Shown: positions 1 to 64,000 of the stretch, in pieces
Position numbering within the stretch: position 1 is the stretch's first letter
Layout of the letters: each line of letters opens with the position of its first letter
Origin: Acidobacteria bacterium RIFCSPLOWO2_12_FULL_66_21
GTDB taxonomy: Bacteria > Acidobacteriota > Vicinamibacteria > Vicinamibacterales > 2-12-FULL-66-21
DNA length: 64,000 nucleotides
Direction of reading: 5' to 3'
Assembly (NCBI GenBank): GCA_001767455.1
Contig: MELC01000060.1
Location: 50,571-114,570, forward strand
The notes under the pieces: generated by a model
Told to the model about the DNA's origin: nothing
Databases searched by the model: none
Seen by the model: the letters and a program-made list of their open reading frames with translations, nothing else
Program-made: the position numbers and the translations under genes

Positions 1-60
1 GGGTGCTGAGAGGTGCTGAGAGGTGCTGAGAGGTGCTGAGAGGTGCTCTGGGGTGCTGGA
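1..60. repeat. Tandem decamer repeat at the window edge
   Basis: About five copies of a 10-bp unit close to GAGAGGTGCT run from the first base to about 50 and then decay. The reverse complement (roughly CTCAGCACCT) is the same family as the decamers at 1581-1650 and inside the gene at 9327-10310. The array probably continues to the left of the window. Confidence 0.85.
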
Positions 61-85
61 GGTACGGAGAACCATTCGGCGCTAT

Positions 86-253
86 GCTGGTGTCCCGTCC
101 CCGTGGATCGTGGCATAAATCCCGGAGCGCGGCGCCCGGCCGGCAAGGCGCGACGACCGAGAATACTGGGTGTATTTGAGGGAGGAGCAACGCAGCCAGA
201 CGGGATGCCCCGCCCGGGAGTTATGTCACGAACCACGGAGACGGGACACTAGC
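86..253. repeat. Long imperfect palindrome, MITE-like
   Basis: The outer 35 bases at 91-125 (starting TGTCCCGTCCCCGTGG) match the reverse complement of 214-248 with about five mismatches. The pairing extends outward to 86 and 253 and, more weakly, inward to a centre near 170 (AATAC facing GTATT). No protein is encoded. The shape fits a small non-autonomous foldback element or a very long hairpin. No clear target-site duplication was seen. It ends about 30 bp before the following oxidase gene. Confidence 0.7.
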
Positions 254-282
254 TGTCATCCAGCATCTTCATAGGAACGCAT

Positions 283-1506
283 ATGTCTTCTGCCGTCATG
301 CCTCCCCATGTCCTCAATATCGACGATCTGAGACGCGTCGCGAAGCGCCGCCTTCCCCGCGCCGTGTTCGATTACATCGACGGCGGCGCCGAGCGCGAGA
401 TCACGCTGCGCGGGAACTCCCGCGCGTTCGACGGCGTGATCTTCCGCCCGCGCTGCGCGGTCTCCTCGCCGGCCTACAGCCTGGAGACGACGGTGCTCGG
501 GACGACGCTGTCGATGCCGATCCTGCTCGCGCCGGTCGGCAGCTCGCGGATGTTCCATCCGCGCGGAGAAGAAGCGGCCGCGCGCGCGGCCGGCGCGGCC
601 GGCACGCTGTACATCCTGTCCACACTGTCCGGGAGCCTCCTCGAAGACGTCCGGCGCGCGTCGCCAGGGCCTTGCTGGTACCAGCTCTATCTGCTCGGCG
701 GGCGGGACGTGGCCACCGGCGCGATCGCGCGGGCCAGGGAGGCGGGCTATTCGGCGCTCGTCGTCACGATCGACACCCGCGTCGCGGGCCTTCGCGAGCG
801 CGACATCCGCAACGGGGTGAACGAGCTGCTCACGCGCCGGCCCTGGAGGATGTTCCCGTTCGTGTGGCAGTTCGCGGCGAAGCCAAGGTGGCTCGTCCGG
901 TTCCTCGCCGACGGCGGCCTGATGAAGTTCCCGAACGTCGATCTTCCAGGGATCGGGCCGATGCCGTACGCGGATGTGGGTACCGCGCTCGAACAGTCCA
1001 CGGTCACGTGGAAGGATCTCGAGTGGGTGCGCGCGGTGTGGAACGGGCCGATTGTCGTCAAGGGTGTGCATCGCGGCGACGATGCGCGGCGCGCGATCGA
1101 CGCCGGAGCGAGCGCCGTCGTCGTCTCGAATCACGGGGGGCGGCAGCTCGATGGCGTGCATCCGACGCTGCGTATCCTGCCTGAGGTCGTCAGCGCCGTG
1201 AACGGACAGATCGAGGTGTTGTTCGACGGCGGGATCCGGAGCGGCGCCGACGTGGCCAAGGCGCTGTGCCTCGGGGCGCGGGCCGTGCTCGTCGGGCGCG
1301 CGTACGCCTACGGCCTCGGCGCCGACGGCGAGGCTGGCGTCGCCCGCGCGATCGAGATCCTGCGGACCGATCTGCTCCGCACGATCAAGCTGCTGGGCGT
1401 GGGCTCAGTCGGGGAACTGGATGCATCGTACGTGGACGCGCCGGCGGGCTGGGGAGTGCCGGGCGGCGTCGGGATCGGGTCCGGAGCGCATCCGTTACAA
1501 ACCTGA
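283..1506 (+). CDS. FMN-dependent alpha-hydroxy-acid oxidase/dehydrogenase
   Basis: A 407-residue TIM-barrel flavoenzyme of the lactate dehydrogenase/glycolate oxidase family, expected to oxidise a 2-hydroxy acid to a 2-oxo acid with FMN. Visible hallmarks are PILLAPVGSSRMFHP in the N-terminal third, the substrate segment VVTIDTRVAGLRERDIRNG, the lysine in GPIVVKGV, the catalytic/FMN motif SNHGGRQLDG (histidine as base), and the phosphate-binding FDGGIRSGADV plus GRAYAYGLG. Length is slightly above the family norm of 350-400. The start is the ATG directly after the palindromic element; an upstream AGGAACG is a weak ribosome site. It stands alone on its strand, so the substrate (lactate, glycolate, mandelate or other) cannot be assigned. 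The call is firm for family, weak for substrate. Confidence 0.93.
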   Translation: MSSAVMPPHVLNIDDLRRVAKRRLPRAVFDYIDGGAEREITLRGNSRAFDGVIFRPRCAVSSPAYSLETTVLGTTLSMPILLAPVGSSRMFHPRGEEAAARAAGAAGTLYILSTLSGSLLEDVRRASPGPCWYQLYLLGGRDVATGAIARAREAGYSALVVTIDTRVAGLRERDIRNGVNELLTRRPWRMFPFVWQFAAKPRWLVRFLADGGLMKFPNVDLPGIGPMPYADVGTALEQSTVTWKDLEWVRAVWNGPIVVKGVHRGDDARRAIDAGASAVVVSNHGGRQLDGVHPTLRILPEVVSAVNGQIEVLFDGGIRSGADVAKALCLGARAVLVGRAYAYGLGADGEAGVARAIEILRTDLLRTIKLLGVGSVGELDASYVDAPAGWGVPGGVGIGSGAHPLQT

Positions 1507-1534
1507 AATTCTAGCATTACATATTAGAATTTCA
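1504..1534 (+). terminator. AT-rich hairpin starting at the stop codon
   Basis: TGAAATTCTA (1504-1513, beginning with the oxidase stop codon) pairs perfectly with TAGAATTTCA (1525-1534) across an 11-base loop. It is strikingly AT-rich for this genome. There is no strong U-run after it, so termination is inferred. Confidence 0.5.
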
Positions 1535-1580
1535 TTGCCCCCACGTGCCACGAGTCAGTCGGCCTCCCGATAGGCCGCGG

Positions 1581-1685
1581 CCTGGCACCCTTCCGCACCC
1601 CTTAGCACCCTTCCGCACCCCTTCGCACCCTTCAGCACCCTTCAGCACCCGCCTTCGCGCCTCCGGCGCTTCGGCGCGGCAGGCC
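1581..1685. repeat. Decamer array plus GC-rich half-element
   Basis: Seven consecutive 10-bp units of the form TTCNGCACCC occupy 1581-1650. They are followed at 1651-1685 by a GC-rich segment (GCCTTCGCGCCTCCGGCGCT and on), a variant of the right half of the composite elements at 2637, 44343 and 53690. The block ends at the stop codon of the proline dehydrogenase, so on the - strand it forms that gene's 3' untranslated region. Confidence 0.8.
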
Positions 1686-2621
1686 CTAGCCCCCGCTGAC
1701 CATGTTCTTGAGCACGAAGCCGACATTTGCCGGCCGCTCCGCGAGCCGCCGCATGTACCACGGGAACCAGTACTCGCCGTAGCTGATGAGGACGCGCAGC
1801 CGCTGCCCCGCGCGGGCGAGGCGGAGCTGCTGGCCGCGCTGGATGCCGTACAGCATCGCGAACTCGTAGCTTGACGGCGGCACGTTCTGCTCCGTGATGA
1901 ACGCGCTCAGGCGATCCGCCAGCGCGATGTCGTGCGTGGCGATGTGCAGGAGGCAACCCGCCTGCTGCGCGTCCTTCGCCAGCAGCCGCACGCCCAGCTT
2001 GTAGAAGTTCTCGTCGACGTCCGCCTTCTTCGGATACGCGATGTCGGCCGGCTCGAGATAGGCGCCCTTGACGATGCGAACCGCGGAGCCGAGAGGGATG
2101 AGCGGCTCGAGGTCCTTCGCGGTGCGGTACAGGTATGCCTGGAGCGCGATGCCGATCCGCGGCGTCTTCGCGCGCGTGCGCGTGAAGAGCGCCAGCGTGG
2201 GATCGACATAAGGCGAGCCCTCCATGTCGATCCACACGAAGTTGTTTCGCTGCTCGGCGCGCTCCATGATGCGATCGAGGTTCCGCTCGCACAGCGCGCG
2301 ATCGAGGTCGAGGCCGAGCTGCGTCGGCTTGATCGAGATCTGCGCGTCGAGACCCGACGCGGCGATCTTGTCGAGCACGCCCAGGTAGTGCTGCGTGACC
2401 TCCTCGGCCTCCTCCACACGCGTCAGGTTCTCGCCGAGGTGCGTCAGGATCGTGGTGATCCCGTCCGGCTTCAGCTCGGCCGCGGCGCGAAGCGCGTCCT
2501 CCACCTGCTCGCCCGGCATGAAGCGGCTGACCGACCTGCGGACGAAGCGCGTCTTCGTCGCGCGGTCGCGCAGCCACGCGTTGGTCGACCCCGCCAGCAG
2601 AATCCGTCGCATCAAAGACAT
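1686..2621 (-). CDS. Proline dehydrogenase (monofunctional)
   Basis: A 311-residue proline dehydrogenase, catalysing FAD-dependent oxidation of L-proline to pyrroline-5-carboxylate and passing electrons to the quinone pool. It has the PRODH barrel: ISIKPTQLGLD and NFVWIDMEGS in the middle, RIVKGAYLEP and LLHIATHD further on, and the C-terminal signature ISYGEYWFPWYMRRLAER, whose paired arginines bind the proline carboxylate in this family. The length matches stand-alone bacterial PRODH rather than PutA. The start is placed at the ATG giving MSLMRRILLAG; an in-frame ATG 12 bases upstream is possible and neither has a clear ribosome site. No P5C dehydrogenase neighbours it. Its 3' end abuts the decamer array and its 5' side faces a composite repeat. 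Confidence 0.92.
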   Translation of the reverse strand: MSLMRRILLAGSTNAWLRDRATKTRFVRRSVSRFMPGEQVEDALRAAAELKPDGITTILTHLGENLTRVEEAEEVTQHYLGVLDKIAASGLDAQISIKPTQLGLDLDRALCERNLDRIMERAEQRNNFVWIDMEGSPYVDPTLALFTRTRAKTPRIGIALQAYLYRTAKDLEPLIPLGSAVRIVKGAYLEPADIAYPKKADVDENFYKLGVRLLAKDAQQAGCLLHIATHDIALADRLSAFITEQNVPPSSYEFAMLYGIQRGQQLRLARAGQRLRVLISYGEYWFPWYMRRLAERPANVGFVLKNMVSGG

Positions 2622-2636
2622 ATGTGCATCCACAAG

Positions 2637-2753
2637 GCAGCCCTGAAGGGCTGCGCAACAGGTAGCCTAGCGCCCAGCGCGCCGCCTTCGCGCTTCGCGC
2701 TGCGGCGGGCCAAGCGAGCCGCGAGCTGCGAGCTGCGAGCTGCGAGCTGCGAG
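2637..2753. repeat. Composite palindromic element with octamer-type tail
   Basis: Starts with the palindrome GCAGCCCTGAAGGGCTGC followed by GCAACA. After a spacer comes CGCCTTCGCGCTTCGCGC and flanking bases, then about five copies of GAGCTGC to 2753. The tail touches the stop codon of the SDR gene. The same order of parts occurs at 44343-44466 and 53690-53772, always so that the GC-rich half lies nearest the stop codon of a - strand gene. Confidence 0.8.
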
Positions 2754-3545
2754 TTATAGAACACTATGAATCAGTCCCCCGTCCACCTGCACCGTAGCTC
2801 CGGTCATATACGACGCGGCGTCGGACAGCAGGAACGCGCCGACGCGGCCGAACTCCATCGGGTCCCCGTAGCGGCCGAACGGAATGGCCGCCACGGCTTT
2901 CGCCTTCGCCTCGTCGGGGGACAGGCCCTGCTTCTTTCCGTTGATCTCGTCGAGCTGCCGCACGCGGTCCGTGTCGATCCGTCCGGGAATGATCTGATTG
3001 ACGCGGATCTTCGAGGGCGCCAGCTCCAGCGCGAGCGTCTTGGCGAGGGCCGACACCGAGGCGCGCAACACCGTCGACAGTCCCAGATTCGGGATGGGTT
3101 CCTTGACCGACGCCGACGTGGACATCAGAATCGCGCCCCCGCCACGTCCCTGCATCGACGGCACCGCCGCGCGGACCATGCGCAGCGCGCTGAACAGCAG
3201 CAGGTCTGCCGCCTCCTGCCACGCGAGGTCGTCGAAGGAGATGGCCGCTCCGGCCGGCGGTCCGCCGGAGTTGGTCATCAACAGATCGATGCCGCCGAAG
3301 CGGTCGATCGTGGACCGGATCCATCGGTCGATCGCGTCGGCGGAACGGACGTCGGCAGCCATGGCGAACACGTGGGCGCCCGTCTCGCGCTCGATCTTCC
3401 CGGCCGCGTGCGCGATGGACTCGCCGTCGCGCGACGACATGGAGACGATCGCTCCTTCCTCGGCAAGCGCGTGGGCCACGCCGTAGCCGAGCCCCTTGCT
3501 CGCGCCCGCGACGAGCGCGATCTTTCCCCTCAGCCCCAAATCCAT
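2754..3545 (-). CDS. SDR-family oxidoreductase with atypical active site
   Basis: A 263-residue Rossmann-fold short-chain dehydrogenase/reductase. The nucleotide site AGASKGLGYGVA lies near residue 10, NSGGPPAG replaces the usual NNAG, and the C-terminal PGRIDTDRV and DAASYMTGATVQVDGG are typical of FabG-like proteins. Where classical SDRs carry YxxxK the sequence reads LSTVLRASV, so both catalytic Tyr and Lys are absent. This is known from a subgroup with the NSGGPP motif and suggests different chemistry. The start is the ATG giving MDLGLRGKIALV; an extension to 3593 is possible but adds residues outside the fold. Substrate unknown. Confidence 0.87.
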   Translation of the reverse strand: MDLGLRGKIALVAGASKGLGYGVAHALAEEGAIVSMSSRDGESIAHAAGKIERETGAHVFAMAADVRSADAIDRWIRSTIDRFGGIDLLMTNSGGPPAGAAISFDDLAWQEAADLLLFSALRMVRAAVPSMQGRGGGAILMSTSASVKEPIPNLGLSTVLRASVSALAKTLALELAPSKIRVNQIIPGRIDTDRVRQLDEINGKKQGLSPDEAKAKAVAAIPFGRYGDPMEFGRVGAFLLSDAASYMTGATVQVDGGLIHSVL

Positions 3546-3634
3546 ATGGCCGATCATATCGTCCGATTTCGGGAAATCGCGAAATAGTTCCACCGGGCTA
3601 ATCAGACAGGACCGACCGGCCGATAGGAATGGAC

Positions 3635-4102
3635 ATGCGGAAACATTCTCAGACCATTGGCGCCCTGGCTCTCGCCGCCATCCTGGCGGGCGGCTGTGAC
3701 CTTCTCAACAAGGACAACCCGACGCCGACCGCCCCCACCTCGCCGACGGTGACGCTCGACGCCTTCGCGGGGACCTGGACGTCGGTCACCGCGTCGACGC
3801 CGTCGACCGGATGCGGCACGGCCAAATACACCGTGACGCCCGTCAGCACGAGCTCGGCGAACGTGACCTTCCAGGCGACGTGCGCCGGCTCGATCCAGGT
3901 CACCGGCACCGGGACCGGCAAGATCAATGGATCGTCGCTCGACTGGACCGCGCAGGGGCTGGTGTCGCAGGGGGGCGTGAACTGCCCGTTCACGTTCACC
4001 GACGGCAAGGCCACCGAGGAGACCGGAGGCGGCATCAAGGTGACCTATAGCGGGACGGTCTGCGGCATCCCGGTCAGCGGCACCGAGATCGTCAAGAAAT
4101 AG
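3635..4102 (+). CDS. Putative small lipoprotein, unknown function
   Basis: A 155-residue protein with a lipoprotein signal: positive N-terminus (MRKH), hydrophobic stretch and lipobox LAGGC with Cys at about residue 21, so probably membrane-anchored on the outer face. The rest is rich in Thr, Ser and Gly with four further cysteines, resembling a small beta-sheet domain. No family recognised. The ATG at 3635 is preferred over the one at 3629 because AGGA at 3625-3628 is correctly spaced for it. It precedes the permease gene by 39 bp and may be co-transcribed. Confidence 0.75.
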   Translation: MRKHSQTIGALALAAILAGGCDLLNKDNPTPTAPTSPTVTLDAFAGTWTSVTASTPSTGCGTAKYTVTPVSTSSANVTFQATCAGSIQVTGTGTGKINGSSLDWTAQGLVSQGGVNCPFTFTDGKATEETGGGIKVTYSGTVCGIPVSGTEIVKK

Positions 4103-4141
4103 GCGGTCAACCAGACGCGCAGGTCCAGCGTCCAATCGGGA

Positions 4142-6610
4142 ATGCAGGACCTGCGTGACGCTTTCCGCGCCCTCAAAGCCACCCCCGTCGTCTCGATTGT
4201 CGCCATCGTGTCGCTGGCGCTCGGGATCGGCGCCAATACGGCGATTTTCTCGATCCTCGACGCGCTGCTGCTGCGATCGCTGCCCGTCAAGGACCCGCAG
4301 CGTCTGGCCGTCGTGCAAGCCGAAGGCGAGCAGTTCTCGTCCTGGACGAATCCCATCTGGGAGCAAATCAGGGATCGGCAGGGCCTCTTCGACGGGGCCC
4401 TCGCCTGGGGCACCGAGCGATTCAACACCGCGGCCTCGGGAGAGACGGCGTTCGTCGACGGCCTGTGGGTGAGCGGCGGCTTCTTCGAACGCCTTGGCGT
4501 GCCGGCCATGCTCGGGCGGACGTTCACCGAATCGGATGACCGGCGGGGCGGCGGCCCGGACGGGGCCATCGCGGTCATCAGCTACCGCTACTGGCAGCGG
4601 GGCTTCGGCGGCGCCGGCGACGTCGTCGGCAGGTCGCTGACCATCGAGCGCGTGCCCTTCACGATTGTCGGTGTCGCGCCGCCGGAATTCCTCGGACCTG
4701 AAATCGGCCAGAGCTTCGACGTCGCGATCCCCCTCGGGATCGATCCGGTGATGCGCGGCAGCCGCAGCCGGCTCGACGCCCGGTCGATGTGGTGGCTGGA
4801 CGTGATGGCGCGGCTCAAGCCCGGCCAGTCGGCCGACGAGGCGACGCGCGCGCTGCGCGGCGTGCAGCCGCAGATCCTCGAGGCGACGAAACCCGATAAC
4901 TGGCGTCCCGACGAGATTGGCGGGTACCTCAAAGAGCCGTTCGTGCTCGCGCCCGCGGCCAGCGTGCCTTCGCCGCTCGGCAACCGGTACCAGCGGCCGC
5001 TCATCGCCATCATGGTGGTGGTCGGCCTGGTGCTGCTCATTGCCTGCGTGAACATCGCCAACCTGCTCGTCGCGCGCGCCACCGCGCGCCGGCACGAGCT
5101 GAGCGTCAGGCTCGCGCTCGGCGCGTCGCGGCTGCGGCTGATGCGCCAGTTGTTCGCGGAAAGCCTGCTGCTGGCCGCCACCGGCGCCGCGTTCGGCCTC
5201 CTCTTCGCCCACTGGGGCAGCCGTCTCCTCATCCGGCAGTTCTCCACGCCGCAGCGCAGCGTCATCCTCGACCTCGGGCTCGACTGGCGCGTGCTGCTGT
5301 TCACGGCCGGCGTCGCCGGGCTCACCGTGCTGATCTTCGGCACGGCCCCGGCGTTCGGCGCGATGCGTGTCCAGCCCAACGAGGCGCTGAAGGAACAGGG
5401 ACGGAACATCGCGGGCGATCGCCGCGTCAGCCTCGGCGCGGGGCTCGTCGTCGTGCAGGTCGCGCTCTCGGTCGTGCTCGTCGTCGCGGCCGCCCTTTTC
5501 GTGCGCACGTTCGCCAAGCTCGCGCACCTGAATCTGGGGTTCGAGCGCGATCGGGTGCTCGTCGTGAACACCAACCTGCAGCGCAGCCGGGTCGATCCCG
5601 CCACACTGCCCGCGCGGTACGAACAGCTGCGCGAGGCGGTCGCGGGGGTGCCGGGCGTCGAAAGCGCCTCGGCGTCCGCCGTGACGCCGGTCAGCGGCAA
5701 CACGTGGCAGTTCAGCATCGAGCTGCCGGGAAAGCCGCCGCTCCCGCGCGAGAGGCGCGGCACATACGTCAACGTGGTCAGCCCGGACTTCTTCCGCACG
5801 CTTGGCACCCGGATCCTCGCGGGGCGCGACCTCGGCGCGGCCGACAGCGCGTCGGCGCCCGCGGTCGCCCTCGTGAACCAGAGGTTCGTGAGGCAGTTCT
5901 TCGGCGGTGAACAGCCGCTCGGCCAGAAGGTACGGCTGCCTGGCCGGCCGAACCGGCCCGCGGTCGATCTGGAAGTGGTGGGTCTCGTGGAGGATGCCGT
6001 CTACAGGTCCCTTCGCAGTCCGGTACCTCCGACGCTGTACGTCGCGCTCGCGCAGCAGCGAGACCTCGGGCCCGGGATGAGTATCAGCGTCCGCTCGGCC
6101 ACCAGGTCGCCGGCGTTGCTGACGCGTCCCGTTGCCGCCGCGCTGATGGGGGTCGATCCGGATGCGGCACTCACCTTCCAGCCGCTCGCCGCGCAGGTGA
6201 ACAACTCCCTCGTACAGGAGCGCGTTGTCGCGATCCTCTCGGCGTTCTTCGGAGGGCTGGCGCTGCTGCTGGCAGGACTCGGGCTCTACGGCGTGACCGC
6301 CTATGCCGTTGGCCGGCGCCGTGCGGAGATCGGCGTGCGGATGGCGCTCGGTTCGACGCCAGGCGCTGTCGTCCGCCTTGTGCTCGCGCGCGTGGCCGTG
6401 CTCGTGGCGATCGGCATCGCCGCTGGCACCGGCCTCAGTCTGTGGCTCTCGCGGCTGGTCGCGTCGCTGCTGTTCGGTCTCGAGCCGCGCGAGCCGCTGA
6501 CGTTCGTTTTTGCCGCCGTGGTCCTCGGCAGCGTCGGCGCGCTCGCCGGCTGGCTGCCCGCGCGGCGGGCTTCGCATATCGACCCCGCGCGCGTACTGCG
6601 CGAGGGCTAA
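4142..6610 (+). CDS. ADOP-type duplicated orphan permease (MacB/FtsX family)
   Basis: An 822-residue inner-membrane protein with two MacB/FtsX permease halves. The N-terminus MQDLRDAFRALKATP and the first membrane helix (VVSIVAIVSLALGIGANTAI) are characteristic of the acidobacterial duplicated orphan permeases. The first periplasmic MacB-type domain spans roughly residues 60-270. Helices follow near 280-420, a second periplasmic domain near 450-660, and final helices to the end with GLYGVTAYAVGRRRAEIGVR. No ATPase gene accompanies it, as usual for the family, so the transported substrate and energy source are unknown. A paralogue with the same architecture lies at 11994-14459. Confidence 0.9.
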   Translation: MQDLRDAFRALKATPVVSIVAIVSLALGIGANTAIFSILDALLLRSLPVKDPQRLAVVQAEGEQFSSWTNPIWEQIRDRQGLFDGALAWGTERFNTAASGETAFVDGLWVSGGFFERLGVPAMLGRTFTESDDRRGGGPDGAIAVISYRYWQRGFGGAGDVVGRSLTIERVPFTIVGVAPPEFLGPEIGQSFDVAIPLGIDPVMRGSRSRLDARSMWWLDVMARLKPGQSADEATRALRGVQPQILEATKPDNWRPDEIGGYLKEPFVLAPAASVPSPLGNRYQRPLIAIMVVVGLVLLIACVNIANLLVARATARRHELSVRLALGASRLRLMRQLFAESLLLAATGAAFGLLFAHWGSRLLIRQFSTPQRSVILDLGLDWRVLLFTAGVAGLTVLIFGTAPAFGAMRVQPNEALKEQGRNIAGDRRVSLGAGLVVVQVALSVVLVVAAALFVRTFAKLAHLNLGFERDRVLVVNTNLQRSRVDPATLPARYEQLREAVAGVPGVESASASAVTPVSGNTWQFSIELPGKPPLPRERRGTYVNVVSPDFFRTLGTRILAGRDLGAADSASAPAVALVNQRFVRQFFGGEQPLGQKVRLPGRPNRPAVDLEVVGLVEDAVYRSLRSPVPPTLYVALAQQRDLGPGMSISVRSATRSPALLTRPVAAALMGVDPDAALTFQPLAAQVNNSLVQERVVAILSAFFGGLALLLAGLGLYGVTAYAVGRRRAEIGVRMALGSTPGAVVRLVLARVAVLVAIGIAAGTGLSLWLSRLVASLLFGLEPREPLTFVFAAVVLGSVGALAGWLPARRASHIDPARVLREG

Positions 6611-6615
6611 TCATC

Positions 6616-6747
6616 ATTGCGGATGGCGAATTGCGGATTGCGGATCGTCTTCGTGATTACGGACCCGTTGATTGTGTTGCCGCTCACCGATGGGATCCGC
6701 ATTCCTCAATCAGCAATACGATCTGCAATCATCAATTGCCAATTCGC
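6616..6747. repeat. Inverted heptamer-like repeats between convergent genes
   Basis: ATTGCGGATGGCGAATTGCG and following bases (6616-6648) face the inverse-oriented repeats CAATCAGCAATACGATCTGC to GCCAATTCGC (6706-6747). RNA from either strand could fold into an imperfect stem, so it may serve as a two-way terminator for the permease and the convergent dehydratase. The right arm overlaps the last five codons of the dehydratase. Confidence 0.6.
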
Positions 6748-7838
6748 ACTATCGGTTCCCCCAGCCTCTTGACATCAACATGGATCCCCAACCCGTCGCC
6801 TGGGGGAACCGCGAGCCGCCCGTTCTTGCGCCGGGGCGCATCGTCGGCGAGTGTCGTGTCGTTGTAGCTGTTGAAATCGGTTGACGTGAACAGGAACTCC
6901 GGCCGCGTGCTCCCGGCCAGGTGCGCAATGGCGGCGGTCGTGACGTCGCCGCCCCAGGAGTCCTCGATCGTCATCGCGATCCCGAGCGACTCGCACAGAT
7001 CGCGGATCTGCTTGGCCTTTGTCAAGCCGCCCACCCGGCCGATCTTGATGTTGACGACGTCCATCGCGCGCTGCTCGTGGGCGAGCAGCAGCGCGTTGAC
7101 GCTCGTGATCACCTCGTCGAGCACCATCGGCTGTCCGGCGTGCGCGCGGATCGTGAGGCACTCGGCCAGCGTCGCGCACGGCTGCTCGACGTAATAATCA
7201 CGATCGCGCAGCGCGTGGACGACGCGCAGGGCCTGATGCGGCAGCCATCCGGTGTTCGCGTCTGCGATCACGACGTCGCCGGGCTTCACCACGTCCAGCG
7301 TGGCCAGCACCCGTGCGACATCGTCATCGGGATTCGCCCCCACCTTCAACTGGAAGCGCCGGTACCCTTCCCCGCGATACTTCTCGACGTCGTCCGCCAT
7401 CTGCTTCGGCGTGCCTTGCGAGATGGCTCGATACAGAGGGAACTCCTCGACGTAGCGGCCCCCCAGCAGCGTCGATACCGGGACGCCCGCAACCTGGCCC
7501 GTGATGTCCCAGCACGCGATGTCGACCGCCGACTTGACGTAGGCGTGCCCGCCGAGACGGTTGTCCATCAACGCGTTGATCGCGCGGATGCGCGTCGGAT
7601 CCTGCCCGATGAGGTCCGGTCCCAGTTCGGCGATACCCGCCGGCAGGCCGCGCGCGAACGCCTCCATGTAACCGGAGCCAAGCGGGCACACCTCGGAGAA
7701 TCCCTCGATGCCGTCATCGGTCCGGATACGCACGATTGTCGAGAGGAAGCCGGCGACCGAATGCCCGCCCGACCACGCGTAATCGCGCTGCACCAACCGA
7801 TACGGAACCTGATAGACGTCGATACCGGTGATCTTCAC
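6732..7838 (-). CDS. Enolase-superfamily dehydratase/racemase, like cis-3-hydroxy-L-proline dehydratase
   Basis: A 368-residue member of the mandelate racemase/muconate lactonising group. The capping domain occupies roughly the first 120 residues, followed by the barrel with FQLKVGAN (general base lysine), VIADANTGW (metal Asp), YYVEQPC (metal Glu), MVLDEVI (metal Asp/Glu) and NIKIGRVGGLTKAKQ. IEDSWGGDVTTAAIAHLA near the C-terminus resembles cis-3-hydroxyproline dehydratase and hydroxyproline-betaine epimerase. The proline dehydrogenase 4 kb away makes proline-derivative metabolism plausible, but that is inference. The GTG start has GGGAG nine bases upstream, formed by the tandem repeat at 7840-7882. 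The last residues (VRIGN) are encoded within the inverted repeat. Confidence 0.85.
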   Translation of the reverse strand: MKITGIDVYQVPYRLVQRDYAWSGGHSVAGFLSTIVRIRTDDGIEGFSEVCPLGSGYMEAFARGLPAGIAELGPDLIGQDPTRIRAINALMDNRLGGHAYVKSAVDIACWDITGQVAGVPVSTLLGGRYVEEFPLYRAISQGTPKQMADDVEKYRGEGYRRFQLKVGANPDDDVARVLATLDVVKPGDVVIADANTGWLPHQALRVVHALRDRDYYVEQPCATLAECLTIRAHAGQPMVLDEVITSVNALLLAHEQRAMDVVNIKIGRVGGLTKAKQIRDLCESLGIAMTIEDSWGGDVTTAAIAHLAGSTRPEFLFTSTDFNSYNDTTLADDAPRRKNGRLAVPPGDGLGIHVDVKRLGEPIVRIGN

Positions 7839-7839
7839 A

Positions 7840-7882
7840 ACTCCAAACTCCCAACTCAAAACTCAAAACTCAAAACTCAAAA
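7840..7882. repeat. Tandem AACTC(A/C)AA repeat between two genes
   Basis: About six copies of a 7-8 bp unit (AACTCAAA, AACTCCAA) fill the whole gap between the amidohydrolase stop codon and the dehydratase start. On the coding (-) strand the last copies read GGGAGTTTGGAG and appear to supply the dehydratase ribosome site. Confidence 0.8.
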
Positions 7883-9172
7883 CTACTTGATCGCCCTCAC
7901 AACGACTCCGTCCTTCATGACGAAGACGACGCGCTCGGTGGCGGTCACGTCGGCGAGCGGATCCTCGCGCATGGCGACGAGATCGGCACGCGCACCGGGC
8001 GCGATGGTACCGAGCGTTCCGGCCCGGTCGAGCAGCTCGGCGGCCACGACCGTGCCGGACCGCAGCACGTCCCATGGCGCCATGCCGAGCGCCCCGTAGC
8101 GGCGGAACTCCTCCGCCTGGTTGATCTTGTCCCAGTCGAACCCGCCGGCGTCGGTGCCGACGACGATCTTCACCCCGGCCTTGTAGGCCTTCCTGAAGGA
8201 CTCGTGCGACGCGTCGCGCAACGCGGCCCAGATCGGATTGGTCACCGAACGCGGGCCCGCGACGAAATCGCTGACGGTGAGCGTCGGACACCAGAACACG
8301 CCCTTGTCGACCATCTGCCTGATCGTCGCGTCCTCGAGGACGTCGCCGTGCTCGATCGAGTCGACGCCCGCCGCCAGCGCGATGTCGTGGCCCGACGGGG
8401 TCATCGAATGCGCCGCCACGCGGCGGCGCGTGCGATGGGCCTGATCGACGATCGCGCGCATCTCCTCCGGCGTGAAGTTCGGCAGACTGCGGATCGCGCC
8501 CTCGGCCGTCTTGTAGTAGCTGCGATCCGCGTAGACCTTGATCCAGTCGGCGCCGTGGATGATCTGGTCGCGGACGGCCGCGCGGCACGCGTCGGCGCCG
8601 TCGCACATCTGGACGCCCTTCGGCACGTTCAGCTCCCACGCGTACCCGCTCAGCCCGTACGCGCCGGTCGGCGTGAGCGCCTTGGTCGCCACGAACATGC
8701 GCGGGCCCTGGATGATCCCTCGCTCGATGGCCTGTTTCAGATCGACGTCGGCAAAGCCCGCCCCCTCGTTGCCGATGTCACGGATGGTGGTGAACCCGTG
8801 GTCGAGCGCGATCCTGAGCGCCCTCGTCGCGCGCAGCGCCCGATACGGCACCGACTCCTTCAGGAGCTGCACGTCGTAGTCCTCGGCGGTGGCGTCCCCT
8901 TGCAGCAGCGCGTGCGTGTGCGCGTCGATGAATCCCGGCATCACCGTGTACTGGGACAGATCGATCGCCTGCGCGTTGGAGGGAACGGTTGTCCCGACGC
9001 TCGCGATCCGGCCGTTCTCGATGACCACGACGGCTCCGGTCCGGACCTGGCGACCGGCGACGTCGAGCAGACGTCCGGCGCGGACAACCACCACCGTGGG
9101 CGCGCTCTGCGCGGTCAGCGCGGCGAGGAACGCGGAAACAAGCACGGAACTGAATAGGATTCGGCGGGGCAT
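7883..9172 (-). CDS. Secreted metal-dependent amidohydrolase (imidazolonepropionase-like)
   Basis: A 429-residue amidohydrolase with an N-terminal signal peptide (MPRRILFSSVLVSAFLAALT then AQSA). Metal and catalytic residues of the superfamily are in place: IDAHTHAL (HxH), the lysine of DWIKVYA, the histidines of VAAHSM and SIEHGD, and the aspartate of VVGTDAGG. The closest described relatives are Xaa-Pro dipeptidase-like and imidazolonepropionase-like amidohydrolases, which suggests hydrolysis of a peptide or cyclic amide outside the cytoplasm. The start is fixed by the strong site AGGAGGAGAG just upstream of the ATG. It is the first gene of a two-gene unit with the dehydratase. Confidence 0.9.
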   Translation of the reverse strand: MPRRILFSSVLVSAFLAALTAQSAPTVVVVRAGRLLDVAGRQVRTGAVVVIENGRIASVGTTVPSNAQAIDLSQYTVMPGFIDAHTHALLQGDATAEDYDVQLLKESVPYRALRATRALRIALDHGFTTIRDIGNEGAGFADVDLKQAIERGIIQGPRMFVATKALTPTGAYGLSGYAWELNVPKGVQMCDGADACRAAVRDQIIHGADWIKVYADRSYYKTAEGAIRSLPNFTPEEMRAIVDQAHRTRRRVAAHSMTPSGHDIALAAGVDSIEHGDVLEDATIRQMVDKGVFWCPTLTVSDFVAGPRSVTNPIWAALRDASHESFRKAYKAGVKIVVGTDAGGFDWDKINQAEEFRRYGALGMAPWDVLRSGTVVAAELLDRAGTLGTIAPGARADLVAMREDPLADVTATERVVFVMKDGVVVRAIK

Positions 9173-9326
9173 CGACTCTCCTCCTGGCAGCGGTGCACGG
9201 AGAGTATCACCGTGAGCGGCGCCAAGGAAGAGCGGTCGCGCTACAGGCGGTGGTCCGCGGCGGCCGCAGGCGCCTGGTGTTAATCTCGTTCGCGAGGCCC
9301 ACGCAGGAACTCCATATCGCTTGGCC

Positions 9327-10310
9327 ATGAACGAGCCTCCTGTTCCGTCACTGACAGCATCGACCGTGCCTCGCGGCGCGCTCACGCGGTTCGCGCCGGC
9401 CCCCACCGGGTGGCTGCATCTCGGTCACGTGCTGAACGCGCTGCACGTCTGGGCCGCGGCCCGTGAGAACGACGGACGGGTGCTGCTGCGCATCGAGGAT
9501 CACGATCGCGACCGGTCACGGACCGAGTACGAGGTGGGAATCCTGGACGACCTCGACTGGCTCGGGTTTCACCCTGACGTGTTTCCCACTGCCGCTTTCC
9601 GCGCGGGACCCTGCGACGGGCGCCAGAGCGACCGCGAGCTCGTGTATCGCGGCGCTGTCGGGATTCTGCAGAGCCAGGGCCTGGTCTACGCGTGCGACTG
9701 CTCGCGCGCCCGCATCGCCGACGAGGGACGCAACGGATCGGAGCTTCGTTACTCAGGGCACTGTCGCGAGCGCCACCTGCCCTTCGCGGACGGCTACGGC
9801 TGGCGCGTGCGCATGGATGAGGGGACCGAGATCTTCGACGACGTCCGGCTGGGACGCCAGGAGCAGGACCCGTTCGAGCAGTGCGGCGACCTGCTCATCC
9901 GCGATCGGCGCGGCAACTGGACGTACCAGTTCGCCGTGACGGTCGACGACTGGCGCCAGGAGATCGACCTCGTCGTCCGCGGCATCGACCTGCTCGCCTC
10001 GACCGGCCGGCAACTCCGGCTCGCGCGGCTCCGGCTCCTGGGCCGCGAGTGCCCTCCTGTGTTCCTGCACGATCGGCTGATCATGAAGTCGTCCGGCACT
10101 CTTCAGCACCCTTCAGCACCCTTCAGCACCCCTCAGCACCCTTCAGCACCCCTCAGCACCCTTCAGCACCCCTCAGCACCCTTCAGCACCCCTCAGCACC
10201 CCTCAGCACCCTTCCAGAAGCTGAGCAAGTCCGACGGCGATACCGGCGTGCGCGATCTGCGCGCGAAGGGCTGGAGCGCGGCGCAGGTGATCGCCGCGGC
10301 CCGCGGGTAA
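9327..10310 (+). CDS. gluQ: Glutamyl-Q tRNA(Asp) synthetase with repeat insertion
   Basis: A 327-residue class I synthetase-like enzyme that attaches glutamate to queuosine at position 34 of tRNA(Asp). It has the HIGH-like motif PTGWLHLGHVLNA near residue 30, RIEDHDRDR, zinc-type cysteines in YACDCSRA and YSGHCRERH, and the KMSKS-like loop QKLSKSDGD near the C-terminus. The anticodon-binding domain is absent, as expected for GluQ-RS. Eleven copies of a 10-bp repeat lie between DRLIMKSSG and FQKLSKSDGD and are translated as ten-residue periods close to LQHPSAPFST. Thirty bases make ten codons, so the repeat is open in this frame. The insertion sits beside the ATP-binding loop and may damage activity. 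The ATG at 9327 is preferred to a TTG six bases earlier. Confidence 0.9.
   Translation: MNEPPVPSLTASTVPRGALTRFAPAPTGWLHLGHVLNALHVWAAARENDGRVLLRIEDHDRDRSRTEYEVGILDDLDWLGFHPDVFPTAAFRAGPCDGRQSDRELVYRGAVGILQSQGLVYACDCSRARIADEGRNGSELRYSGHCRERHLPFADGYGWRVRMDEGTEIFDDVRLGRQEQDPFEQCGDLLIRDRRGNWTYQFAVTVDDWRQEIDLVVRGIDLLASTGRQLRLARLRLLGRECPPVFLHDRLIMKSSGTLQHPSAPFSTPQHPSAPLSTLQHPSAPFSTPQHPSAPFQKLSKSDGDTGVRDLRAKGWSAAQVIAAARG
10101..10215 (+). repeat. Decamer expansion inside gluQ
   Basis: Eleven consecutive units of CTTCAGCACC/CCTCAGCACC plus a partial unit. Alternation of the CTT and CCT variants shows it grew in multi-unit steps. It is the same family as the decamers at 1-50 and 1581-1650. Confidence 0.95.
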
Positions 10311-10330
10311 TAGCCAGGTGATGGAGAGCG

Positions 10331-10533
10331 CGGAGACGATCACACGGAGACACCGGGATCACGGAGACGCACGGAGAGGCGGGCCGGTCTGGCCGCGCTG
10401 CGCGCGGGAGGTGGCCACAGGAAGCCGAAGGCCGGCGCCAGACCGGCTGCCAAGGGCTGCGCACTGCGGGCAAAGAGCAACGGTACGTGCGCGTTTCTTT
10501 CCGTGCGTCTCCGTGCGCTCCGCGCCTCCGTGT
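10331..10533. repeat. Inverted CACGGAGA-type repeats between convergent genes
   Basis: The left arm (about 10331-10380) has several CACGGAGA units. The right arm (about 10497-10533) contains TCCGTGCGTCTCCGTGCG, its inverse. About 115 bp of unremarkable DNA separates them. The 288-bp gap between gluQ and the convergent propeller gene holds nothing else recognisable. A stem formed by the arms could act as a terminator for both genes. Confidence 0.65.
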
Positions 10534-10598
10534 AAGAGGTCTTCTCCGCAGGTCAGACGGAGGCGCAGGCGTCCGGGGGGGGCGACGGGTTGATTCGT

Positions 10599-11906
10599 CT
10601 ATTTCGTCGTGAGCTTCACGCGCGCGACGATGAATCCTCCGTCCCCCTTCGCCAGGTAGTACAGCGCGTCTCCCGCAATTGAGGTCGCCGTCTCGGCGGG
10701 CGTGACGATATCCGCGGCGAGCACGGTTGACTTCGTGACCGCGCGGCCGCGTGAATCGAGGTGCCACCGAACCATCCGGTATCGCCCATCGTCCTGTCTC
10801 TGGACGCCAACGAGCGCACCGCGATGCCAGCGGATCCGCGTCACACCCGAGAGACTGAGTCCGTCAGGCACCCTCACAGGCGTCGAGAGTCTCGACGACA
10901 GGTCGATTCTGCTGACGCCGGCTTGCGTCGCCACGAACGCGATGCCGCCGGGCGCCGGCGCGAGACTCGCGGGCCCGGCCTCCGCGATCGTTGCCGCCAC
11001 GGACAGCGCGGCCGAGCGCGGCTGGAGCCGGAGAATGCGCCTGCCGTTCGCGTCGAGCGCGAGCACCGCGTCCTGGGAAGTCACGGCGACGTCAACGAGG
11101 CTGACGGGTCCGACTGACTCCGCGACGGGATAGCTCGCGAGCACCCGGCCGGACACGAGCTGCAGCTTGTGCAGCGTCGGATGCGCGCCGTCAATCCCGC
11201 CGCTGACGACCCACAGGTCGCCATCGCGCGGATCGATTTCGAGCGCGGCGATGTCGCCGAACCCGGCCTGCGAGCCTGCCAGCGTGGCCACATGCTGCGA
11301 GAACTCGTCGACGACGGAGAGCTTGCGGCCGAGGCGATCGGCGATGAGAAAGCGCCGCGAGACGGCGTCGTAGGCGAGGCCGGAAGGCGTGGGCGTCGAC
11401 TCGACAAACCGGATCGTCTCCGGCGAGGCGGCCGCCGGCGCGGACGCGGTACCCTCGCGCTTCGGCTCTTCGCGTGTGCGCTCGTCGGTTCCGGACGCTT
11501 TGGGCGTCACCGTCGAAGCTGCCGCAGGCGCCCCCGTGCTGCGCGCGTCGAGACGGGCGGCCAAGGCAGCCCAGCCGGGCAGGTTCCGTACGCGTGCGAA
11601 ATCTCCGTTCGTGGCCGCATCGGTGACGATGCCCTTGTCGGCAAGCCGCTGGAGCATCACGAGCGCGTCGGACGGGCGGCCGCTGAGGCTTTGCGCCCGC
11701 GCGAGAAGATACATGAGGGAGGTGTCTGCGCCTGGGCCCGTCTGCACGGCGCGCCACGCGAGGTCGTGAAATGCCTCATAGTCACCGCGGCCCTCGGCGT
11801 CGAGCGCAAGCTGCCGGCATTCGTGCCATTCGCGGCATTGAGGCGGGGCGGGCCGTTCCTGTGACGACAACAACGCGACGACGATGAGCAGGGCGGCTGG
11901 CGACAT
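10599..11906 (-). CDS. Secreted protein with TPR-like and NHL/SMP-30-like propeller regions
   Basis: A 435-residue protein starting with a signal-like segment (SPAALLIVVALLSSQERP). Residues about 30-130 look helical and repeat-like (DLAWRAVQTGPGAD and LLARAQSLSGRPSDALVML), followed by an Ala/Thr-rich linker. From about 165 a beta-propeller begins: SGLAYDAVSRRFLIADRLGR, GDIAALEIDPRDGDLWVVSG, SLVDVAVTSQDAVLALDANG. No catalytic residues were recognised and no function can be assigned. The start ATG is chosen because it begins the signal peptide. It is divergent from the second ADOP permease with 87 bp between. Confidence 0.7.
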   Translation of the reverse strand: MSPAALLIVVALLSSQERPAPPQCREWHECRQLALDAEGRGDYEAFHDLAWRAVQTGPGADTSLMYLLARAQSLSGRPSDALVMLQRLADKGIVTDAATNGDFARVRNLPGWAALAARLDARSTGAPAAASTVTPKASGTDERTREEPKREGTASAPAAASPETIRFVESTPTPSGLAYDAVSRRFLIADRLGRKLSVVDEFSQHVATLAGSQAGFGDIAALEIDPRDGDLWVVSGGIDGAHPTLHKLQLVSGRVLASYPVAESVGPVSLVDVAVTSQDAVLALDANGRRILRLQPRSAALSVAATIAEAGPASLAPAPGGIAFVATQAGVSRIDLSSRLSTPVRVPDGLSLSGVTRIRWHRGALVGVQRQDDGRYRMVRWHLDSRGRAVTKSTVLAADIVTPAETATSIAGDALYYLAKGDGGFIVARVKLTTK

Positions 11907-11993
11907 CAGTGGCTGGGGCACTCCAAGGCCATCAGCATATCGCTGGCGAGCCGCAGCGCCCAACCTCGGCGCGCGAACGTGCGTCAAACAGCC

Positions 11994-14459
11994 ATGATCA
12001 ACGACCTTCGCAGCGGCGTCCGGGCGCTTCGCGCGACGCCCGTCATCTCGGCCGTAGCGGTCCTGTCGCTCGGGCTTGGCATCGGCGCGAACACGGCCAT
12101 CTTCTCCATCTACGACAGCCTCGTGCTGCGGTCGCTGCCGGTCCGCGATCCCGGGCGCCTCGTCCAGCTATTCCTCGGCCCCGAGCGGTCATCGTGGACG
12201 AATCCGCTGTGGGAACAACTGCGCGCGCACCCGGACCTCTTTGACGGCGCGTTCGCCTGGTCGTCGCCGCGGATGGACCTGTCGCGCGGCGGGGAGTCGC
12301 AGTTCGTCAACGGCCTGTGGGCGAGCGGGCAGATGTTCGACGTCCTCGGTGTGCGCGCCGTGCTGGGGCGAACGCTCGAGCCGCAGGACGACCTGCGTGG
12401 CGGAGGGAAGGACGGATCGGTGGCGGTGATCAGCTACCGGTTCTGGCAGCGTCACTTCGGCGGCGCCACGAACGTCATCGGTCAACCGCTCACACTCGAG
12501 CGTGTGCCGTTCACGATTGTCGGCGTCACCGCTCCGGGGTTCGAGGGGCTCGATCCGGGACGGGCGTTCGACGTGGCGATTCCGCTCGGCGCCGAGCCGC
12601 TCATCCGGGGCCGCGACAGCGCGCTCGATCGGCGATCGTACTGGTGGCTCAACGTGGCGGCACGGCTCGAGCCGGGCCAGACGCAGGAAGCGGCGACCGC
12701 CGCGTTTCGCGGGGTGCAGCCGCAGATGCGAGAGGCCACGATCCCGCAGAACTGGCGCCCGCAGGATCTGTCGCGTTATCTCAACGACCCATTCGTGCTC
12801 AAGCCTGCGGCCAGTGGCGTGTCGTCGCTCCGCCGCCGCTATCAGCAGCCGCTGACGGTCATCATGACGGTCGTCGCGCTCGTGCTCCTGATTGCCTGCG
12901 CGAACATCGCGAACCTCATGCTCGCGCGCGCGACCGCGCGGGAGCACGAATTGAGCGTGCGCCTCGCGCTCGGCGCATCGAAGGGGCGGCTGGCGCGGCT
13001 GCTGCTGGCGGAGAGCCTCGTGCTGTCGGCGTGCGGCGGCGTGCTGGGGCTCGCGTTCGCGAAGTGGGGCAGCGGCGTCCTGGTCCACCAGCTCTCCACC
13101 GCGACCACCCAGGTCTTTCTCAACCTGTCGATCGACTGGCGTGTGCTCGCCTTCACACTGGCCATCTCGGTGGGAACCGCGGTGCTGTTCGGCGTCGCGC
13201 CGGCATTCCTTGCGGCGCGCTCGGAGCCTGGAGACGCACTCAAACAGCAGGGACGCGCGATCGCCAGCGGTTCGCGCGGATTCGGCAGCCTCCTGGTCGT
13301 CGCGCAGATTTCGCTGACGCTCGTGCTGCTCGTCGTCGCCGCCCTCTTCATCCGTAACTTCAGCTCGCTCATCTCGACGCCGCCGGGATTCGACCGCGAT
13401 CGCGTCCTGATCGTTGACATCGACGCGCGGCGGAGCATCGCCGACCCCGAGGCGCGAGTCGCGTTGTACGAGCGCGCGCGGCAGGCGGTGCTCGCGCTGC
13501 CCGGCGTCTCCGGCGCCGCCGTGTCTGCCGTCACGCCGGTCAGCGGCAGCACGTGGGACACGCTCATCGAGAATCCGGAGGGCCTCTCGCTGTCCGAGGA
13601 CGACCGCGACGTGTACGTCAACAGCGTGAGCCCCGATTGGTTCCGGACGTACGGGACGGCGCTGGTCGCGGGGCGCGACTTCACGGCCGCCGATCGCGTG
13701 GGATCCCCGGACGTCATCGTCGTCAACGAGACGCTCGCGCGGAAGTACTTCGCCGGCCGGTCGCCGCTGGGCCGCACGCTGCGCGAGGCAGGCAGGCCCG
13801 GCCAGGCCACGCCGGCTCTCGAGATCGTCGGCGTCGTGAAGGACGCCGTCTACAGCTCGCTGCGCGCGGAGATCCCGCCGACGATGTACCGGCCGCTCGC
13901 CCAGGAGAAGACCGCGCCCTCGTCGATGAGCGTGAGCGTGCGATCAGCCGGCGGTCCGCCGGCGCGCCTTGCACGAACCGTGGCGGAAGCGCTCGGGGCG
14001 GTCGACCGGGATTTCGCGCTGACGTTCCGGCCGCTCGCGAGCGATCTCAGGGCATCGCTCAATCAGGAACGGATTGTGGCGATGCTGTCCGGGTTCTTCG
14101 GCGGGCTGGCGCTGCTGCTCGCCGGCATCGGGCTCTACGGCGTGATGGCGTACACCGTGAGCCGCCGCCGGAGGGAAATCGGCATCCGCGTCGCGCTCGG
14201 CGCAGCCCCGCGCGCCGTGGTCGCGCTCGTGCTGCGGCGCGTGGCGTACCTCGTCGGCGCAGGGGCGGCTATCGGCCTGCTCGCTTCGATGTGGGCCTCG
14301 CGCGCGGTGGCGCCGCTGCTGTACCGGCTGCAGCCACGGGATCCCGCGACCATCGCCGCCGCGGTCGTCGTGCTTGCCGTTGTGGGCGCGGCGGCCGGAT
14401 GGCTTCCAGCCCGCCGCGCCGCCCGCGTCGATCCGGCCCGCTTGCTGCGCGAGTCGTAG
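11994..14459 (+). CDS. ADOP-type duplicated orphan permease (second copy)
   Basis: An 821-residue paralogue of the permease at 4142-6610 with the same order: MINDLRSGVRALRATP, a first helix containing VLSLGLGIGANTAIFSIYDS, a MacB-type periplasmic domain, a helix bundle, a second periplasmic domain, and a final bundle with GLYGVMAYTVSRRRREIGIR. The ATG at 11994 is preferred; a GTG 15 bases upstream is in frame. No ATP-binding partner lies next to it. Its 3' end runs into a long tandem repeat. Confidence 0.9.
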   Translation: MINDLRSGVRALRATPVISAVAVLSLGLGIGANTAIFSIYDSLVLRSLPVRDPGRLVQLFLGPERSSWTNPLWEQLRAHPDLFDGAFAWSSPRMDLSRGGESQFVNGLWASGQMFDVLGVRAVLGRTLEPQDDLRGGGKDGSVAVISYRFWQRHFGGATNVIGQPLTLERVPFTIVGVTAPGFEGLDPGRAFDVAIPLGAEPLIRGRDSALDRRSYWWLNVAARLEPGQTQEAATAAFRGVQPQMREATIPQNWRPQDLSRYLNDPFVLKPAASGVSSLRRRYQQPLTVIMTVVALVLLIACANIANLMLARATAREHELSVRLALGASKGRLARLLLAESLVLSACGGVLGLAFAKWGSGVLVHQLSTATTQVFLNLSIDWRVLAFTLAISVGTAVLFGVAPAFLAARSEPGDALKQQGRAIASGSRGFGSLLVVAQISLTLVLLVVAALFIRNFSSLISTPPGFDRDRVLIVDIDARRSIADPEARVALYERARQAVLALPGVSGAAVSAVTPVSGSTWDTLIENPEGLSLSEDDRDVYVNSVSPDWFRTYGTALVAGRDFTAADRVGSPDVIVVNETLARKYFAGRSPLGRTLREAGRPGQATPALEIVGVVKDAVYSSLRAEIPPTMYRPLAQEKTAPSSMSVSVRSAGGPPARLARTVAEALGAVDRDFALTFRPLASDLRASLNQERIVAMLSGFFGGLALLLAGIGLYGVMAYTVSRRRREIGIRVALGAAPRAVVALVLRRVAYLVGAGAAIGLLASMWASRAVAPLLYRLQPRDPATIAAAVVVLAVVGAAAGWLPARRAARVDPARLLRES

Positions 14460-14460
14460 C

Positions 14461-14655
14461 CACGGAACGACACGGAAACAACAACCACGGAAGAACACGG
14501 AAGAACACAGACACGACAAACCACGGAAGAACACGGAAGAACGCGGACACAACAAACCACGGAAGAACACGAAAGAACACGGAAAAACACAGACACAACC
14601 ACGGAAAAACACGGAAGGACACAGACACGACAAACCACGGAAGAACACGGAGGAT
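14461..14655. repeat. Tandem CACGGAAGAACA repeats after the permease stop
   Basis: About five diverged copies of a 35-45 bp unit built from CACGGAAGAACA sub-repeats joined by ACAGACACGACAAAC. It begins two bases after the permease stop codon. It has no CRISPR character because the inter-unit sequences are themselves repeats. The remaining bases to 14740 hold the start region of the VWA gene. Confidence 0.9.
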
Positions 14656-14740
14656 GCAAGCTATCGAGCGTCCAGAATCGGCCCGCTCGTGCTATGACTG
14701 GAGGTGAGCTGCCAGGCCTGCGGATGAAAGAGTGGTGTGC

Positions 14741-15685
14741 ATGACGCGGTTCCTCACGTCCGGAACACTGGCCGCCTGTGTCCTTGGCCTGGCGGGCGGG
14801 CAGCAGCAACCGACCTTCCGTGCAGGCAGCGACCTCGTCCGGGTCTTCGTGACCGTGATGGATCGCGACGGCCGGCTCGTGACGACGCTCGCCCGGGACG
14901 ACTTCGAAGTGCGCGACGACGGCAAGCCGCAGCCGATTACGCAGTTCGACAACACACCCCAGCCCGTCCGGCTCATTGTCATGCTGGATGTGTCCGGCAG
15001 CATGGAGGGCAACCTGCCGCTGCTGCGCGATGCCGGGGCGCAGCTCTTCGCGCGCTTTCGTCCGGACGACGTCGCCCGCGTCGGCGCGTTCGGGGACGAC
15101 GTCTCCATCAGCCCGTCGTTCACGCACGATCCCGGCGAGCTCGCCGCGGCCCTGCCGGCCAGCATCAACCCGGATGCGCCGACCCCTCTCTGGCGCGCGA
15201 TCGACCAGGCCATCGAGGCGTTTGGAAAAGAAGATGACCGCCGCAAGGTGATTCTCGTCTTGAGCGACGGAAAAGACACCGCATCGATGAGCTTCGGCCG
15301 GAAGACCGCGAGCCAGGGAGGCGTGATCGACCGCGCACGCGAAGAGGACGTGATGATCTACGCGGTGGGCATGCGCAGCCGCGGTCGGCAGCGGACGCCG
15401 CCGGCGATGGGACGCGCCGGCCTCGAAGAGATGCTGCTCGCGGACCTGCCCGACCCCGGCCTCGCGCGCGTCGCCGAGGAGACCGGAGGCGGCTACATCG
15501 AGATTCGCGCCGGACAGGATCTCGGCGCCGCGTTCGCGGGCGTCGCCGACGAGCTGCACACCCAGTACCTTCTCGGGTACGCCCCGCCGAAACGCGACGG
15601 TAAAGTGCACAAGACCAACGTTCGCGTCACCCAGGGCGGACTGAAGGCCCGCGCGCGCAGGAGTTACGTCGCGCCAAGGGGATGA
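14741..15685 (+). CDS. VWFA-domain protein, acidobacterial type
   Basis: A 314-residue exported protein (signal near residues 1-20, TRFLTSGTLAACVLGLAGG). The MIDAS motif DVSGSM near residue 85 and LSDGKDT near 180 mark a von Willebrand A fold that binds a metal ion and usually a protein partner. An N-terminal strand region (RVFVTVMDRDGRLVTTLARD) and the end QYLLGYAPPKRDGKVHK are the hallmarks of the acidobacterial VWFA-related family. Function unknown, probably adhesion or assembly at the envelope. Its stop overlaps the ATG of the transporter gene by four bases (ATGA), implying translational coupling. Confidence 0.88.
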   Translation: MTRFLTSGTLAACVLGLAGGQQQPTFRAGSDLVRVFVTVMDRDGRLVTTLARDDFEVRDDGKPQPITQFDNTPQPVRLIVMLDVSGSMEGNLPLLRDAGAQLFARFRPDDVARVGAFGDDVSISPSFTHDPGELAAALPASINPDAPTPLWRAIDQAIEAFGKEDDRRKVILVLSDGKDTASMSFGRKTASQGGVIDRAREEDVMIYAVGMRSRGRQRTPPAMGRAGLEEMLLADLPDPGLARVAEETGGGYIEIRAGQDLGAAFAGVADELHTQYLLGYAPPKRDGKVHKTNVRVTQGGLKARARRSYVAPRG

Positions 15686-17190
15686 GAGCGTTCGCCCTCG
15701 CCGCTGTCGTCGTCGTCGCATCCCTCGGCCTGCTAGCCCCTCACGCGGTGCGCGATCGTGACGTGCGTCCCGAACTGCGCTGGGCGGGCGATCCAGAGGG
15801 TGGCGCTCCGTACGTGGAGGCGGACCCGAACGATCCCGCGAAGGTCGTCGGGTTCGACGTCGAGGTCGCGGACCTGATCGCACGTGGCCTGGGCCGCGTG
15901 CCGCGGTTCATTTCTGCCCCGTTCGCCTCGATCGATCAGCTGGTCGCGCGCGGCGATGCAGAGGCCGGCCTCAGCGGCATCGAAGACGCACCAGCTCGCC
16001 GGGCCGCGATGGCGGTCACCATCCCGTACTACGAATTCCGCGAAGTCCTTGCGGTCCGCGGGGCCGATGCGGGCCGCTACCGGACGCTGCGCGATCTGGC
16101 GGGCCACCGCGTCGGCACTCTCGGCGGCACGATGGCGTACGAGATCCTGCTCGGCGCGGGCGCGTACGGCGTACAGGCCGTGTCGTACGACGACGACGTG
16201 CATCCCTACAGCGATCTGCTGATCGGGCGGGTCGATGGCGTGCTGCTGGACAACGTGCTCGCGGAGCGGCGCGCGCGCGGGATGGCCGGCATCACGGTCC
16301 AGCCGAAGACGGTCGCGACAGGGCACTACGTGGCCGTGTTCGCGCCGGGGAACGTGGCCATGCGCGACAGCGCGAACGAGATGCTGCGCACGGCCATGCG
16401 GGATGGCACTCTCGAGCGCCTCTTCCGGAAGTGGAACGTCTGGAACGGCGACCAGGCCGCTCTCTATGAGCGCCTGCTCGCGGGCGAGAGCGTCGCACCG
16501 ATCGCGGATGTCGAAGGCGGCCTCGCGTTCGCGCCCACGAATCGATGGGAGGCGACGCGCCGGTACATGCCGTCGCTCCTCAGGGCGGCCGGCGTGACGC
16601 TCGTGCTCTCCTGTCTCGCGATGGCGGGGGCGATCCTGCTGGGCGTCGCGATCGCCAGCGGTCGTGTGTACGGCATTGCTCCCGTTCGCCTGGCGCTGAC
16701 CGGGTACGTGGAGCTGATGCGCGGGACGCCGATCCTGCTTCAGCTCTTCGTCATCTATTTCGGCCTGGCCGCGGCGATCCGGCTGCCGGCCTTCGTGGCT
16801 GCGCTCGTGGGCCTCGCGCTGAACTACGCCGCGTACGAGAGCGAGATCTACCGCGGGGCGCTCCAGGCGGTGCCGGTCGGGCAGCTCGAGGCCGCGCGGA
16901 CGCTCGGGTTCTCCGAAGCGCAGGTGCTGACGCTCGTGCGCGGGCCGCAGGCGTTCCGGCTGGCGCTCGCCCCGATGACCAACGACTTCGTCGCGCTGCT
17001 GAAGGACTCGTCGCTCGTCTCGGTGCTGACGGTCATCGAGCTCACGCGACAGACGCAGATCTTCGCCACGAACATCGGGAGCTGGATGGTTCCCGGGATG
17101 TTGTGCGCTGCGCTGTACCTTGCGATGTCGCTCCCCCTGGCGGCGCTTGCGCGGAACCTCGAGCGGCGCTGGAGCGCGCCGACGCGATGA
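15682..17190 (+). CDS. Amino-acid ABC transporter, binding protein-permease fusion
   Basis: A 502-residue fusion. Residues about 25-270 form a solute-binding domain of the polar amino-acid type (GFDVEVADLIARGLGR, IPYYEFREVLAVRG, GHRVGTLGGTMAYE), preceded by a signal/anchor helix. Residues about 295-500 form a His/Glu/Gln-type permease with the EAA loop QAVPVGQLEAARTLGFSE and VELMRGTPILLQLFVIYFGL. Covalent fusion makes the complex independent of a free binding protein. It overlaps the ATPase gene by ATGA and the upstream VWA gene in the same way. Substrate: probably a polar amino acid, not resolvable from sequence. Confidence 0.9.
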   Translation: MRAFALAAVVVVASLGLLAPHAVRDRDVRPELRWAGDPEGGAPYVEADPNDPAKVVGFDVEVADLIARGLGRVPRFISAPFASIDQLVARGDAEAGLSGIEDAPARRAAMAVTIPYYEFREVLAVRGADAGRYRTLRDLAGHRVGTLGGTMAYEILLGAGAYGVQAVSYDDDVHPYSDLLIGRVDGVLLDNVLAERRARGMAGITVQPKTVATGHYVAVFAPGNVAMRDSANEMLRTAMRDGTLERLFRKWNVWNGDQAALYERLLAGESVAPIADVEGGLAFAPTNRWEATRRYMPSLLRAAGVTLVLSCLAMAGAILLGVAIASGRVYGIAPVRLALTGYVELMRGTPILLQLFVIYFGLAAAIRLPAFVAALVGLALNYAAYESEIYRGALQAVPVGQLEAARTLGFSEAQVLTLVRGPQAFRLALAPMTNDFVALLKDSSLVSVLTVIELTRQTQIFATNIGSWMVPGMLCAALYLAMSLPLAALARNLERRWSAPTR

Positions 17191-17858
17191 GCGGGCCGAT
17201 CCTCGAGGTCCGGGATCTGCACCTCGCCCGCGGTGTCCGTCGCATCCTCGCGGGCGCGAGCTTCAGCGTCGCGCGCGGCGGTCTCGTGGCGCTGATGGGG
17301 CCGTCCGGGTCGGGAAAGACCACGGTGTTGCGCGCGATCGCGGGTCTCGAGCGGTTTGACGCGGGATCCGTGGTGGTTGAAAACGTGACGCTCACCGCGG
17401 GCGGGCCGTCCGCAGCCACGCTGCGCGAATTACGGCGGCATGTCGGACTGGTCTTCCAGTTCCACCACCTGTTCGACCACTTGCCGGTGATCCAGAACGT
17501 CACGCTCGCGCCGGTCCACGTGCGCAACATGGCGGTGGCGGCAGCCGAAGAGCGTGGGCGCCAGCTGCTTGCGCAGCTTGGCGTGGAACACCGCGCCCGC
17601 GCGCTGCCGCGCGAGCTCTCGGGCGGCGAGGCGCAGCGCGTCGCGATCGCCCGGGCCCTGGCGGTGGATCCGCCGCTGCTGATGATGGACGAGCCGACGG
17701 CGTCGCTCGATGCGGGGCGCCGCGCGGAACTGGGCGAGCTGCTGCGGCGACTGACCGGCGAGCGCCGCACGATCCTGGTGTCCACGCACGACGAGGTGCT
17801 CGCCCGCGATTGGGCCACCGCTGTCCTGCGGATGCAGGACGGACGCGTGACGACATAG
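17187..17858 (+). CDS. ABC transporter ATP-binding protein (polar amino acid type)
   Basis: A 223-residue ATPase that powers the preceding permease. Walker A is GPSGSGKT near residue 40, the Q-loop VFQFHHLFDHLP near 90, the signature LSGGEAQRVAIARAL near 145, Walker B LLMMDEPTASLD near 165, and the switch histidine lies in LVSTHD. It is somewhat shorter than the usual 240 residues but complete. The ATG overlaps the permease stop codon. Confidence 0.93.
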   Translation: MSGPILEVRDLHLARGVRRILAGASFSVARGGLVALMGPSGSGKTTVLRAIAGLERFDAGSVVVENVTLTAGGPSAATLRELRRHVGLVFQFHHLFDHLPVIQNVTLAPVHVRNMAVAAAEERGRQLLAQLGVEHRARALPRELSGGEAQRVAIARALAVDPPLLMMDEPTASLDAGRRAELGELLRRLTGERRTILVSTHDEVLARDWATAVLRMQDGRVTT

Positions 17859-17867
17859 CGGAATCGG

Positions 17868-18002
17868 ATCAACTCCAAACGCCCAACTCCAAACTCCAAA
17901 CTCCAAACCTCAGGCCTCAAACTCCAAACTCGAGAGTTTGGCTTTTGAAGTTTGAAGTTTAGAGTCTGGAGTTTGGAGTTTGTAGTTTGGAGTTTGTAGT
18001 TG
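17868..18002. repeat. Palindromic array of AACTCCA heptamers between convergent genes
   Basis: Copies of CAAACTCC run to the middle and then invert into GGAGTTTG copies up to the stop codon at 18003. At the centre CCAAACTC (17924-17931) and GAGTTTGG (17934-17941) form a perfect 8-bp stem. The whole block is the entire gap between the ABC ATPase and the formate dehydrogenase operon and probably ends transcription from both sides. Confidence 0.8.
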
Positions 18003-18862
18003 TCAGCGATTCTGTACGAATTGGAACCCGAAGCGTCCCTTGATGCAGAGATGCCCGCTCGTGACGTCGTGATCGAGCGGCGAGGTCACGCGCACGATCG
18101 AGTTGTCCTGCACGCGCAGCTGCAGCGTGCAGCCCACGCCGCAGTAGCCGCAGATCGTCTCGGTCACGGTCTGGCGGCTCTCGTCCCATGTGCCCGCCGC
18201 GCGCATGTCGTGCTCCGACTTGAACATCAGCGCCCCGGTGGGGCACACGCCGATGCAGTTGCCGCAGTAGACGCACGCGGAGTCGGGCAGCGGATGGTCG
18301 AACTCGGTCGCGATCGTCGCGCCGAAGCCGCGGCCTGACACCGCGATCGCGAACGTGTTCTGCGCGTCGGCGCCGCACGCTTCCACGCATTTGTAACAGA
18401 GGATGCAGCGCGAGTAGTCGCGGACGTACAGCTCGTTGTCCACCTTGACGGGCTGCGCGACCCTCGCCGCCCTCGGCCCGAACCGTTCCGGGCTCGCGCC
18501 GTAGCGCGCCATGTCCTCGCGCACGCGCGCGGGGGCCAGCGACAGGTCGACCGACGAAGCCAGCAGCTCGAAGACGACCCGCCGGCTGTGCCTGACGCGC
18601 TCCGAGTCGGTGTGCACCACCATCTTCGGCTCGACGGGGCGCGAGCAGGCCGGGACGAGCGCGCGCGAGCCCTCGACCTCCACGACGCAGACGCGGCACA
18701 CGTTCACCGGCGTGAGCGTCTCGAGGTAGCACAGGGTCGGCGTGTCGATGCCAACCGAGCGGCACGCCTGCAGCAGCGTCGTGCCTTCCGGCACGCGGAC
18801 CTGCCGGCCGTCAATCGTCAGCTCGACCTCGCGCGACGGCGGAGCGGGAATCGCGGCGCCCG

Positions 18863-18866
<4 letters not shown>
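18003..18866 (-). CDS. Formate dehydrogenase Fe-S subunit (detached N-terminal part of FdhA)
   Basis: A 287-residue iron-sulfur protein. Residues 15-90 form a 2Fe-2S ferredoxin-like domain with ligands Cys46, 57, 60 and 74. Two 4Fe-4S motifs follow (CILCYKCVEAC, then CVYCGNCIGVCPTG, about 150-210). From about 235 comes the Mo/W-enzyme 4Fe-4S domain: CGYCGVGC and a fourth cysteine in LCIKGRFGF. In ordinary NAD-linked formate dehydrogenases this last domain is the start of the catalytic chain; here the protein stops immediately after it and the catalytic part is a separate upstream gene. Its ATG overlaps the NuoEF stop codon (ATGA). It should relay electrons between the molybdenum site and the FMN subunit. 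Confidence 0.92.
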
Positions 18867-20731
<1,865 letters not shown>

Positions 20732-20732
20732 G

Positions 20733-22670
20733 CTAGACGGCCTCCACGGCGGACCCGGCCGCGCTCAGCGCCGGCTGCACGCAGACTTTCTCGACGCGGA
20801 TGGCGGAGGCCTTGAACTCTGCCGTGCCGGACTTCGGATCCACCGCGTCGATGGTCAGCAGGTTGGTTTCGACCTGCTCCGGGAAATGGAACGTCATGAA
20901 CGTCAGGCCCGCTCGAAGCCCCGGATCGACGTGAATCGGCGCCTCCACGGCACCGCGCCGCGAGACGACGCGCACGATCTCCCCCTCGACGACGCCGAGA
21001 CGACGGGCGTCCTCCGGCGAGACATCCAGCGTCTCGCCGCGGCGCATCGGCGACGCGTAGCCGCCCGTCTGCACGCCGGTGTTGAACGAATCGAGCCGGC
21101 GGCCGGTCGTGAGACGCAGCGGAAATTCCTCCGTCAGCCGATCGACCGGCGGGTCGAAGACCACCGGCATGAACGGCGCGGACGGCCCCTCGACGGGATC
21201 CTCCCAGAGCCGATCGTGCAGCAGCGGGCTTCCAGGGTGCGTGTCGTGCGGACACGGCCACTGCAGCCCGCCGAGTTGCTCGAGCCGCTCGTAGCTCATC
21301 CCGCGATGCCACGGCGACAGCGCCCGCAGCTCGTTCCACACGGCTTCCGCGGTCGGCGTCTCCCACGGATGGCCCAGCCGGCGCGCGAGTTCGCACAGGA
21401 TGTCGATGTCGTCCCGCGCGCCGCCGGGCGGGTCGAGCGCCTTGCGGACGCGCTGCACGCGCCGCTCGCTGCTCGTCACGGTCCCTTCGGACTCGCACCA
21501 CGAGGCCGCGGCGGGAAGCACGACGTCGGCAATCTCCGCCGTTCGCGTCAGGAAGATGTCCTGGACGATCAGATGATCGAGTCCGGTCAGCAGTTTCCTG
21601 GCACGGTGCGCGTCGGCCTCGGACTGGATCGGGTTCTCGCCGATGATGTACAGCGTCCGCAGGTCCCCCCGCTCCATCGCCTCGAACATCTCGCTCAGAT
21701 GCCAGCCGCGCTTGGGAGGAAGCGTGACGCCATACGCGCGCTCGAACCTGGCGCGATGCTCCGGATTCTCCACGTCCTGGCCGCCGACGAACTTGTTGGG
21801 GATGGCGCCCATGTCGCCTCCCCCCTGCACGTTGTTCTGGCCGCGCAGCGGCACCAGGCCGGATCCGAACCGTCCCACGTGTCCCGTCAGCAGGGCGAGG
21901 TTGATGATGGCAAAGACGTTGTCGACCGCGTTGTGATGCTCGGTGATCCCGAGCGTCCAGCACACCTGCGCGCGGTCCGCGCGCGCGTAGGCATGCGCGA
22001 GCTCCTGAATCACGCTGGCCGACACCCCCGTGATCGTCTCGGCGTGCTCGAGGGTGTAGGGCTCGACGCTCTCGCGATACGCCTCGAAGCCGGTCGTCGC
22101 GCGCTCGATGAACGCGCGGTTCGTCAGGCCCGCGTGGATGATCTCGCGGCCGATCGCATTGGCCAGCGCGATGTCGGACCCGACGTCGAGGCCGAGCCAC
22201 ACGTCGGCCCACGCCGCGGAGCTCGTACGGCGCGGATCGATGGCATACATCCGCGCACCGCGCCGCTTCCCCTTCAACAGGTGATGGAAGAAGATCGGAT
22301 GCGTCTCCCGCGCATTCGAGCCCCACAGGATGATGAGGTCGGTCTCCTCAATCTCCCTGTACGCGCTCGTGCCGCCGCCCGCTCCGAATACCGTCGTCAG
22401 ACCGACGACGCTCGGGGCATGTCAAGTACGGTTGCAGCTGTCGATGTTGTTGCTGCCGATCACCCCGCGGGCAAACTTCTGCGCGAGGTAGTTCACCTCG
22501 TTGGTGGCCTTCGAGCAGCTGAACATCCCGAAGCGCCAGGGATCCCGCGCGTCGATCGCCGTGCGCAGCCCGGCGGCCGCGCGGTCGAACGCCTCGTCCC
22601 ACGTGGCCTCCCGCAGGACTCCGTCCTGCCGCACGAGCGGACGCCTCAACCTGACGAGATTGGCCTTCAT
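20733..22670 (-). CDS. fdhA: Formate dehydrogenase catalytic subunit, selenoprotein (Sec83)
   Basis: Read through one in-frame TGA (22422-22424), the gene encodes 645 residues of the molybdopterin formate dehydrogenase fold. The TGA lies in SCNRT-U-HAPSVVGL, exactly where FDH enzymes carry the Sec/Cys ligand to molybdenum followed by the catalytic His. Downstream landmarks include GSNARETHPIFFHHLLKGKR, AIDPRRT, PLRGQNNVQGGGDMG, IGENPIQSEAD, LTRTAEIADVVLPAA and the C-terminal MGD-binding region with LTTGRRLDSFNTG. Reading stays in frame on both sides and a SECIS hairpin follows the TGA. The chain begins at MKANLVRLRRPLVRQDG, so the 4Fe-4S domain that should precede it is missing and is supplied by the gene at 18003-18866. 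It oxidises formate to CO2 or reduces CO2. No maturation gene lies nearby. Confidence 0.94.
22384..22424 (-). promoter_or_regulatory. Bacterial SECIS element of fdhA
   Basis: On the coding strand the UGA codon is followed after exactly 18 bases by the loop GGUCU, closed by a perfect stem CGUCGUC/GACGACG. A lower stem CCGAG/UUCGG lies below a three-base bulge. The GGUCU loop and the 18-base spacing are the same as in the E. coli fdhF SECIS recognised by SelB. Confidence 0.93.
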
Positions 22671-22677
22671 GTGACGA

Positions 22678-22716
22678 AGCTTACCAGCTTCCAGTTCCCA
22701 GCTTCCAGTTTCCAGC
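22678..22716. repeat. Short CTTCCAG(T/C) tandem repeat
   Basis: Four copies of a unit close to AGCTTCCAGTTCC lie in the 77-bp divergent gap between fdhA and the FKBP gene. They occupy the probable leader of the fdh operon, unlike most repeats here, which follow stop codons. Confidence 0.7.
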
Positions 22717-22735
22717 AGGCAGCCCGCTATCCTTT

Positions 22736-22741
22736 TATAAT
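22736..22741 (+). promoter_or_regulatory. -10 box TATAAT six bases before the FKBP start codon
   Basis: A perfect TATAAT ends six bases before the ATG, so transcription would begin at or next to the start codon. No ribosome site is visible, consistent with a leaderless mRNA. No convincing -35 box was found. Confidence 0.5.
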
Positions 22742-22747
22742 CGCTGC

Positions 22748-23212
22748 ATGCTCATCCGTACTGTCGTACTAACGGCTGGTCTCGTCGCTCTTGTGACCGC
22801 GTGCGGCGGGGAGACGACTGCGCCGCCGACGTCGGACCCGTCGGCGATTCCCGCTCCGGCGGACGTCGCGGCTCCGCCGGCCGACGCGGTGAAGACTTCC
22901 TCCGGCCTCGCGTACAAGGTGCTCACGCCCGGAGGCGGCAGCCAGCACCCGCGGCCGAACTCGCGCGTGACCGTGCAGTACACCGGCTGGACGACGGATG
23001 GAAAAATGTTCGACAGCTCACTCCTCCAGCCGCAGCCGCTGACGATCGGTCTCGACGAGGTCATCGCTGGCTGGACCGAGGGCGTGCAGATGATGGTCCC
23101 CGGCGAGACGCGCCGCTTCTGGATCCCGCAGAACCTCGCCTACCAGGGGCAGCCCGACAAGCCCGCGGGGATGCTCGTGTTCGATATCGAGCTGCTCAAG
23201 ATCGTGTCGTGA
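22748..23212 (+). CDS. FKBP-type peptidyl-prolyl isomerase lipoprotein
   Basis: A 154-residue lipoprotein: signal with lipobox LVTAC (Cys at about 19), a Pro/Ala-rich linker to about residue 48, then one FKBP domain. Diagnostic segments are SGLAYKVL, SRVTVQYTGWTTDGKMFDSS, IAGWTEGVQMMVPGETRRFW and FDIELLKI, which build the active-site pocket for prolyl isomerisation. It should assist folding of exported proteins at the outer face of a membrane. It is a single gene, divergent from the formate dehydrogenase operon, probably from a leaderless transcript. Confidence 0.92.
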   Translation: MLIRTVVLTAGLVALVTACGGETTAPPTSDPSAIPAPADVAAPPADAVKTSSGLAYKVLTPGGGSQHPRPNSRVTVQYTGWTTDGKMFDSSLLQPQPLTIGLDEVIAGWTEGVQMMVPGETRRFWIPQNLAYQGQPDKPAGMLVFDIELLKIVS

Positions 23213-23510
23213 TGTTTCGATCCTGGAGCGTAGAAGGCCTCCACGCCGTCACGCGGCGATCGTGACTCTATTCAACAGGACCTTTCTCCTGTTAGATCAG
23301 CGGCGTGCGCAGGCGCCGGACGACGCGTTTCCGCGTGAGCCGTCGCAATCCCGCTATCAACGCCACCATGCACGCGAGACCCGGCGCACATCTCGTGGGT
23401 GGCTTCACGAGAACGTTCGTGAAGACGCCGTATGTCGCGACCAAAGGAACCATCGGCACGAACAGGGACAATCCGCCACAGAAAGGACGGGAGCTCCGGC
23501 CGTGTCGCCG
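23213..23510. other. Gene-free stretch with one hairpin
   Basis: No convincing coding sequence on either strand over about 300 bp. At 23274-23293 AACAGGA and TCCTGTT form a perfect 7-bp stem over a 6-base loop; it could end transcription from the FKBP gene, although no U-run follows. The rest, to the toxin gene stop codon, shows no recognised signal. Confidence 0.5.
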
Positions 23511-23885
23511 CTACGTCCAGAGGATGGGAACGTCGTACGGCTCGCACCCGCGGTCGTGCGTGACGAACGTGGCACCCTCGGTGATCGCCTGCGCGATGAG
23601 CATGCGATCGAAGGGATCCATGTGATGGGGCGGAAGGTCCGCCGTACGGTCCGCATGCGCAAGCGTGATCGGCAGCGGATGGAAGTCGCTTCCCTCCACC
23701 ATTGAGGCGAATGAGTCCTCCAGTTGGATCTTTCCCAGATGCTGCTTGATCGCGACCTCCCAGGCGGAAGCCGCGCTGACCCACACGACATCAGCCGTGG
23801 CGATTGCGTTGCGGACAGGACGCGTCAGGCGGCGGCTGTCCAGCCGCCACCAGAGGAAGACGTGAGTGTCGAGCAGCAGCGTCAC
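23511..23885 (-). CDS. PIN-domain toxin (VapC-like ribonuclease)
   Basis: A 124-residue PIN-domain protein. Acidic metal-binding residues appear in LLLDTHVFLWW (Asp near 6), SAASAWEVAIKQ (Glu near 43) and DPFDRMLIAQA (Asp near 92-95), with a last Asp in FVTHDRG. This is the arrangement of type II toxin RNases that cleave tRNA or other RNA. Its start overlaps the antitoxin stop by four bases. Target unknown. Confidence 0.9.
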   Translation of the reverse strand: MTLLLDTHVFLWWRLDSRRLTRPVRNAIATADVVWVSAASAWEVAIKQHLGKIQLEDSFASMVEGSDFHPLPITLAHADRTADLPPHHMDPFDRMLIAQAITEGATFVTHDRGCEPYDVPILWT

Positions 23886-24124
23886 CGCTTCTTCTTCAGC
23901 CCGAACGCGGCGAGAACGTGGGCGGGCAGCGGCGCATCGAAGTCCGCGGCAATCCGGATGCGACCCTTCGATCCGCCCGCACGGCGCGCGGGTCGCCGGA
24001 TGGGCACCAGCCGCGCGCGCGGGACGCCCGCCTTCGCGATGACGATCTCGTTCCCCGCCGCCGCCTCCTCGACGAGCGAGGACAGTTGCGACTTGGCCTC
24101 ATACAGGTTGAGCACACGCGCCAT
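23882..24124 (-). CDS. Phd/YefM-type antitoxin
   Basis: An 80-residue antitoxin: LNLYEAKSQLSSLVEEAAAGNEIVIAKAG matches the Phd/YefM DNA-binding fold, and the basic, flexible C-terminal part would wrap and inhibit the PIN toxin. It is translated first and overlaps the toxin gene (ATGA). It probably represses its own promoter through the palindrome just upstream. Confidence 0.9.
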   Translation of the reverse strand: MARVLNLYEAKSQLSSLVEEAAAGNEIVIAKAGVPRARLVPIRRPARRAGGSKGRIRIAADFDAPLPAHVLAAFGLKKKR

Positions 24125-24132
24125 AGGACCAT

Positions 24133-24148
24133 CCTACGGCGCCGTAGG
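24133..24148. promoter_or_regulatory. Perfect 16-bp palindrome upstream of the antitoxin
   Basis: CCTACGGCGCCGTAGG lies 9 bp upstream of the antitoxin ATG. A perfect dyad at this position is typical of the operator bound by Phd-type antitoxins; binding is inferred. Confidence 0.6.
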
Positions 24149-24176
24149 CTGTTGGTCAAGTTGGTCAAGAGCGCCT

Positions 24177-24204
24177 GGTAGTGGTCAAACAATTGACCAC
24201 TACC
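24177..24204 (-). terminator. Perfect 12-bp-stem hairpin flanked by direct repeats
   Basis: GGTAGTGGTCAA and TTGACCACTACC form a perfect stem around ACAA. The 9-mer GAGCGCCTG occurs as a direct repeat on both sides (24169-24177 and 24205-24213). It follows the helicase stop codon by 15 bp and could end that transcript, or be a second site for the antitoxin promoter. The flanking repeats also fit a small insertion. Confidence 0.55.
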
Positions 24205-24218
24205 GAGCGCCTGCGGCC

Positions 24219-27200
24219 CTACGACAGCAACAATTCGAGGTCCTCGGCCCGGAGTGACCGGACGAGACCGGCGTCGGCGCGCAGGATCGCGTCCGCGAGA
24301 TCACGCTTGCTCTGCTGCAGCTCCGCGACCTTCTCCTCCACCGTGTCGCGCGCCAGCAGCCGGTACGCGAACACGTGGCGCGCCTGCCCGATGCGGTGCG
24401 CGCGGTCGATGGCCTGCGCCTCGACCGCCGGATTCCACCACGGGTCCAGCAGGAACACGTACTCCGCCGCCGTGAGGTTCAGTCCGAGGCCGCCCGCCTT
24501 GAGACTGATGAGGAAGACGGGACACGCGGGATCGTTCTGAAACCGCTCGACTCGTGCCGCGCGATCGCGCGTGCGCCCGTCCAGGTACTCGTAGACGATG
24601 CCCTGCGCCTCGAGACGCGGCCGGAGCAGCGCGAGGAGACTGGTGAACTGCGAGAACACCAGCGCCTTGTGTCCCTCCTCGATGACCTCGGCCAGCATCG
24701 GCAGCAGCACCTCGAACTTGGCGGAGGTCTCGGCGGCGCGCGAGCGATCGATCAGGCCGGGATGGCACGCGGCCTGGCGGAGCCGCAGCAGCGCCTCGAG
24801 GATCTGCATCTTCGATCGGTTCACGCCCTCGCGCGCCACGCGCGCCAGCAGCGTCTGCCGGTAGTGCGCGCGCAGCTCGTCGTAGTGCCGCCGCTCGGTG
24901 GGCTCCAGCTCGCACTGGAGGGTCTGCTCGGTGCGGGGCGGCAGCTCCGGCGCGACCTGCGCCTTGGTGCGCCTCAGAATGAACGGACGCATGGCGCGCG
25001 ACAGCCAGGCGAGGTCCACGTCGGCGGCGGCGCGCTGAAACGACTTCGCCGAGCCCAGCACGCCGGGATTCAGGAACTCGAACAGGCTCCACAGCTCGCC
25101 GAGGTGGTTCTCGATCGGCGTGCCGCTCAGCGCGAGCCGATAGCGCGCCCGCACGAGCCGCGCCGCCTTGGCCGAGGCCGTCGCCGCGTTCTTGATCGCC
25201 TGCGCCTCGTCGAGAATCGCGTAGTCGAACTCGACGTCCTTGAGGTGCGTGATGTCCCGCCGCAGCGTGCCGTAGGTGGTCAGCACGAGGTCCGCCTTCG
25301 CGAAGTGCGACGCGTCGCGCGCGGTGCCGGTGTAGTCGAGCACCTTCAGACCCGGCGCAAAGCGCCGCGCCTCCTCAATCCAGTTGAAGACGAGCGAGCG
25401 CGGCACCACCGCGAGCGACGGCCGGCGCGCGCCCTCCTGCGCGGTGCGCCGCGCGTCGAGCAGCGCGAGCACCATCACGGTCTTCCCGAGCCCCATGTCG
25501 TCGGCCAGGCAGCCGCCGAACCCGAACCGCCGCAGGAACGCAAACCAGCCGAGCGCCTCGCGCTGGTACTCGCGCAGCGTGCCGGTGAACGACCGGGGCG
25601 GATCGGCGGGGGCGATGCCGCCGAACGTCCGCAGCTCGTCGCGGACCCGCCGGAACACCTCGTCGTACGCGACCGACGGCTGCGCCGCGAGCAGCGCATC
25701 GAGCAGCGCCGCCTGGGAAGGCTGGAAGCGGAGGCGATCCCCATCGAGCTCGCCGAAGCGCGCCACCGCGGCGTACCGCCGCAGCCATTCCTCCGGCAGC
25801 AGCCCGACACTCCCGTCGTCCAGCACCACCACCTCCTCGCCGCGCTGGAGCGCCGCGAGCAGCCGCGGGAACGGAGCGGAGCGGCCGTCGCCGAAATCCA
25901 CGTCGCCGTGCAGATCGAACCAGTCGATGCCCGACGACACCTCGACGCGCAGGGCCTCGGCGGTGCGGAACGCGCGGCCGTGCGCCTCCACCCGCCACCC
26001 TTCCTTCACGAGCGTCGCGACGACGCGCGAGAACTGCTCGGGCGCGACGCCGAGCCGCTGCTTCGACTCGAAGTAGCTCCACGTGTACCGGAAGCCCAGT
26101 TGCTGGAGCCGCTCGAGCGATGCCTGCTCGAACCCGGGGTCGCGCCGGATCAACCGCCGGTGCTCCGGGTCGTACGAGTTCGCGGCCGCCGTCATGTCGG
26201 CGACGCTGCCGCCGTAGTCGAACTGGACCACGGCCTGGAGATCCTCGCGCATGCCGAACTGACGCTCGGGACGGCTGACGCGCACGACGGGCCGCGGCGT
26301 GCCGTCCGCGACTTCGTACCGCAGCTCGCCGGGCAGCATCTCCGGGCTCACGCCGGAGCGCGCGAGCGCGTCGGTCAGCTGCGGCCAGGCGTCGCGAGGG
26401 ACGACGACGGGACCCGAGGCGCGCAGCCTGGCGATCCAGGTGAAGGCGCTGCGCGGATCGAGGCGTGCCATCGACGTCCGCGTGAACAGGAATCCGCGCC
26501 CGAGGACGAGCACGGGCTCGCCGAGCGCCATGCGCGCGGCGCCGCGCGTGAACTCGCCGTCGATGCGGATGGCGTCCTGCTCCGCGCCGTTCACGACGTG
26601 CAGGTCGAACCGCCACGGTTCGCCGGCGTCCCGGGTAACGGGGAGCAGCGCTCCCTCGCGCCCCTGGAGCTGCAGGTGCAGGCGCCCGGTCCCGGCCATC
26701 ATGGGCAGCAGCCTGTCCTCCAGCGGGCCGTTGAGGACGTATCGCGACAGACGCGGGAAGCCGACGTCGTAGTACGGCTCGGTCGAGTGCGTCCAGGAAC
26801 CGCCGGCGCCAATGAGGAGCGACAGGATGTCGCGGTCGTCGGTCTCGCGCAGGTGCTCGGCCTCGTGCGGCGTCAGGCCGGCGGAGCGCGGCTTGCTCCA
26901 CTCGCCGTTCTTCTTGCGGTAGCGGAACAGCACGTTCACGACCGTGCCGCGCCCGCCGAGCGTATCGGTGACGTCGATCGCGTAGACGATCTGGCCGGTC
27001 GCGAAGCGCGGCGCCGGCAGCGGCCGGCCGGTGGTCGAGAGATCCTGCTGGAGCTGCGAGAGGAACCGCTGCCACGGAGGCGGTGGAGCCGCGGGCGTGG
27101 GGCCGCGCGTGCCGAACGACCGCACGCGACCGGCATGCACACGAGCCCCGCCGGGCTCGTGCACGACCGGGTCGAGGATCGCCTGCGGCCCCGCGGGCCC

Positions 27201-27485
27201 CTCACCGCCCAGCAGCGATCCCCGCTCGGCCGCCAGCAGCGCGGCCCAGACGTGCTTGCAAATCTGCCGGCGATCCGTGAAGAACGGACAGTCGCAGGAT
27301 CCGGTAAAGCGATCGCCGTCGCGTGCCAGCCGGACGGTGTAGTCGCGCGCGCCGCGCACGATCGCGTCGGCGCTCCACTCGGCGCCGTCGATGTGGACGA
27401 CCGCGCCGGATTCGAAATAGTCGCGCCCTTTCGCGCGGACTTTCGGATCGACGTCAGGCGCGAGCGCGCGGGTCAGCATCATCAT
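24219..27485 (-). CDS. SWIM-SNF2 family helicase
   Basis: A 1088-residue protein. Near residues 60-80 is a SWIM zinc finger (CDCPF...ICKHVWAAL, CxC and CxH). A long middle region of unknown fold follows, then the SNF2 ATPase from about residue 640: LADDMGLGKTVMVLALL (Walker A), ILDEAQAIKN (box II), LSGTPIENHLGELWSLFEFL, and the C-terminal helicase part ALVFSQFTSLLALLRPRLE, ISLKAGGLGLNLTAAEYV and DRAHRIGQ. It is an ATP-driven DNA translocase, probably in repair, recombination or transcription recycling. Three consecutive ATG codons begin the gene; the first is taken. It is unlinked to any nuclease or methylase, so a defence role is not indicated. Confidence 0.92.
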   Translation of the reverse strand: MMMLTRALAPDVDPKVRAKGRDYFESGAVVHIDGAEWSADAIVRGARDYTVRLARDGDRFTGSCDCPFFTDRRQICKHVWAALLAAERGSLLGGEGPAGPQAILDPVVHEPGGARVHAGRVRSFGTRGPTPAAPPPPWQRFLSQLQQDLSTTGRPLPAPRFATGQIVYAIDVTDTLGGRGTVVNVLFRYRKKNGEWSKPRSAGLTPHEAEHLRETDDRDILSLLIGAGGSWTHSTEPYYDVGFPRLSRYVLNGPLEDRLLPMMAGTGRLHLQLQGREGALLPVTRDAGEPWRFDLHVVNGAEQDAIRIDGEFTRGAARMALGEPVLVLGRGFLFTRTSMARLDPRSAFTWIARLRASGPVVVPRDAWPQLTDALARSGVSPEMLPGELRYEVADGTPRPVVRVSRPERQFGMREDLQAVVQFDYGGSVADMTAAANSYDPEHRRLIRRDPGFEQASLERLQQLGFRYTWSYFESKQRLGVAPEQFSRVVATLVKEGWRVEAHGRAFRTAEALRVEVSSGIDWFDLHGDVDFGDGRSAPFPRLLAALQRGEEVVVLDDGSVGLLPEEWLRRYAAVARFGELDGDRLRFQPSQAALLDALLAAQPSVAYDEVFRRVRDELRTFGGIAPADPPRSFTGTLREYQREALGWFAFLRRFGFGGCLADDMGLGKTVMVLALLDARRTAQEGARRPSLAVVPRSLVFNWIEEARRFAPGLKVLDYTGTARDASHFAKADLVLTTYGTLRRDITHLKDVEFDYAILDEAQAIKNAATASAKAARLVRARYRLALSGTPIENHLGELWSLFEFLNPGVLGSAKSFQRAAADVDLAWLSRAMRPFILRRTKAQVAPELPPRTEQTLQCELEPTERRHYDELRAHYRQTLLARVAREGVNRSKMQILEALLRLRQAACHPGLIDRSRAAETSAKFEVLLPMLAEVIEEGHKALVFSQFTSLLALLRPRLEAQGIVYEYLDGRTRDRAARVERFQNDPACPVFLISLKAGGLGLNLTAAEYVFLLDPWWNPAVEAQAIDRAHRIGQARHVFAYRLLARDTVEEKVAELQQSKRDLADAILRADAGLVRSLRAEDLELLLS

Positions 27486-27592
27486 TCGTACAGGGCAATC
27501 ACCCAGTATATGGGAGGGACGCCGAAAGGACCGAATCGAGTGGTTCTTCGAGGGCGCGTCCGGGTTATGATGGACGCTTCAAGGACAACCTC

Positions 27593-28855
27593 ATGCAGAC
27601 CCGGCGTGCCTGGCGGTACGTCATTCTCGGTTGTGCTGCGCTCGGCTCGGCGATCGCGCCGGCGCGCGGCGACGACTGGCCGCAGTTCCGCGGACCGGCG
27701 CGCGACAACATTTCGCGCGAGGCCGGATTGCTGCGCCAGTGGCCGGCCGGCGGCCCGAAGGTCCTCTGGACGGTGCCGGTCGGCCAGGGCTACGCGGGCG
27801 CGGCGATCCTGGCCGGGCGCGTGTATCACAACGACTACGACGAGACGCACGGCGAGTGGCTCGTGATCGCGCGGTCGCTTGCCGACGGCAAGGAGATCTG
27901 GCGCTACAAGCGGCCGCGCGTCATCCGGCCGAATCACGCGATCACGCGCACCGTGCCCGCCGTCGACGGCAAGTACGTGTTTTCGATCGATCCGAAGCTC
28001 GGCCTCCACTGCCTCGACGCGAAGACAGGCAAGCCGATCTGGTCGCGCAATCTCGTCGCCGACTACAAGACGATCATCCCTCCCTGGTACAACGGCCAGA
28101 ACCCGCTGCTCGAACCGGACCGCCTCATCGTCGCCACGGGCGGCGACGCGATCCTCGTCGCGCTCGACAAGGCGACGGGCAAGGAGATCTGGCGCACCCC
28201 CAACACGGGCAAGCTCGTGCTGTCGCACGTATCCGTGATGCCGGCGGTGCTGGGCGGCGTGAAGCAGTACCTCTATGGCACGCTGAACGGCCCGCTCGGC
28301 GTATCCGCGGCCAGCGGCGCGCTGCTGTGGCAGTACCCGCGCAAGTTCAACGTCGCCGTCGCCCCGTCGGTCACCGCAGTCGATGGCGAGCACGTCTTCA
28401 TGACCGCGAGCTACGACGCCGGCAGCGTGATGCTCAAGGTCGCGAAGGACGGCACGCGCTTCACTGTCACGCCCGTCTTCGACATGAAGCTGAACGAGTG
28501 GAACTCCGAAGTGCACACGCCCATCGTGCACAAGGGGCGCATGTTCGCCGTGGGAAAGAAGAAGCGCGGGCTGTTCACGTGCCTCGACTTCAACGGCAAG
28601 GAGATCTGGACCAGCGACGGAAAGGCGTCATTCGAGCTGGGGAGCTACCTGCTCGCCGACGGCATGTTCTTCGTGCTCGAGGGAAAGACGGGCGTACTGC
28701 GGCTCGTCGACGCGAACGCCGCGAGCTACAAGGAGCTGGCGAGCGCGCCGGTGCTCGCCGGACCGGATGTGTGGGGGCCGATGGCGCTCTCGGACGGCCG
28801 GCTCGTGCTGCGCGATCTGACGAAGATGGTGTGTCTGGACGTCAGAGGGAAGTAG
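27593..28855 (+). CDS. PQQ-like beta-propeller protein, exported
   Basis: A 420-residue protein with a signal peptide (RYVILGCAALGSAIAPARG) and repeated PQQ-type propeller blades ending in W: GEWLVIARSLADGKEIWRY, GLHCLDAKTGKPIWSR, ILVALDKATGKEIWRT, LFTCLDFNGKEIW. The opening DDWPQFRGPARDNIS is typical of the PQQ-binding-like/BamB-related propellers common in Acidobacteria and Planctomycetes. No quinoprotein dehydrogenase active site is seen, so it is probably a binding or scaffold protein. AAGGA eight bases upstream supports the ATG. It lies 128 bp before the redox operon, separated by tandem repeats. Confidence 0.88.
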   Translation: MQTRRAWRYVILGCAALGSAIAPARGDDWPQFRGPARDNISREAGLLRQWPAGGPKVLWTVPVGQGYAGAAILAGRVYHNDYDETHGEWLVIARSLADGKEIWRYKRPRVIRPNHAITRTVPAVDGKYVFSIDPKLGLHCLDAKTGKPIWSRNLVADYKTIIPPWYNGQNPLLEPDRLIVATGGDAILVALDKATGKEIWRTPNTGKLVLSHVSVMPAVLGGVKQYLYGTLNGPLGVSAASGALLWQYPRKFNVAVAPSVTAVDGEHVFMTASYDAGSVMLKVAKDGTRFTVTPVFDMKLNEWNSEVHTPIVHKGRMFAVGKKKRGLFTCLDFNGKEIWTSDGKASFELGSYLLADGMFFVLEGKTGVLRLVDANAASYKELASAPVLAGPDVWGPMALSDGRLVLRDLTKMVCLDVRGK

Positions 28856-28860
28856 CAAGC

Positions 28861-28980
28861 CGCAGCTCGCAGCTCGCAGCTCGCAGCTCGCAGCTCGCGG
28901 CGCGTCGCGCGTGGCGCGTCGCGCGTGGCGCGTCGCGCGTGGCTCGGAGCTGGAAGCTGGAAGCTGGTAACTGGAAGCTG
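28861..28980. repeat. Three successive short tandem-repeat families
   Basis: In order: about four copies of CGCAGCTCG, about four of CGTCGCGCGTGG-type units, then four of GAAGCTG(G/T) units. Three unrelated units are packed end to end directly after the PQQ-propeller stop codon and reach the next gene start. The first family matches the inverse of the tail at 2722-2753. Confidence 0.85.
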
Positions 28981-28983
28981 ATC

Positions 28984-29823
28984 ATGGGCTCCATGCACTA
29001 CAGACGCCTACCCAACGTCCGCCGTGACGGGCCGGACAGCCGTTTTGCCACGGCGCTGCGGGGCCTCGCCGTCGATCGCCGCGACCGGATCTACGCGGTC
29101 GGCGACGCCGAGGTGAAAATCTTCGATCGCGACGGGCGGCTGCAGCGGCGGTGGCCGACCTCGCGGCCCGGCTGCTCCGTCGCGGTTGACGAATACGATC
29201 GTGTGTACGTCGGCGAGACCGGGCAACTGGAGATCTTCGACGCCACGGGCCGTCTGGCCGACGTCTGGCGTCACGCGTCGCGGCTCGGACGCGTGACCGC
29301 GATCGATTTTGCCGGCGGCGACGTCCTCGTGGGCGACGCGAACGACCGCGCGATCCGGCGCTACGACGAGCACGGATCGTTCATGAACGACATCGGCAAG
29401 AACAACCGGATGCAGGGCTTCCTGATCCCGAACGGCGTGATCGAGTTCGCCGTCGACCGCGCGGGCGTGATTCAGGCGGCCAATCCGGGGAAGCACCGCA
29501 TCGAGCGCTACACGCTCGACGACCGCCTGCTCGGCCACATCGGCCGCTTCGACGGCGTCGACCCCGCGGGGTTCCCGGGCTGCTGCAACCCCACCAATCT
29601 CGCGGTGGACGTTCGCGGGCGCATCTACGTCACCGAAAAGGCGGATCCGCGCGTCAAGGTGTACAACGACGACGGCACACTGGTCGCGGTCGTGGCGTCG
29701 GAAGGGTTCGATCCGAACTGCAAGAACATGGATATCGCCGTGGACTCGCGAGGGCGGGTCTACGTGACGGATCCCGTGCGGCTCGACATCCTCGCCTTCG
29801 AGACGGAAGGGGCGGCATCATGA
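28984..29823 (+). CDS. NHL-repeat propeller protein, first gene of the redox operon
   Basis: A 279-residue six-bladed propeller of the NHL type: ALRGLAVDRRDRIYAVGDAE, GCSVAVDEYDRVYVGETG, NPTNLAVDVRGRIYVTEKAD and MDIAVDSRGRVYVTDP. No signal peptide is visible. Residues GCCNPTN form an unusual double cysteine. It overlaps the ferredoxin gene by ATGA, so it belongs to the redox operon, perhaps as a scaffold or sensing subunit. No enzymatic motif is seen. Confidence 0.85.
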   Translation: MGSMHYRRLPNVRRDGPDSRFATALRGLAVDRRDRIYAVGDAEVKIFDRDGRLQRRWPTSRPGCSVAVDEYDRVYVGETGQLEIFDATGRLADVWRHASRLGRVTAIDFAGGDVLVGDANDRAIRRYDEHGSFMNDIGKNNRMQGFLIPNGVIEFAVDRAGVIQAANPGKHRIERYTLDDRLLGHIGRFDGVDPAGFPGCCNPTNLAVDVRGRIYVTEKADPRVKVYNDDGTLVAVVASEGFDPNCKNMDIAVDSRGRVYVTDPVRLDILAFETEGAAS

Positions 29824-30440
29824 GCGACGGCATCACCCGCCGCGACGCGCTCGGGCGCGTCGTCCGCGGCACCGTGCTGCTCGGTCTCGGCAGCACCGCG
29901 GGTTTCCTGATCAACAAGGCCGAGGGGCAGGTCGTCTGGCAGGTCGACACCTCGCGCTGCGTGAACAGCCGTCTCGGCGAGGCGGGCGCCGAAGTCTGCA
30001 TGCTCTGCACCACGCAGTGCGTCGTGGCGCAGTCGGCCGTGCGGGCGATCAACAGCTTCCGCGACTGCGGCCGCTGCTACGTCTGCCCGGCGTACTACAA
30101 CATCAGGAGCGCCGTCGACGAGCGCGGACTGCCGAGCGAGAAACTGTGCCCGCGCGACGCCATCCGGCGGACGCCCATCGGCTTCGTCGATCCGGAGGAT
30201 CCCGCCAACAACTTCTACGAGTACGTCATCGAGGAGGAGAAGTGCGACGGGTGCGGCCTGTGCGTGAAGGCATGCCGCGAGCCGCTCGGCCTCGGGTCGA
30301 TCGTGCTGAAAGTCCGGCACAACCTGTGCGTGGACTGCAACCGCTGCGCGATCTCGATCGCGTGTCCGCACGACGCCCTCTTCCAGCACAAAGTGGCCGA
30401 CGCGCTCGAGCCCACGCTCGCCAGACAGCCACAGCCATGA
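29820..30440 (+). CDS. Ferredoxin-type 4Fe-4S protein with Tat-like N-terminus
   Basis: A 206-residue NapG-like polyferredoxin. TRRDALGRVVRGTVLLGLGS at the N-terminus looks like a twin-arginine signal or anchor. Cysteine clusters follow: VCMLCTTQC, DCGRCYVCPAYYN, KCDGCGLCVKACREP and LCVDCNRCAISIACPHDA, enough for about four 4Fe-4S clusters. It would pass electrons between the membrane polyferredoxin and a partner outside or at the membrane. It is coupled by ATGA overlaps on both sides. Confidence 0.87.
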   Translation: MSDGITRRDALGRVVRGTVLLGLGSTAGFLINKAEGQVVWQVDTSRCVNSRLGEAGAEVCMLCTTQCVVAQSAVRAINSFRDCGRCYVCPAYYNIRSAVDERGLPSEKLCPRDAIRRTPIGFVDPEDPANNFYEYVIEEEKCDGCGLCVKACREPLGLGSIVLKVRHNLCVDCNRCAISIACPHDALFQHKVADALEPTLARQPQP

Positions 30441-31396
30441 CGTCCAGGGCCCCGCGGTCGGTCCGGCTGCTCGCCGCGGCGGTCCTCGCCGGGGTGCTGT
30501 CGGGCGCCCACGTCGCCGCGCAGGCCATCCAGTACGAGCGCCCGGTCCAGGTCGCTCCCCAGCAGGAGACGATTGGCGGCGGCTACGTCACGCCGGACGT
30601 GCAGCGGCCGCGCCCGCGCGAGTACTGGCTCCAGGTGGCGGACGTCGGGCTCCTCGCCGTCGCGATGGCGCTTGCCGTCTGGTTCGTGATCGAGCGGCGC
30701 AGCCGCGCATGGACGCTCACACTGACCGCCGCGTCGCTGGCGTATTTCGGCTTCTACCGCCAGGGCTGCATCTGCCCGATCGGGTCGATTCAGAACGTCG
30801 CGGTCGCGCTGACCGATTCCACCTACTCGATCCCCATGGTGGTGACGGCCGTGTTCTTCATGCCGCTCGTGGTCGCGCTGTTTGTCGGCCGCGCGTTCTG
30901 CGGGAGCGTCTGCCCGCTCGGCGCGATGCAGGAGCTGGTCGTCCTCAAGCCGATCCAGGTGCCGCGGCGCCTCGACAACGCGCTCGGGCTCCTGAAGTAC
31001 GTCTACCTGGCGCTGGCGATCGGCCTGGCGATCCGTCCGGAGATCGCGCGCGATTTCGTCATCTGCCGGTTCGATCCATTCGTCGGCTTCTTCCGGCGCG
31101 AAGGCTTCGCGCACATGATGGCCATCGGCGCGGGCTTCCTCGTGCTCGGAACGGTCGTCGGACGTCCGTACTGCCGCTACCTGTGTCCGTACGGCGGACT
31201 GCTCTCGTGGTGCTCGCGGCTCGCGACACGCGGCGTGACCATCACGCCGGCGAAGGAGCTGGATTGCGGGCTCTGCGCGAAGGCGTGCCCCTACGGCGCG
31301 ATCGATCGCATGCGCGCCGTCAGGAAGGAGTGCCTGTACTGCGCGCGGTGCTACGCGTCGTGCCCGTGTGAAGCCACCCCCGGAGTGGCGGTGTGA
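30437..31396 (+). CDS. NapH/NosR-like membrane polyferredoxin
   Basis: A 319-residue membrane protein. A signal-like segment is followed by helices near residues 70-115 and 130-260 that carry the paired cysteine-proline motifs GCICPIGSIQ and CGSVCPLGAMQELV, then RYLCPYGGL. Two classical 4Fe-4S sites lie at the C-terminus: DCGLCAKACPYGA and ECLYCARCYASCPCEA. NapH/NosR relatives move electrons from quinol across the membrane. The FMN-binding domain of full NosR is absent. Gene overlaps (ATGA before, GTGA after) tie it to the ferredoxin and the NuoE protein. Confidence 0.88.
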   Translation: MTSRAPRSVRLLAAAVLAGVLSGAHVAAQAIQYERPVQVAPQQETIGGGYVTPDVQRPRPREYWLQVADVGLLAVAMALAVWFVIERRSRAWTLTLTAASLAYFGFYRQGCICPIGSIQNVAVALTDSTYSIPMVVTAVFFMPLVVALFVGRAFCGSVCPLGAMQELVVLKPIQVPRRLDNALGLLKYVYLALAIGLAIRPEIARDFVICRFDPFVGFFRREGFAHMMAIGAGFLVLGTVVGRPYCRYLCPYGGLLSWCSRLATRGVTITPAKELDCGLCAKACPYGAIDRMRAVRKECLYCARCYASCPCEATPGVAV

Positions 31397-32295
31397 CGGC
31401 GCGGGCGCCATGGCGCCCGGTCGCACGTGCCGGCGCCGCGGTCGCCGCCGGCTTCGTGTGTCTTCTGGCAGGCGTGCTCGTCGCCGATTACGTGAGCGCG
31501 CGGCGCGAAGAACCGCGGGAGCAGGCGCGCATCACCGAGCTCCAGGTGCAGGCGCAGACCGATCCGTCGGCCGCCCGGGCGCTCGCGGCGGAACAGGATC
31601 GCGTGACGCGCGGCCGCCAGCAGCGGAAAGCGCGCAAGAACGCGATTGCCATCCTGCTGATCGTCTGTGCGTCGGCATTCGTCGGTGCCGCCAAATGGAT
31701 CAACGCGATGGAGGGACGCCGTCCGCATGCCTTGCCGGTCAAGGCGATCCCCATGGCCGTCGCCGCGCCCGTGACCCTCCCGTCCGCCGGCGCATCCGCG
31801 CCAAGCCCGGGGCTGCCCGCACCGCTCGACCTGACATTCGTCGACGAGCTCGTTGGCCGGGAAGGACGCAGCAGGGAATCCGCGATCCCGATCCTCCAGG
31901 CGATCCAGGCGCACTACGGGTACCTGCCCGACGACGCGCTGCGGCGCGTCACGGAGCTGACCGAGATCACGCCCGCGCAGGTCGCGGGAACGTCCACCTT
32001 CTACGCGCGCTTCCGCCGATCGCCCGTGGGTGAACACATCGTGCGCGTGTGCCACGGGACGGCCTGTCACGTGTCCGGCGCCCGCGCGATCACGGAGGAG
32101 CTCCGCCGGCAATTGCACATTCGCGACGGCGCCGATACGGATCCCGCCGGGCTGTTCACGATCGACGAAGTCGCCTGTCTCGGATGCTGCAGCCTGGCGC
32201 CCGTGCTGATGGTGGACGAGCGCACGGCCGGCGGCCTGACGCCCGCTTCCGCGTATGCCGCCCTTGGCGCGGCGCGGCACCCGGAGCCCGCATGA
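31393..32295 (+). CDS. NuoE-type 2Fe-2S protein with two N-terminal membrane helices
   Basis: A 300-residue protein. Residues 1-105 contain two hydrophobic helices (AGAAVAAGFVCLLAGVLVAD and AIAILLIVCASAFVGAAKW) joined by a charged stretch. Residues about 140-290 are a NuoE/24-kDa domain: AIQAHYGYLPDDAL, the cysteines of VCHGTACHVSG and CLGCCSLAPV. NuoE proteins are normally soluble, so this one appears tethered to the membrane. The GTG start overlaps the previous stop by four bases. It would carry electrons between the NuoF partner and the membrane subunits. Confidence 0.9.
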   Translation: MTARAPWRPVARAGAAVAAGFVCLLAGVLVADYVSARREEPREQARITELQVQAQTDPSAARALAAEQDRVTRGRQQRKARKNAIAILLIVCASAFVGAAKWINAMEGRRPHALPVKAIPMAVAAPVTLPSAGASAPSPGLPAPLDLTFVDELVGREGRSRESAIPILQAIQAHYGYLPDDALRRVTELTEITPAQVAGTSTFYARFRRSPVGEHIVRVCHGTACHVSGARAITEELRRQLHIRDGADTDPAGLFTIDEVACLGCCSLAPVLMVDERTAGGLTPASAYAALGAARHPEPA

Positions 32296-34133
32296 CGCCC
32301 GGCCCCCTCGAGATTCGTGTCGGCCTCGGCTCGTGCGGCCTCGCGAGCGGCGGCGAGGCGGTGCGGGCGGCGCTCCTCGACGAGGCGCGCGCCGCCGGCG
32401 TGCCCGGCTGCATCAAGACCGTCGGGTGCAACGGCATGTGCCATCGCGAGCCGATCGTGGAGGTCATCTCGGGCGGGGGCACCGCCACGCTCTACGGCCA
32501 CGTCACGCCCGAGGCCGCGCGCGCCATCGCGCGGGCGCACATCGAGCCGCGGCGGCTCTCGACATGGACGCGCTGGAAAGCCTCGGCGCTCCTCGACATC
32601 GTCGCGCCCCGGAACGATCGCGCCGAGCTGGAACGCTGCCGCGTCGATCGCCGGGCCGGCGCGGCGGCGGCCTATCTCTCCAAGCAGCGCCGCATCGTCC
32701 TCGAGAACTGCGGCGAGATCGACCCGCTCGACATCGATGCGTACGTGGCCCGCGACGGCTACCGGGCCCTCGAGGAATGCGTCAGGGGCCTTCCGGCCGA
32801 GCGGGTTGTCTCCACGATTCTCGAGTCCGGGCTGCGCGGCCGCGGCGGTGCCGGCTTCCCCACCGGGCGCAAGTGGTCCGTGGCGCGCGCGGAGCCCAGC
32901 TCGACGAAGTACGTGATCTGCAACGGCGACGAAGGCGACCCGGGCGCGTTCATGGACCGGCTCGTGCTCGAAGCGGATCCCCACCGTGTCGTGGAAGGGC
33001 TGGCGATTGCCGCGTACGCCGTGGGCGCCGCGCACGGGTTCTTCTACGTTCGCGCGGAGTATCCGCTGGCGGTCAAACGGATCCGGGAGGCCATCGCGCA
33101 GGCGGAAGCTCGCGGGTATCTCGGCCCGCGTATCCTCGGGTCCGACTTTTCGTTGCACGTGGAGCTCCGCGAGGGCGCGGGGGCGTTCGTGTGCGGCGAG
33201 GAGACCGCGCTGATCCTCTCGCTCGAGGGGCAGCGGGGCATGCCGAAGCTTCGTCCGCCCTATCCCGCGCAGTCGGGCTTCCGCGGGCGGCCCACCATCA
33301 TCAACAATGTCGAGACGCTGGCGTGCGTGCCGTGGATTCTGCGGCACGGGTCCGGGGCGTTCGCCGCCCTGGGCACGCCGACGAGCAAGGGCACCAAGGT
33401 GTTCGCGCTCGCGGGAAAGGTCAAGCACGGCGGGCTGATCGAAGTGCCGATGGGGATCACGATCCGGGAGATCGTCGAAGGGGTCGGCGGCGGGATCAAG
33501 GCCGGCCGGCGCTTCAAGGCGGTGCAGATCGGCGGTCCTTCAGGCGGGTGCATTCCGGCGCGGCTCGCCGATACGCCCGTCGACTACGACGCGCTCGCGC
33601 AGACGGGGGCGATCATGGGTTCGGGCGGTCTCGTCGTGCTCGACGATCGCGACTGCATGGTGGACATCGCGCGCTTCTTCCTGCGGTTCACCCAGTCGGA
33701 GTCGTGCGGCAAGTGCACGTTCTGCCGCATCGGGACGAAGCGGATGCTGGAGATCCTCGACCGGCTGTGCGAGGGCCGCGGCAGGGACGACGATCTTCAG
33801 AAGCTGGAGACGCTCGCCGACTACGTCAGCCGCGGGAGCCTGTGCGGCCTCGGCCAGACCGCGCCGAACCCGGTGGCGACGACGCTGCGCTATTTCAGGG
33901 ACGAGTACGAGGCGCACCTGCACGAGAAGCGCTGTCCTGCCGGCCGGTGTCCGACGCTGATCGAGTACCGGGTGAAGGACACCTGCACCGGCTGCACGCT
34001 GTGCGCGCAGGCATGCCCGGTCGGCGCGATCGAGTTCAAGCCGTACGAGCGGCACGCGATTGACACCACGCTGTGCACGCGGTGCGACATGTGCTTCCAG
34101 GCATGCAAAGACGACGCGATTGAAGTGGCATAG
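32292..34133 (+). CDS. NuoF-like NADH-binding flavoprotein with extra ferredoxin domains
   Basis: A 613-residue protein in the three-part form known from HndC/HydB-type subunits. Residues 1-90 are a thioredoxin-like 2Fe-2S domain (GSCGLASGG, VGCNGMCHREP). Residues about 130-540 are the FMN/NADH core: GRGGAGFPTGRKW, VICNGDEGDPGAFMDR, GAFVCGEETALILSLEG, SESCGKCTFCRIGTKR and SLCGLGQTAPNP. The C-terminal 60 residues hold two 4Fe-4S motifs (CTGCTLCAQACPVGA, CTRCDMCFQAC). It should oxidise NADH or reduce NAD+. It overlaps the NuoE gene (ATGA); the next gene starts one base after its TAG. Confidence 0.93.
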   Translation: MTPGPLEIRVGLGSCGLASGGEAVRAALLDEARAAGVPGCIKTVGCNGMCHREPIVEVISGGGTATLYGHVTPEAARAIARAHIEPRRLSTWTRWKASALLDIVAPRNDRAELERCRVDRRAGAAAAYLSKQRRIVLENCGEIDPLDIDAYVARDGYRALEECVRGLPAERVVSTILESGLRGRGGAGFPTGRKWSVARAEPSSTKYVICNGDEGDPGAFMDRLVLEADPHRVVEGLAIAAYAVGAAHGFFYVRAEYPLAVKRIREAIAQAEARGYLGPRILGSDFSLHVELREGAGAFVCGEETALILSLEGQRGMPKLRPPYPAQSGFRGRPTIINNVETLACVPWILRHGSGAFAALGTPTSKGTKVFALAGKVKHGGLIEVPMGITIREIVEGVGGGIKAGRRFKAVQIGGPSGGCIPARLADTPVDYDALAQTGAIMGSGGLVVLDDRDCMVDIARFFLRFTQSESCGKCTFCRIGTKRMLEILDRLCEGRGRDDDLQKLETLADYVSRGSLCGLGQTAPNPVATTLRYFRDEYEAHLHEKRCPAGRCPTLIEYRVKDTCTGCTLCAQACPVGAIEFKPYERHAIDTTLCTRCDMCFQACKDDAIEVA

Positions 34134-36161
34134 ATGGCAACGATCGAGCTGACCATCGACGGGCGCCGCGTCAGCGTTGACGCGGGGACGACCGTGCTCG
34201 ACGCGGCCCGAGCGGCGGGGATCCGGATTCCGACGCTCTGCCACGTCCGCGGGCTGGAGCCCGCCGCGTCCTGTTTCGTCTGCGCCGTTCAGATCGACGG
34301 CCGCCGGACGCTCTCGCCCTCGTGCGCGCTCGCGGCCGCCGACGGCATGGCCGTCCGAACCGATACCGCCGACGTGCGGCAGGCGCGCAGAATCGCGCTC
34401 GAGCTGCTGCTGTCGGATCATGCGGGGGATTGTGTGGCGCCCTGCACGATCCGCTGCCCGGCGCTGCTCGACATCCCCGGGTTCGTGCGCGAGATCGGCG
34501 CCGGCAACAACCGCCGGTCGATGGAAATCCTCACCGAGCGCCTGGCGCTTCCGGGCGCGCTCGGCCGCGTGTGCCCGAGGCTGTGCGAGCAGGAATGCCG
34601 GAGGTCGCAGCACGATTCCGCGCTCGCGATAGGCGCGCTGCACGCACACTCGGCCGACGAAGATCTCGGCTCGGAGGACCCGTACATTCCCGTGCGCGCG
34701 GCGGCGAGCGGCAAGTCCGTCGCGATCATCGGCGCGGGACCGGCCGGCCTCTCGGCCGCCTATTTTCTCCTCCGGAAAGGACACGGGTGCACGCTGTTCG
34801 ACGCGTCGCAGGAGCCCGGCGGCATGCTGCGGTACGGCATCCCGTCGTATCGCCTGCCCAAGGACGCGCTGGACGCCGAGATCGGCACGATCCGCGCGCT
34901 GGGCGCCGAGTTCCGGATGAACGCCCGGTGGGGGATCGATTTCACGCTCGCCGAGCTCGGCCGCGCATATGATGCCGTGTTCGTGGCGATTGGCGCCCAA
35001 CGCGCGCAGGGGCTCGGGTGCGAAGGCGACGAGCTGGCGCTGTCCGGCGTCGAGTTGCTGGCGATGCTCGCGCACGGCAACCCGCCGGTCCTCGGCGATC
35101 GCGTGGTGGTCCTCGGCGGCGGCAACACCGCGATGGACTGCGCGCGATCGGCGGTGCGACTCGGCGCGGGCAGCGTCAGCGTGCTCTACCGGCGCACGCG
35201 CCCGGACATGCCGTGCCTCATGGACGAGGTGGACGCGGCCGAGGCCGAAGGGGTCCGCATCGAGTTCCTGGTGTCGCCCTCGAGCCTGGAGCGCACCCGC
35301 GATCGGCGGCTGCTCCTGACCTGCCACCGGATGCAGGCCGGCGCGCCGGACGGATCCGGCAGGCGTCAGCCAATCCCGATCGCCGGATCGGAATTCACGA
35401 TCGAATGCTCTGCCCTCGTCGCCGCGATCGGGCAGATGGTGGATCGCTCGGTGGCGGAACGGGACGGACTGCAGGTGAGCGGCTCGGGCATTGCCGTGAA
35501 CGAGACGACGCTCGAGACGAGCATCCGCGGCGTCTTCGCCGGCGGAGACGCCGTGCTCGGCGCGGATCTCGCCGTCCGCGCCGTCGCCGCGGGGAGGATG
35601 GCCGCCGTGTCCATCGATCAGTTCGTGCGCGGCGACGCCGTCACGGGCGAGCAGGCGCCCTGGCACATCGCCATGCAGCCGATCGACGACGACGAACGCG
35701 CGGCCATGTTCCGGGAGGTGGAGCGGAGCGGCCGGCACATCGACTCCGATCCCCGCGCGGAAGCGCGGCGGTGCCTCTCGTGCGGCTGCTCGAAGGCGGA
35801 CTGCTGCGAGATGCGGAGGCTCGCCGCGGATTACGGCGCCGACCCTTATGTCTTCGCGGGCGCGCGCAGGCGCTTCTCGCGCGACAGCTCGCACGCGGAA
35901 ATCGTGTACGAGCCAGGCAAGTGCATCATGTGCGCCGCCTGCGTCCGTATCGCCGAGGAGGCCGGAGAGCCGGCCGGCGTGAGTATCGTGAACCGCGGAT
36001 TCGACGTGACCGTAGCCGTGCCCTTCGGCGGATCGATGGCCGACGGGCTGCGCGCGTCGGCGACGCGGTGTGCCGACGCGTGCCCCACCGGCGCGCTTGC
36101 CAGGTCACCCGACCTGAAGGTCGGGCCTGTATGGCGGCCGATTCCCAAGGAGACTCCATGA
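34134..36161 (+). CDS. NuoG-N/GltD-like FAD oxidoreductase with Fe-S domains
   Basis: A 675-residue multidomain protein. Residues 1-75 form a 2Fe-2S ferredoxin domain (Cys36, 47, 50 and 64). A NuoG-type cysteine segment follows (DHAGDCVAPCTIRCPA). Residues about 195-510 are a GltD/NfnB-like FAD-NAD(P)H oxidoreductase: VAIIGAGPAGLSAAYFLL, PGGMLRYGIPSYRLPK, VVVLGGGNTAMDCARSAVRL, GVFAGGDAVLGADLAVRA. The C-terminal region has CLSCGCSKADCC and CIMCAACVRIAEE plus CADACPTGA, for further clusters. The family moves electrons between NAD(P)H and Fe-S carriers and is a partner of NuoE/NuoF in bifurcating enzymes. No hydrogenase or FDH catalytic subunit is encoded beside it. Confidence 0.92.
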   Translation: MATIELTIDGRRVSVDAGTTVLDAARAAGIRIPTLCHVRGLEPAASCFVCAVQIDGRRTLSPSCALAAADGMAVRTDTADVRQARRIALELLLSDHAGDCVAPCTIRCPALLDIPGFVREIGAGNNRRSMEILTERLALPGALGRVCPRLCEQECRRSQHDSALAIGALHAHSADEDLGSEDPYIPVRAAASGKSVAIIGAGPAGLSAAYFLLRKGHGCTLFDASQEPGGMLRYGIPSYRLPKDALDAEIGTIRALGAEFRMNARWGIDFTLAELGRAYDAVFVAIGAQRAQGLGCEGDELALSGVELLAMLAHGNPPVLGDRVVVLGGGNTAMDCARSAVRLGAGSVSVLYRRTRPDMPCLMDEVDAAEAEGVRIEFLVSPSSLERTRDRRLLLTCHRMQAGAPDGSGRRQPIPIAGSEFTIECSALVAAIGQMVDRSVAERDGLQVSGSGIAVNETTLETSIRGVFAGGDAVLGADLAVRAVAAGRMAAVSIDQFVRGDAVTGEQAPWHIAMQPIDDDERAAMFREVERSGRHIDSDPRAEARRCLSCGCSKADCCEMRRLAADYGADPYVFAGARRRFSRDSSHAEIVYEPGKCIMCAACVRIAEEAGEPAGVSIVNRGFDVTVAVPFGGSMADGLRASATRCADACPTGALARSPDLKVGPVWRPIPKETP

Positions 36162-39100
36162 GGCGTCCTGCATTCTGGGCCCTGCTCGTCGTGCTGGCCG
36201 GCCTTGCCGCGGCCGTCGGCTGGCATTACTTCCCGCGGGCGTTCTCCATCGTGTCGCTCGACATCACCATGGATCGCAGCGCCGCGCTGGCCGCCGCGCG
36301 CGACATCATGCAGCGCGACGGCCGCGGGCCCGCGGGCTTCCGCCAGGCCGCGTCGTTCGCGCTCGATGACGATGCGCAGACGTTCGTGGAGCTCGAAGGC
36401 GGCGGACGCGACGCCTTCATGCGGATGCTGCGCGAGGGCCTCTATTCCGCCTACACCTGGCGCGTGCGCCAGTTCAGGGAGGCGGAAGCCAACGAGACGC
36501 TGATCCGCTTCACCCCGGACGGGAAGCCGTACGGCTTCGTCGAGCGGTTGAAGGAAGACGCGCCCGGCGCGGCGCTCGATGCGGCAGCGGCGCGGCGGAT
36601 CGCGGAAGACGGCGCGCGCGCGCGATGGGGGATCGATTTCGCGAAGTTCACGCCCGTCGAGACGGGGCAGGAACGGCGCACCGGGGGACGGGTCGATCAC
36701 ACGTTCACCTACGAGCGTCCCTCGCCGACGCTCAACGAAGGACGCTATCGCCTGCGCCTCGTGGTCTCAGGCGATCGGCTGACCGAGGTCGCGCATTTCG
36801 TCCGCATCCCGGAGGCGTTCACGCGGCGCTATCAGAACATGCGGTCGGCGAACGACGCGATCGGCCTCGGCTCCGCTGTCTCCATGATGTTGTTGTACGT
36901 GCTCGGCGGGATTGGCGTCGGCTTGTTCCTGATGCTTCGCCGCCGCTGGGTGATCTGGCGGCCCGCCGTCGCCTGGGGCGTGGTCGTCGGACTGATGCAG
37001 GCGCTGGCGGCCGTGAACGAATGGCCGTTGATGTGGATGTCCTACGACACGGCGCTTCCGAGGGCGACCTTCCTCACACAGCAGATCGCGATCGTCATCG
37101 CCACGTTCCTCGGCTTCGCGGTGTTCTTCGGCCTGTCGTTCATGGCGGCGGAGACGCTGACGCGGCGCGCGTTCGGATCGCACCCGCAGCTCTGGCGCGT
37201 GTGGGGCCGGCAACCCGGCAGCTCCGTCTCGATCCTCGGCCGCACGGCCGGCGGGTACCTGCTCGTGTCGGCGTTCTTCGCGTACGACGTCGTCCTGTAC
37301 CTGGTGGCGACGCGCGCGTTCGGCTGGTGGGCGCCCTCCGAAGCGCTTCTTCACCCCGACGTCCTGGCCGCGCACGTGCCGTGGTTCTCGGCGATCGCCA
37401 ATTCGTTCCAGGCGGGCTTCTGGGAGGAGTCGCTCTTCCGAGCGGTGCCGCTCGCCGGCGCGGCCCTCATCGGCGATCGGTTCGGCAAGCGGCGCTTGTT
37501 CCTCGTGCTCGGGTTCATCGTGCAGGCGGTGATCTTCGGCGCCGGTCATGCGCCGTACCCGACGCAGCCGTCCTACGCGAGACCGGTCGAGCTGATCCTG
37601 CCATCCATCGGCTTCGGGCTCCTCTACCTCTATTTCGGCCTGCTGCCGGGAATCATCCTGCACTTCACGTTTGACGTCGTCTGGTTCGCGCTGCCCATCT
37701 TCGTGGCGAAGGCGCCGGGGATCTGGATCCAGCAGGTGATGGTCGTGCTCGTCACGCTCGTGCCGCTGTGGATTGTCCTCTCGCGCAGGCTGCAGATTGG
37801 ACGGTGGACCGAGCTGTCCTCCGGCGATCGCAACGCGGCGTGGCAGCCGCCGGCGGCGCCCGAGCGTACCGAATCGACGGCGGCGATCGCGCGACACGCC
37901 CTCAGCCCCCGTGCCCGCACCGCCTGGCTGGCGATTGGCGCCATCAGCCTGATCGGCTGCGCGTACGGCACGCTCGCGAGCCGCGACCGTGGCAGGCTCA
38001 CGATTTCGCGCACGCAGGCCGCGGATATCGCGCGCCACGCGCTCGAGGCGCGCGGCGTGACGCTCGGGCCGCAATGGCGCGTGTTGCCCGTGCCCGACAA
38101 TGGAGAGGGTGGCCCGAACGAGTTCGTGTCGGATACGGCCGGCGAGGCCCGCCGGACCGAGCTCGTCGGGTCGTATCTGCCGAAGCAGCGCTGGGTTGTG
38201 CACGTCAGGACGTTCGAAGGGGACGTTGCCGCGCGCGCCGAGGAGTGGGAGATTGCCGTGCGCGACACCGGTGAGGCGCGCATCCTCCAGCACAGGCTGC
38301 CGGAAGATCGTCCCGGCGCGACGCTCGACGAGAACGCCGCGCGTGCCGCGGCGGTCGCGGCGCTGCGAGACCGCACAGGCCTCGATCTCGCGCGAGGCCA
38401 GGCGCGCGAGATTTCGGCCAAGCCGTCAAAGCTCAAGGCGCGCACCGACTGGGTCTTCACGTTCGTGGACGTGACGGTTCCCGCGCTGCCGAAGGGCGAG
38501 CCGCGAATCGAGATCCACATCGCGGGTGATGAAGCCGCGGGCGTGGGGCGCTTCGTCCACGTTCCCGAGGACTGGGAGCGCCTGCAACGCGCGGCGGTCA
38601 CGCGCGCCGTCGTGCTTCAGATCGTCAGCGGCCTCGTGTTCGGCGGCCTGTTCGTGACGGTCGCCGTGCTCGGCGTCATCTCCTGGAGCCGCCGCCGGTA
38701 CGCGCCGCGGCTCTTCCTGATCGCCGCGGCAACGATTCTGATCGTGTCGGTCACCAGTGCCGTCAACGAATGGCCGGGAATCATGGCGGCGCTCCAGACC
38801 GCGCTCCCGCTGCAACTGCAGGTCGGGGGACTCATCGGTCTCGGCCTCGTCGGTGTGGTCATCACCGCGTCACTCGCCGGCCTGGCGATCGGCGCGCTGC
38901 CGGTCCGGCTCGCGGGGACGGGCGCGTCGAATGACAACGACGTGCTGCGCTTCGGCCTCGTCGCCGGTGTGTTCGGGGCCGCGGTGATGATGGCCGCCAA
39001 CGCGCTGCGCACTCCAGCATGGGCGAGCGCGCCGTGGGTCGATCCGCTCGGCACGTTCGTCCCCTTTGTCGAGGTCGCGCTTGGACCGCTCGCGGCATTC

Positions 39101-39523
39101 CTCATGCGCATGGCGCTCGTCCTCAGCATTCTGGTGTTCGTTGAAGTGGCGACGGCGGGGTGGACGCGCCGCCGCGCGCTCGGCGCCCTCGTGCTCGCGC
39201 TCGTCGGCTTCCTCGGGGCCGGCGCGCCCGTGGGACTGCACGTGGCCCCGTGGGTTGCCGGCGGGGCCGTGACCGCGGCCGGCCTGCTGCTGCTCTACTT
39301 CTCGCTGCTGCGCGCGGATCTCACGATGACGCCGATGGCGATTGGGACGATGATGGCGATCGCCGAACTTGCGCGCGGCGCCCAGCGGCCGTTTCCCGGG
39401 GCGCTTGCCGGATCGGCCGTGGCGGCCGCGCTCGTCCTGGTGCTGGGATGGTGGTGGACGCACGCGCTCCGCCGCGCGCGCGCGACGGTCAGTGCGACAG
39501 TCGCAGCGGAGGTGACTCCCTAG
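36158..39523 (+). CDS. Giant membrane protein with CPBP (CAAX-type) protease core
   Basis: An 1121-residue integral membrane protein. The first half has an N-terminal helix, a 190-residue soluble domain starting SLDITMDRSAALAAARDIM, then helices with the CPBP protease motifs EESLFRAVPLAG, FGAGHAPY and HFTFDVVWF (Glu-Glu, His and His/Asp of the intramembrane glutamic protease family). A second soluble domain (RTQAADIARHALEARGV to about residue 800) looks like a duplicate of the first, and a second helix bundle without the protease motifs completes the protein. The ATG overlaps the redox flavoprotein stop (ATGA), so it is co-translated with that operon. Its role there is unknown; maturation or proteolysis of a membrane subunit is one guess. 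Confidence 0.85.
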   Translation: MRRPAFWALLVVLAGLAAAVGWHYFPRAFSIVSLDITMDRSAALAAARDIMQRDGRGPAGFRQAASFALDDDAQTFVELEGGGRDAFMRMLREGLYSAYTWRVRQFREAEANETLIRFTPDGKPYGFVERLKEDAPGAALDAAAARRIAEDGARARWGIDFAKFTPVETGQERRTGGRVDHTFTYERPSPTLNEGRYRLRLVVSGDRLTEVAHFVRIPEAFTRRYQNMRSANDAIGLGSAVSMMLLYVLGGIGVGLFLMLRRRWVIWRPAVAWGVVVGLMQALAAVNEWPLMWMSYDTALPRATFLTQQIAIVIATFLGFAVFFGLSFMAAETLTRRAFGSHPQLWRVWGRQPGSSVSILGRTAGGYLLVSAFFAYDVVLYLVATRAFGWWAPSEALLHPDVLAAHVPWFSAIANSFQAGFWEESLFRAVPLAGAALIGDRFGKRRLFLVLGFIVQAVIFGAGHAPYPTQPSYARPVELILPSIGFGLLYLYFGLLPGIILHFTFDVVWFALPIFVAKAPGIWIQQVMVVLVTLVPLWIVLSRRLQIGRWTELSSGDRNAAWQPPAAPERTESTAAIARHALSPRARTAWLAIGAISLIGCAYGTLASRDRGRLTISRTQAADIARHALEARGVTLGPQWRVLPVPDNGEGGPNEFVSDTAGEARRTELVGSYLPKQRWVVHVRTFEGDVAARAEEWEIAVRDTGEARILQHRLPEDRPGATLDENAARAAAVAALRDRTGLDLARGQAREISAKPSKLKARTDWVFTFVDVTVPALPKGEPRIEIHIAGDEAAGVGRFVHVPEDWERLQRAAVTRAVVLQIVSGLVFGGLFVTVAVLGVISWSRRRYAPRLFLIAAATILIVSVTSAVNEWPGIMAALQTALPLQLQVGGLIGLGLVGVVITASLAGLAIGALPVRLAGTGASNDNDVLRFGLVAGVFGAAVMMAANALRTPAWASAPWVDPLGTFVPFVEVALGPLAAFLMRMALVLSILVFVEVATAGWTRRRALGALVLALVGFLGAGAPVGLHVAPWVAGGAVTAAGLLLLYFSLLRADLTMTPMAIGTMMAIAELARGAQRPFPGALAGSAVAAALVLVLGWWWTHALRRARATVSATVAAEVTP

Positions 39524-39535
39524 CGGGCGGCGCCG

Positions 39536-39577
39536 AAGTTCGAGCGCCGAGCCCCGAGCGCCGAGCGCCGGCTTCAC
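39536..39577. repeat. GAGCGCC tandem repeat between convergent genes
   Basis: About four units close to GAGCGCCGA lie between the stop codons of the protease-like protein and the convergent RodZ-like gene. The same unit appears inside the composite element at 44343-44466. Confidence 0.75.
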
Positions 39578-40309
39578 TCATCGTGCGAACGTCCGATAGT
39601 TCGCCCGCGTGATCCGGACCTCGGCGACCTCGCTCGGACCGCCGAGCACGCGCCCGGGCACGCCATTGATCGTGTAAGAGAACGCCGCCGCGTTGCCGAT
39701 GCGCAGGGCGATCTCGTCGCGCGCCTCGAGCTTGGTCTCCTCGCCGGCGAGCAGCGCGCGATACAGAATGCGCTGGCCATCGGCCGTCGCCGCGACCCAC
39801 ACCGCGTCGGACGGACGGATATCCAGTAACAAGGTCTCCGGTTCCCGGACGGTACCGGACTGACTCGCCGGAACCATGCCTGCCGCCGCGACGCCACCTG
39901 TGCCGACGGCGCCACTCTCCGCGGCGCCCGGCGCCGGGCGGTGACGGCTTGCGGCGACAGCCGCGGCCAGCACGAGCACAGCCGCCGCCGAGACGAGGCC
40001 GCGCGGGAGGTGGAAGCCCGACAGCGGGAACGCCGGCCGCTCGATCCGCGGCTCGAATTCCGGCTCCGGTTCCATCGCGGCCATCTCGTCGTCGAACTCC
40101 TGGACAATCTCATCCGGCGGGAGGCCGACTTCCCGGGCGTAGCTCCGCAGGAACGCGCGCGTGAAAAAAGTGCCGGGGAGCTGCCCGAAGTCGCCGCGCT
40201 CGAGGGCGCTCAACAGCGCGACTTTGATCTTGGTTATCGCGGAAATCTGCTCGAGAGACAGTCCCGCGCGTTCCCGCGCCACCCGCAACCGATCGGATAC
40301 GTCGGCCAT
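39578..40309 (-). CDS. RodZ-like helix-turn-helix membrane protein
   Basis: A 243-residue protein with the RodZ layout: a cytoplasmic HTH of the HTH_25 type (RLRVARERAGLSLEQISAIT, residues 5-70, with the LPGTFFTRAFLRSYAREVG segment), one membrane helix near residues 105-125, a Gly/Ala linker, and a C-terminal DUF4115 domain (DAVWVAATADGQRILYRALL, SYTINGVPG). RodZ links MreB to the cell-wall machinery. The ATG giving MADVSDRL is preferred to a GTG three codons earlier. It is divergent from the receptor gene. Confidence 0.88.
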   Translation of the reverse strand: MADVSDRLRVARERAGLSLEQISAITKIKVALLSALERGDFGQLPGTFFTRAFLRSYAREVGLPPDEIVQEFDDEMAAMEPEPEFEPRIERPAFPLSGFHLPRGLVSAAAVLVLAAAVAASRHRPAPGAAESGAVGTGGVAAAGMVPASQSGTVREPETLLLDIRPSDAVWVAATADGQRILYRALLAGEETKLEARDEIALRIGNAAAFSYTINGVPGRVLGGPSEVAEVRITRANYRTFAR

Positions 40310-40430
40310 AACGACCACGTATTGTGCAAGTTAGGGACCATGGGGGTCTGGTCGGGGTAAATAGCTGCTGCGTGCTTCGTAACTCAGCCGTTACCGAGTC
40401 GGACATTGTACACTTCGCCACATCCGTGCC

Positions 40431-43376
40431 TTGACCCTGACATTCGCACTCTTGCGCCGTTTCGCGCGAGCGTGGCTCACGATCGCGCTGCTTGCCGCCG
40501 CGGCGCCGGCCGTGTGGGCGCAGCCGTCCTCTGCCGCGGGTGTCGCCGGCCGCGTCATCGATCCTTCAGGGCATGCGCTCGAGGGCGTCGTCGTCGCCGC
40601 GATGGATGGCGCCGGCGTTCAACGGTGCCGCGCGCTCACGGCGGACGATGGAAGCTACACGCTGGCGCCGCTCGCGCCCGGCGAGTACGTCGCGACCTTC
40701 GCGCTCGCCGGATTCCGCGAGCAGCGGCACGTCGTCCGCGTCACGGACGCGCGCGTGGCGCCGCTGAACGTTGCGCTGGCGCTCGCCGCGATTCCCTCGG
40801 TCGTGAACGTTGTCGCCGCTCCGGACCGCAACGATCCGGAACAGACGATCCCCGAGGGGATCGTCTACGACGCGTCCGGCCTGGACCTGATGCCGCCGCA
40901 CGGATCACACGCCGCGCGCATCACCATGGCGCCCGGCGTGACGGCCAATGGCCCCGGCGGCGCGATCAGCATCTCCGGCGGGCTCTCGTACGGCAACCTG
41001 TTCCTGCTCGACGGCCTGGTGATCAACGAGAACCTGCGCGGACAGGCGCGGCCGTTCCTCATCCAGGACGCCACGGCGGAGACGCGCGTCGCGACCTCTG
41101 CCGTCACGGCGGACTACGGGCGGTTCCAGGGAGGCGTGGTCAATACGATCACGAAGTCAGGGACCAACGTGCTCAGCGGATCGGTGCGCGCCGGATTCAG
41201 CAACGACCGATGGCGCGCGCTGACGCCGTTCCGCGGGGACGCCACGGTGAACCATCGCATGCCGTCGGTGCAGGTCACAGCAGGCGGGCCGGTGCGCCTC
41301 AACCGCATGTGGCTTTTCGCAGCGGCGGAACTGGAGCAGTTCGAGCAGAACCGCACGCTGGCGTACACGCGGACGAACTACACGTCGGGACAGACGGAGC
41401 GGCGCGTCGAGGCCAAGCTCACCTGGGCGATCTCGGCGCGGCAGACCGCGCGCGCGCTTCTCTATCGGATCGACACGCGGCGGACGAATGCCAGCGACGG
41501 CGTCGTCCTGGAACGCGCGACTTTCTACGACAGCACGTCACCGGAAGCGCTTGCGGGCGTCACATACACCGCGACGATCGGCCGCGGGCTGCTCTTCGAG
41601 GCGCAGTACTCGAACCGCCAGTTGACCATCGACGGCATCGGCTCGCGTGACACCACGCTCACCGGCGGGACGCCCGTCTGGGATCGCTCGCGATCGGACG
41701 CGCGGTTCAACTCGCCGGCCGGGTGCGCGGTGTGTGACGGCGCCACGGACGAACGCGACAACCAGAACGTGCGGGCCAAGGCGGCCTACACGCTCGCGAC
41801 CCGCCGCCGCGGCACGCACGAGATGTCGGCCGGCCTCGACGGATTCCAGGAGACGCGCCGCAACGACTCGTACCAGACCGGCAGCGGCTTCCGGGTGCGG
41901 GCAACACGCTCGAACATCACGAGCGGCAGCGTCACGCCCGTGTTCCTGCCGGATCGCACGACGTGGATCTACTGGATGCCGATCCTCCAGGCGGCGCGGG
42001 GCAACGACCTGCGCACGGCGTCCGTCTTCGTCAGCGACACGTGGCGCATCAGTCCGCACCTCACCGCCCGCGCCGGTGCGCGATTCGACTATACCCGCGC
42101 CCGCGACAGCCTCCGTGCGCCGGTCGTCCGCAACGGCGAGGTGAGCCCGCGCGCCGGGGTCGTGTGGGACGTGCGAAAGAACGGACGCCTGCTGCTCAAC
42201 GCCGGAGCGGCGCGCTACGTATCGTCGATCACCACGAATGTCGCTGACGCCGCGTCGCCGGCCGGACGTCCGTCGACGTACGTCTACGACTACCTGGGTC
42301 CCGCGATCAACGCGGATCCGAAAGGACCGCAGCTCACGTCGACGGATGCCCTGGCAGCGGTCTTCAACTGGTTCAACGCGAATGGCGGAACGGGCCGCGC
42401 GCCGCGCAGCGCGCCCAGCATCCCGGGCGTGACCACGAAGATCGACCGGGGGCTCGAGCCGCCCGACGCGCGCGAGGCGACGGCCGGGGTGACCATCGGC
42501 GTCGGCCAGTCGGGTTGGCTCAAGGTGGAGGGCATCTACCGCACGTTCGGAAATTTCTATGCGCGTCAGCGGGACCTGTCCACGGGGCGCATCACCGATC
42601 AATCGGGGCGCAGTTACGACCTGCTGATCGTGACGAACACGAACGCGGTGACCCGCACCTACAGGGCTGTCAATGCGCAGGTCTCGACGCGGATTGCGAA
42701 GCGGGGGCGGATCTCGATCGCCTATACGCTCTCGGCGGCGCGTGGCAGCTACGACGGGGAGACCACGAACATCGGCCCCGACACGGCGGCCTACACGGAT
42801 TACCCCGAGTACCGATCGCCCTCGTGGAGCAGTCCGGCGGGATGGCTCGCGGTCGACCAGCGCCACAAGCTGCGCGCGACGACGACGTGGGACCTTCCCC
42901 TTGCCCCGTCACTCGGCCGCCTGACGCTCGGTCTTGTGCAGCGGTACGACAGCGGCCGGCCGTGGAGTGCGGTCGGCAACGTCAATCCGAAGTCGTTCGT
43001 GGCGAACCCGGGCTACCTGACTCCCCCGACCTCGGTGCCGTATTTCTTCAGCCCGCGAGGGGCGTATCGCACCGCCGCGACCGCGAGCACCGACCTGTCG
43101 GTCAGTTGGAGCCGGCGTGTGCCGCGCACGAAGCGCGCGCAGATTTACGGGCGTGCGCTGCTCATCAATGCCTTCAACCGGTCGGCCGTCGTGAACGTGG
43201 GTAGAACCGTGCTCACCCGCAACGACAGCGCCACCTATCAGCTCTTCAATCCGTTCACCGACACGCCGATCGCAGGCGTGCACTACGGGTTCGGTTCGGA
43301 TTTCGGTCGCCCGCGAACGCCCGGCGACTACCAGCCGCCGCGCGAGTTCACATTCTCGCTCGGCCTGCGCTTCTAA
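40431..43376 (+). CDS. TonB-dependent receptor, Oar-like
   Basis: A 981-residue outer-membrane protein. The signal peptide ends near VWAQPS. Residues about 35-115 are a carboxypeptidase-regulatory-like domain (GVAGRVIDPSGHALEGVVVA, LAPGEYVATFALAGF). The plug follows, with NLFLLDGLVINENLRGQARP and TADYGRFQGGVVNTITKSGT, then a long barrel ending in a terminal aromatic strand (FTFSLGLRF). These Oar-like receptors are abundant in Acidobacteria and import large or complexed substrates with TonB energy, or serve adhesion. The start is a TTG; no ATG precedes the signal peptide in frame. Confidence 0.9.
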   Translation: MTLTFALLRRFARAWLTIALLAAAAPAVWAQPSSAAGVAGRVIDPSGHALEGVVVAAMDGAGVQRCRALTADDGSYTLAPLAPGEYVATFALAGFREQRHVVRVTDARVAPLNVALALAAIPSVVNVVAAPDRNDPEQTIPEGIVYDASGLDLMPPHGSHAARITMAPGVTANGPGGAISISGGLSYGNLFLLDGLVINENLRGQARPFLIQDATAETRVATSAVTADYGRFQGGVVNTITKSGTNVLSGSVRAGFSNDRWRALTPFRGDATVNHRMPSVQVTAGGPVRLNRMWLFAAAELEQFEQNRTLAYTRTNYTSGQTERRVEAKLTWAISARQTARALLYRIDTRRTNASDGVVLERATFYDSTSPEALAGVTYTATIGRGLLFEAQYSNRQLTIDGIGSRDTTLTGGTPVWDRSRSDARFNSPAGCAVCDGATDERDNQNVRAKAAYTLATRRRGTHEMSAGLDGFQETRRNDSYQTGSGFRVRATRSNITSGSVTPVFLPDRTTWIYWMPILQAARGNDLRTASVFVSDTWRISPHLTARAGARFDYTRARDSLRAPVVRNGEVSPRAGVVWDVRKNGRLLLNAGAARYVSSITTNVADAASPAGRPSTYVYDYLGPAINADPKGPQLTSTDALAAVFNWFNANGGTGRAPRSAPSIPGVTTKIDRGLEPPDAREATAGVTIGVGQSGWLKVEGIYRTFGNFYARQRDLSTGRITDQSGRSYDLLIVTNTNAVTRTYRAVNAQVSTRIAKRGRISIAYTLSAARGSYDGETTNIGPDTAAYTDYPEYRSPSWSSPAGWLAVDQRHKLRATTTWDLPLAPSLGRLTLGLVQRYDSGRPWSAVGNVNPKSFVANPGYLTPPTSVPYFFSPRGAYRTAATASTDLSVSWSRRVPRTKRAQIYGRALLINAFNRSAVVNVGRTVLTRNDSATYQLFNPFTDTPIAGVHYGFGSDFGRPRTPGDYQPPREFTFSLGLRF

Positions 43377-43381
43377 CGCGC

Positions 43382-44059
43382 TCAGAACCGCCAGACCGCG
43401 CGTGCCCCGAACCCGAGTTCGCGATATCTGTCCCCAACGCGCGCCGGGCCGCCGTAGACGAACCGGACTTCCGGCGCGAGGCTGAGATGGTCCGTCAGCG
43501 CAACGGTCACATCCGAGCCGAGCAGGAGTCCGCCGCGCGTTCGCGACGCCGACGAGTCCACGAGGGTTCGTGCCGCGTCCGCCGGGTCGATGCCGTCGGG
43601 AACCGTCAGGAGCGTGTAGGTGGACGTCTGCCGATACCGGCGCCCGGACGCTCCTGCGCGCACCGCCACCATCACCCGCCGGCTGGCCTCTCCGCGGGCC
43701 ACGAACGCAGCGGACCACCCGGTGCCTGGCGTATACCCAAGGGTGCGCCGGGCGGTGGGCGCCAGCCGTTCGATTTCCTCGCGGGTCGCGCCGTATGGCG
43801 CAAATGAAGTGAACCAGCCCTGGTAACTTCGCTCGAACCCACTTGACGCGCGGGTGAGCTCGGCTTCCACACCGTATGAGCTGGAGATGTCGACCCGCGC
43901 CGCGGCCCCGACCACCACCGTCATGCCGCCGGCGCCGCCTTCGAGGAAGACTTTGTCCACCCGGACGACCGGACCGATTTCGAAGCGGGATGCAGGCTGG
44001 GCGAGCGCAGTGCCAGCCGAGACGAGCACGATGACCGCGATGGCGACAATGGTTCGCAT
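43382..44059 (-). CDS. Outer-membrane beta-barrel protein, unknown role
   Basis: A 225-residue protein with a clear signal peptide (MRTIVAIAVIVLVSAGTALA) and alternating strands typical of a small barrel: EIGPVVRVDKVFLEGG, GVEAELTRASSGFERSY, GGLLLGSDVTVALTDHLSLA and the terminal phenylalanine in GFGARAVWRF. GAGGTGAGG seven bases upstream fixes the ATG. It converges on the TonB receptor with only five bases between stop codons. Function unknown. Confidence 0.82.
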   Translation of the reverse strand: MRTIVAIAVIVLVSAGTALAQPASRFEIGPVVRVDKVFLEGGAGGMTVVVGAAARVDISSSYGVEAELTRASSGFERSYQGWFTSFAPYGATREEIERLAPTARRTLGYTPGTGWSAAFVARGEASRRVMVAVRAGASGRRYRQTSTYTLLTVPDGIDPADAARTLVDSSASRTRGGLLLGSDVTVALTDHLSLAPEVRFVYGGPARVGDRYRELGFGARAVWRF

Positions 44060-44147
44060 GGCCTCACCTCTACTGGTAAGGCGCGGTCCGCCTGCGATTG
44101 GGCTCAGAACGTGCTGATCACCGACGAAGGTGCTTGCGCTGTGGCGC

Positions 44148-44324
44148 GGGCGGGCGTTCCGATCGGGGCGACCTTGAGCCGCGTGACCCCCTACAGAGGG
44201 TAAAGCGCGCCCGCAGCGTGACCGCCGCGTTGGGTTGGGGACCCAACGCGGATCGCGATCGACGGTGTGGAGGACGCGCTTTTCCACGCGAGCGAAGCGG
44301 GAGCCCCGATCGGAATGCCCGCCC
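44148..44324. repeat. 177-bp imperfect palindrome with central perfect hairpin
   Basis: The outer 22 bases (44148-44169) match the inverse of 44303-44324 with one mismatch (core GTTCCGATCGGGGC). At the centre CCGCGTTGGGT (44225-44235) and ACCCAACGCGG (44241-44251) form a perfect 11-bp stem over TGGGG. Between them the arms pair only partly. It is not related to the palindrome at 86-253. No coding sequence. It lies upstream of the barrel gene and may be a small foldback element. Confidence 0.7.
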
Positions 44325-44342
44325 GACGGCCGAGGATCGCGA

Positions 44343-44466
44343 GGCAGCCCTGAAGGGCTGCGCAACAGGAGTGCTGGGAGGCGACCGGGCGTTCCGAGCG
44401 CAGAGCGCGCAGTCCCGAGCGCCGAGCGCGCCGCCTTCGCGCTTCGCGCTACGGCGCGCCAGGCTT
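44343..44466. repeat. Composite palindromic element overlapping a gene end
   Basis: Order of parts: GCAGCCCTGAAGGGCTGC with GCAACA, a spacer containing CGAGCGCAGAGCGC and CGAGCGCCGAGCGC, then CGCCTTCGCGCTTCGCGC and flanks. The stop codon and last three codons of the PPC-domain gene (44449 onward, - strand) lie inside the right part. Confidence 0.8.
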
Positions 44467-46614
44467 GAGTATTTCGAACGGAATGGCGGGAAGCGTGCCG
44501 AGGACAATGCGGCGGCGCCGGGGCGGCGGCTGTTGACCGGCCGGCGGCACGCGCTCGCCGGAGATCGTCACGATCAGGTTGCCCTTCAATCCCGTTTTCG
44601 CCTTCGCCGCATCCGCGCGCAGCACGAACGTCGCGCCCCCGTCCTCCAGCGCGACGTCGCCAAGTGTGATGCCGTCGGGCGGGTCGCTCAACTCGAACTG
44701 CAGATGTTCGAATGCGCGATAGCCGGGGGGCAGGGCGACCTTGATCGGCACGGACGCGCCCTGCTTCAGCGCGGCGCGCTCCGGCGCGATCCGCAGCGCC
44801 GCCCTCAGCCCGCCGCGGGCGACGATCGCGACGCGCAGCGCGTCGGCCTGCACGAGATGGCGGTAGGCAAACGCCTGCATCATGTCGTCGGCGGGCGTGG
44901 CGCGGCGGACGAGATCCTTGCCGCGGATCGTGGCGCGTCCCTGGAGTGCAATGGGCACCGGCGGTCGCATGACGTTGGGCCCGGGCACGGGCGGCACAGT
45001 CAGCGTGACCCGCACGCGATCCTGCCCCCCCGGCAACACGCCTCCCGCCAGCCTGAATCCCCCTGGCGCGCCGTCGAGCGACAACGCGATATCGCCGTCG
45101 AACCCGTCGTCGCGTCGCGCGTACACGGTCATCGGAATCGTGGTGCCGCCGATCGCATTGATGGTGGACGGCGTCACCCAGAGAGCGAAGTCAGGCGCCG
45201 GCGGACCGATGCGCAGCCGATACGCGTACTCCGGACCACTTTTTCGCTGCACGTCCCACAGCCGCACGAAATACGTTCCCGTCGCGGGGAGCGTCGCCAT
45301 CACCAGCGAGTCGGCCTGGTGCGTCAGGAGCCCGAATCCCTTGTCGTCGTGATCGTCGTTGAACGCGACGCGGCGTCCCGCGGCGTCGACGAGCTCCAGC
45401 GCGGAATCCACGGGAGAGTCGAGGCGGCGCGCGTGCACCTCCGCGACGATCGCATTCCCCGCACGCCCCTCGAAGCTGAAGACGTCGTGATCCGCGGCCT
45501 GCTGGATGCGGCCGTCCACGACAATCGGCAGGCGCACCTTCTGCGCCTCCCTGGCGGAGTTGTTCGGCTCGCGCTCGGCAACGCCGGCCCGATCCGCCGC
45601 ACCTGGCTCCATCGTCCTCGTGTTCTCCCGGCGCGGAAGCGCGCCGCCAACGACCGGCCGCTCGCCTATGGCGATGCGGTAGACGAAGTCCTCGCGCCCG
45701 CGGTACAGCGCATCGCGAATTTCAAGGACGTACTCGCCGTCCGCGGGGATTTCACACTGAAGGACCGGGTCGGGACGGTAACGGTCGTCGTCCTGGTACG
45801 CGATCTCCTTGCCGTTGCCATCGAACAGGGCCACCGTCGACTGGAACCAGCCTGGAACGGCGTCCGCAAGATAGGGGATCAGATCCCGTGCGCTGACGGC
45901 GGCCACCAGGCGCTGGCCCTTGCGGGCCATGAAACGGTAGCGATCCACGTCGCCAGGCATGTACTGCGGTCCTTGCCTGAGCGGGAACCTCACGCGATCG
46001 ATGTCTCCCGGAATGACGCGGCCGTTCACGACGGCGGGAATCGTGATGCCCAGCTCCGCGTCGGCCTTGGTGTTCTTCACGTCGAGCTCGCGGAATTCGG
46101 AGAGCTCGCCGACCACGAACACGAGAGGATTGGTGAGGCCGAGCGGCGTCGCGAGCCGCAGCGACCGCGCGCCGGGCTCCGCCGACACGTCGATGGCCAC
46201 ATCAATCGTGACGAACTCCGAGAGCACCGGCGCCGCATTCCGTCGCACTGAGTCGCCGACGCGATCGCGAATCTCGATCATCTCCTTGCGCGCGGCGGGG
46301 TCGGCCGGGGTCTTCTGCAGCGCCTGGAGCTTGTCGCGCAGCTCCATGATCTGGCGCTGGTTCAGCGGCTTGTCGTGCGCGACGACGCTCGCCTGGACGC
46401 CAGGACCCGAAACCAGCACACCGCTCACGCCGTCGAGGAACTGTCCGCCGACTTTCACCTGCACGCGGGTGCCGCGCTGGCCGCCGGCAGGGTACACGTA
46501 TCCTGCGTGCGGGACGTTCTGCTGCTGGCCGCTGACCGCCGCGACGAGCGACAGCACGGCCCCGAGCCGCGCCGCAACACGCACCTGCCGTGTGTGCAAG
46601 GATGGTCCCCGCAT
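44449..46614 (-). CDS. Secreted PPC-domain protein
   Basis: A 721-residue exported protein (signal VRVAARLGAVLSLVAAVSG). The early region YVYPAGGQRGTRVQVKVGGQ is an IPT/TIG-like opening. Pre-peptidase C-terminal type beta-sandwiches follow: VRFPLRQGPQYMPGDVDRYRFMA and DGEYVLEIRD, then DGRIQQAADHDVFSFEGRAG and GTYFVRLWDV. No catalytic domain is recognised. Such proteins accompany DUF1501/DUF1549 proteins in Acidobacteria and Planctomycetes. The ATG shares a base with the DUF1501 stop codon (TAATG). The C-terminal PGAP is encoded inside a composite repeat. Confidence 0.83.
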   Translation of the reverse strand: MRGPSLHTRQVRVAARLGAVLSLVAAVSGQQQNVPHAGYVYPAGGQRGTRVQVKVGGQFLDGVSGVLVSGPGVQASVVAHDKPLNQRQIMELRDKLQALQKTPADPAARKEMIEIRDRVGDSVRRNAAPVLSEFVTIDVAIDVSAEPGARSLRLATPLGLTNPLVFVVGELSEFRELDVKNTKADAELGITIPAVVNGRVIPGDIDRVRFPLRQGPQYMPGDVDRYRFMARKGQRLVAAVSARDLIPYLADAVPGWFQSTVALFDGNGKEIAYQDDDRYRPDPVLQCEIPADGEYVLEIRDALYRGREDFVYRIAIGERPVVGGALPRRENTRTMEPGAADRAGVAEREPNNSAREAQKVRLPIVVDGRIQQAADHDVFSFEGRAGNAIVAEVHARRLDSPVDSALELVDAAGRRVAFNDDHDDKGFGLLTHQADSLVMATLPATGTYFVRLWDVQRKSGPEYAYRLRIGPPAPDFALWVTPSTINAIGGTTIPMTVYARRDDGFDGDIALSLDGAPGGFRLAGGVLPGGQDRVRVTLTVPPVPGPNVMRPPVPIALQGRATIRGKDLVRRATPADDMMQAFAYRHLVQADALRVAIVARGGLRAALRIAPERAALKQGASVPIKVALPPGYRAFEHLQFELSDPPDGITLGDVALEDGGATFVLRADAAKAKTGLKGNLIVTISGERVPPAGQQPPPRRRRIVLGTLPAIPFEILKPGAP

Positions 46615-47927
46615 TACATGATTTCCGACAGGCGTCCACCGGTCGGCGCCTTCGCGGGCGGAGACGGAATCGCGCGCACGTCCAGCCCTTCCGGGTGCGG
46701 CAGCTTCGCATCCGCGTCCATCCCGAGCAGCTCGTACATGCTGGCGATCAGATCGCTCGGCGCCACCGGCCGATCCCGCACTTCTTCGCCTCTCGCGTCG
46801 GATGCGCCGACGACGTGGCCTCCCTTGAAGCCGCCGCCGGCGACAACAGAGCAGAAGACGTCGCCGTGGTGGTTCCGTCCGCCGTTCCACGGCGCCTCCC
46901 ACGACACCTTGGGCGTGCGTCCGAACTCGCCGCCCCACCAGACGATCGTGCTGTCGAGCAGCCCGCGGTCCGACAGATCCCGCAGCAGCGTCGCCATCCC
47001 CTTGTCCATCTGCGGCAGCTTCTGGCGCATCACCTGGAAGTTCTGCTTGTGCGTGTCCCATCCCTTGTAGTTGATGGTGATGTACGGCACGCCGCGCTCG
47101 ACGAGCCGCCGCGCGACGAGACACGACTGGCCGAACGTGTTCCGCCCGTACCGCTCGCGCACCTCGTCCTTCTCCTGCGAGAGGTCGAACACCTTGCCGG
47201 CGTCGCCGAGGATCAAGTCGTACGCCTGGTCCTCCGACTTGACGAAGGCATCGAGCGCCGGCGTCCGCGGCGGGACGAGCCCGAGCGCATTCAGCCGCTG
47301 CAGCAGCTCGCGGCGGTCTCGCTGCCGGTCGTCGGAGACCGACTGTGACACCACGCCCTCGACGACGAATCGCGGCTGCGCGGGATCGCCGCCCGTCGCG
47401 AACGGCTTGTACCGCGGGCCGAGGAAACCGGCTTCCGAGAAGCGTCCCTGCAGCTCGCTGAGCACGACGTACGGCGGAATCAGCCCGCGATATCCCGCGT
47501 CGTACCCCTTGAAGAGCGAGACGACGGATCCGACCGACGGATACATCTGGCGGTCGCCGGACGCGCGGCCGGTCTGCACGGTGTAGGACGCGGTCTCGTG
47601 CGCGTTGATGCCGTGCGTCATGCTGCGGATGATCGAGTACTTGTCGGCCTCGGTCGCCAGCAGCGGCAGCAGCTCGCCGATGACGATCCCGTCCACGTTG
47701 GTGGGAATCGGCTTGTCGAGCGGGCCGCAGTAGTCGTACCCGGCGCCTGGCTTGGGATCGAAGGTGTCCAGGTGCGGTGGACCGCCCCACATCCAGATCT
47801 GGATGACCGACGTCGCCCTGGCCGTGCGCCCGGCGGCCAGCACGCCCCCGCCGAGCCTGTCGGCCAGCAGCAGGCCGGCAGCCCCGAACAGGCCGCAGCG
47901 CATCGCTTCGCGTCGTGTGGGTGCCAT
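46614..47927 (-). CDS. DUF1501 protein, sulfatase-like, Tat-type signal
   Basis: A 437-residue DUF1501 protein. The N-terminus (APTRREAMRCGLFGAAGLLL) resembles a twin-arginine signal. Family motifs are IQIWMWGGPPHLDTFDPKPG, SMTHGINAHETASY, GRNTFGQSCLVARRLVE, VPYITINYKGWDTHKQN and STIVWWGGEFGRTPK. The fold is related to alkaline phosphatase/sulfatase, with likely metal ligands in HLDTFD, DTH and GEFGR. The biochemical function is undetermined. It lies 10 bp after the DUF1549/1553 gene, the usual partner. Confidence 0.9.
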   Translation of the reverse strand: MAPTRREAMRCGLFGAAGLLLADRLGGGVLAAGRTARATSVIQIWMWGGPPHLDTFDPKPGAGYDYCGPLDKPIPTNVDGIVIGELLPLLATEADKYSIIRSMTHGINAHETASYTVQTGRASGDRQMYPSVGSVVSLFKGYDAGYRGLIPPYVVLSELQGRFSEAGFLGPRYKPFATGGDPAQPRFVVEGVVSQSVSDDRQRDRRELLQRLNALGLVPPRTPALDAFVKSEDQAYDLILGDAGKVFDLSQEKDEVRERYGRNTFGQSCLVARRLVERGVPYITINYKGWDTHKQNFQVMRQKLPQMDKGMATLLRDLSDRGLLDSTIVWWGGEFGRTPKVSWEAPWNGGRNHHGDVFCSVVAGGGFKGGHVVGASDARGEEVRDRPVAPSDLIASMYELLGMDADAKLPHPEGLDVRAIPSPPAKAPTGGRLSEIM

Positions 47928-47937
47928 AGTCAATCCG

Positions 47938-49542
47938 TCAGTGCCGGTACTGAAATTCCGCGCTGTTGATGAGCGCCCAGGCCAGATCGACGACGGCCCC
48001 ACGGCGGTTCGCGCCCGGTCGCGGCGGCCGGCCGGCCTCCGCCGCCGCCGCTGGCGCCGGCGCCGCCTCCATCCGCGCGCGGCCGTACTCGGTGGCCATC
48101 TTCAACTCGTCGTCCGTCGGGAACCGCGAGAGGATCGTGAGATACAGCCCGGTGACGACCTGCCGGACATCGCCGCGGCCGAGCAGGGCCTGCAGCGCGG
48201 GCCCCTGCTCGATCTTGCGCTGGATGAGGCTCGAATTGAGGAGCGAGAGTCGTCCGGAGGCGGTCGGCTTCGGGGTGCGCTCGGCCTCGAGGCCGGTGTC
48301 ACGCGGCGAGCGGCCGAACGTCTCCAGAAACGTGCTCGTGATGCTGCCGTCGGCGAGCGCGATGGCGCGCTGCTCCTGCGGCATGAACGTAAACGGTTCC
48401 GGGATCGCGCTCGAGTACTGCTCGGTCGTGCCCGTGATCTGGCAGAGCGCGTCGATCAGCACCTCGGCATCGAGCGGACGAAGCGTGTACCGCGAGTACT
48501 CGGCCGCCGCGGCGTCGGCCGCGCTCTCCGTTGCTTGCTGGTAGGTCCCTGAGTTCAGGATCAACCGGTACAGGTGCTTCAGGTCGTAGTGCGACGCGAT
48601 CAGCTCGCGCTCGAGGTACGACAGCAATTCCGTGTTGGCTGGCGGGTTGTCCGCACGGATGTCGTCGGGCTCATGAATAATGCCGTGCCCCATGAGCCAC
48701 GACCAGACCCGGTTGGACACGCTGCGGGCGAACCATGGATTGCCGGGCGCGGTCAGCCATCCGGCGAAGACCTCGCGCGGGTCCCGGTCCGCCGGCAGGC
48801 GCACGACGGTGCCATCCGGGAACGTTGCGGAACGGGCAGCCGCGGGGGTCGCTTCATCGAAGAAGACGATTTCTTCCTTCCACTCGCCGGTCGCCTTGTA
48901 GCCGATACGCGAGAAGAACACCGCCATCCCGGCGAGCCGCTCCTTCGGCCACTGCTCCGCGCGCGTTCCCATGAAGGTGAGGGCCACGGCCCTGCCGACG
49001 ACTGCGGGGTCGCGACCCTGCACCGCGCGGTAGAAATTCACCTGCGGCACGCGGAAGTTGCTGCCGCTCTCCGTCAGCAGTTCCCGCGCGAACCGGTCGT
49101 ACGGCACGCCGTCGCGGATGCTCGCGCGAATCCAGCGATGGTACGCCTGCACGGCGTTCGGCCACAGGTTGATCGGGAACTCCGACTTGACCCGGAGCAG
49201 GTCGCTCCATTTCATCGCCCAGTAGTCGGCGTATTCGTCGCGCTCCAGCAGCCGGTCGATGAGCGCCCGGCGTTTGTCGGCCTGGCGGTCCGTGAGGAAC
49301 GCGCGCGCTTCCTCCGCCGTCGGCAGCGTGCCGATGACGTCGAGATAGGCACGGCGGAGAAACACCGCATCGGAACAGGATGTGGGAGTCGCTGAACGGC
49401 CGCTGCCGCGACGGACGAGATCGTCGATCGTGACGCGCGCCGTAGTGGCCAGGCGGGCGGACGGACGCTGCCGCGCGGCGGGCGCGCTCGGCACAGCGAG
49501 GAGGAGCAGCACGACGACCGGCGCGACGCGCGGAGTCGTCAT
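47938..49542 (-). CDS. DUF1549/DUF1553 protein
   Basis: A 534-residue exported protein (signal APVVVLLLLAVPSAPA). The DUF1549 part near residues 60-250 shows AVFLRRAYLDVIGTLPTAEE and DYWAMKWSDLLRVKSE. The DUF1553 part follows with FARSVSNRVWSWLMGHGIIH, YDLKHLYRLILNSGTYQQ and LLNSSLIQRKIE, and ends in LAWALINSAEFQYRH. This pair is often fused to cytochrome c domains in Planctomycetes; no CxxCH is present here. Function unknown, possibly polysaccharide or sulfated-glycan processing. The ATG overlaps the RidA stop codon. Confidence 0.9.
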   Translation of the reverse strand: MTTPRVAPVVVLLLLAVPSAPAARQRPSARLATTARVTIDDLVRRGSGRSATPTSCSDAVFLRRAYLDVIGTLPTAEEARAFLTDRQADKRRALIDRLLERDEYADYWAMKWSDLLRVKSEFPINLWPNAVQAYHRWIRASIRDGVPYDRFARELLTESGSNFRVPQVNFYRAVQGRDPAVVGRAVALTFMGTRAEQWPKERLAGMAVFFSRIGYKATGEWKEEIVFFDEATPAAARSATFPDGTVVRLPADRDPREVFAGWLTAPGNPWFARSVSNRVWSWLMGHGIIHEPDDIRADNPPANTELLSYLERELIASHYDLKHLYRLILNSGTYQQATESAADAAAAEYSRYTLRPLDAEVLIDALCQITGTTEQYSSAIPEPFTFMPQEQRAIALADGSITSTFLETFGRSPRDTGLEAERTPKPTASGRLSLLNSSLIQRKIEQGPALQALLGRGDVRQVVTGLYLTILSRFPTDDELKMATEYGRARMEAAPAPAAAAEAGRPPRPGANRRGAVVDLAWALINSAEFQYRH

Positions 49543-50144
49543 GGCAGGTCGGGCGTGCGCCCACGCGGCAGGATCGCAATCGCCTCGATCTCGACCAGCA
49601 GGTCTTCGCGGCACAGTCTCGCCTGGATGCCGGTGCTTGCCGGCAGCGGATCGAGGTTCAGCCAGCGGAAGAACGCCGTGCGGATGTCATTGAAGTCCTT
49701 GTAATCGCGCTCGATGTCGCGCAGGTAGCACGTCGTCCGCACGATGTCGTGCCACGTCGCGCCTTCCGCGGCGAGCAGCGCCGTGATGTTGCGGTAGGTG
49801 CGCCAGAGCTGCGCGCGGAAGTCCCCGGTATGAACGGTGGCGCCGTGTTCGTCCACGCTCGCGGTGCCCGAGATGAGCAGCACCGTCTTGTCCGCGATGT
49901 CGAAACGCAGGCCGCGCGAAAACGACGCGGCCCGCGCGTACTCGTACGCTTCGTTCAGGACGGAAGCGGCATGGATCGCCCGCTTCCCGATGGGCGGAGG
50001 CGTGTCGTACGGGGCTTGCGTGAGGGGAGGCGGCAGCAGGCTGCCGGATGTCGAGACCACGCCGAGGGCGATCATCTCCTTTCGCTCGGCGGACGACGCC
50101 GCCGGCAGCACTTCGTGTATGCGGGGCTCGGGGTGGTATCTCAC
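49539..50144 (-). CDS. RidA-family protein
   Basis: A 201-residue RidA/YjgF-like protein, longer than the usual 130 because of an N-terminal extension (about 80 residues). The core holds LLISGTASVDEHGATVHTGD, QLWRTYRNITALLAAEGATW, VRTTCYLRDIERDY and the C-terminal RLCREDLLVEIEAIAI, with the arginine and glutamate of the deaminase site. RidA proteins hydrolyse reactive enamine/imine products of PLP enzymes. It starts at GTG and overlaps the next gene (ATGA). The combination with DUF1549 and DUF1501 genes is unusual. Confidence 0.88.
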   Translation of the reverse strand: MRYHPEPRIHEVLPAASSAERKEMIALGVVSTSGSLLPPPLTQAPYDTPPPIGKRAIHAASVLNEAYEYARAASFSRGLRFDIADKTVLLISGTASVDEHGATVHTGDFRAQLWRTYRNITALLAAEGATWHDIVRTTCYLRDIERDYKDFNDIRTAFFRWLNLDPLPASTGIQARLCREDLLVEIEAIAILPRGRTPDLP

Positions 50145-50218
50145 GTTCAGTTAGACCCGCAGTGGGCGGAAACGTTGAAACTCCGTACAATGCCGGATTT
50201 CCGGCACCCGCTCGGTGA

Positions 50219-50463
50219 TGGCAGCCCTACCCCAACTCGGTGATGGCAGCCCTGAAGGGCTGCGCAACGAAGCGGTGGTGGAGGCAGCCCTGAAGGCTGC
50301 GCAACGAAGCGGTGGTGGAGGCAGCCCTGAAGGGCTGCGCAACGAAGCGGTGGTGGAGGCAGCCCTGAAGGCTGCGCAACGAAGCGGTGGTGGAGGCAGC
50401 CCTGAAGGCTGCGCAACGAAGCGGTATAGGGAACACCGTGTTGCGCAGCCCTTTAGGGCTGCC
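50219..50463. repeat. Array of 37/38-bp repeats with one inverted copy
   Basis: Five direct copies start at 50246, 50284, 50321, 50359 and 50396. Each is the palindrome GCAGCCCTGAAGG(G)CTGC, then GCAACGAAGCGG and TGGTGGAG. Copies alternate between 38 bp (GGG) and 37 bp (GG), so the array grew as a 75-bp pair. A degenerate start lies at 50219-50245. At 50439-50463 an inverted copy (GTTGCGCAGCCCTTTAGGGC) closes the array. The array fills the 323-bp gap between the BNR protein stop and the RidA gene; no CRISPR spacers or genes are present. Confidence 0.92.
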
Positions 50464-50467
50464 ACGT

Positions 50468-53400
50468 CTACGAGATCTTCGTGCCGGCGCGCGTGACGAT
50501 CGGCGGCAGATTCTTGCGGCGAAGCTGCTCGTTGAACGCCGCCACGTCGCGCGCGAGGACCGCCTCGAGATCCGCGGCGACCTTCGCGAGCCGTCCCTCG
50601 AGTTCCTTCTGCACCTCGAGCTGCTGCGCCGTCGGACCGAAATCCGCGCTGGCCAGCCCGTTCGCCAGGTACGCGAGCTTGCTGTGCAGCTTCGCGCCCC
50701 AGCGGACACCGTCCTGGCCGTTGCCGGTCATGCGGGGCTCGATCAGTACCGACTCGACGTCGATCAGCTTCCGATCGAGCTCGCTCCCCGCCGCGACAAT
50801 CGACGCGTCGATCCGTCCGAGGTTGACGATCTGGCTGCGCACCAGCTCGATCTGGTGAATGAGGTCCGTGGCGCGGTCGAGATCGCGCGCCAGCGCGGTC
50901 ACCACCTTTCTCTGCTGCTGGATGTCCGCGTCCGTGCCACCGGAGTTGGGATCTTTCCGGACGTCGAGCTTCTCCGTCAGCGTCTTGCCGGCGGCCGTCA
51001 CCTGCACGGTGTACGTGCCTGGCGGCGCCAGGATCGTCAGCCGTCCCGTGCCCGGCGCGGCGCGCGTGCCGTCGGGGCCGAGGGTCACTTCGGGCGCATA
51101 GAGCGGCGGGGTGCGGAGGCGGACCTCCTTTGTCGGCTCGTAGCGAAGATCCCACGTCGCGCGGTTCAGGCCGGCCGCCGACGGGCCGGTGAATCGCCGC
51201 ACGACCTGTCCGTCGCGATCGAGAATCGCGATCGCCGCGGTCCCAGTCGCCGCCGACTTCAGATAGTAGTTGATGGACGCGCCGTACGCCGGATTCTGGC
51301 CGACGGTCGGGTCGTTGGACGCGGAGGCCGGCTGCGTGATATCCCGGAAACGATACGCGGGGCGCGGCGCGAACAGGTGCGCGTCGGACGCCAGGACCTG
51401 CGGCGTCAACCGCTGGAGCGGCGTGATGTCGTCCATGATCCAGAACCCGCGGCCGTAGGTCGCGATCACCAGGTCGTTGAACTGCTCCTGCACCGTAATC
51501 CAATACACGGGCGCGTGCGGCAGGTTCGCCTGCAAGGGCTGCCAGCTCTCCCCATCGTCGGTCGACGCGTAGATGGCGTTCTCGGTGCCGAGATACAGCA
51601 ATCCGCGCCGCACCGGGTCTTCACGAACGCAATGCGCGTAGCTCAACATGCCAGGTGGGATGCCGTTGACGATTGGCCGCCACGTCTTTCCGTAGTCGGC
51701 GGTCTTGTAGACGAACGGGTCGCGGCTGTTGACCTGGTGGAGATCGACCGTCAGGTACGCGGTGCCCGCGTCGTGGCGCGACGGCTCGATGTTGCCCACC
51801 GTTCCCCACGGAGGCAGCCCGGGGATGTTCTTCGTCACGTTCGTCCAGGTCTTCCCGCCGTCGCGCGTGAGCTGCACCTGGCCGTCGTTGGTACCCGCCC
51901 AGATCACGCCTTTCTCGAGCCGCGATTCCGCGATCGCCATCACGGCAAACGCGTACTCGACGCCGATGTTGTCCGGCGTCAACCCGCCGGAGATTTGCTG
52001 GCGGCTCTTGTCGTTGGTGGACAGATCCGGGCTGATCACTTCCCAGCTCTGGCCGCGGTTCGTCGTGCGGTGCACGTACTGGCTGCCCACGTACACCGTG
52101 TTGCGGTCGTGCGGCGACATCGCCAGCGGCATCGTCCAGTTGAACCGGTACCTCAGACCCGCCGGCACACCGTTCAACTGCTCGGGCCAGACCTCCACGT
52201 TGCGCGCCTGCCGCCGGTTCTCCTCGTAGATGGCGACGATGCCGCCGACGCTGCCGGATCCGGACGCGCTGGCCCAGACGATGTTGGGATCGACCGGGTC
52301 GGGCGTGGACCAGCCGCTCTCGCCGCCGGCAATCGTGTGCCACATGGCGCGGGGAATGGCGCCGCCCAGCCGGCTGTTGCTCGGGCCGCGATACGACGGA
52401 CCGTCCTGCTTGTTGCCATACACGTTGTACGGAACGAGGTTGTCGGTCGTGACGTGATAGATCTGTGCGTTCGGCAGCCGATAACGCACCCACGACCGCC
52501 CGCGCGTGAGGGAGAGCGACACGCCGGCGTCGTTGGCGACGATCATCCGTTTTGGATTCGCCGGATCGATCCACATGTCGTGGTTGTCGCCGCCCGGCGA
52601 CGAGCCGCCGGGCTGGCTCGCCAGCGTGCGTCCGCCATCGAGCGACACCGTGTAGCTGGCGGCCAGGTAGTAGGTCAGGTTCTCGTCGTCCGGCGCGACA
52701 ACGACGTGCGAGTAGTACGCCGTGCGTCCCATCGCGTTCCGGTCGTAGCTGACCACCTGCCAGGTCTCGCCGCCGTTGTCGGACCGAAACACCTGGCCGC
52801 GGTCGGTTTCCTTCCCCTTCCACGGCACGCCGTCTCCGGTCTCGATGAGCGCATACACGCGGTCCGGATTGGACGGCGCGATCGCGACGACGGTCTTCCC
52901 CGTTTCACGGGACGGCAGGCCGCGGCCGCGCACGCGCGACCATGTGGCGCCGCCATCGTTCGTGACGAACAGGCCGCTGCCGGGCCCGCCGCTCTCACGC
53001 CCCCACGTCTTGAGATCGATCTGCCACATGCCCGCGAACAGCTTGCGCGGGTTCGCGGGATCCACCGCGAGCGACGAGCAGCCGGTGTTCTCGTCCACGA
53101 AGAGGACACGCTCCCAGTTCTTTCCGCCATCGGTCGTGCGGAAGACGCCGCGCTCCTGCTGCGGGCCGTACGCGTGGCCGAGCGCGCACGCCATCACGAT
53201 GTCCGGATTGGTGGGATGGACGACGACCTTCCCGATACGTCCGGTCTTCTCGAGACCCATCCGCGTCCACGTTTTCCCAGCGTCGGTGGACTTGAAGATG
53301 CCCTCACCCACCGAGATGTGACCGCGGATGCACGCCTCGCCCGTCCCCGCCCATACGGTGCTCGCATCGCTCGGCGATACGGCGATGTCGCCAATCGACT

Positions 53401-53668
53401 GCACCGCCTGATCGTCGAAGATGGGATCCCAGCTCGCGCCGCCGTCCTCCGTCTTGAAGATGCCGCCGGACGCGGAGCCGGCGTACACCACGAGCGGATC
53501 GCCCGGCACGCCCGCGACCGCGCTGACGCGATTGCCCTCGGGCCCGACGGTCCGCCAGCGAAGCTGGCCGGCGAGCGCCGGCGCGCTGCGCGGCGCCTGG
53601 GCAACGATGCCGGAGCCGGTCAGGACGAAGAGGCCGAGCAGCAGATGACGGAGTCCGAGCGATCTCAT
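50468..53668 (-). CDS. Secreted BNR/sortilin-type propeller protein
   Basis: A 1066-residue exported protein (signal RHLLLGLFVLTGSGIVAQ). The first 700 residues contain BNR/Asp-box repeats of the VPS10/sortilin type: GGIFKTEDGGASWDPIFDD, GIFKSTDAGKTWTRMG, GVFRTTDGGKNWERV, VQLTRDGGKTWTNV and IYASTDDGESWQPL. A carboxy-terminal region (TRATWDLRYEP-like and PPGTYTVQVTAAGKTLTE) is a beta-sandwich followed by a helical tail. These giants are common in Acidobacteria, often annotated as glycosyl hydrolase, but no catalytic glycosidase residues are evident. AAAGGAG before the ATG is a good ribosome site. Confidence 0.88.
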   Translation of the reverse strand: MRSLGLRHLLLGLFVLTGSGIVAQAPRSAPALAGQLRWRTVGPEGNRVSAVAGVPGDPLVVYAGSASGGIFKTEDGGASWDPIFDDQAVQSIGDIAVSPSDASTVWAGTGEACIRGHISVGEGIFKSTDAGKTWTRMGLEKTGRIGKVVVHPTNPDIVMACALGHAYGPQQERGVFRTTDGGKNWERVLFVDENTGCSSLAVDPANPRKLFAGMWQIDLKTWGRESGGPGSGLFVTNDGGATWSRVRGRGLPSRETGKTVVAIAPSNPDRVYALIETGDGVPWKGKETDRGQVFRSDNGGETWQVVSYDRNAMGRTAYYSHVVVAPDDENLTYYLAASYTVSLDGGRTLASQPGGSSPGGDNHDMWIDPANPKRMIVANDAGVSLSLTRGRSWVRYRLPNAQIYHVTTDNLVPYNVYGNKQDGPSYRGPSNSRLGGAIPRAMWHTIAGGESGWSTPDPVDPNIVWASASGSGSVGGIVAIYEENRRQARNVEVWPEQLNGVPAGLRYRFNWTMPLAMSPHDRNTVYVGSQYVHRTTNRGQSWEVISPDLSTNDKSRQQISGGLTPDNIGVEYAFAVMAIAESRLEKGVIWAGTNDGQVQLTRDGGKTWTNVTKNIPGLPPWGTVGNIEPSRHDAGTAYLTVDLHQVNSRDPFVYKTADYGKTWRPIVNGIPPGMLSYAHCVREDPVRRGLLYLGTENAIYASTDDGESWQPLQANLPHAPVYWITVQEQFNDLVIATYGRGFWIMDDITPLQRLTPQVLASDAHLFAPRPAYRFRDITQPASASNDPTVGQNPAYGASINYYLKSAATGTAAIAILDRDGQVVRRFTGPSAAGLNRATWDLRYEPTKEVRLRTPPLYAPEVTLGPDGTRAAPGTGRLTILAPPGTYTVQVTAAGKTLTEKLDVRKDPNSGGTDADIQQQRKVVTALARDLDRATDLIHQIELVRSQIVNLGRIDASIVAAGSELDRKLIDVESVLIEPRMTGNGQDGVRWGAKLHSKLAYLANGLASADFGPTAQQLEVQKELEGRLAKVAADLEAVLARDVAAFNEQLRRKNLPPIVTRAGTKIS

Positions 53669-53689
53669 GGCCGACTCCTTTGAAAGGCA

Positions 53690-53772
53690 GCCCTGAAGGG
53701 CTGCGCAACAGGGATCTCGAATCGCACCCGGCACCCGCCTTCGCGCTGCGCGCTTCGGCGCGGCAAGCCCGG
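53690..53772. repeat. Composite palindromic element after the kinase stop
   Basis: GCAGCCCTGAAGGGCTGC plus GCAACA, a short spacer with two CACCCG units, then CGCCTTCGCGCTGCGCGC and flanks reaching the stop codon of the - strand kinase. Same polarity relative to the gene as at 2637 and 44343. Confidence 0.8.
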
Positions 53773-56454
53773 TCACTGTTTTCGCCTTTCAACCATCCAT
53801 ATATCCGCCTCCGCCCTGGAGCCGCCGTAGTAGATGGTCCGGCCGTCCAGCGCGACAGCGAATTCGTCCTGAACCGACGCAAGCGGCAGCCGCACGGCCA
53901 CGATCTCGCGTGCGCCCGTCACGACGTCGAGCAGGGCGAGATGCTGCGCATCCGGAAAGTACGCGAGGTGACGGCTGTCGGGCAGCCAGCGCACGAACGC
54001 GGTCTTATCCGCGCTCACCTGCCGCGCCAGGCCGGTCTTGAAGTCGTACACGCCCAGGCCAAGGGGACTGCCGTTTGCCGCGGCGATGATCCCGGCGAGC
54101 TTTTCGCCGTCGGCGGACCAGGCCGTCGGCCAGAGCGGATGCGTGTCCACGGACATCCCTTCGAGCGTGCGGAAGTTGGTGTCCGGCGGGACACCCGGCG
54201 CGAGGCTGGCGACGTAGGTAGCCGACGTGACCCCGGTGAACACCACGCGATCGCCCTCCGGTGAAGGCACCGGGTACACCACGTCGTCAGGCGGCGAGGC
54301 AATCTTTCGCAGGCCGCCGCCATCGGCCCCGATCGTCCAGATCTGCCAGCGGCCGTCGCGGTTCGAATAGAACAGGATGGCGCCGTCAGGGGTCCATACC
54401 GGTCCGCGATCGCGCGTGGCGTCGTCGGTCAACCGCCGGATCAGCGTGCCGTCGGCCGCGCCGACGAAGATGTCCTCGCGCTGCTCGCCGATGTTGAAGA
54501 GCGCCAGCCACTTCCCGTCTCGCGAGATGTCGCTCGGGATGAGCGTCGTGTTCGCGTTGTTGAGGATGCGCGGCACGCCCGCGTTGCGCGCGACCGGATC
54601 GAACGGGATGGCGATCGGGTTGACCGACGCGATGCGGGAACGGAAGACGAGGCGCGCGCCGTCCTTCGACAACGACGGCAGCTCGGCGCTCGCCTGAACG
54701 CCCGTCGTGACCGGCTCGGGCGCGCCCGCGACGCGCCCGGACGATTGATCGATCTCGATGCGCCACAGGTTCATGGAGCCGCCACGATCGCTGGCGAAGT
54801 ACAGGTAGCGGCCATCGGGCGACCACACCGGGCACCAGTCGAGCGGCGCGTCCTCCATCACCGCGACGCGTGCGCCGCCGGCGGCGGGAATCGTGTAGAG
54901 ATCGCGCCTTCCTCCGACGTTGCTCCAGAACGCGATCCGTGCGCCCGATGGCGACCACGAGGGCTGGACGGCGTCCCCATTGTCGATCTTGCGCGGCGTG
55001 CCGCCCGTCGCGTCCACGATCCACAGCTCGCTCGTGCCCACGCGGTAGTGCGGCCTGGTGATCTCCTCGGTGTTGAAGACGATCTGCTTCCCGTCGGGAG
55101 ACCATGCGGCGTGAAAGCCAAAGTCGGTGACCCGGCGCGCCGACTCGCCGGTCGCCCCCGCCACGAAGACGCCTCCGTCCGCGTCCGACTCGTGAAACGC
55201 GATGGACTGGCCGTCCGGGGAGAACGCCGGGCCTGATTCATCACGCGTGGAATCGCCCGCGACGACCACCGGGTTGCGGCCCCCGGTACGTTGCGAATAG
55301 ATGTCCCACGTGCCGAGCGTTCGGCTCGCGTACGCGACCGCCAGGCCGTCAGGCGAGAGGGTTGGCGAATTCTCCTCGCCTGCCATGTCGGTGATGGCGG
55401 TGAACTGCGCCCATCGCGGCTCCTCCGGCGCGCGGCGGCCAGCGGCCATCCAGATCGCGGCGGCGGCGGCGATGGCCAGGGCGGCGACAGCCCACGGCAG
55501 CCACGCGGCGACCGCAGAACGGCGCGGCGCTGGCGCCCTCACCGGCGGCTCCGCGGCCGCGGGCCCCGCCAGGGCGCCTTCGAGATCCAGCCGCGCGTCG
55601 CCGATATCGCGCAGGCGGCGCTTCGAGTCCCTCTCCAGACACCGTTCGAGGACGCGGCGGACGGCCGCGGGAGTCTCCGCGGGCAGATCCCGCCACGGCA
55701 CGTCCTGCCGCAGGACCGCCGCCAGCGTGTCGGACACGGTGTCCCCCGCGAAAAGCTGGCGCCCGGTCAGCATCTCGAAGAAGACGACGCCGAACGACCA
55801 GATGTCGGCGCGCTTGTCCACCGGCCGGCCGCGCGCCTGCTCCGGCGCCATGTACGCGGCGGTTCCCAGAATCAAGCCACGCTCGGTCATCGCCGGAGTC
55901 GTGAACGTCGGGGAATTGAGGGCGGCGCCGGACGCCGGATCCACGCCCGCTTCCTTCGCCAGTCCGAAATCCAGCACCTTCACCATGCCGTCGTCGCGCA
56001 CCTTGACGTTGGCAGGCTTCAGATCGCGATGGACGATGCCGCGCTCGTGCGCGCACTCGAGCGCATCGGCGATCTGCCGCGCGATGTCGATCGCATCGGC
56101 GAGCGGGAGCCGCGCGGGCGAGGCAATCAGCTCGTCGAGCGTCCGCCCCTCGACGAGCTCCATCACGAGGGCGCGTCCGGACGGCGTCGTGCTGCCCGGC
56201 CGCGCCGGCGCGAGCTCCTCGAGGCCGTAGATCTGCGCGATGTGGGGATGATTCAGCGCGGCAAGCGTCTTGGCTTCGCGCTCGAAACGCGCGAGCCGAT
56301 CGGGATCGACGAGGAAGATCTCCGGGAGAACTTTGATGGCGACGTCGCGTCCGAGCCGGCCGTCGCGCGCGCGGTACACCTCGCCCATGCCGCCGGCGCC
56401 GAGCGGCCCCGTGATTTCGTACGCGCCCAGCCGGGCGCCACCCGTCAGCGACAT
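53773..56454 (-). CDS. Ser/Thr protein kinase with TolB-like propeller
   Basis: An 893-residue membrane kinase. Residues 10-270 are a Hanks-type kinase: GPLGAGGMGEVYRARD (P-loop), DVAIKVLPE (Lys), [12 protein letters not shown] (catalytic loop), VLDFGLAKE (DFG) and MAPEQARG. One membrane helix lies near residue 320-340 (WLPWAVAALAIAAAAAIWMA). The outer part is a PD40/TolB-like propeller with repeated SPDG motifs. It probably senses an external ligand or protein through the propeller. A TATAAT box ten bases before the ATG suggests a very short leader. The STAS gene lies just upstream on the same strand. Confidence 0.92.
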   Translation of the reverse strand: MSLTGGARLGAYEITGPLGAGGMGEVYRARDGRLGRDVAIKVLPEIFLVDPDRLARFEREAKTLAALNHPHIAQIYGLEELAPARPGSTTPSGRALVMELVEGRTLDELIASPARLPLADAIDIARQIADALECAHERGIVHRDLKPANVKVRDDGMVKVLDFGLAKEAGVDPASGAALNSPTFTTPAMTERGLILGTAAYMAPEQARGRPVDKRADIWSFGVVFFEMLTGRQLFAGDTVSDTLAAVLRQDVPWRDLPAETPAAVRRVLERCLERDSKRRLRDIGDARLDLEGALAGPAAAEPPVRAPAPRRSAVAAWLPWAVAALAIAAAAAIWMAAGRRAPEEPRWAQFTAITDMAGEENSPTLSPDGLAVAYASRTLGTWDIYSQRTGGRNPVVVAGDSTRDESGPAFSPDGQSIAFHESDADGGVFVAGATGESARRVTDFGFHAAWSPDGKQIVFNTEEITRPHYRVGTSELWIVDATGGTPRKIDNGDAVQPSWSPSGARIAFWSNVGGRRDLYTIPAAGGARVAVMEDAPLDWCPVWSPDGRYLYFASDRGGSMNLWRIEIDQSSGRVAGAPEPVTTGVQASAELPSLSKDGARLVFRSRIASVNPIAIPFDPVARNAGVPRILNNANTTLIPSDISRDGKWLALFNIGEQREDIFVGAADGTLIRRLTDDATRDRGPVWTPDGAILFYSNRDGRWQIWTIGADGGGLRKIASPPDDVVYPVPSPEGDRVVFTGVTSATYVASLAPGVPPDTNFRTLEGMSVDTHPLWPTAWSADGEKLAGIIAAANGSPLGLGVYDFKTGLARQVSADKTAFVRWLPDSRHLAYFPDAQHLALLDVVTGAREIVAVRLPLASVQDEFAVALDGRTIYYGGSRAEADIWMVERRKQ

Positions 56455-56464
56455 GGTGGCGGCG

Positions 56465-56470
56465 ATTATA
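56465..56470 (-). promoter_or_regulatory. -10 box TATAAT ten bases before the kinase ATG
   Basis: On the - strand TATAAT is followed by CGCCGCCACC and then ATG. Transcription would begin within about three bases of the start codon. No consensus -35 box was found. Confidence 0.45.
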
Positions 56471-56503
56471 CCCGCCGTGCCCGCCTGATGTCGTTGAGAG
56501 GGT

Positions 56504-56911
56504 TCAGGCGCCGATTGGCTTGCCCGGCTTCATCGGGAGGGCGGCCGCCGTCGCGGCCGGCAGACCAAAGCTGGCGATCGCCTGCTCCTCGGTCGGGAAC
56601 ACCTCGAAAACGGACATCAACTGCGTCATGGTCAGGACGCGGCAGGCCCGCTCGCTCGGGCACAGCAGCTTCAGCCGTCCGCCGCGCTTCACGACGTGCA
56701 GGAACATCGCGACCAGGCCGCCGACGCCGCCGCTGTCCATGTAAGAGACGTTCTTCAGGTCGACAATCAGTCGATTGCGTCCCGCGCTGACGAGCGACGT
56801 GACCTGTTCGCGAAAGGCGCGATCGCCTTCATCGAAGACGAGATGACCGCTGAGCTCGAGGATCGTCACGTCCCCGGCCGAGCGGAGCCGAATCAGAAGA
56901 GGCGCTGACAT
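56504..56911 (-). CDS. STAS-domain anti-sigma factor antagonist
   Basis: A 135-residue STAS protein of the SpoIIAA/RsbV kind. DVTILELSGHLVFDEGDR and RLIVDLKNVSYMDSGGVGGL contain the phosphorylatable serine after MD, followed by KLLCPSERACRVLTMTQLM. It would regulate a partner-switching kinase by phosphorylation of that serine. GGAGGTG upstream supports the ATG. It lies 49 bp upstream of the transmembrane kinase on the same strand, which suggests a functional link, although RsbW-type partners are not seen. Confidence 0.92.
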   Translation of the reverse strand: MSAPLLIRLRSAGDVTILELSGHLVFDEGDRAFREQVTSLVSAGRNRLIVDLKNVSYMDSGGVGGLVAMFLHVVKRGGRLKLLCPSERACRVLTMTQLMSVFEVFPTEEQAIASFGLPAATAAALPMKPGKPIGA

Positions 56912-56970
56912 ATGACGCACCTCCGGGGGGCAATTGAGGAGTATACGCCTCGCCGGGCGCGATTTCACCC

Positions 56971-57120
56971 TCAGGCCGTGGAGGCCTTGCGCTCGTATTC
57001 CTGGCGGGTCCGAAGGATGCTGCACCAGTCCTTGTGCTCGGCAATGGGCATCCCGCACTCGACGCAAATGCGCACGCGCTGCTTCGGTTTCCGCGAGAAG
57101 AGCTTCTGCCAGAAAGTCAT
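56971..57120 (-). CDS. 49-residue CxxC zinc-ribbon-like protein
   Basis: A small coding sequence with AGGAG five bases upstream of its ATG and a TGA stop. The product starts MTFWQKLFSRKPKQ and contains RICVECGMPIAEHKDWC: a CxxC pair plus a downstream His and Cys, which could form a single zinc site. The C-terminus is basic and helical (ILRTRQEYERK). No family recognised. It sits between the STAS gene and the peroxiredoxin, all on the - strand. Confidence 0.7.
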   Translation of the reverse strand: MTFWQKLFSRKPKQRVRICVECGMPIAEHKDWCSILRTRQEYERKASTA

Positions 57121-57186
57121 GTGGACTCCTACGAATACACCCTGAGACGGACTTCAGGCGCGAAAGGTTTGCAGAAAGCGCCAACT

Positions 57187-57201
57187 CGGGGTCAGACCCC
57201 C
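57187..57201. terminator. Short GGGGTC-A-GACCCC hairpin
   Basis: GGGGTCAGACCCC is a perfect 6-bp stem around one base, placed a few bases after the peroxiredoxin stop codon on the - strand. It may help end that transcript; it also resembles palindromes associated with small mobile repeats. Confidence 0.45.
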
Positions 57202-57204
57202 GGA

Positions 57205-57756
57205 CTACCGCACCCGGGGTTTCCGCTTCGGGACCCCAAGCTCAGCGAGCCTCTCAGCAATGGCCCGGCCGTGCGCGACGACGTTGACCTGCTTGTCTAT
57301 GTAGAGGATGCGGCCGTCGGCCCCGATGAAGAAGGTCCACCGTAAGGCGCCGCCCGGGCTATCCACCCCGTACGCGGCCGCGACCTTGCGGTCGGGATCG
57401 CTGAGAACCGGGAAGTCGAGGCCGAGCTCCCGGGCGAAGTCTTTGTTGATGTCGGGCGTGTCGACGCTGGCGGCAAACAAGGCGACATCGAACGCATTGA
57501 TGGCGTCGCCGCTCTCACGGAGCGACTTGCACTCGGCGGTTCAACCGCCGGTGAACGCCTTCGCGAACCAGGCCAGCACCACCGCCCGTTTCCCGACCGA
57601 ATCAGAGAGTTTGTGGACGCGGCCGTCGGAGCCCCGCAGCGCGAACGGGGGCGCGGGATCTCCAACGGACAGCCCGTCGAAGGCGCGTGCCCGCACGCCG
57701 GCCGAGGACGCCAGGACGAGGACTGCCGCCACGACACCAACGGCCAGCATCTTCAT
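57205..57756 (-). CDS. Exported peroxiredoxin, selenoprotein (Sec72)
   Basis: Read through an in-frame TGA (57541-57543) the gene gives 183 residues of the AhpC/TSA/BCP peroxiredoxin family. MKMLAVGVVAAVLVLASSAG is a signal peptide, so the protein is probably periplasmic. The thioredoxin fold shows LSVGDPAPPFALRGSDG and LAWFAKAFTGG-U-TAECKSLRESG: the TGA takes the place of the peroxidatic cysteine of the usual FTPGCTxEC motif, and Cys76 is the likely resolving cysteine. Downstream LFAASVDTPDINKDFARELG, FPVLSDPDRKVAAAYGV and FFIGADGRILYID complete the fold. It should reduce peroxides outside the cytoplasm. AGGAG precedes the ATG. A frameshift or nonsense mutation is unlikely because homology resumes in frame directly after TGA. 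Confidence 0.9.
57508..57543 (-). promoter_or_regulatory. Bacterial SECIS element of the peroxiredoxin gene
   Basis: On the coding strand, 14 bases after UGA, GUCGCUC pairs with GAGCGGC (one G-U pair) to close the loop CGUGA. A G occupies the second loop position, 22 bases after UGA, within the range known for bacterial SECIS elements. The stem is less perfect than that of fdhA. Confidence 0.72.
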
Positions 57757-57761
57757 TCAAT

Positions 57762-57795
57762 CTCCTGAACCACGTGCGACCTCCTGAGCCACGTG
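57762..57795. promoter_or_regulatory. 15-bp direct repeats in a divergent promoter region
   Basis: CTCCTGAACCACGTG (57762-57776) and CTCCTGAGCCACGTG (57781-57795) differ at one base and are 19 bp apart, between the peroxiredoxin and the divergent kinase. Each contains the palindrome CACGTG. A regulator-binding site is plausible. Confidence 0.4.
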
Positions 57796-57814
57796 GAAAG
57801 GGGGGCGGGGGCAT

Positions 57815-57820
57815 TATACT
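57815..57820 (+). promoter_or_regulatory. -10-like TATACT nine bases before the kinase ATG
   Basis: TATACT ends nine bases before the ATG at 57830 with no ribosome site visible; it is the third gene in this window with a -10-like box almost on the start codon. Confidence 0.4.
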
Positions 57821-57829
57821 CGCGAGCGC

Positions 57830-60442
57830 ATGGCACTGGGCCCGGGCATGCGCGCGGGGCACTACGAGGTGCTCGACCTTCTTGGCGAAGGAGGCATGGG
57901 AGCCGTCTATCGCGCCCGCGATACGCGGCTCATGCGCGAAGTCGCCATCAAGGTCATCCGCAGGGACCTGACCGCCGACCGCGAGTTGATCAGCCGTTTC
58001 GGAAAAGAGGCCCGGCTGCTCGCCGCGCTCAGCCACCCGAACATCGCAACGATCCATGGATTCGAGGAGGCCGAGGGCGAGCGGTTGCTCGTCATGGAGC
58101 TGGTGCCGGGCGCGACGCTGGCCGAGCGCCTGTCCACGGGTCCGGTCCCCGTGGACGAGGCGATCGCCATCGCCCTGCAGATCGCCGGCGCGATCGAGAT
58201 GGCGCACGGCCGCGGAATCATCCACCGCGACCTGAAGCCCGCGAACATCAAGCTCACCCCCGACGGCATCGTGAAAGTGCTCGACTTCGGTCTCGCGAAG
58301 GCGCTGGTGGCCCCCGCGGCACTCTCGCTCTCCCCGACGGTCACCTCGGGCGGGACGCGCGAGGGAATGCTGCTGGGCACGGCGGCCTACATGAGCCCCG
58401 AGCAGGCTCGAGGCAAGGACGTCGACGAGCAGACGGACATCTGGGCGTTCGGCTGCGTGCTCCACGAAATGCTGACGGGCCAGCCGGCCTTCGGCGCCGC
58501 GACGCTCTCGGACACCATCGCCGCGACACTCACGCGCGAGCCGGATTTTTCACGGCTCCCTCATGACGTGCCGGGCGCCGTGCTGCGCGTGCTCCGCCGT
58601 TCGCTCGTGAAAGAGACCAGGCACCGCCTCCGCGATATCGGCGACGCGCGGATCGAGCTCGAAGAGGCGGGGCTGGGCGACGCCGTCCCGGTGCCTTCCC
58701 CTGCACGACGGCAGTCGAACCTGCGGTCGGCCGCCGTCTTCCTTGCGGGTGCCCTCGCCGGCGCCGCGACGCTGTGGCTCGTGGACCCCCGCGCGGCCGC
58801 ACCTTCCGTTCAGACCGTGCGTTTTGCGCTGCCGCTCGAAGCGACCGAACGGCTTGCCGGACTCGACTTCCCTGCCATCGCCATTTCGCCGAACGACTCC
58901 CACGTCGCGTACGTCGCGACCGTGGGCGGCGATCAGCAGGTGTTCCTTCGGGATCTGTCGCAGGCCGCCGCCGTCGTGCTTCCCGGCACCGCAGGAGCGA
59001 TCAGTCCGTTCTTCTCGCCGGACGGGCGATGGATCGCATTCTTCGCCGAGGGCAAGCTGAAGAAAGTCCCTGTCGGAGGCGGGCCGGTTCAGGACATCGC
59101 GAACGCCGCGATCGGCTTCGGCGGAAGCTGGGGGGCCGACAACACGATTGTCTTCGCGCCCGACAACGGCTCCGCGCTGTGGCGTGTCTCCGCCGACGGA
59201 GGCGAGGCGCGACCGCTCACCACGCTCGACAAGGCGCGGGGCGAGTTCAGCCACCGCTGGCCCGACCTCGCGCCGGACGGCAAGTCCGCCCTGTTCACGG
59301 TTGGCACCAAGGGGACGTGGGACGATGCGGAGATCGTCGCGGTGTCGATCGCGGATGGGAAGCGGCGGACGATCGTGCAGGGAGGCAGCAACCCTCACTA
59401 CCTGAGCGATGGCCGGGTGCTGTTCGTGCGCGCGGGATCGTTGTATGCCGTGCCGTCTGGCGGCGCGCAAGCGACGGAGAACGCGTCCCTGCTGCTCGAA
59501 GGCGTCGCCGAATCGCTCGACGGCGCCGCGCAGGCGGCGCTCTCGCGGACCGGAAGCCTCGCGTTCGTGCCGGGCAGCGGCGAGGCCGGCGCGCACGCGC
59601 TCGTGTGGGTCGATCGCCACGGCCAGGTGCAGCCGCTCGCGGCGCCGCGCCGCACGTACGAGTCGCCTCGCCTCTCGCCGGACGGCCGCACGATCGCGGT
59701 CACGATTGGCACCGGCGACCGCGACGAGGTGTGGACCTACGACGTGGCGCGCGCCTCGCTGAAGCAGCTCACCTTCAACGGCGGGTCCGCGCCGGCGTGG
59801 ACGGCCGACGGCGCGCGCCTCGCGTTCAGCTCCCGGCGCGAAGGACTGCCCGCGTTGTTCGTCCGCAAACTGGACACGTCGGCGTCGGACGAACGGCGCG
59901 GCCGCGCCGGACGCGCGCGGGTGCCGCTGTCGATCGCACCCGACGGCACGATTGCCTGCGTCGAGTACGACACCGCCGGCCGGGACGTCGTCCTGTTGAA
60001 GGAAGGGGACGCGACGCCGCATCCGTTCCTGGCGTCACCGGCGAACGAGTCGGCCGCGGCGTTCTCGCCTGACGGCCGGTGGCTGGCGTTCGTGTCCGAT
60101 CGCTCGGGGAGGAACGAGGTGTACATCACCCCGGCGAGTGACCCGGCCCGTCCAATGCAGGTATCGAACGACGGCGGCACCGAGCCGGTGTGGCGGAGGG
60201 GTGACGGGCAGGAGCTGTTCTTCCGATCGGACGACCGCATGCTCTCCGCCGCGATCCATCCCGGATCGCGCCTCGCGATCGGCAAGCCCGCCGTGCTGTT
60301 CGACGCGGCGTTCGAGCCCGGCGTCGCGGGGCGGCCCGGTTATGACGTGAGCGCCGACGGCGCGCGGTTCCTTATGGTGCACGGGGATGAGCAGGAGCGT
60401 CCAGCGCGCGAGGTACGCGTGATTCTCGGCTTCGTTCGCTGA
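57830..60442 (+). CDS. Ser/Thr protein kinase with TolB-like propeller (second)
   Basis: An 870-residue membrane kinase. Kinase domain residues 12-280: [63 protein letters not shown] membrane helix lies near 300-318 ([18 protein letters not shown]). The outer region is a TolB/PD40 propeller with [31 protein letters not shown]-like and [15 protein letters not shown] motifs. Same architecture as the kinase at 53773-56454 but clearly diverged. It is divergent from the selenoprotein peroxiredoxin, so a link to redox sensing is possible but not shown. Confidence 0.92.
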
Positions 60443-60532
60443 TCCCGGCCCGGCTCGCCTTCCCGCCGGCACGCTCTTCAGCTCCGGCGCCCTGTTCTGT
60501 ACAATGGCCACTCTGTTCAGAGGGAGGACAGC

Positions 60533-61222
60533 ATGCGTACATGTCACGTACTCGTCGTCGCGCTCGGGGTTGCGCTGGCCGCGCCCGCCGCCGCAAGTGC
60601 CCAGGACGCGGACCGCGTTGTCCCGGGTGGCGGCATCACCGCGCCCGGATGGAAAGGACAGGTCGATCCCGCCTCGGCGAAGGCCGGGCGCACAGTCGCC
60701 GATTCGAAATTCGAGAAGGACGGCGACGCGCTGCGCCTCACGATCGGGCCGGCCGCCATCTACTGGAATCCGGCCAACACGGCGACGGGAGACTTCATCG
60801 TCAAGGCGTCGTTCAGCGAAACGGACATGGGCGTCCGCTCGGGACATCCGCATCCGTACGGTGTCTTCATCGGCGGCAACAACCTCGATACGGCCAGGCA
60901 GTCGTTGATGTACTGCATCGCGTACGGAGACGGATCCTTCCTCGTGCGGCAGTTCAACGGCGCCACCGTCAACACCGTGATGAAGAGAACGCCGAATCCG
61001 GCCGTCCACTCCACGAAGCCGGGGGGCAGCGTCTCGAACGACGTTGCCTGGTCGGTCAAGGGCGGACGCGCGGAGTGCTTGATCAACGGCACCGTGGTCG
61101 CCGGTTTCGATCGCGCCGAGATCGTCGGCCCGGGCAAGCTCGACTCGACGGACGGCGTCTACGGCATCCGCGTCAGCCACAACCTCGACGTCGTCGTCAC
61201 CGGCTTCGGCGTGACGAAGTAG
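60533..61222 (+). CDS. Secreted protein of unknown function (concanavalin-like?)
   Basis: A 229-residue protein with a signal peptide (HVLVVALGVALAAPAAASA). The remainder looks all-beta: ADSKFEKDGDALRLTIGPAA, FIVKASFSETDMG, HPYGVFIGGNNLD, SFLVRQFNGATVN and SNDVAWSVKGGRAECLINGT, a pattern seen in laminin-G/concanavalin-like domains such as DUF1080. The assignment is tentative. The start has GGGAGG just upstream, with TACAAT about 30 bases before it. Confidence 0.75.
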   Translation: MRTCHVLVVALGVALAAPAAASAQDADRVVPGGGITAPGWKGQVDPASAKAGRTVADSKFEKDGDALRLTIGPAAIYWNPANTATGDFIVKASFSETDMGVRSGHPHPYGVFIGGNNLDTARQSLMYCIAYGDGSFLVRQFNGATVNTVMKRTPNPAVHSTKPGGSVSNDVAWSVKGGRAECLINGTVVAGFDRAEIVGPGKLDSTDGVYGIRVSHNLDVVVTGFGVTK

Positions 61223-61263
61223 ACCGGCGCGGCGGCTGCGACTCGGGCGCGGCCGCCGCTGGC

Positions 61264-61564
61264 ACACCGAGAGAGGCAGCTCGATCGCGCCGGCGGCGAA
61301 CAGCGAACCCCGCGAAAAATACCCTGTGCTGCCGTAAGCGCGCCAGCCGTCGCGCTGCACTTCGATGCTGGCCGGGAGGCCCCAGTTCACGCGACTCTCC
61401 CCGGGAGCCGGCGCGGAGTTCAGGATCTCGATGGCTGGAGTCACCGCGAATCCGACGCGGTGCGACGCTGGATCGCGAAGCTGGATCTTCGCACTGAGAT
61501 ACGCGTTGACTGCCAGCTCGACAAGATCGCCAGAACCACATGGTGGGAAGCGCTGGAACCGCAC
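61264..61564 (-). pseudogene. Remnant of an outer-membrane-type protein
   Basis: In the 373-bp gap between two + strand genes the - strand reads about 80 residues of protein-like sequence: LVELAVNAYLSAKIQLRDP, VGFAVTPAIEILNSAPAPG, NWGLPASIEVQRDGWRAYGS and TGYFSRGSLFAAGAIELPLS. It resembles part of a beta-barrel transporter or Phenol_MetA_deg-like porin, then loses sense at about 61264 and has no proper start. It seems to be the leftover of a decayed gene. No other feature was seen in the gap. Confidence 0.5.
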
Positions 61565-61595
61565 TCGAGCCGACCGGTGCTAGGATGGCTGCGCC

Positions 61596-62501
61596 ATGAG
61601 TGGACACGAACCCCGGGAAACGGTCGGATTCATCGGTCTCGGCGTGATGGGCCGGCCGATGGCGCTCAACCTCGTCAAACGGGGATTTCCGCTCGTCGTG
61701 CACAGCCGCAGCCAGGGTCCGGTTGACGCGCTGGTCGCCGCAGGCGCCGAGCGCGCGGTCTCCCCCGCGGAGGTCGCGCGCCGGGCGACGCGCATCATCA
61801 CGATGCTGCCCGACTCTCCCGACGTCGAGAAGGTTCTCGAGGGACCCGACGGCGTGTTCAGCGCCATCGAGCGCGGCACGATCCTGATCGACACGAGCAG
61901 CATCGCCCCGGCTGTCGCCCGGCGGCTCGCGGAGGCTGCCCGCGCGTTTGGCGCGGTGATGCTGGACGCGCCGGTGAGCGGCGGGGAGATCGGCGCGATT
62001 GATGCCTCGCTCTCCATCATGGCCGGCGGCGACCAGGAAGCATTCGCCGCGGTGAAACCGATTCTCGACGCGATGGGCAATCCCGAGCGCGTCGTGCGCA
62101 TCGGCGATTCCGGCGCCGGGCAGATCTGCAAGGTGTGCAATCAGATGGTGATCGGCGGCACGCTGGCCGCCGTCGGCGAGGCCTTCGCGCTGGCGCGCAA
62201 GGCGGGCGTGGACGCCGGACGCGTCCGCCAGGCGCTGCTCGGCGGCTTCGCGGCCAGCCGCGTGCTTGAAGTCCACGGCGAGCGCATGCTTCAATCGAAT
62301 TACAAGCCGGGGTTCCGCGGGCGCCTGTACGCGAAGGACATGCGCATCGCCAGCGAGACGTTGACGGAATTCGAGACCCCGGCGCCGGTGTCAACCGTCG
62401 TCCACCAACTCGTCACCGCGCTCGTCGCCTCGGGACGCGGCGACGACGATTACGCGGCGCTTGCCACCGTCCTGTTCGATTTGGCGGGGTTGTCGGTATG
62501 A
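61596..62501 (+). CDS. NAD(P)-dependent beta-hydroxyacid dehydrogenase (GarR/HIBADH type)
   Basis: A 301-residue enzyme of the 3-hydroxyisobutyrate dehydrogenase/tartronate semialdehyde reductase family. Residues 8-30 are the nucleotide site VGFIGLGVMGRPMALNL. The substrate motif DAPVSGGEIGA is near 128 and the catalytic lysine lies in GAGQICKVCNQM near 175; DMRIASE is in the C-terminal helical domain. The substrate (tartronate semialdehyde, hydroxyisobutyrate or similar) is unresolved. It overlaps the kinase-like gene by ATGA. Confidence 0.92.
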   Translation: MSGHEPRETVGFIGLGVMGRPMALNLVKRGFPLVVHSRSQGPVDALVAAGAERAVSPAEVARRATRIITMLPDSPDVEKVLEGPDGVFSAIERGTILIDTSSIAPAVARRLAEAARAFGAVMLDAPVSGGEIGAIDASLSIMAGGDQEAFAAVKPILDAMGNPERVVRIGDSGAGQICKVCNQMVIGGTLAAVGEAFALARKAGVDAGRVRQALLGGFAASRVLEVHGERMLQSNYKPGFRGRLYAKDMRIASETLTEFETPAPVSTVVHQLVTALVASGRGDDDYAALATVLFDLAGLSV

Positions 62502-63343
62502 ACAATCACCGTTCTCGTCTGTCGGCAGCCGCGTTCTTCGTCCTGCTTGGGACCTTCTGCGTTCCACCTTCTACCTTCGACGTTTCGGCGCGGGTCCACG
62601 CGCAGGCGCCCGCGGTCCAGGCGGCTGCGCCGGCCACCGCCGGTTCCGCCCGGCTGTGGGACGGGCGCAACGAGGCATACGAGACCTTCATTCGCGCCGC
62701 CGACATCGATCGCTTCGAAGATGTGCCCATCGGCGTGACGCATCCGCGCCGCGCGTACTTCAAGCCGGATGGCCTCGTCGCCAGCGTGGCGTGGAAGAAC
62801 ATCCCACCGGGCCGGCCCAACGGATTCTGGGAGAGCTACAAGTCGGAGATCGCCGCGTACGAGCTCGACAAGCTGCTCGACCTCCGCATGGTGCCCGTCG
62901 CCGTCGAGAAGAAATGGAAGGGCGAGACGGCTGCGGCGATTCTCTGGCTGAAGCCGATTCACCCTTGGAAGGAAATGGAACCGAAGCCGAAGCCGGAGAC
63001 GTGGGCCCGGCAGGTCGTGCGCATGAAGATGTTCGACAACCTGATCGGCAACCCCGACAGGAACGCCGGCAACCTGATGGTGGACGATGCGTGGAACCTG
63101 TTCCTGATCGATCATTCGCGGGCGTTCGTCGGCACCAACGCGCTGCCGTTCAAGATGGAGCATGTCGATCGGCCGTTCTGGGATCGGATGCTCGCGCTCG
63201 ATGAACCGGCCCTGGCCGGAGCGTTGGGCAAGTGGCTGGACAAGTCGACGATCCGCGCCATCCTGTCGCGCCGGGACAAGATGAAATCCACCATCGACGC
63301 GCTCGTGAAGAAGAACGGCGAAGCCGCCGTGTTCATCCAGTAA
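62498..63343 (+). CDS. Exported kinase-like protein (PI3/4K-HipA-type catalytic loop)
   Basis: A 281-residue protein with a signal peptide (LSAAAFFVLLGTFCVPP). Possible kinase motifs are SYKSEIAAYELDKLLDL, then LIGNPDRNAGNLMVD with the NxDRNxxN pattern seen in catalytic loops of PI3/4-kinase, HipA and Fam20-like folds, and NLFLIDHSRAF as the metal-binding aspartate site. A conserved lysine could be in SVAWKN or VEKKWKG. If active it would phosphorylate protein or lipid outside the cytoplasm. ATGA overlap with the dehydrogenase and a 4-bp gap to the phosphatase point to one operon. Confidence 0.75.
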   Translation: MNNHRSRLSAAAFFVLLGTFCVPPSTFDVSARVHAQAPAVQAAAPATAGSARLWDGRNEAYETFIRAADIDRFEDVPIGVTHPRRAYFKPDGLVASVAWKNIPPGRPNGFWESYKSEIAAYELDKLLDLRMVPVAVEKKWKGETAAAILWLKPIHPWKEMEPKPKPETWARQVVRMKMFDNLIGNPDRNAGNLMVDDAWNLFLIDHSRAFVGTNALPFKMEHVDRPFWDRMLALDEPALAGALGKWLDKSTIRAILSRRDKMKSTIDALVKKNGEAAVFIQ

Positions 63344-63347
63344 CGCC

Positions 63348-64000
63348 ATGCGCCCCCGCATCGTTCTCAGACTCGCCGCCCTCGCGGCGGCGCTGGCTCT
63401 CGCGCCGCTCCACGCGGCGCCGCCTGCCCGGATCGTCGCCGTCGGCGACGTGCACGGCGCCGCCGACACGTTCGCGTCGATTCTCCGCCGCGCCGGCCTC
63501 ATCAACGACAGGCAGCGGTGGACCGGAGGCAAGGCGGTCCTGGTCCAGACGGGCGACGTGATGGATCGCGGCACCGGCGTGCGCGCGATTTTCGATCTCC
63601 TCATGGCGCTCGAGCCGCAGGCGGCATCCGCGGGGGGCCGCGTGCAGGCCGTCATGGGCAATCACGAGGCAATGAACCTGCTCGGCATCACCCGCGACAC
63701 GTCACCCGAGACGTTCGCGAGCTTCGCCGACGCGCGGTCGGAGACCCGCCGCGAGCGCGCGTTCGACGCCGCCCTGAAGCAGCGCAAGGACCTCGACAAG
63801 GCGGCGTGGATGGCGGCGCACCCGCCGGGATACATCGAGTATCGCGACGCGATCGGGCCGAATGGACGCTACGGAAAATGGCTGCGAGCCAAGCCCGTGC
63901 TCGTCGAGATCGGCGGGACCGTCTTCATGCACGGCGGCATCAACCCCGCGTTCTCCAACGACACGCTGGATGGAATCGTGCGGCGCGCCAAAGGCGAGCT
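63348..64000 (+). CDS. Exported PPP-type metallophosphatase, Shewanella-like (partial)
   Basis: At least 217 residues, cut by the window end. A signal peptide (IVLRLAALAAALALAPLHAA) precedes the PPP phosphatase motifs IVAVGDVHG, VQTGDVMDRG, VMGNHEAMN and, after an insert typical of the Shewanella-like group, VFMHGGINP. Asp, His and Asn residues for two metal ions are present. It would dephosphorylate protein or small substrates in the periplasm and may oppose the kinase-like neighbour, whose stop codon is four bases upstream. Confidence 0.9.
   Translation, partial: MRPRIVLRLAALAAALALAPLHAAPPARIVAVGDVHGAADTFASILRRAGLINDRQRWTGGKAVLVQTGDVMDRGTGVRAIFDLLMALEPQAASAGGRVQAVMGNHEAMNLLGITRDTSPETFASFADARSETRRERAFDAALKQRKDLDKAAWMAAHPPGYIEYRDAIGPNGRYGKWLRAKPVLVEIGGTVFMHGGINPAFSNDTLDGIVRRAKGE

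Follow-up and report, generated by a model that had tools for sequence, protein, structure and literature searches.

In the window, a stretch of 64,000 nucleotides from an acidobacterial genome, we identified a three-gene operon that very probably encodes a soluble, NAD(H)-linked selenocysteine (Sec) formate dehydrogenase (FDH). The catalytic subunit of this enzyme appears to be split and, at the level of the genes, circularly permuted, with a core that would be formed by two polypeptides. Both the assembly of the two parts and the activity of the enzyme are predicted from sequence.

The three genes (C, EF and N) lie head to tail on the minus strand (Table 1). Gene 2 starts one base past the stop codon of gene 1, and the start of gene 3 overlaps the stop of gene 2 in an ATGA. 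The upstream neighbour (22748-23212), which is FKBP-like as named from its sequence, is divergent, and the region past gene 3 carries plus-strand genes whose sequences suggest an amino-acid ABC transporter. Given these neighbours on both sides, the unit consists of three genes. Elsewhere in the window, on the plus strand (29820-36161), a second redox module of the NuoE/NuoF type was observed. It comprises a Fer4 protein, a membrane Fer4 (NapH-like) protein, a NuoE with an N-terminal membrane segment, a NuoF with extra 4Fe-4S, and a [2Fe-2S] + GltD/NfnB-like flavoprotein. This module may be an NAD(P)H or ferredoxin oxidoreductase attached to the membrane.

Table 1. Features of the split formate dehydrogenase operon (positions in the window)
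Feature	Position	Strand	Description
Gene 1 (C)	20733..22670	minus	Predicted Sec- and Mo/W-bisPGD-binding part of FDH alpha, 645 aa with TGA read as Sec83
Gene 2 (EF)	18863..20731	minus	NuoE-NuoF fusion diaphorase, 622 aa: 2Fe-2S, FMN/NAD site, 4Fe-4S
Gene 3 (N)	18003..18866	minus	HoxU-like electron-transfer subunit (2Fe-2S, two 4Fe-4S); C-terminus is the FDH Fe4S4 domain
Displaced Fe4S4 domain	18006..18170	minus	Residues 234-288 of P0002 (gene 3 product): Cys240, 243, 247, 275, Lys277
Sec codon 83 (in-frame TGA)	22422..22424	minus	Kept in relatives; Sec machinery in genome
bSECIS apical hairpin	22392..22410	minus	7-bp stem 22410-22404 / 22398-22392, loop GGUCU 22403-22399

The frame of gene 1 (22670-20733) is interrupted only once, by a TGA at codon 83, and reads ...DSCNRT-U-HAPSVVGL..., as described in the initial annotation. 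The expectation that automatic annotation would break the gene was also confirmed: mechanical ORF calling yields a truncated gene of 514 aa (20733-22277) that lacks the first 131 residues. For the hairpin, a 7-bp stem had been placed 18 bases after the TGA. The stem is perfect and carries a GGTCT loop, but the 18 nt lead to the start of the loop, and the stem itself starts 11 nt after the TGA. In fdhF of E. coli MG1655, GGTCT was measured to start 18 nt after the TGA likewise, in agreement with the parallel that had been drawn. The reading as a selenoprotein was corroborated by comparison with relatives. TGA is found at this codon in 101/101 of them, which excludes a sequencing error, one of the two ways in which this reading had been said to be open to failure; the other was a lack of Sec machinery in the genome. 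RT-U-HAPS surrounds the TGA in all 101 relatives examined, and the pair Sec83-His84 is kept in 101/101. The hairpin is kept as well, with the loop GGUCU in 99 of 101 sequences. The glycine codon of the loop is GGT in 99 of 101 sequences, compared to 565 GGT among the 5591 glycine codons in the rest of these genes. Pairs 1-6 of the stem are formed in 99-101 of 101 sequences, with pair 2 varying between TA, CG and TG. A single-sequence fold of the hairpin in the window did not differ significantly from shuffles (z = -0.86), and an Rfam scan of the window gave nothing at the gathering threshold. The fold of the hairpin alone is thus unexceptional, and the evidence for a bSECIS element is comparative. 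We conclude that the in-frame TGA does specify selenocysteine in an enzyme of formate metabolism. Sec formate dehydrogenases in themselves are proteins of a known kind.

The Sec machinery was found in the genome. Profile matches were obtained for SelA (534 bits), SelB (348 bits) and SelD (360 bits), and a tRNA-Sec with the anticodon UCA is present. A second tRNA-Sec candidate (L014) was rejected, as it is a tRNA-Ser. In the SelD of this genome (L010 1490-1545, C42), too, a TGA interrupts the frame close to the start (SSCAG-U-ASKL), which brings the selenoproteins of the genome to at least two. In the same class, gene 1 or a fragment of it occurs in 42 genomes; SelA is present in 37 of these, and the other five have SelB above the curated cut-off. 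FDH maturation requires FdhD, which is encoded in the genome and, in 18 relatives, near the operon.

Gene 1 had been described as the catalytic subunit of formate dehydrogenase. This holds for the FDH core, but the subunit is incomplete. Positions 53-672 of the FDH alpha model TIGR01591 (672 positions) match gene 1 with 648 bits, whereas positions 1-50 match the last 50 residues of gene 3. The Fe4S4 domain that opens the model is absent from the gene 1 frame, which was overlooked in the initial annotation; about 52 first residues of the model, containing the proximal [4Fe-4S] domain and the essential lysine, have no counterpart there. Taken alone, gene 1 does not reach the curated cut-off of TIGR01591 (648 versus 666 bits). 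The Pfam domains are distributed in the same manner, with Molybdopterin and Molydop_binding on gene 1 and Molybdop_Fe4S4 (PF04879, 6.6e-18) at residues 234-287 of gene 3. The predicted structure of gene 1 (pLDDT 90) aligns to residues 56-693 of E. coli FDH-H over 626 residues (Z 43.6), that is, to all of this enzyme except the Fe4S4 domain. The gene 3 model (pLDDT 85) aligns over almost its full length with the N-terminal regions of NuoG-type subunits and MeFDH1. These comparisons place the break precisely where the Fe4S4 domain ends and the following domain begins.

The displaced domain retains its key residues. Its four cluster cysteines and the lysine corresponding to E. coli Lys44 do not vary across an alignment of 44 sequences, split and fused forms together. 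The full Cys4 and Lys motif was found in 70/71 gene 3 proteins, and 69/71 end at most 31 residues from the KGRF motif. In E. coli FDH-H, a change of Lys44 nearly abolishes activity and destabilises the cluster (PMC12176258). As the lysine of the split form is on gene 3, an active enzyme would have to receive this essential residue from another polypeptide.

To assess how widely the arrangement is kept, 104 loci were checked. The order C-EF-N was seen in 83/83 loci with enough flank; 20 end too early to tell, and one is L120. This locus was considered as a case of C without EF-N and rejected, because EF-N is present in a longer stretch, on the same strand and at a distance of 8 kb. The gap between C and EF is 0.5-3.9 kb in six loci. 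At L100, L110, L117, L141, L149 and L193, which are mostly labelled Chloroflexi, 0.8-8 kb of unrelated genes lie between C and EF-N, with order and strand kept. All homologues with at least 64% identity are split, and the next tier, at most 47% identical, is fused. In the nearest fused homologues, N and C are contiguous, mostly with EF upstream. Relative to the usual arrangement EF-[N-C], the order C-EF-N is circularly permuted. No intermediate that would reveal the route of permutation was found among the loci examined, and neither Cys nor fused versions were found within the clade among the best 80 named loci or the relatives with at least 64% identity.

The split forms group in one clade (30/30 bootstraps) that is nested among fused forms, which indicates that the split is derived and probably goes back to one event. 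The sister group of this clade is well supported locally in one tree, yet appears in 4/30 bootstraps, and for this reason no sister group is claimed. The split arrangement is common to more than 100 genomes under several phylum names. The named records mention in their titles Acidobacteria, Chloroflexi, Planctomycetota, Gemmatimonadetes, Eremiobacterota and Actinobacteria, among others. Most of these records are metagenome bins with loose labels; one, Aquisphaera insulae (JC669, L139), is an isolate. Because one carrier is an isolate, it seems likely, despite the loose labels, that the arrangement has spread across phyla, presumably by horizontal transfer. Plasmid homologues are all below 60% identity, the best at about 42%. 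A single event probably gave rise to the split, for instance a tandem duplication of EF-[N-C] followed by loss of both ends, and the split form then probably spread.

In the proposed enzyme, gene 1 would supply the part that binds Mo(or W)-bisPGD and carries the Sec ligand, gene 2 the NuoE-NuoF diaphorase, and gene 3 a HoxU-like electron wire ending in the Fe4S4 domain that elsewhere starts the catalytic polypeptide. In the FDH of R. capsulatus, electrons pass from Mo to FMN along A1-A2-A3-A5-B6. The first of these clusters, A1, is bound by the Fe4S4 domain; the His-ligated A4 sits at the dimer interface and is not part of this path (PMC7171172). The predicted ligands of A1, A2, A3 and A5 are all on gene 3, and those of B6 and FMN are on gene 2. 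With the A1 ligands on gene 3, the electron would leave the Sec-Mo subunit directly, across the interface, to A1. Formate would thus be oxidised at Sec-Mo, and the electron would cross from one subunit to the other to reach the proximal [4Fe-4S] cluster, supplied, like the essential lysine, by gene 3. From there it would pass through two more [4Fe-4S] clusters and the [2Fe-2S] cluster to the [4Fe-4S] cluster of NuoF, FMN and NAD+. The reverse flow, with reduction of CO2, may also be possible. A His-Cys3 motif, as for A4 of R. capsulatus FDH, was found in 0/71 gene 3 proteins and is also missing in some of the nearest fused forms. At the A4 site, many N subunits (e.g. L056, L063, L107, L117, L150) have a variable linker, often rich in His (GHHHA), and the N subunit of L060 has a long Ala/Ser repeat.

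Assignment of the operon to NAD(H)-linked formate chemistry is consistent with the NuoE/NuoF-type diaphorase encoded within it. In seven relatives (L051, L052, L053, L071, L074, L076, L079), a formate-tetrahydrofolate ligase-like gene, named from its sequence, lies near the operon, about 2.7 kb downstream of the end of gene 1, which suits a role of the operon in one-carbon metabolism. Gene 1 could instead belong to another molybdopterin oxidoreductase such as assimilatory nitrate reductase, and the NasC, NasA and Nap models do match it. However, these matches are weaker, and the Fdh-alpha model is far ahead (648 versus 395 bits). The best solved relatives of gene 1 are formate dehydrogenases, Sec-His and Arg276, invariant in the alignment, are retained, and FdhD or the formate-tetrahydrofolate ligase gene adjoins the operon in some relatives. 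We therefore regard a different oxidoreductase as highly improbable. The idea of a genuine stop or a sequencing error at the TGA, leaving a broken gene or a Cys enzyme, has practically no probability left; mechanical ORF calling halts at this codon, but the TGA and its hairpin are kept throughout the relatives and the Sec machinery of the genome is complete.

A slightly better case, though still a very unlikely one, can be made for the C and N parts functioning apart, with gene 3 as a plain HoxU-like subunit of another partner and a Sec-Mo subunit that works without a proximal cluster. The two parts are indeed on separate polypeptides, and C is distant from EF-N in a few genomes. Such a plain HoxU would have no use for an Fe4S4 domain, yet gene 3 keeps this domain with its four cysteines and lysine, in nearly all proteins compared, and a gene 3 bearing it always accompanies C, in order. 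A joint enzyme of the three gene products is thus the reading we prefer. Within it, the split might itself be functional: the Sec-Mo and the cluster/diaphorase subunits may assemble reversibly, or the catalytic part may undergo maturation and cofactor insertion first and be covered by the [4Fe-4S]/Lys domain only afterwards. We consider this idea speculative and rather doubtful. If true, the metal-to-cluster step would be the point of control for electron flow, oxygen sensitivity or partner choice. To our knowledge, such control has not been described for any molybdenum or tungsten FDH.

A split FDH was found neither in open-access full text nor in the part of a 2026 review on these enzymes that was searched, and the split, permuted catalytic subunit is apparently previously undescribed. 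The Sec codon truncates the open reading frame and the catalytic half falls below the cut-off of the standard FDH model; the enzyme has therefore probably been missed or misnamed in many genomes. A natural two-piece FDH would allow metal site and wire to be made, mutated and mixed separately, so that what the lysine and the proximal cluster contribute to formate/CO2 chemistry could be probed directly. The clade is also a stable example, under several phylum names, of an operon whose circular permutation passes through the interior of a gene.

The nearest precedent for the split is nad11 (NuoG) in diatoms and other stramenopiles (PMC8987724, PMC3999925), where a homologous subunit is likewise parted into an iron-sulfur and a molybdopterin-type piece. 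There, however, the pieces belong to a complex I subunit, are encoded by mitochondrial or nuclear genes, and show neither operon permutation nor Sec. For planctomycete P1, a horizontally transferred fdhA-nuoEF operon with a Sec fdhA has been reported, and the main text of that paper does not mention a split (PMC4807772). The closest homologues, at up to 47% identity, are the fused Sec FDHs of Acidobacteriota (L176-L186). They share the Sec codon, and three of them (L179, L182, L186) are likewise without the His-Cys3 motif, but N and C are fused and mostly in the order EF-[N-C] instead of C-EF-N. With E. coli FDH-H (fdhF), the enzyme shares the predicted Sec ligand, the spacing of the GGUCU bSECIS loop, the fold of the core and the Cys4 and Lys44 content of the Fe4S4 domain. 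In FDH-H this domain forms the N-terminus of the same chain, whereas here it is on the separate gene 3. A further close system is FdsABGD of Rhodobacter capsulatus (PDB 6tg9; PMC7171172), which has the same bisPGD core, proximal A1 cluster, chain of [4Fe-4S] and [2Fe-2S] clusters, and NuoE/NuoF-type diaphorase with FMN. In FdsABGD, core, A1 domain and chain form the single polypeptide FdsA with a Cys ligand; here, the core is separate and its predicted ligand is Sec, NuoE and NuoF form one fusion protein, the genes follow a permuted order, and the motif for the His-ligated A4 cluster is missing. The known metal FDHs compared here thus carry the metal-ligand domain and the domain of the proximal cluster and lysine on one chain, whereas the split clade has them apart.
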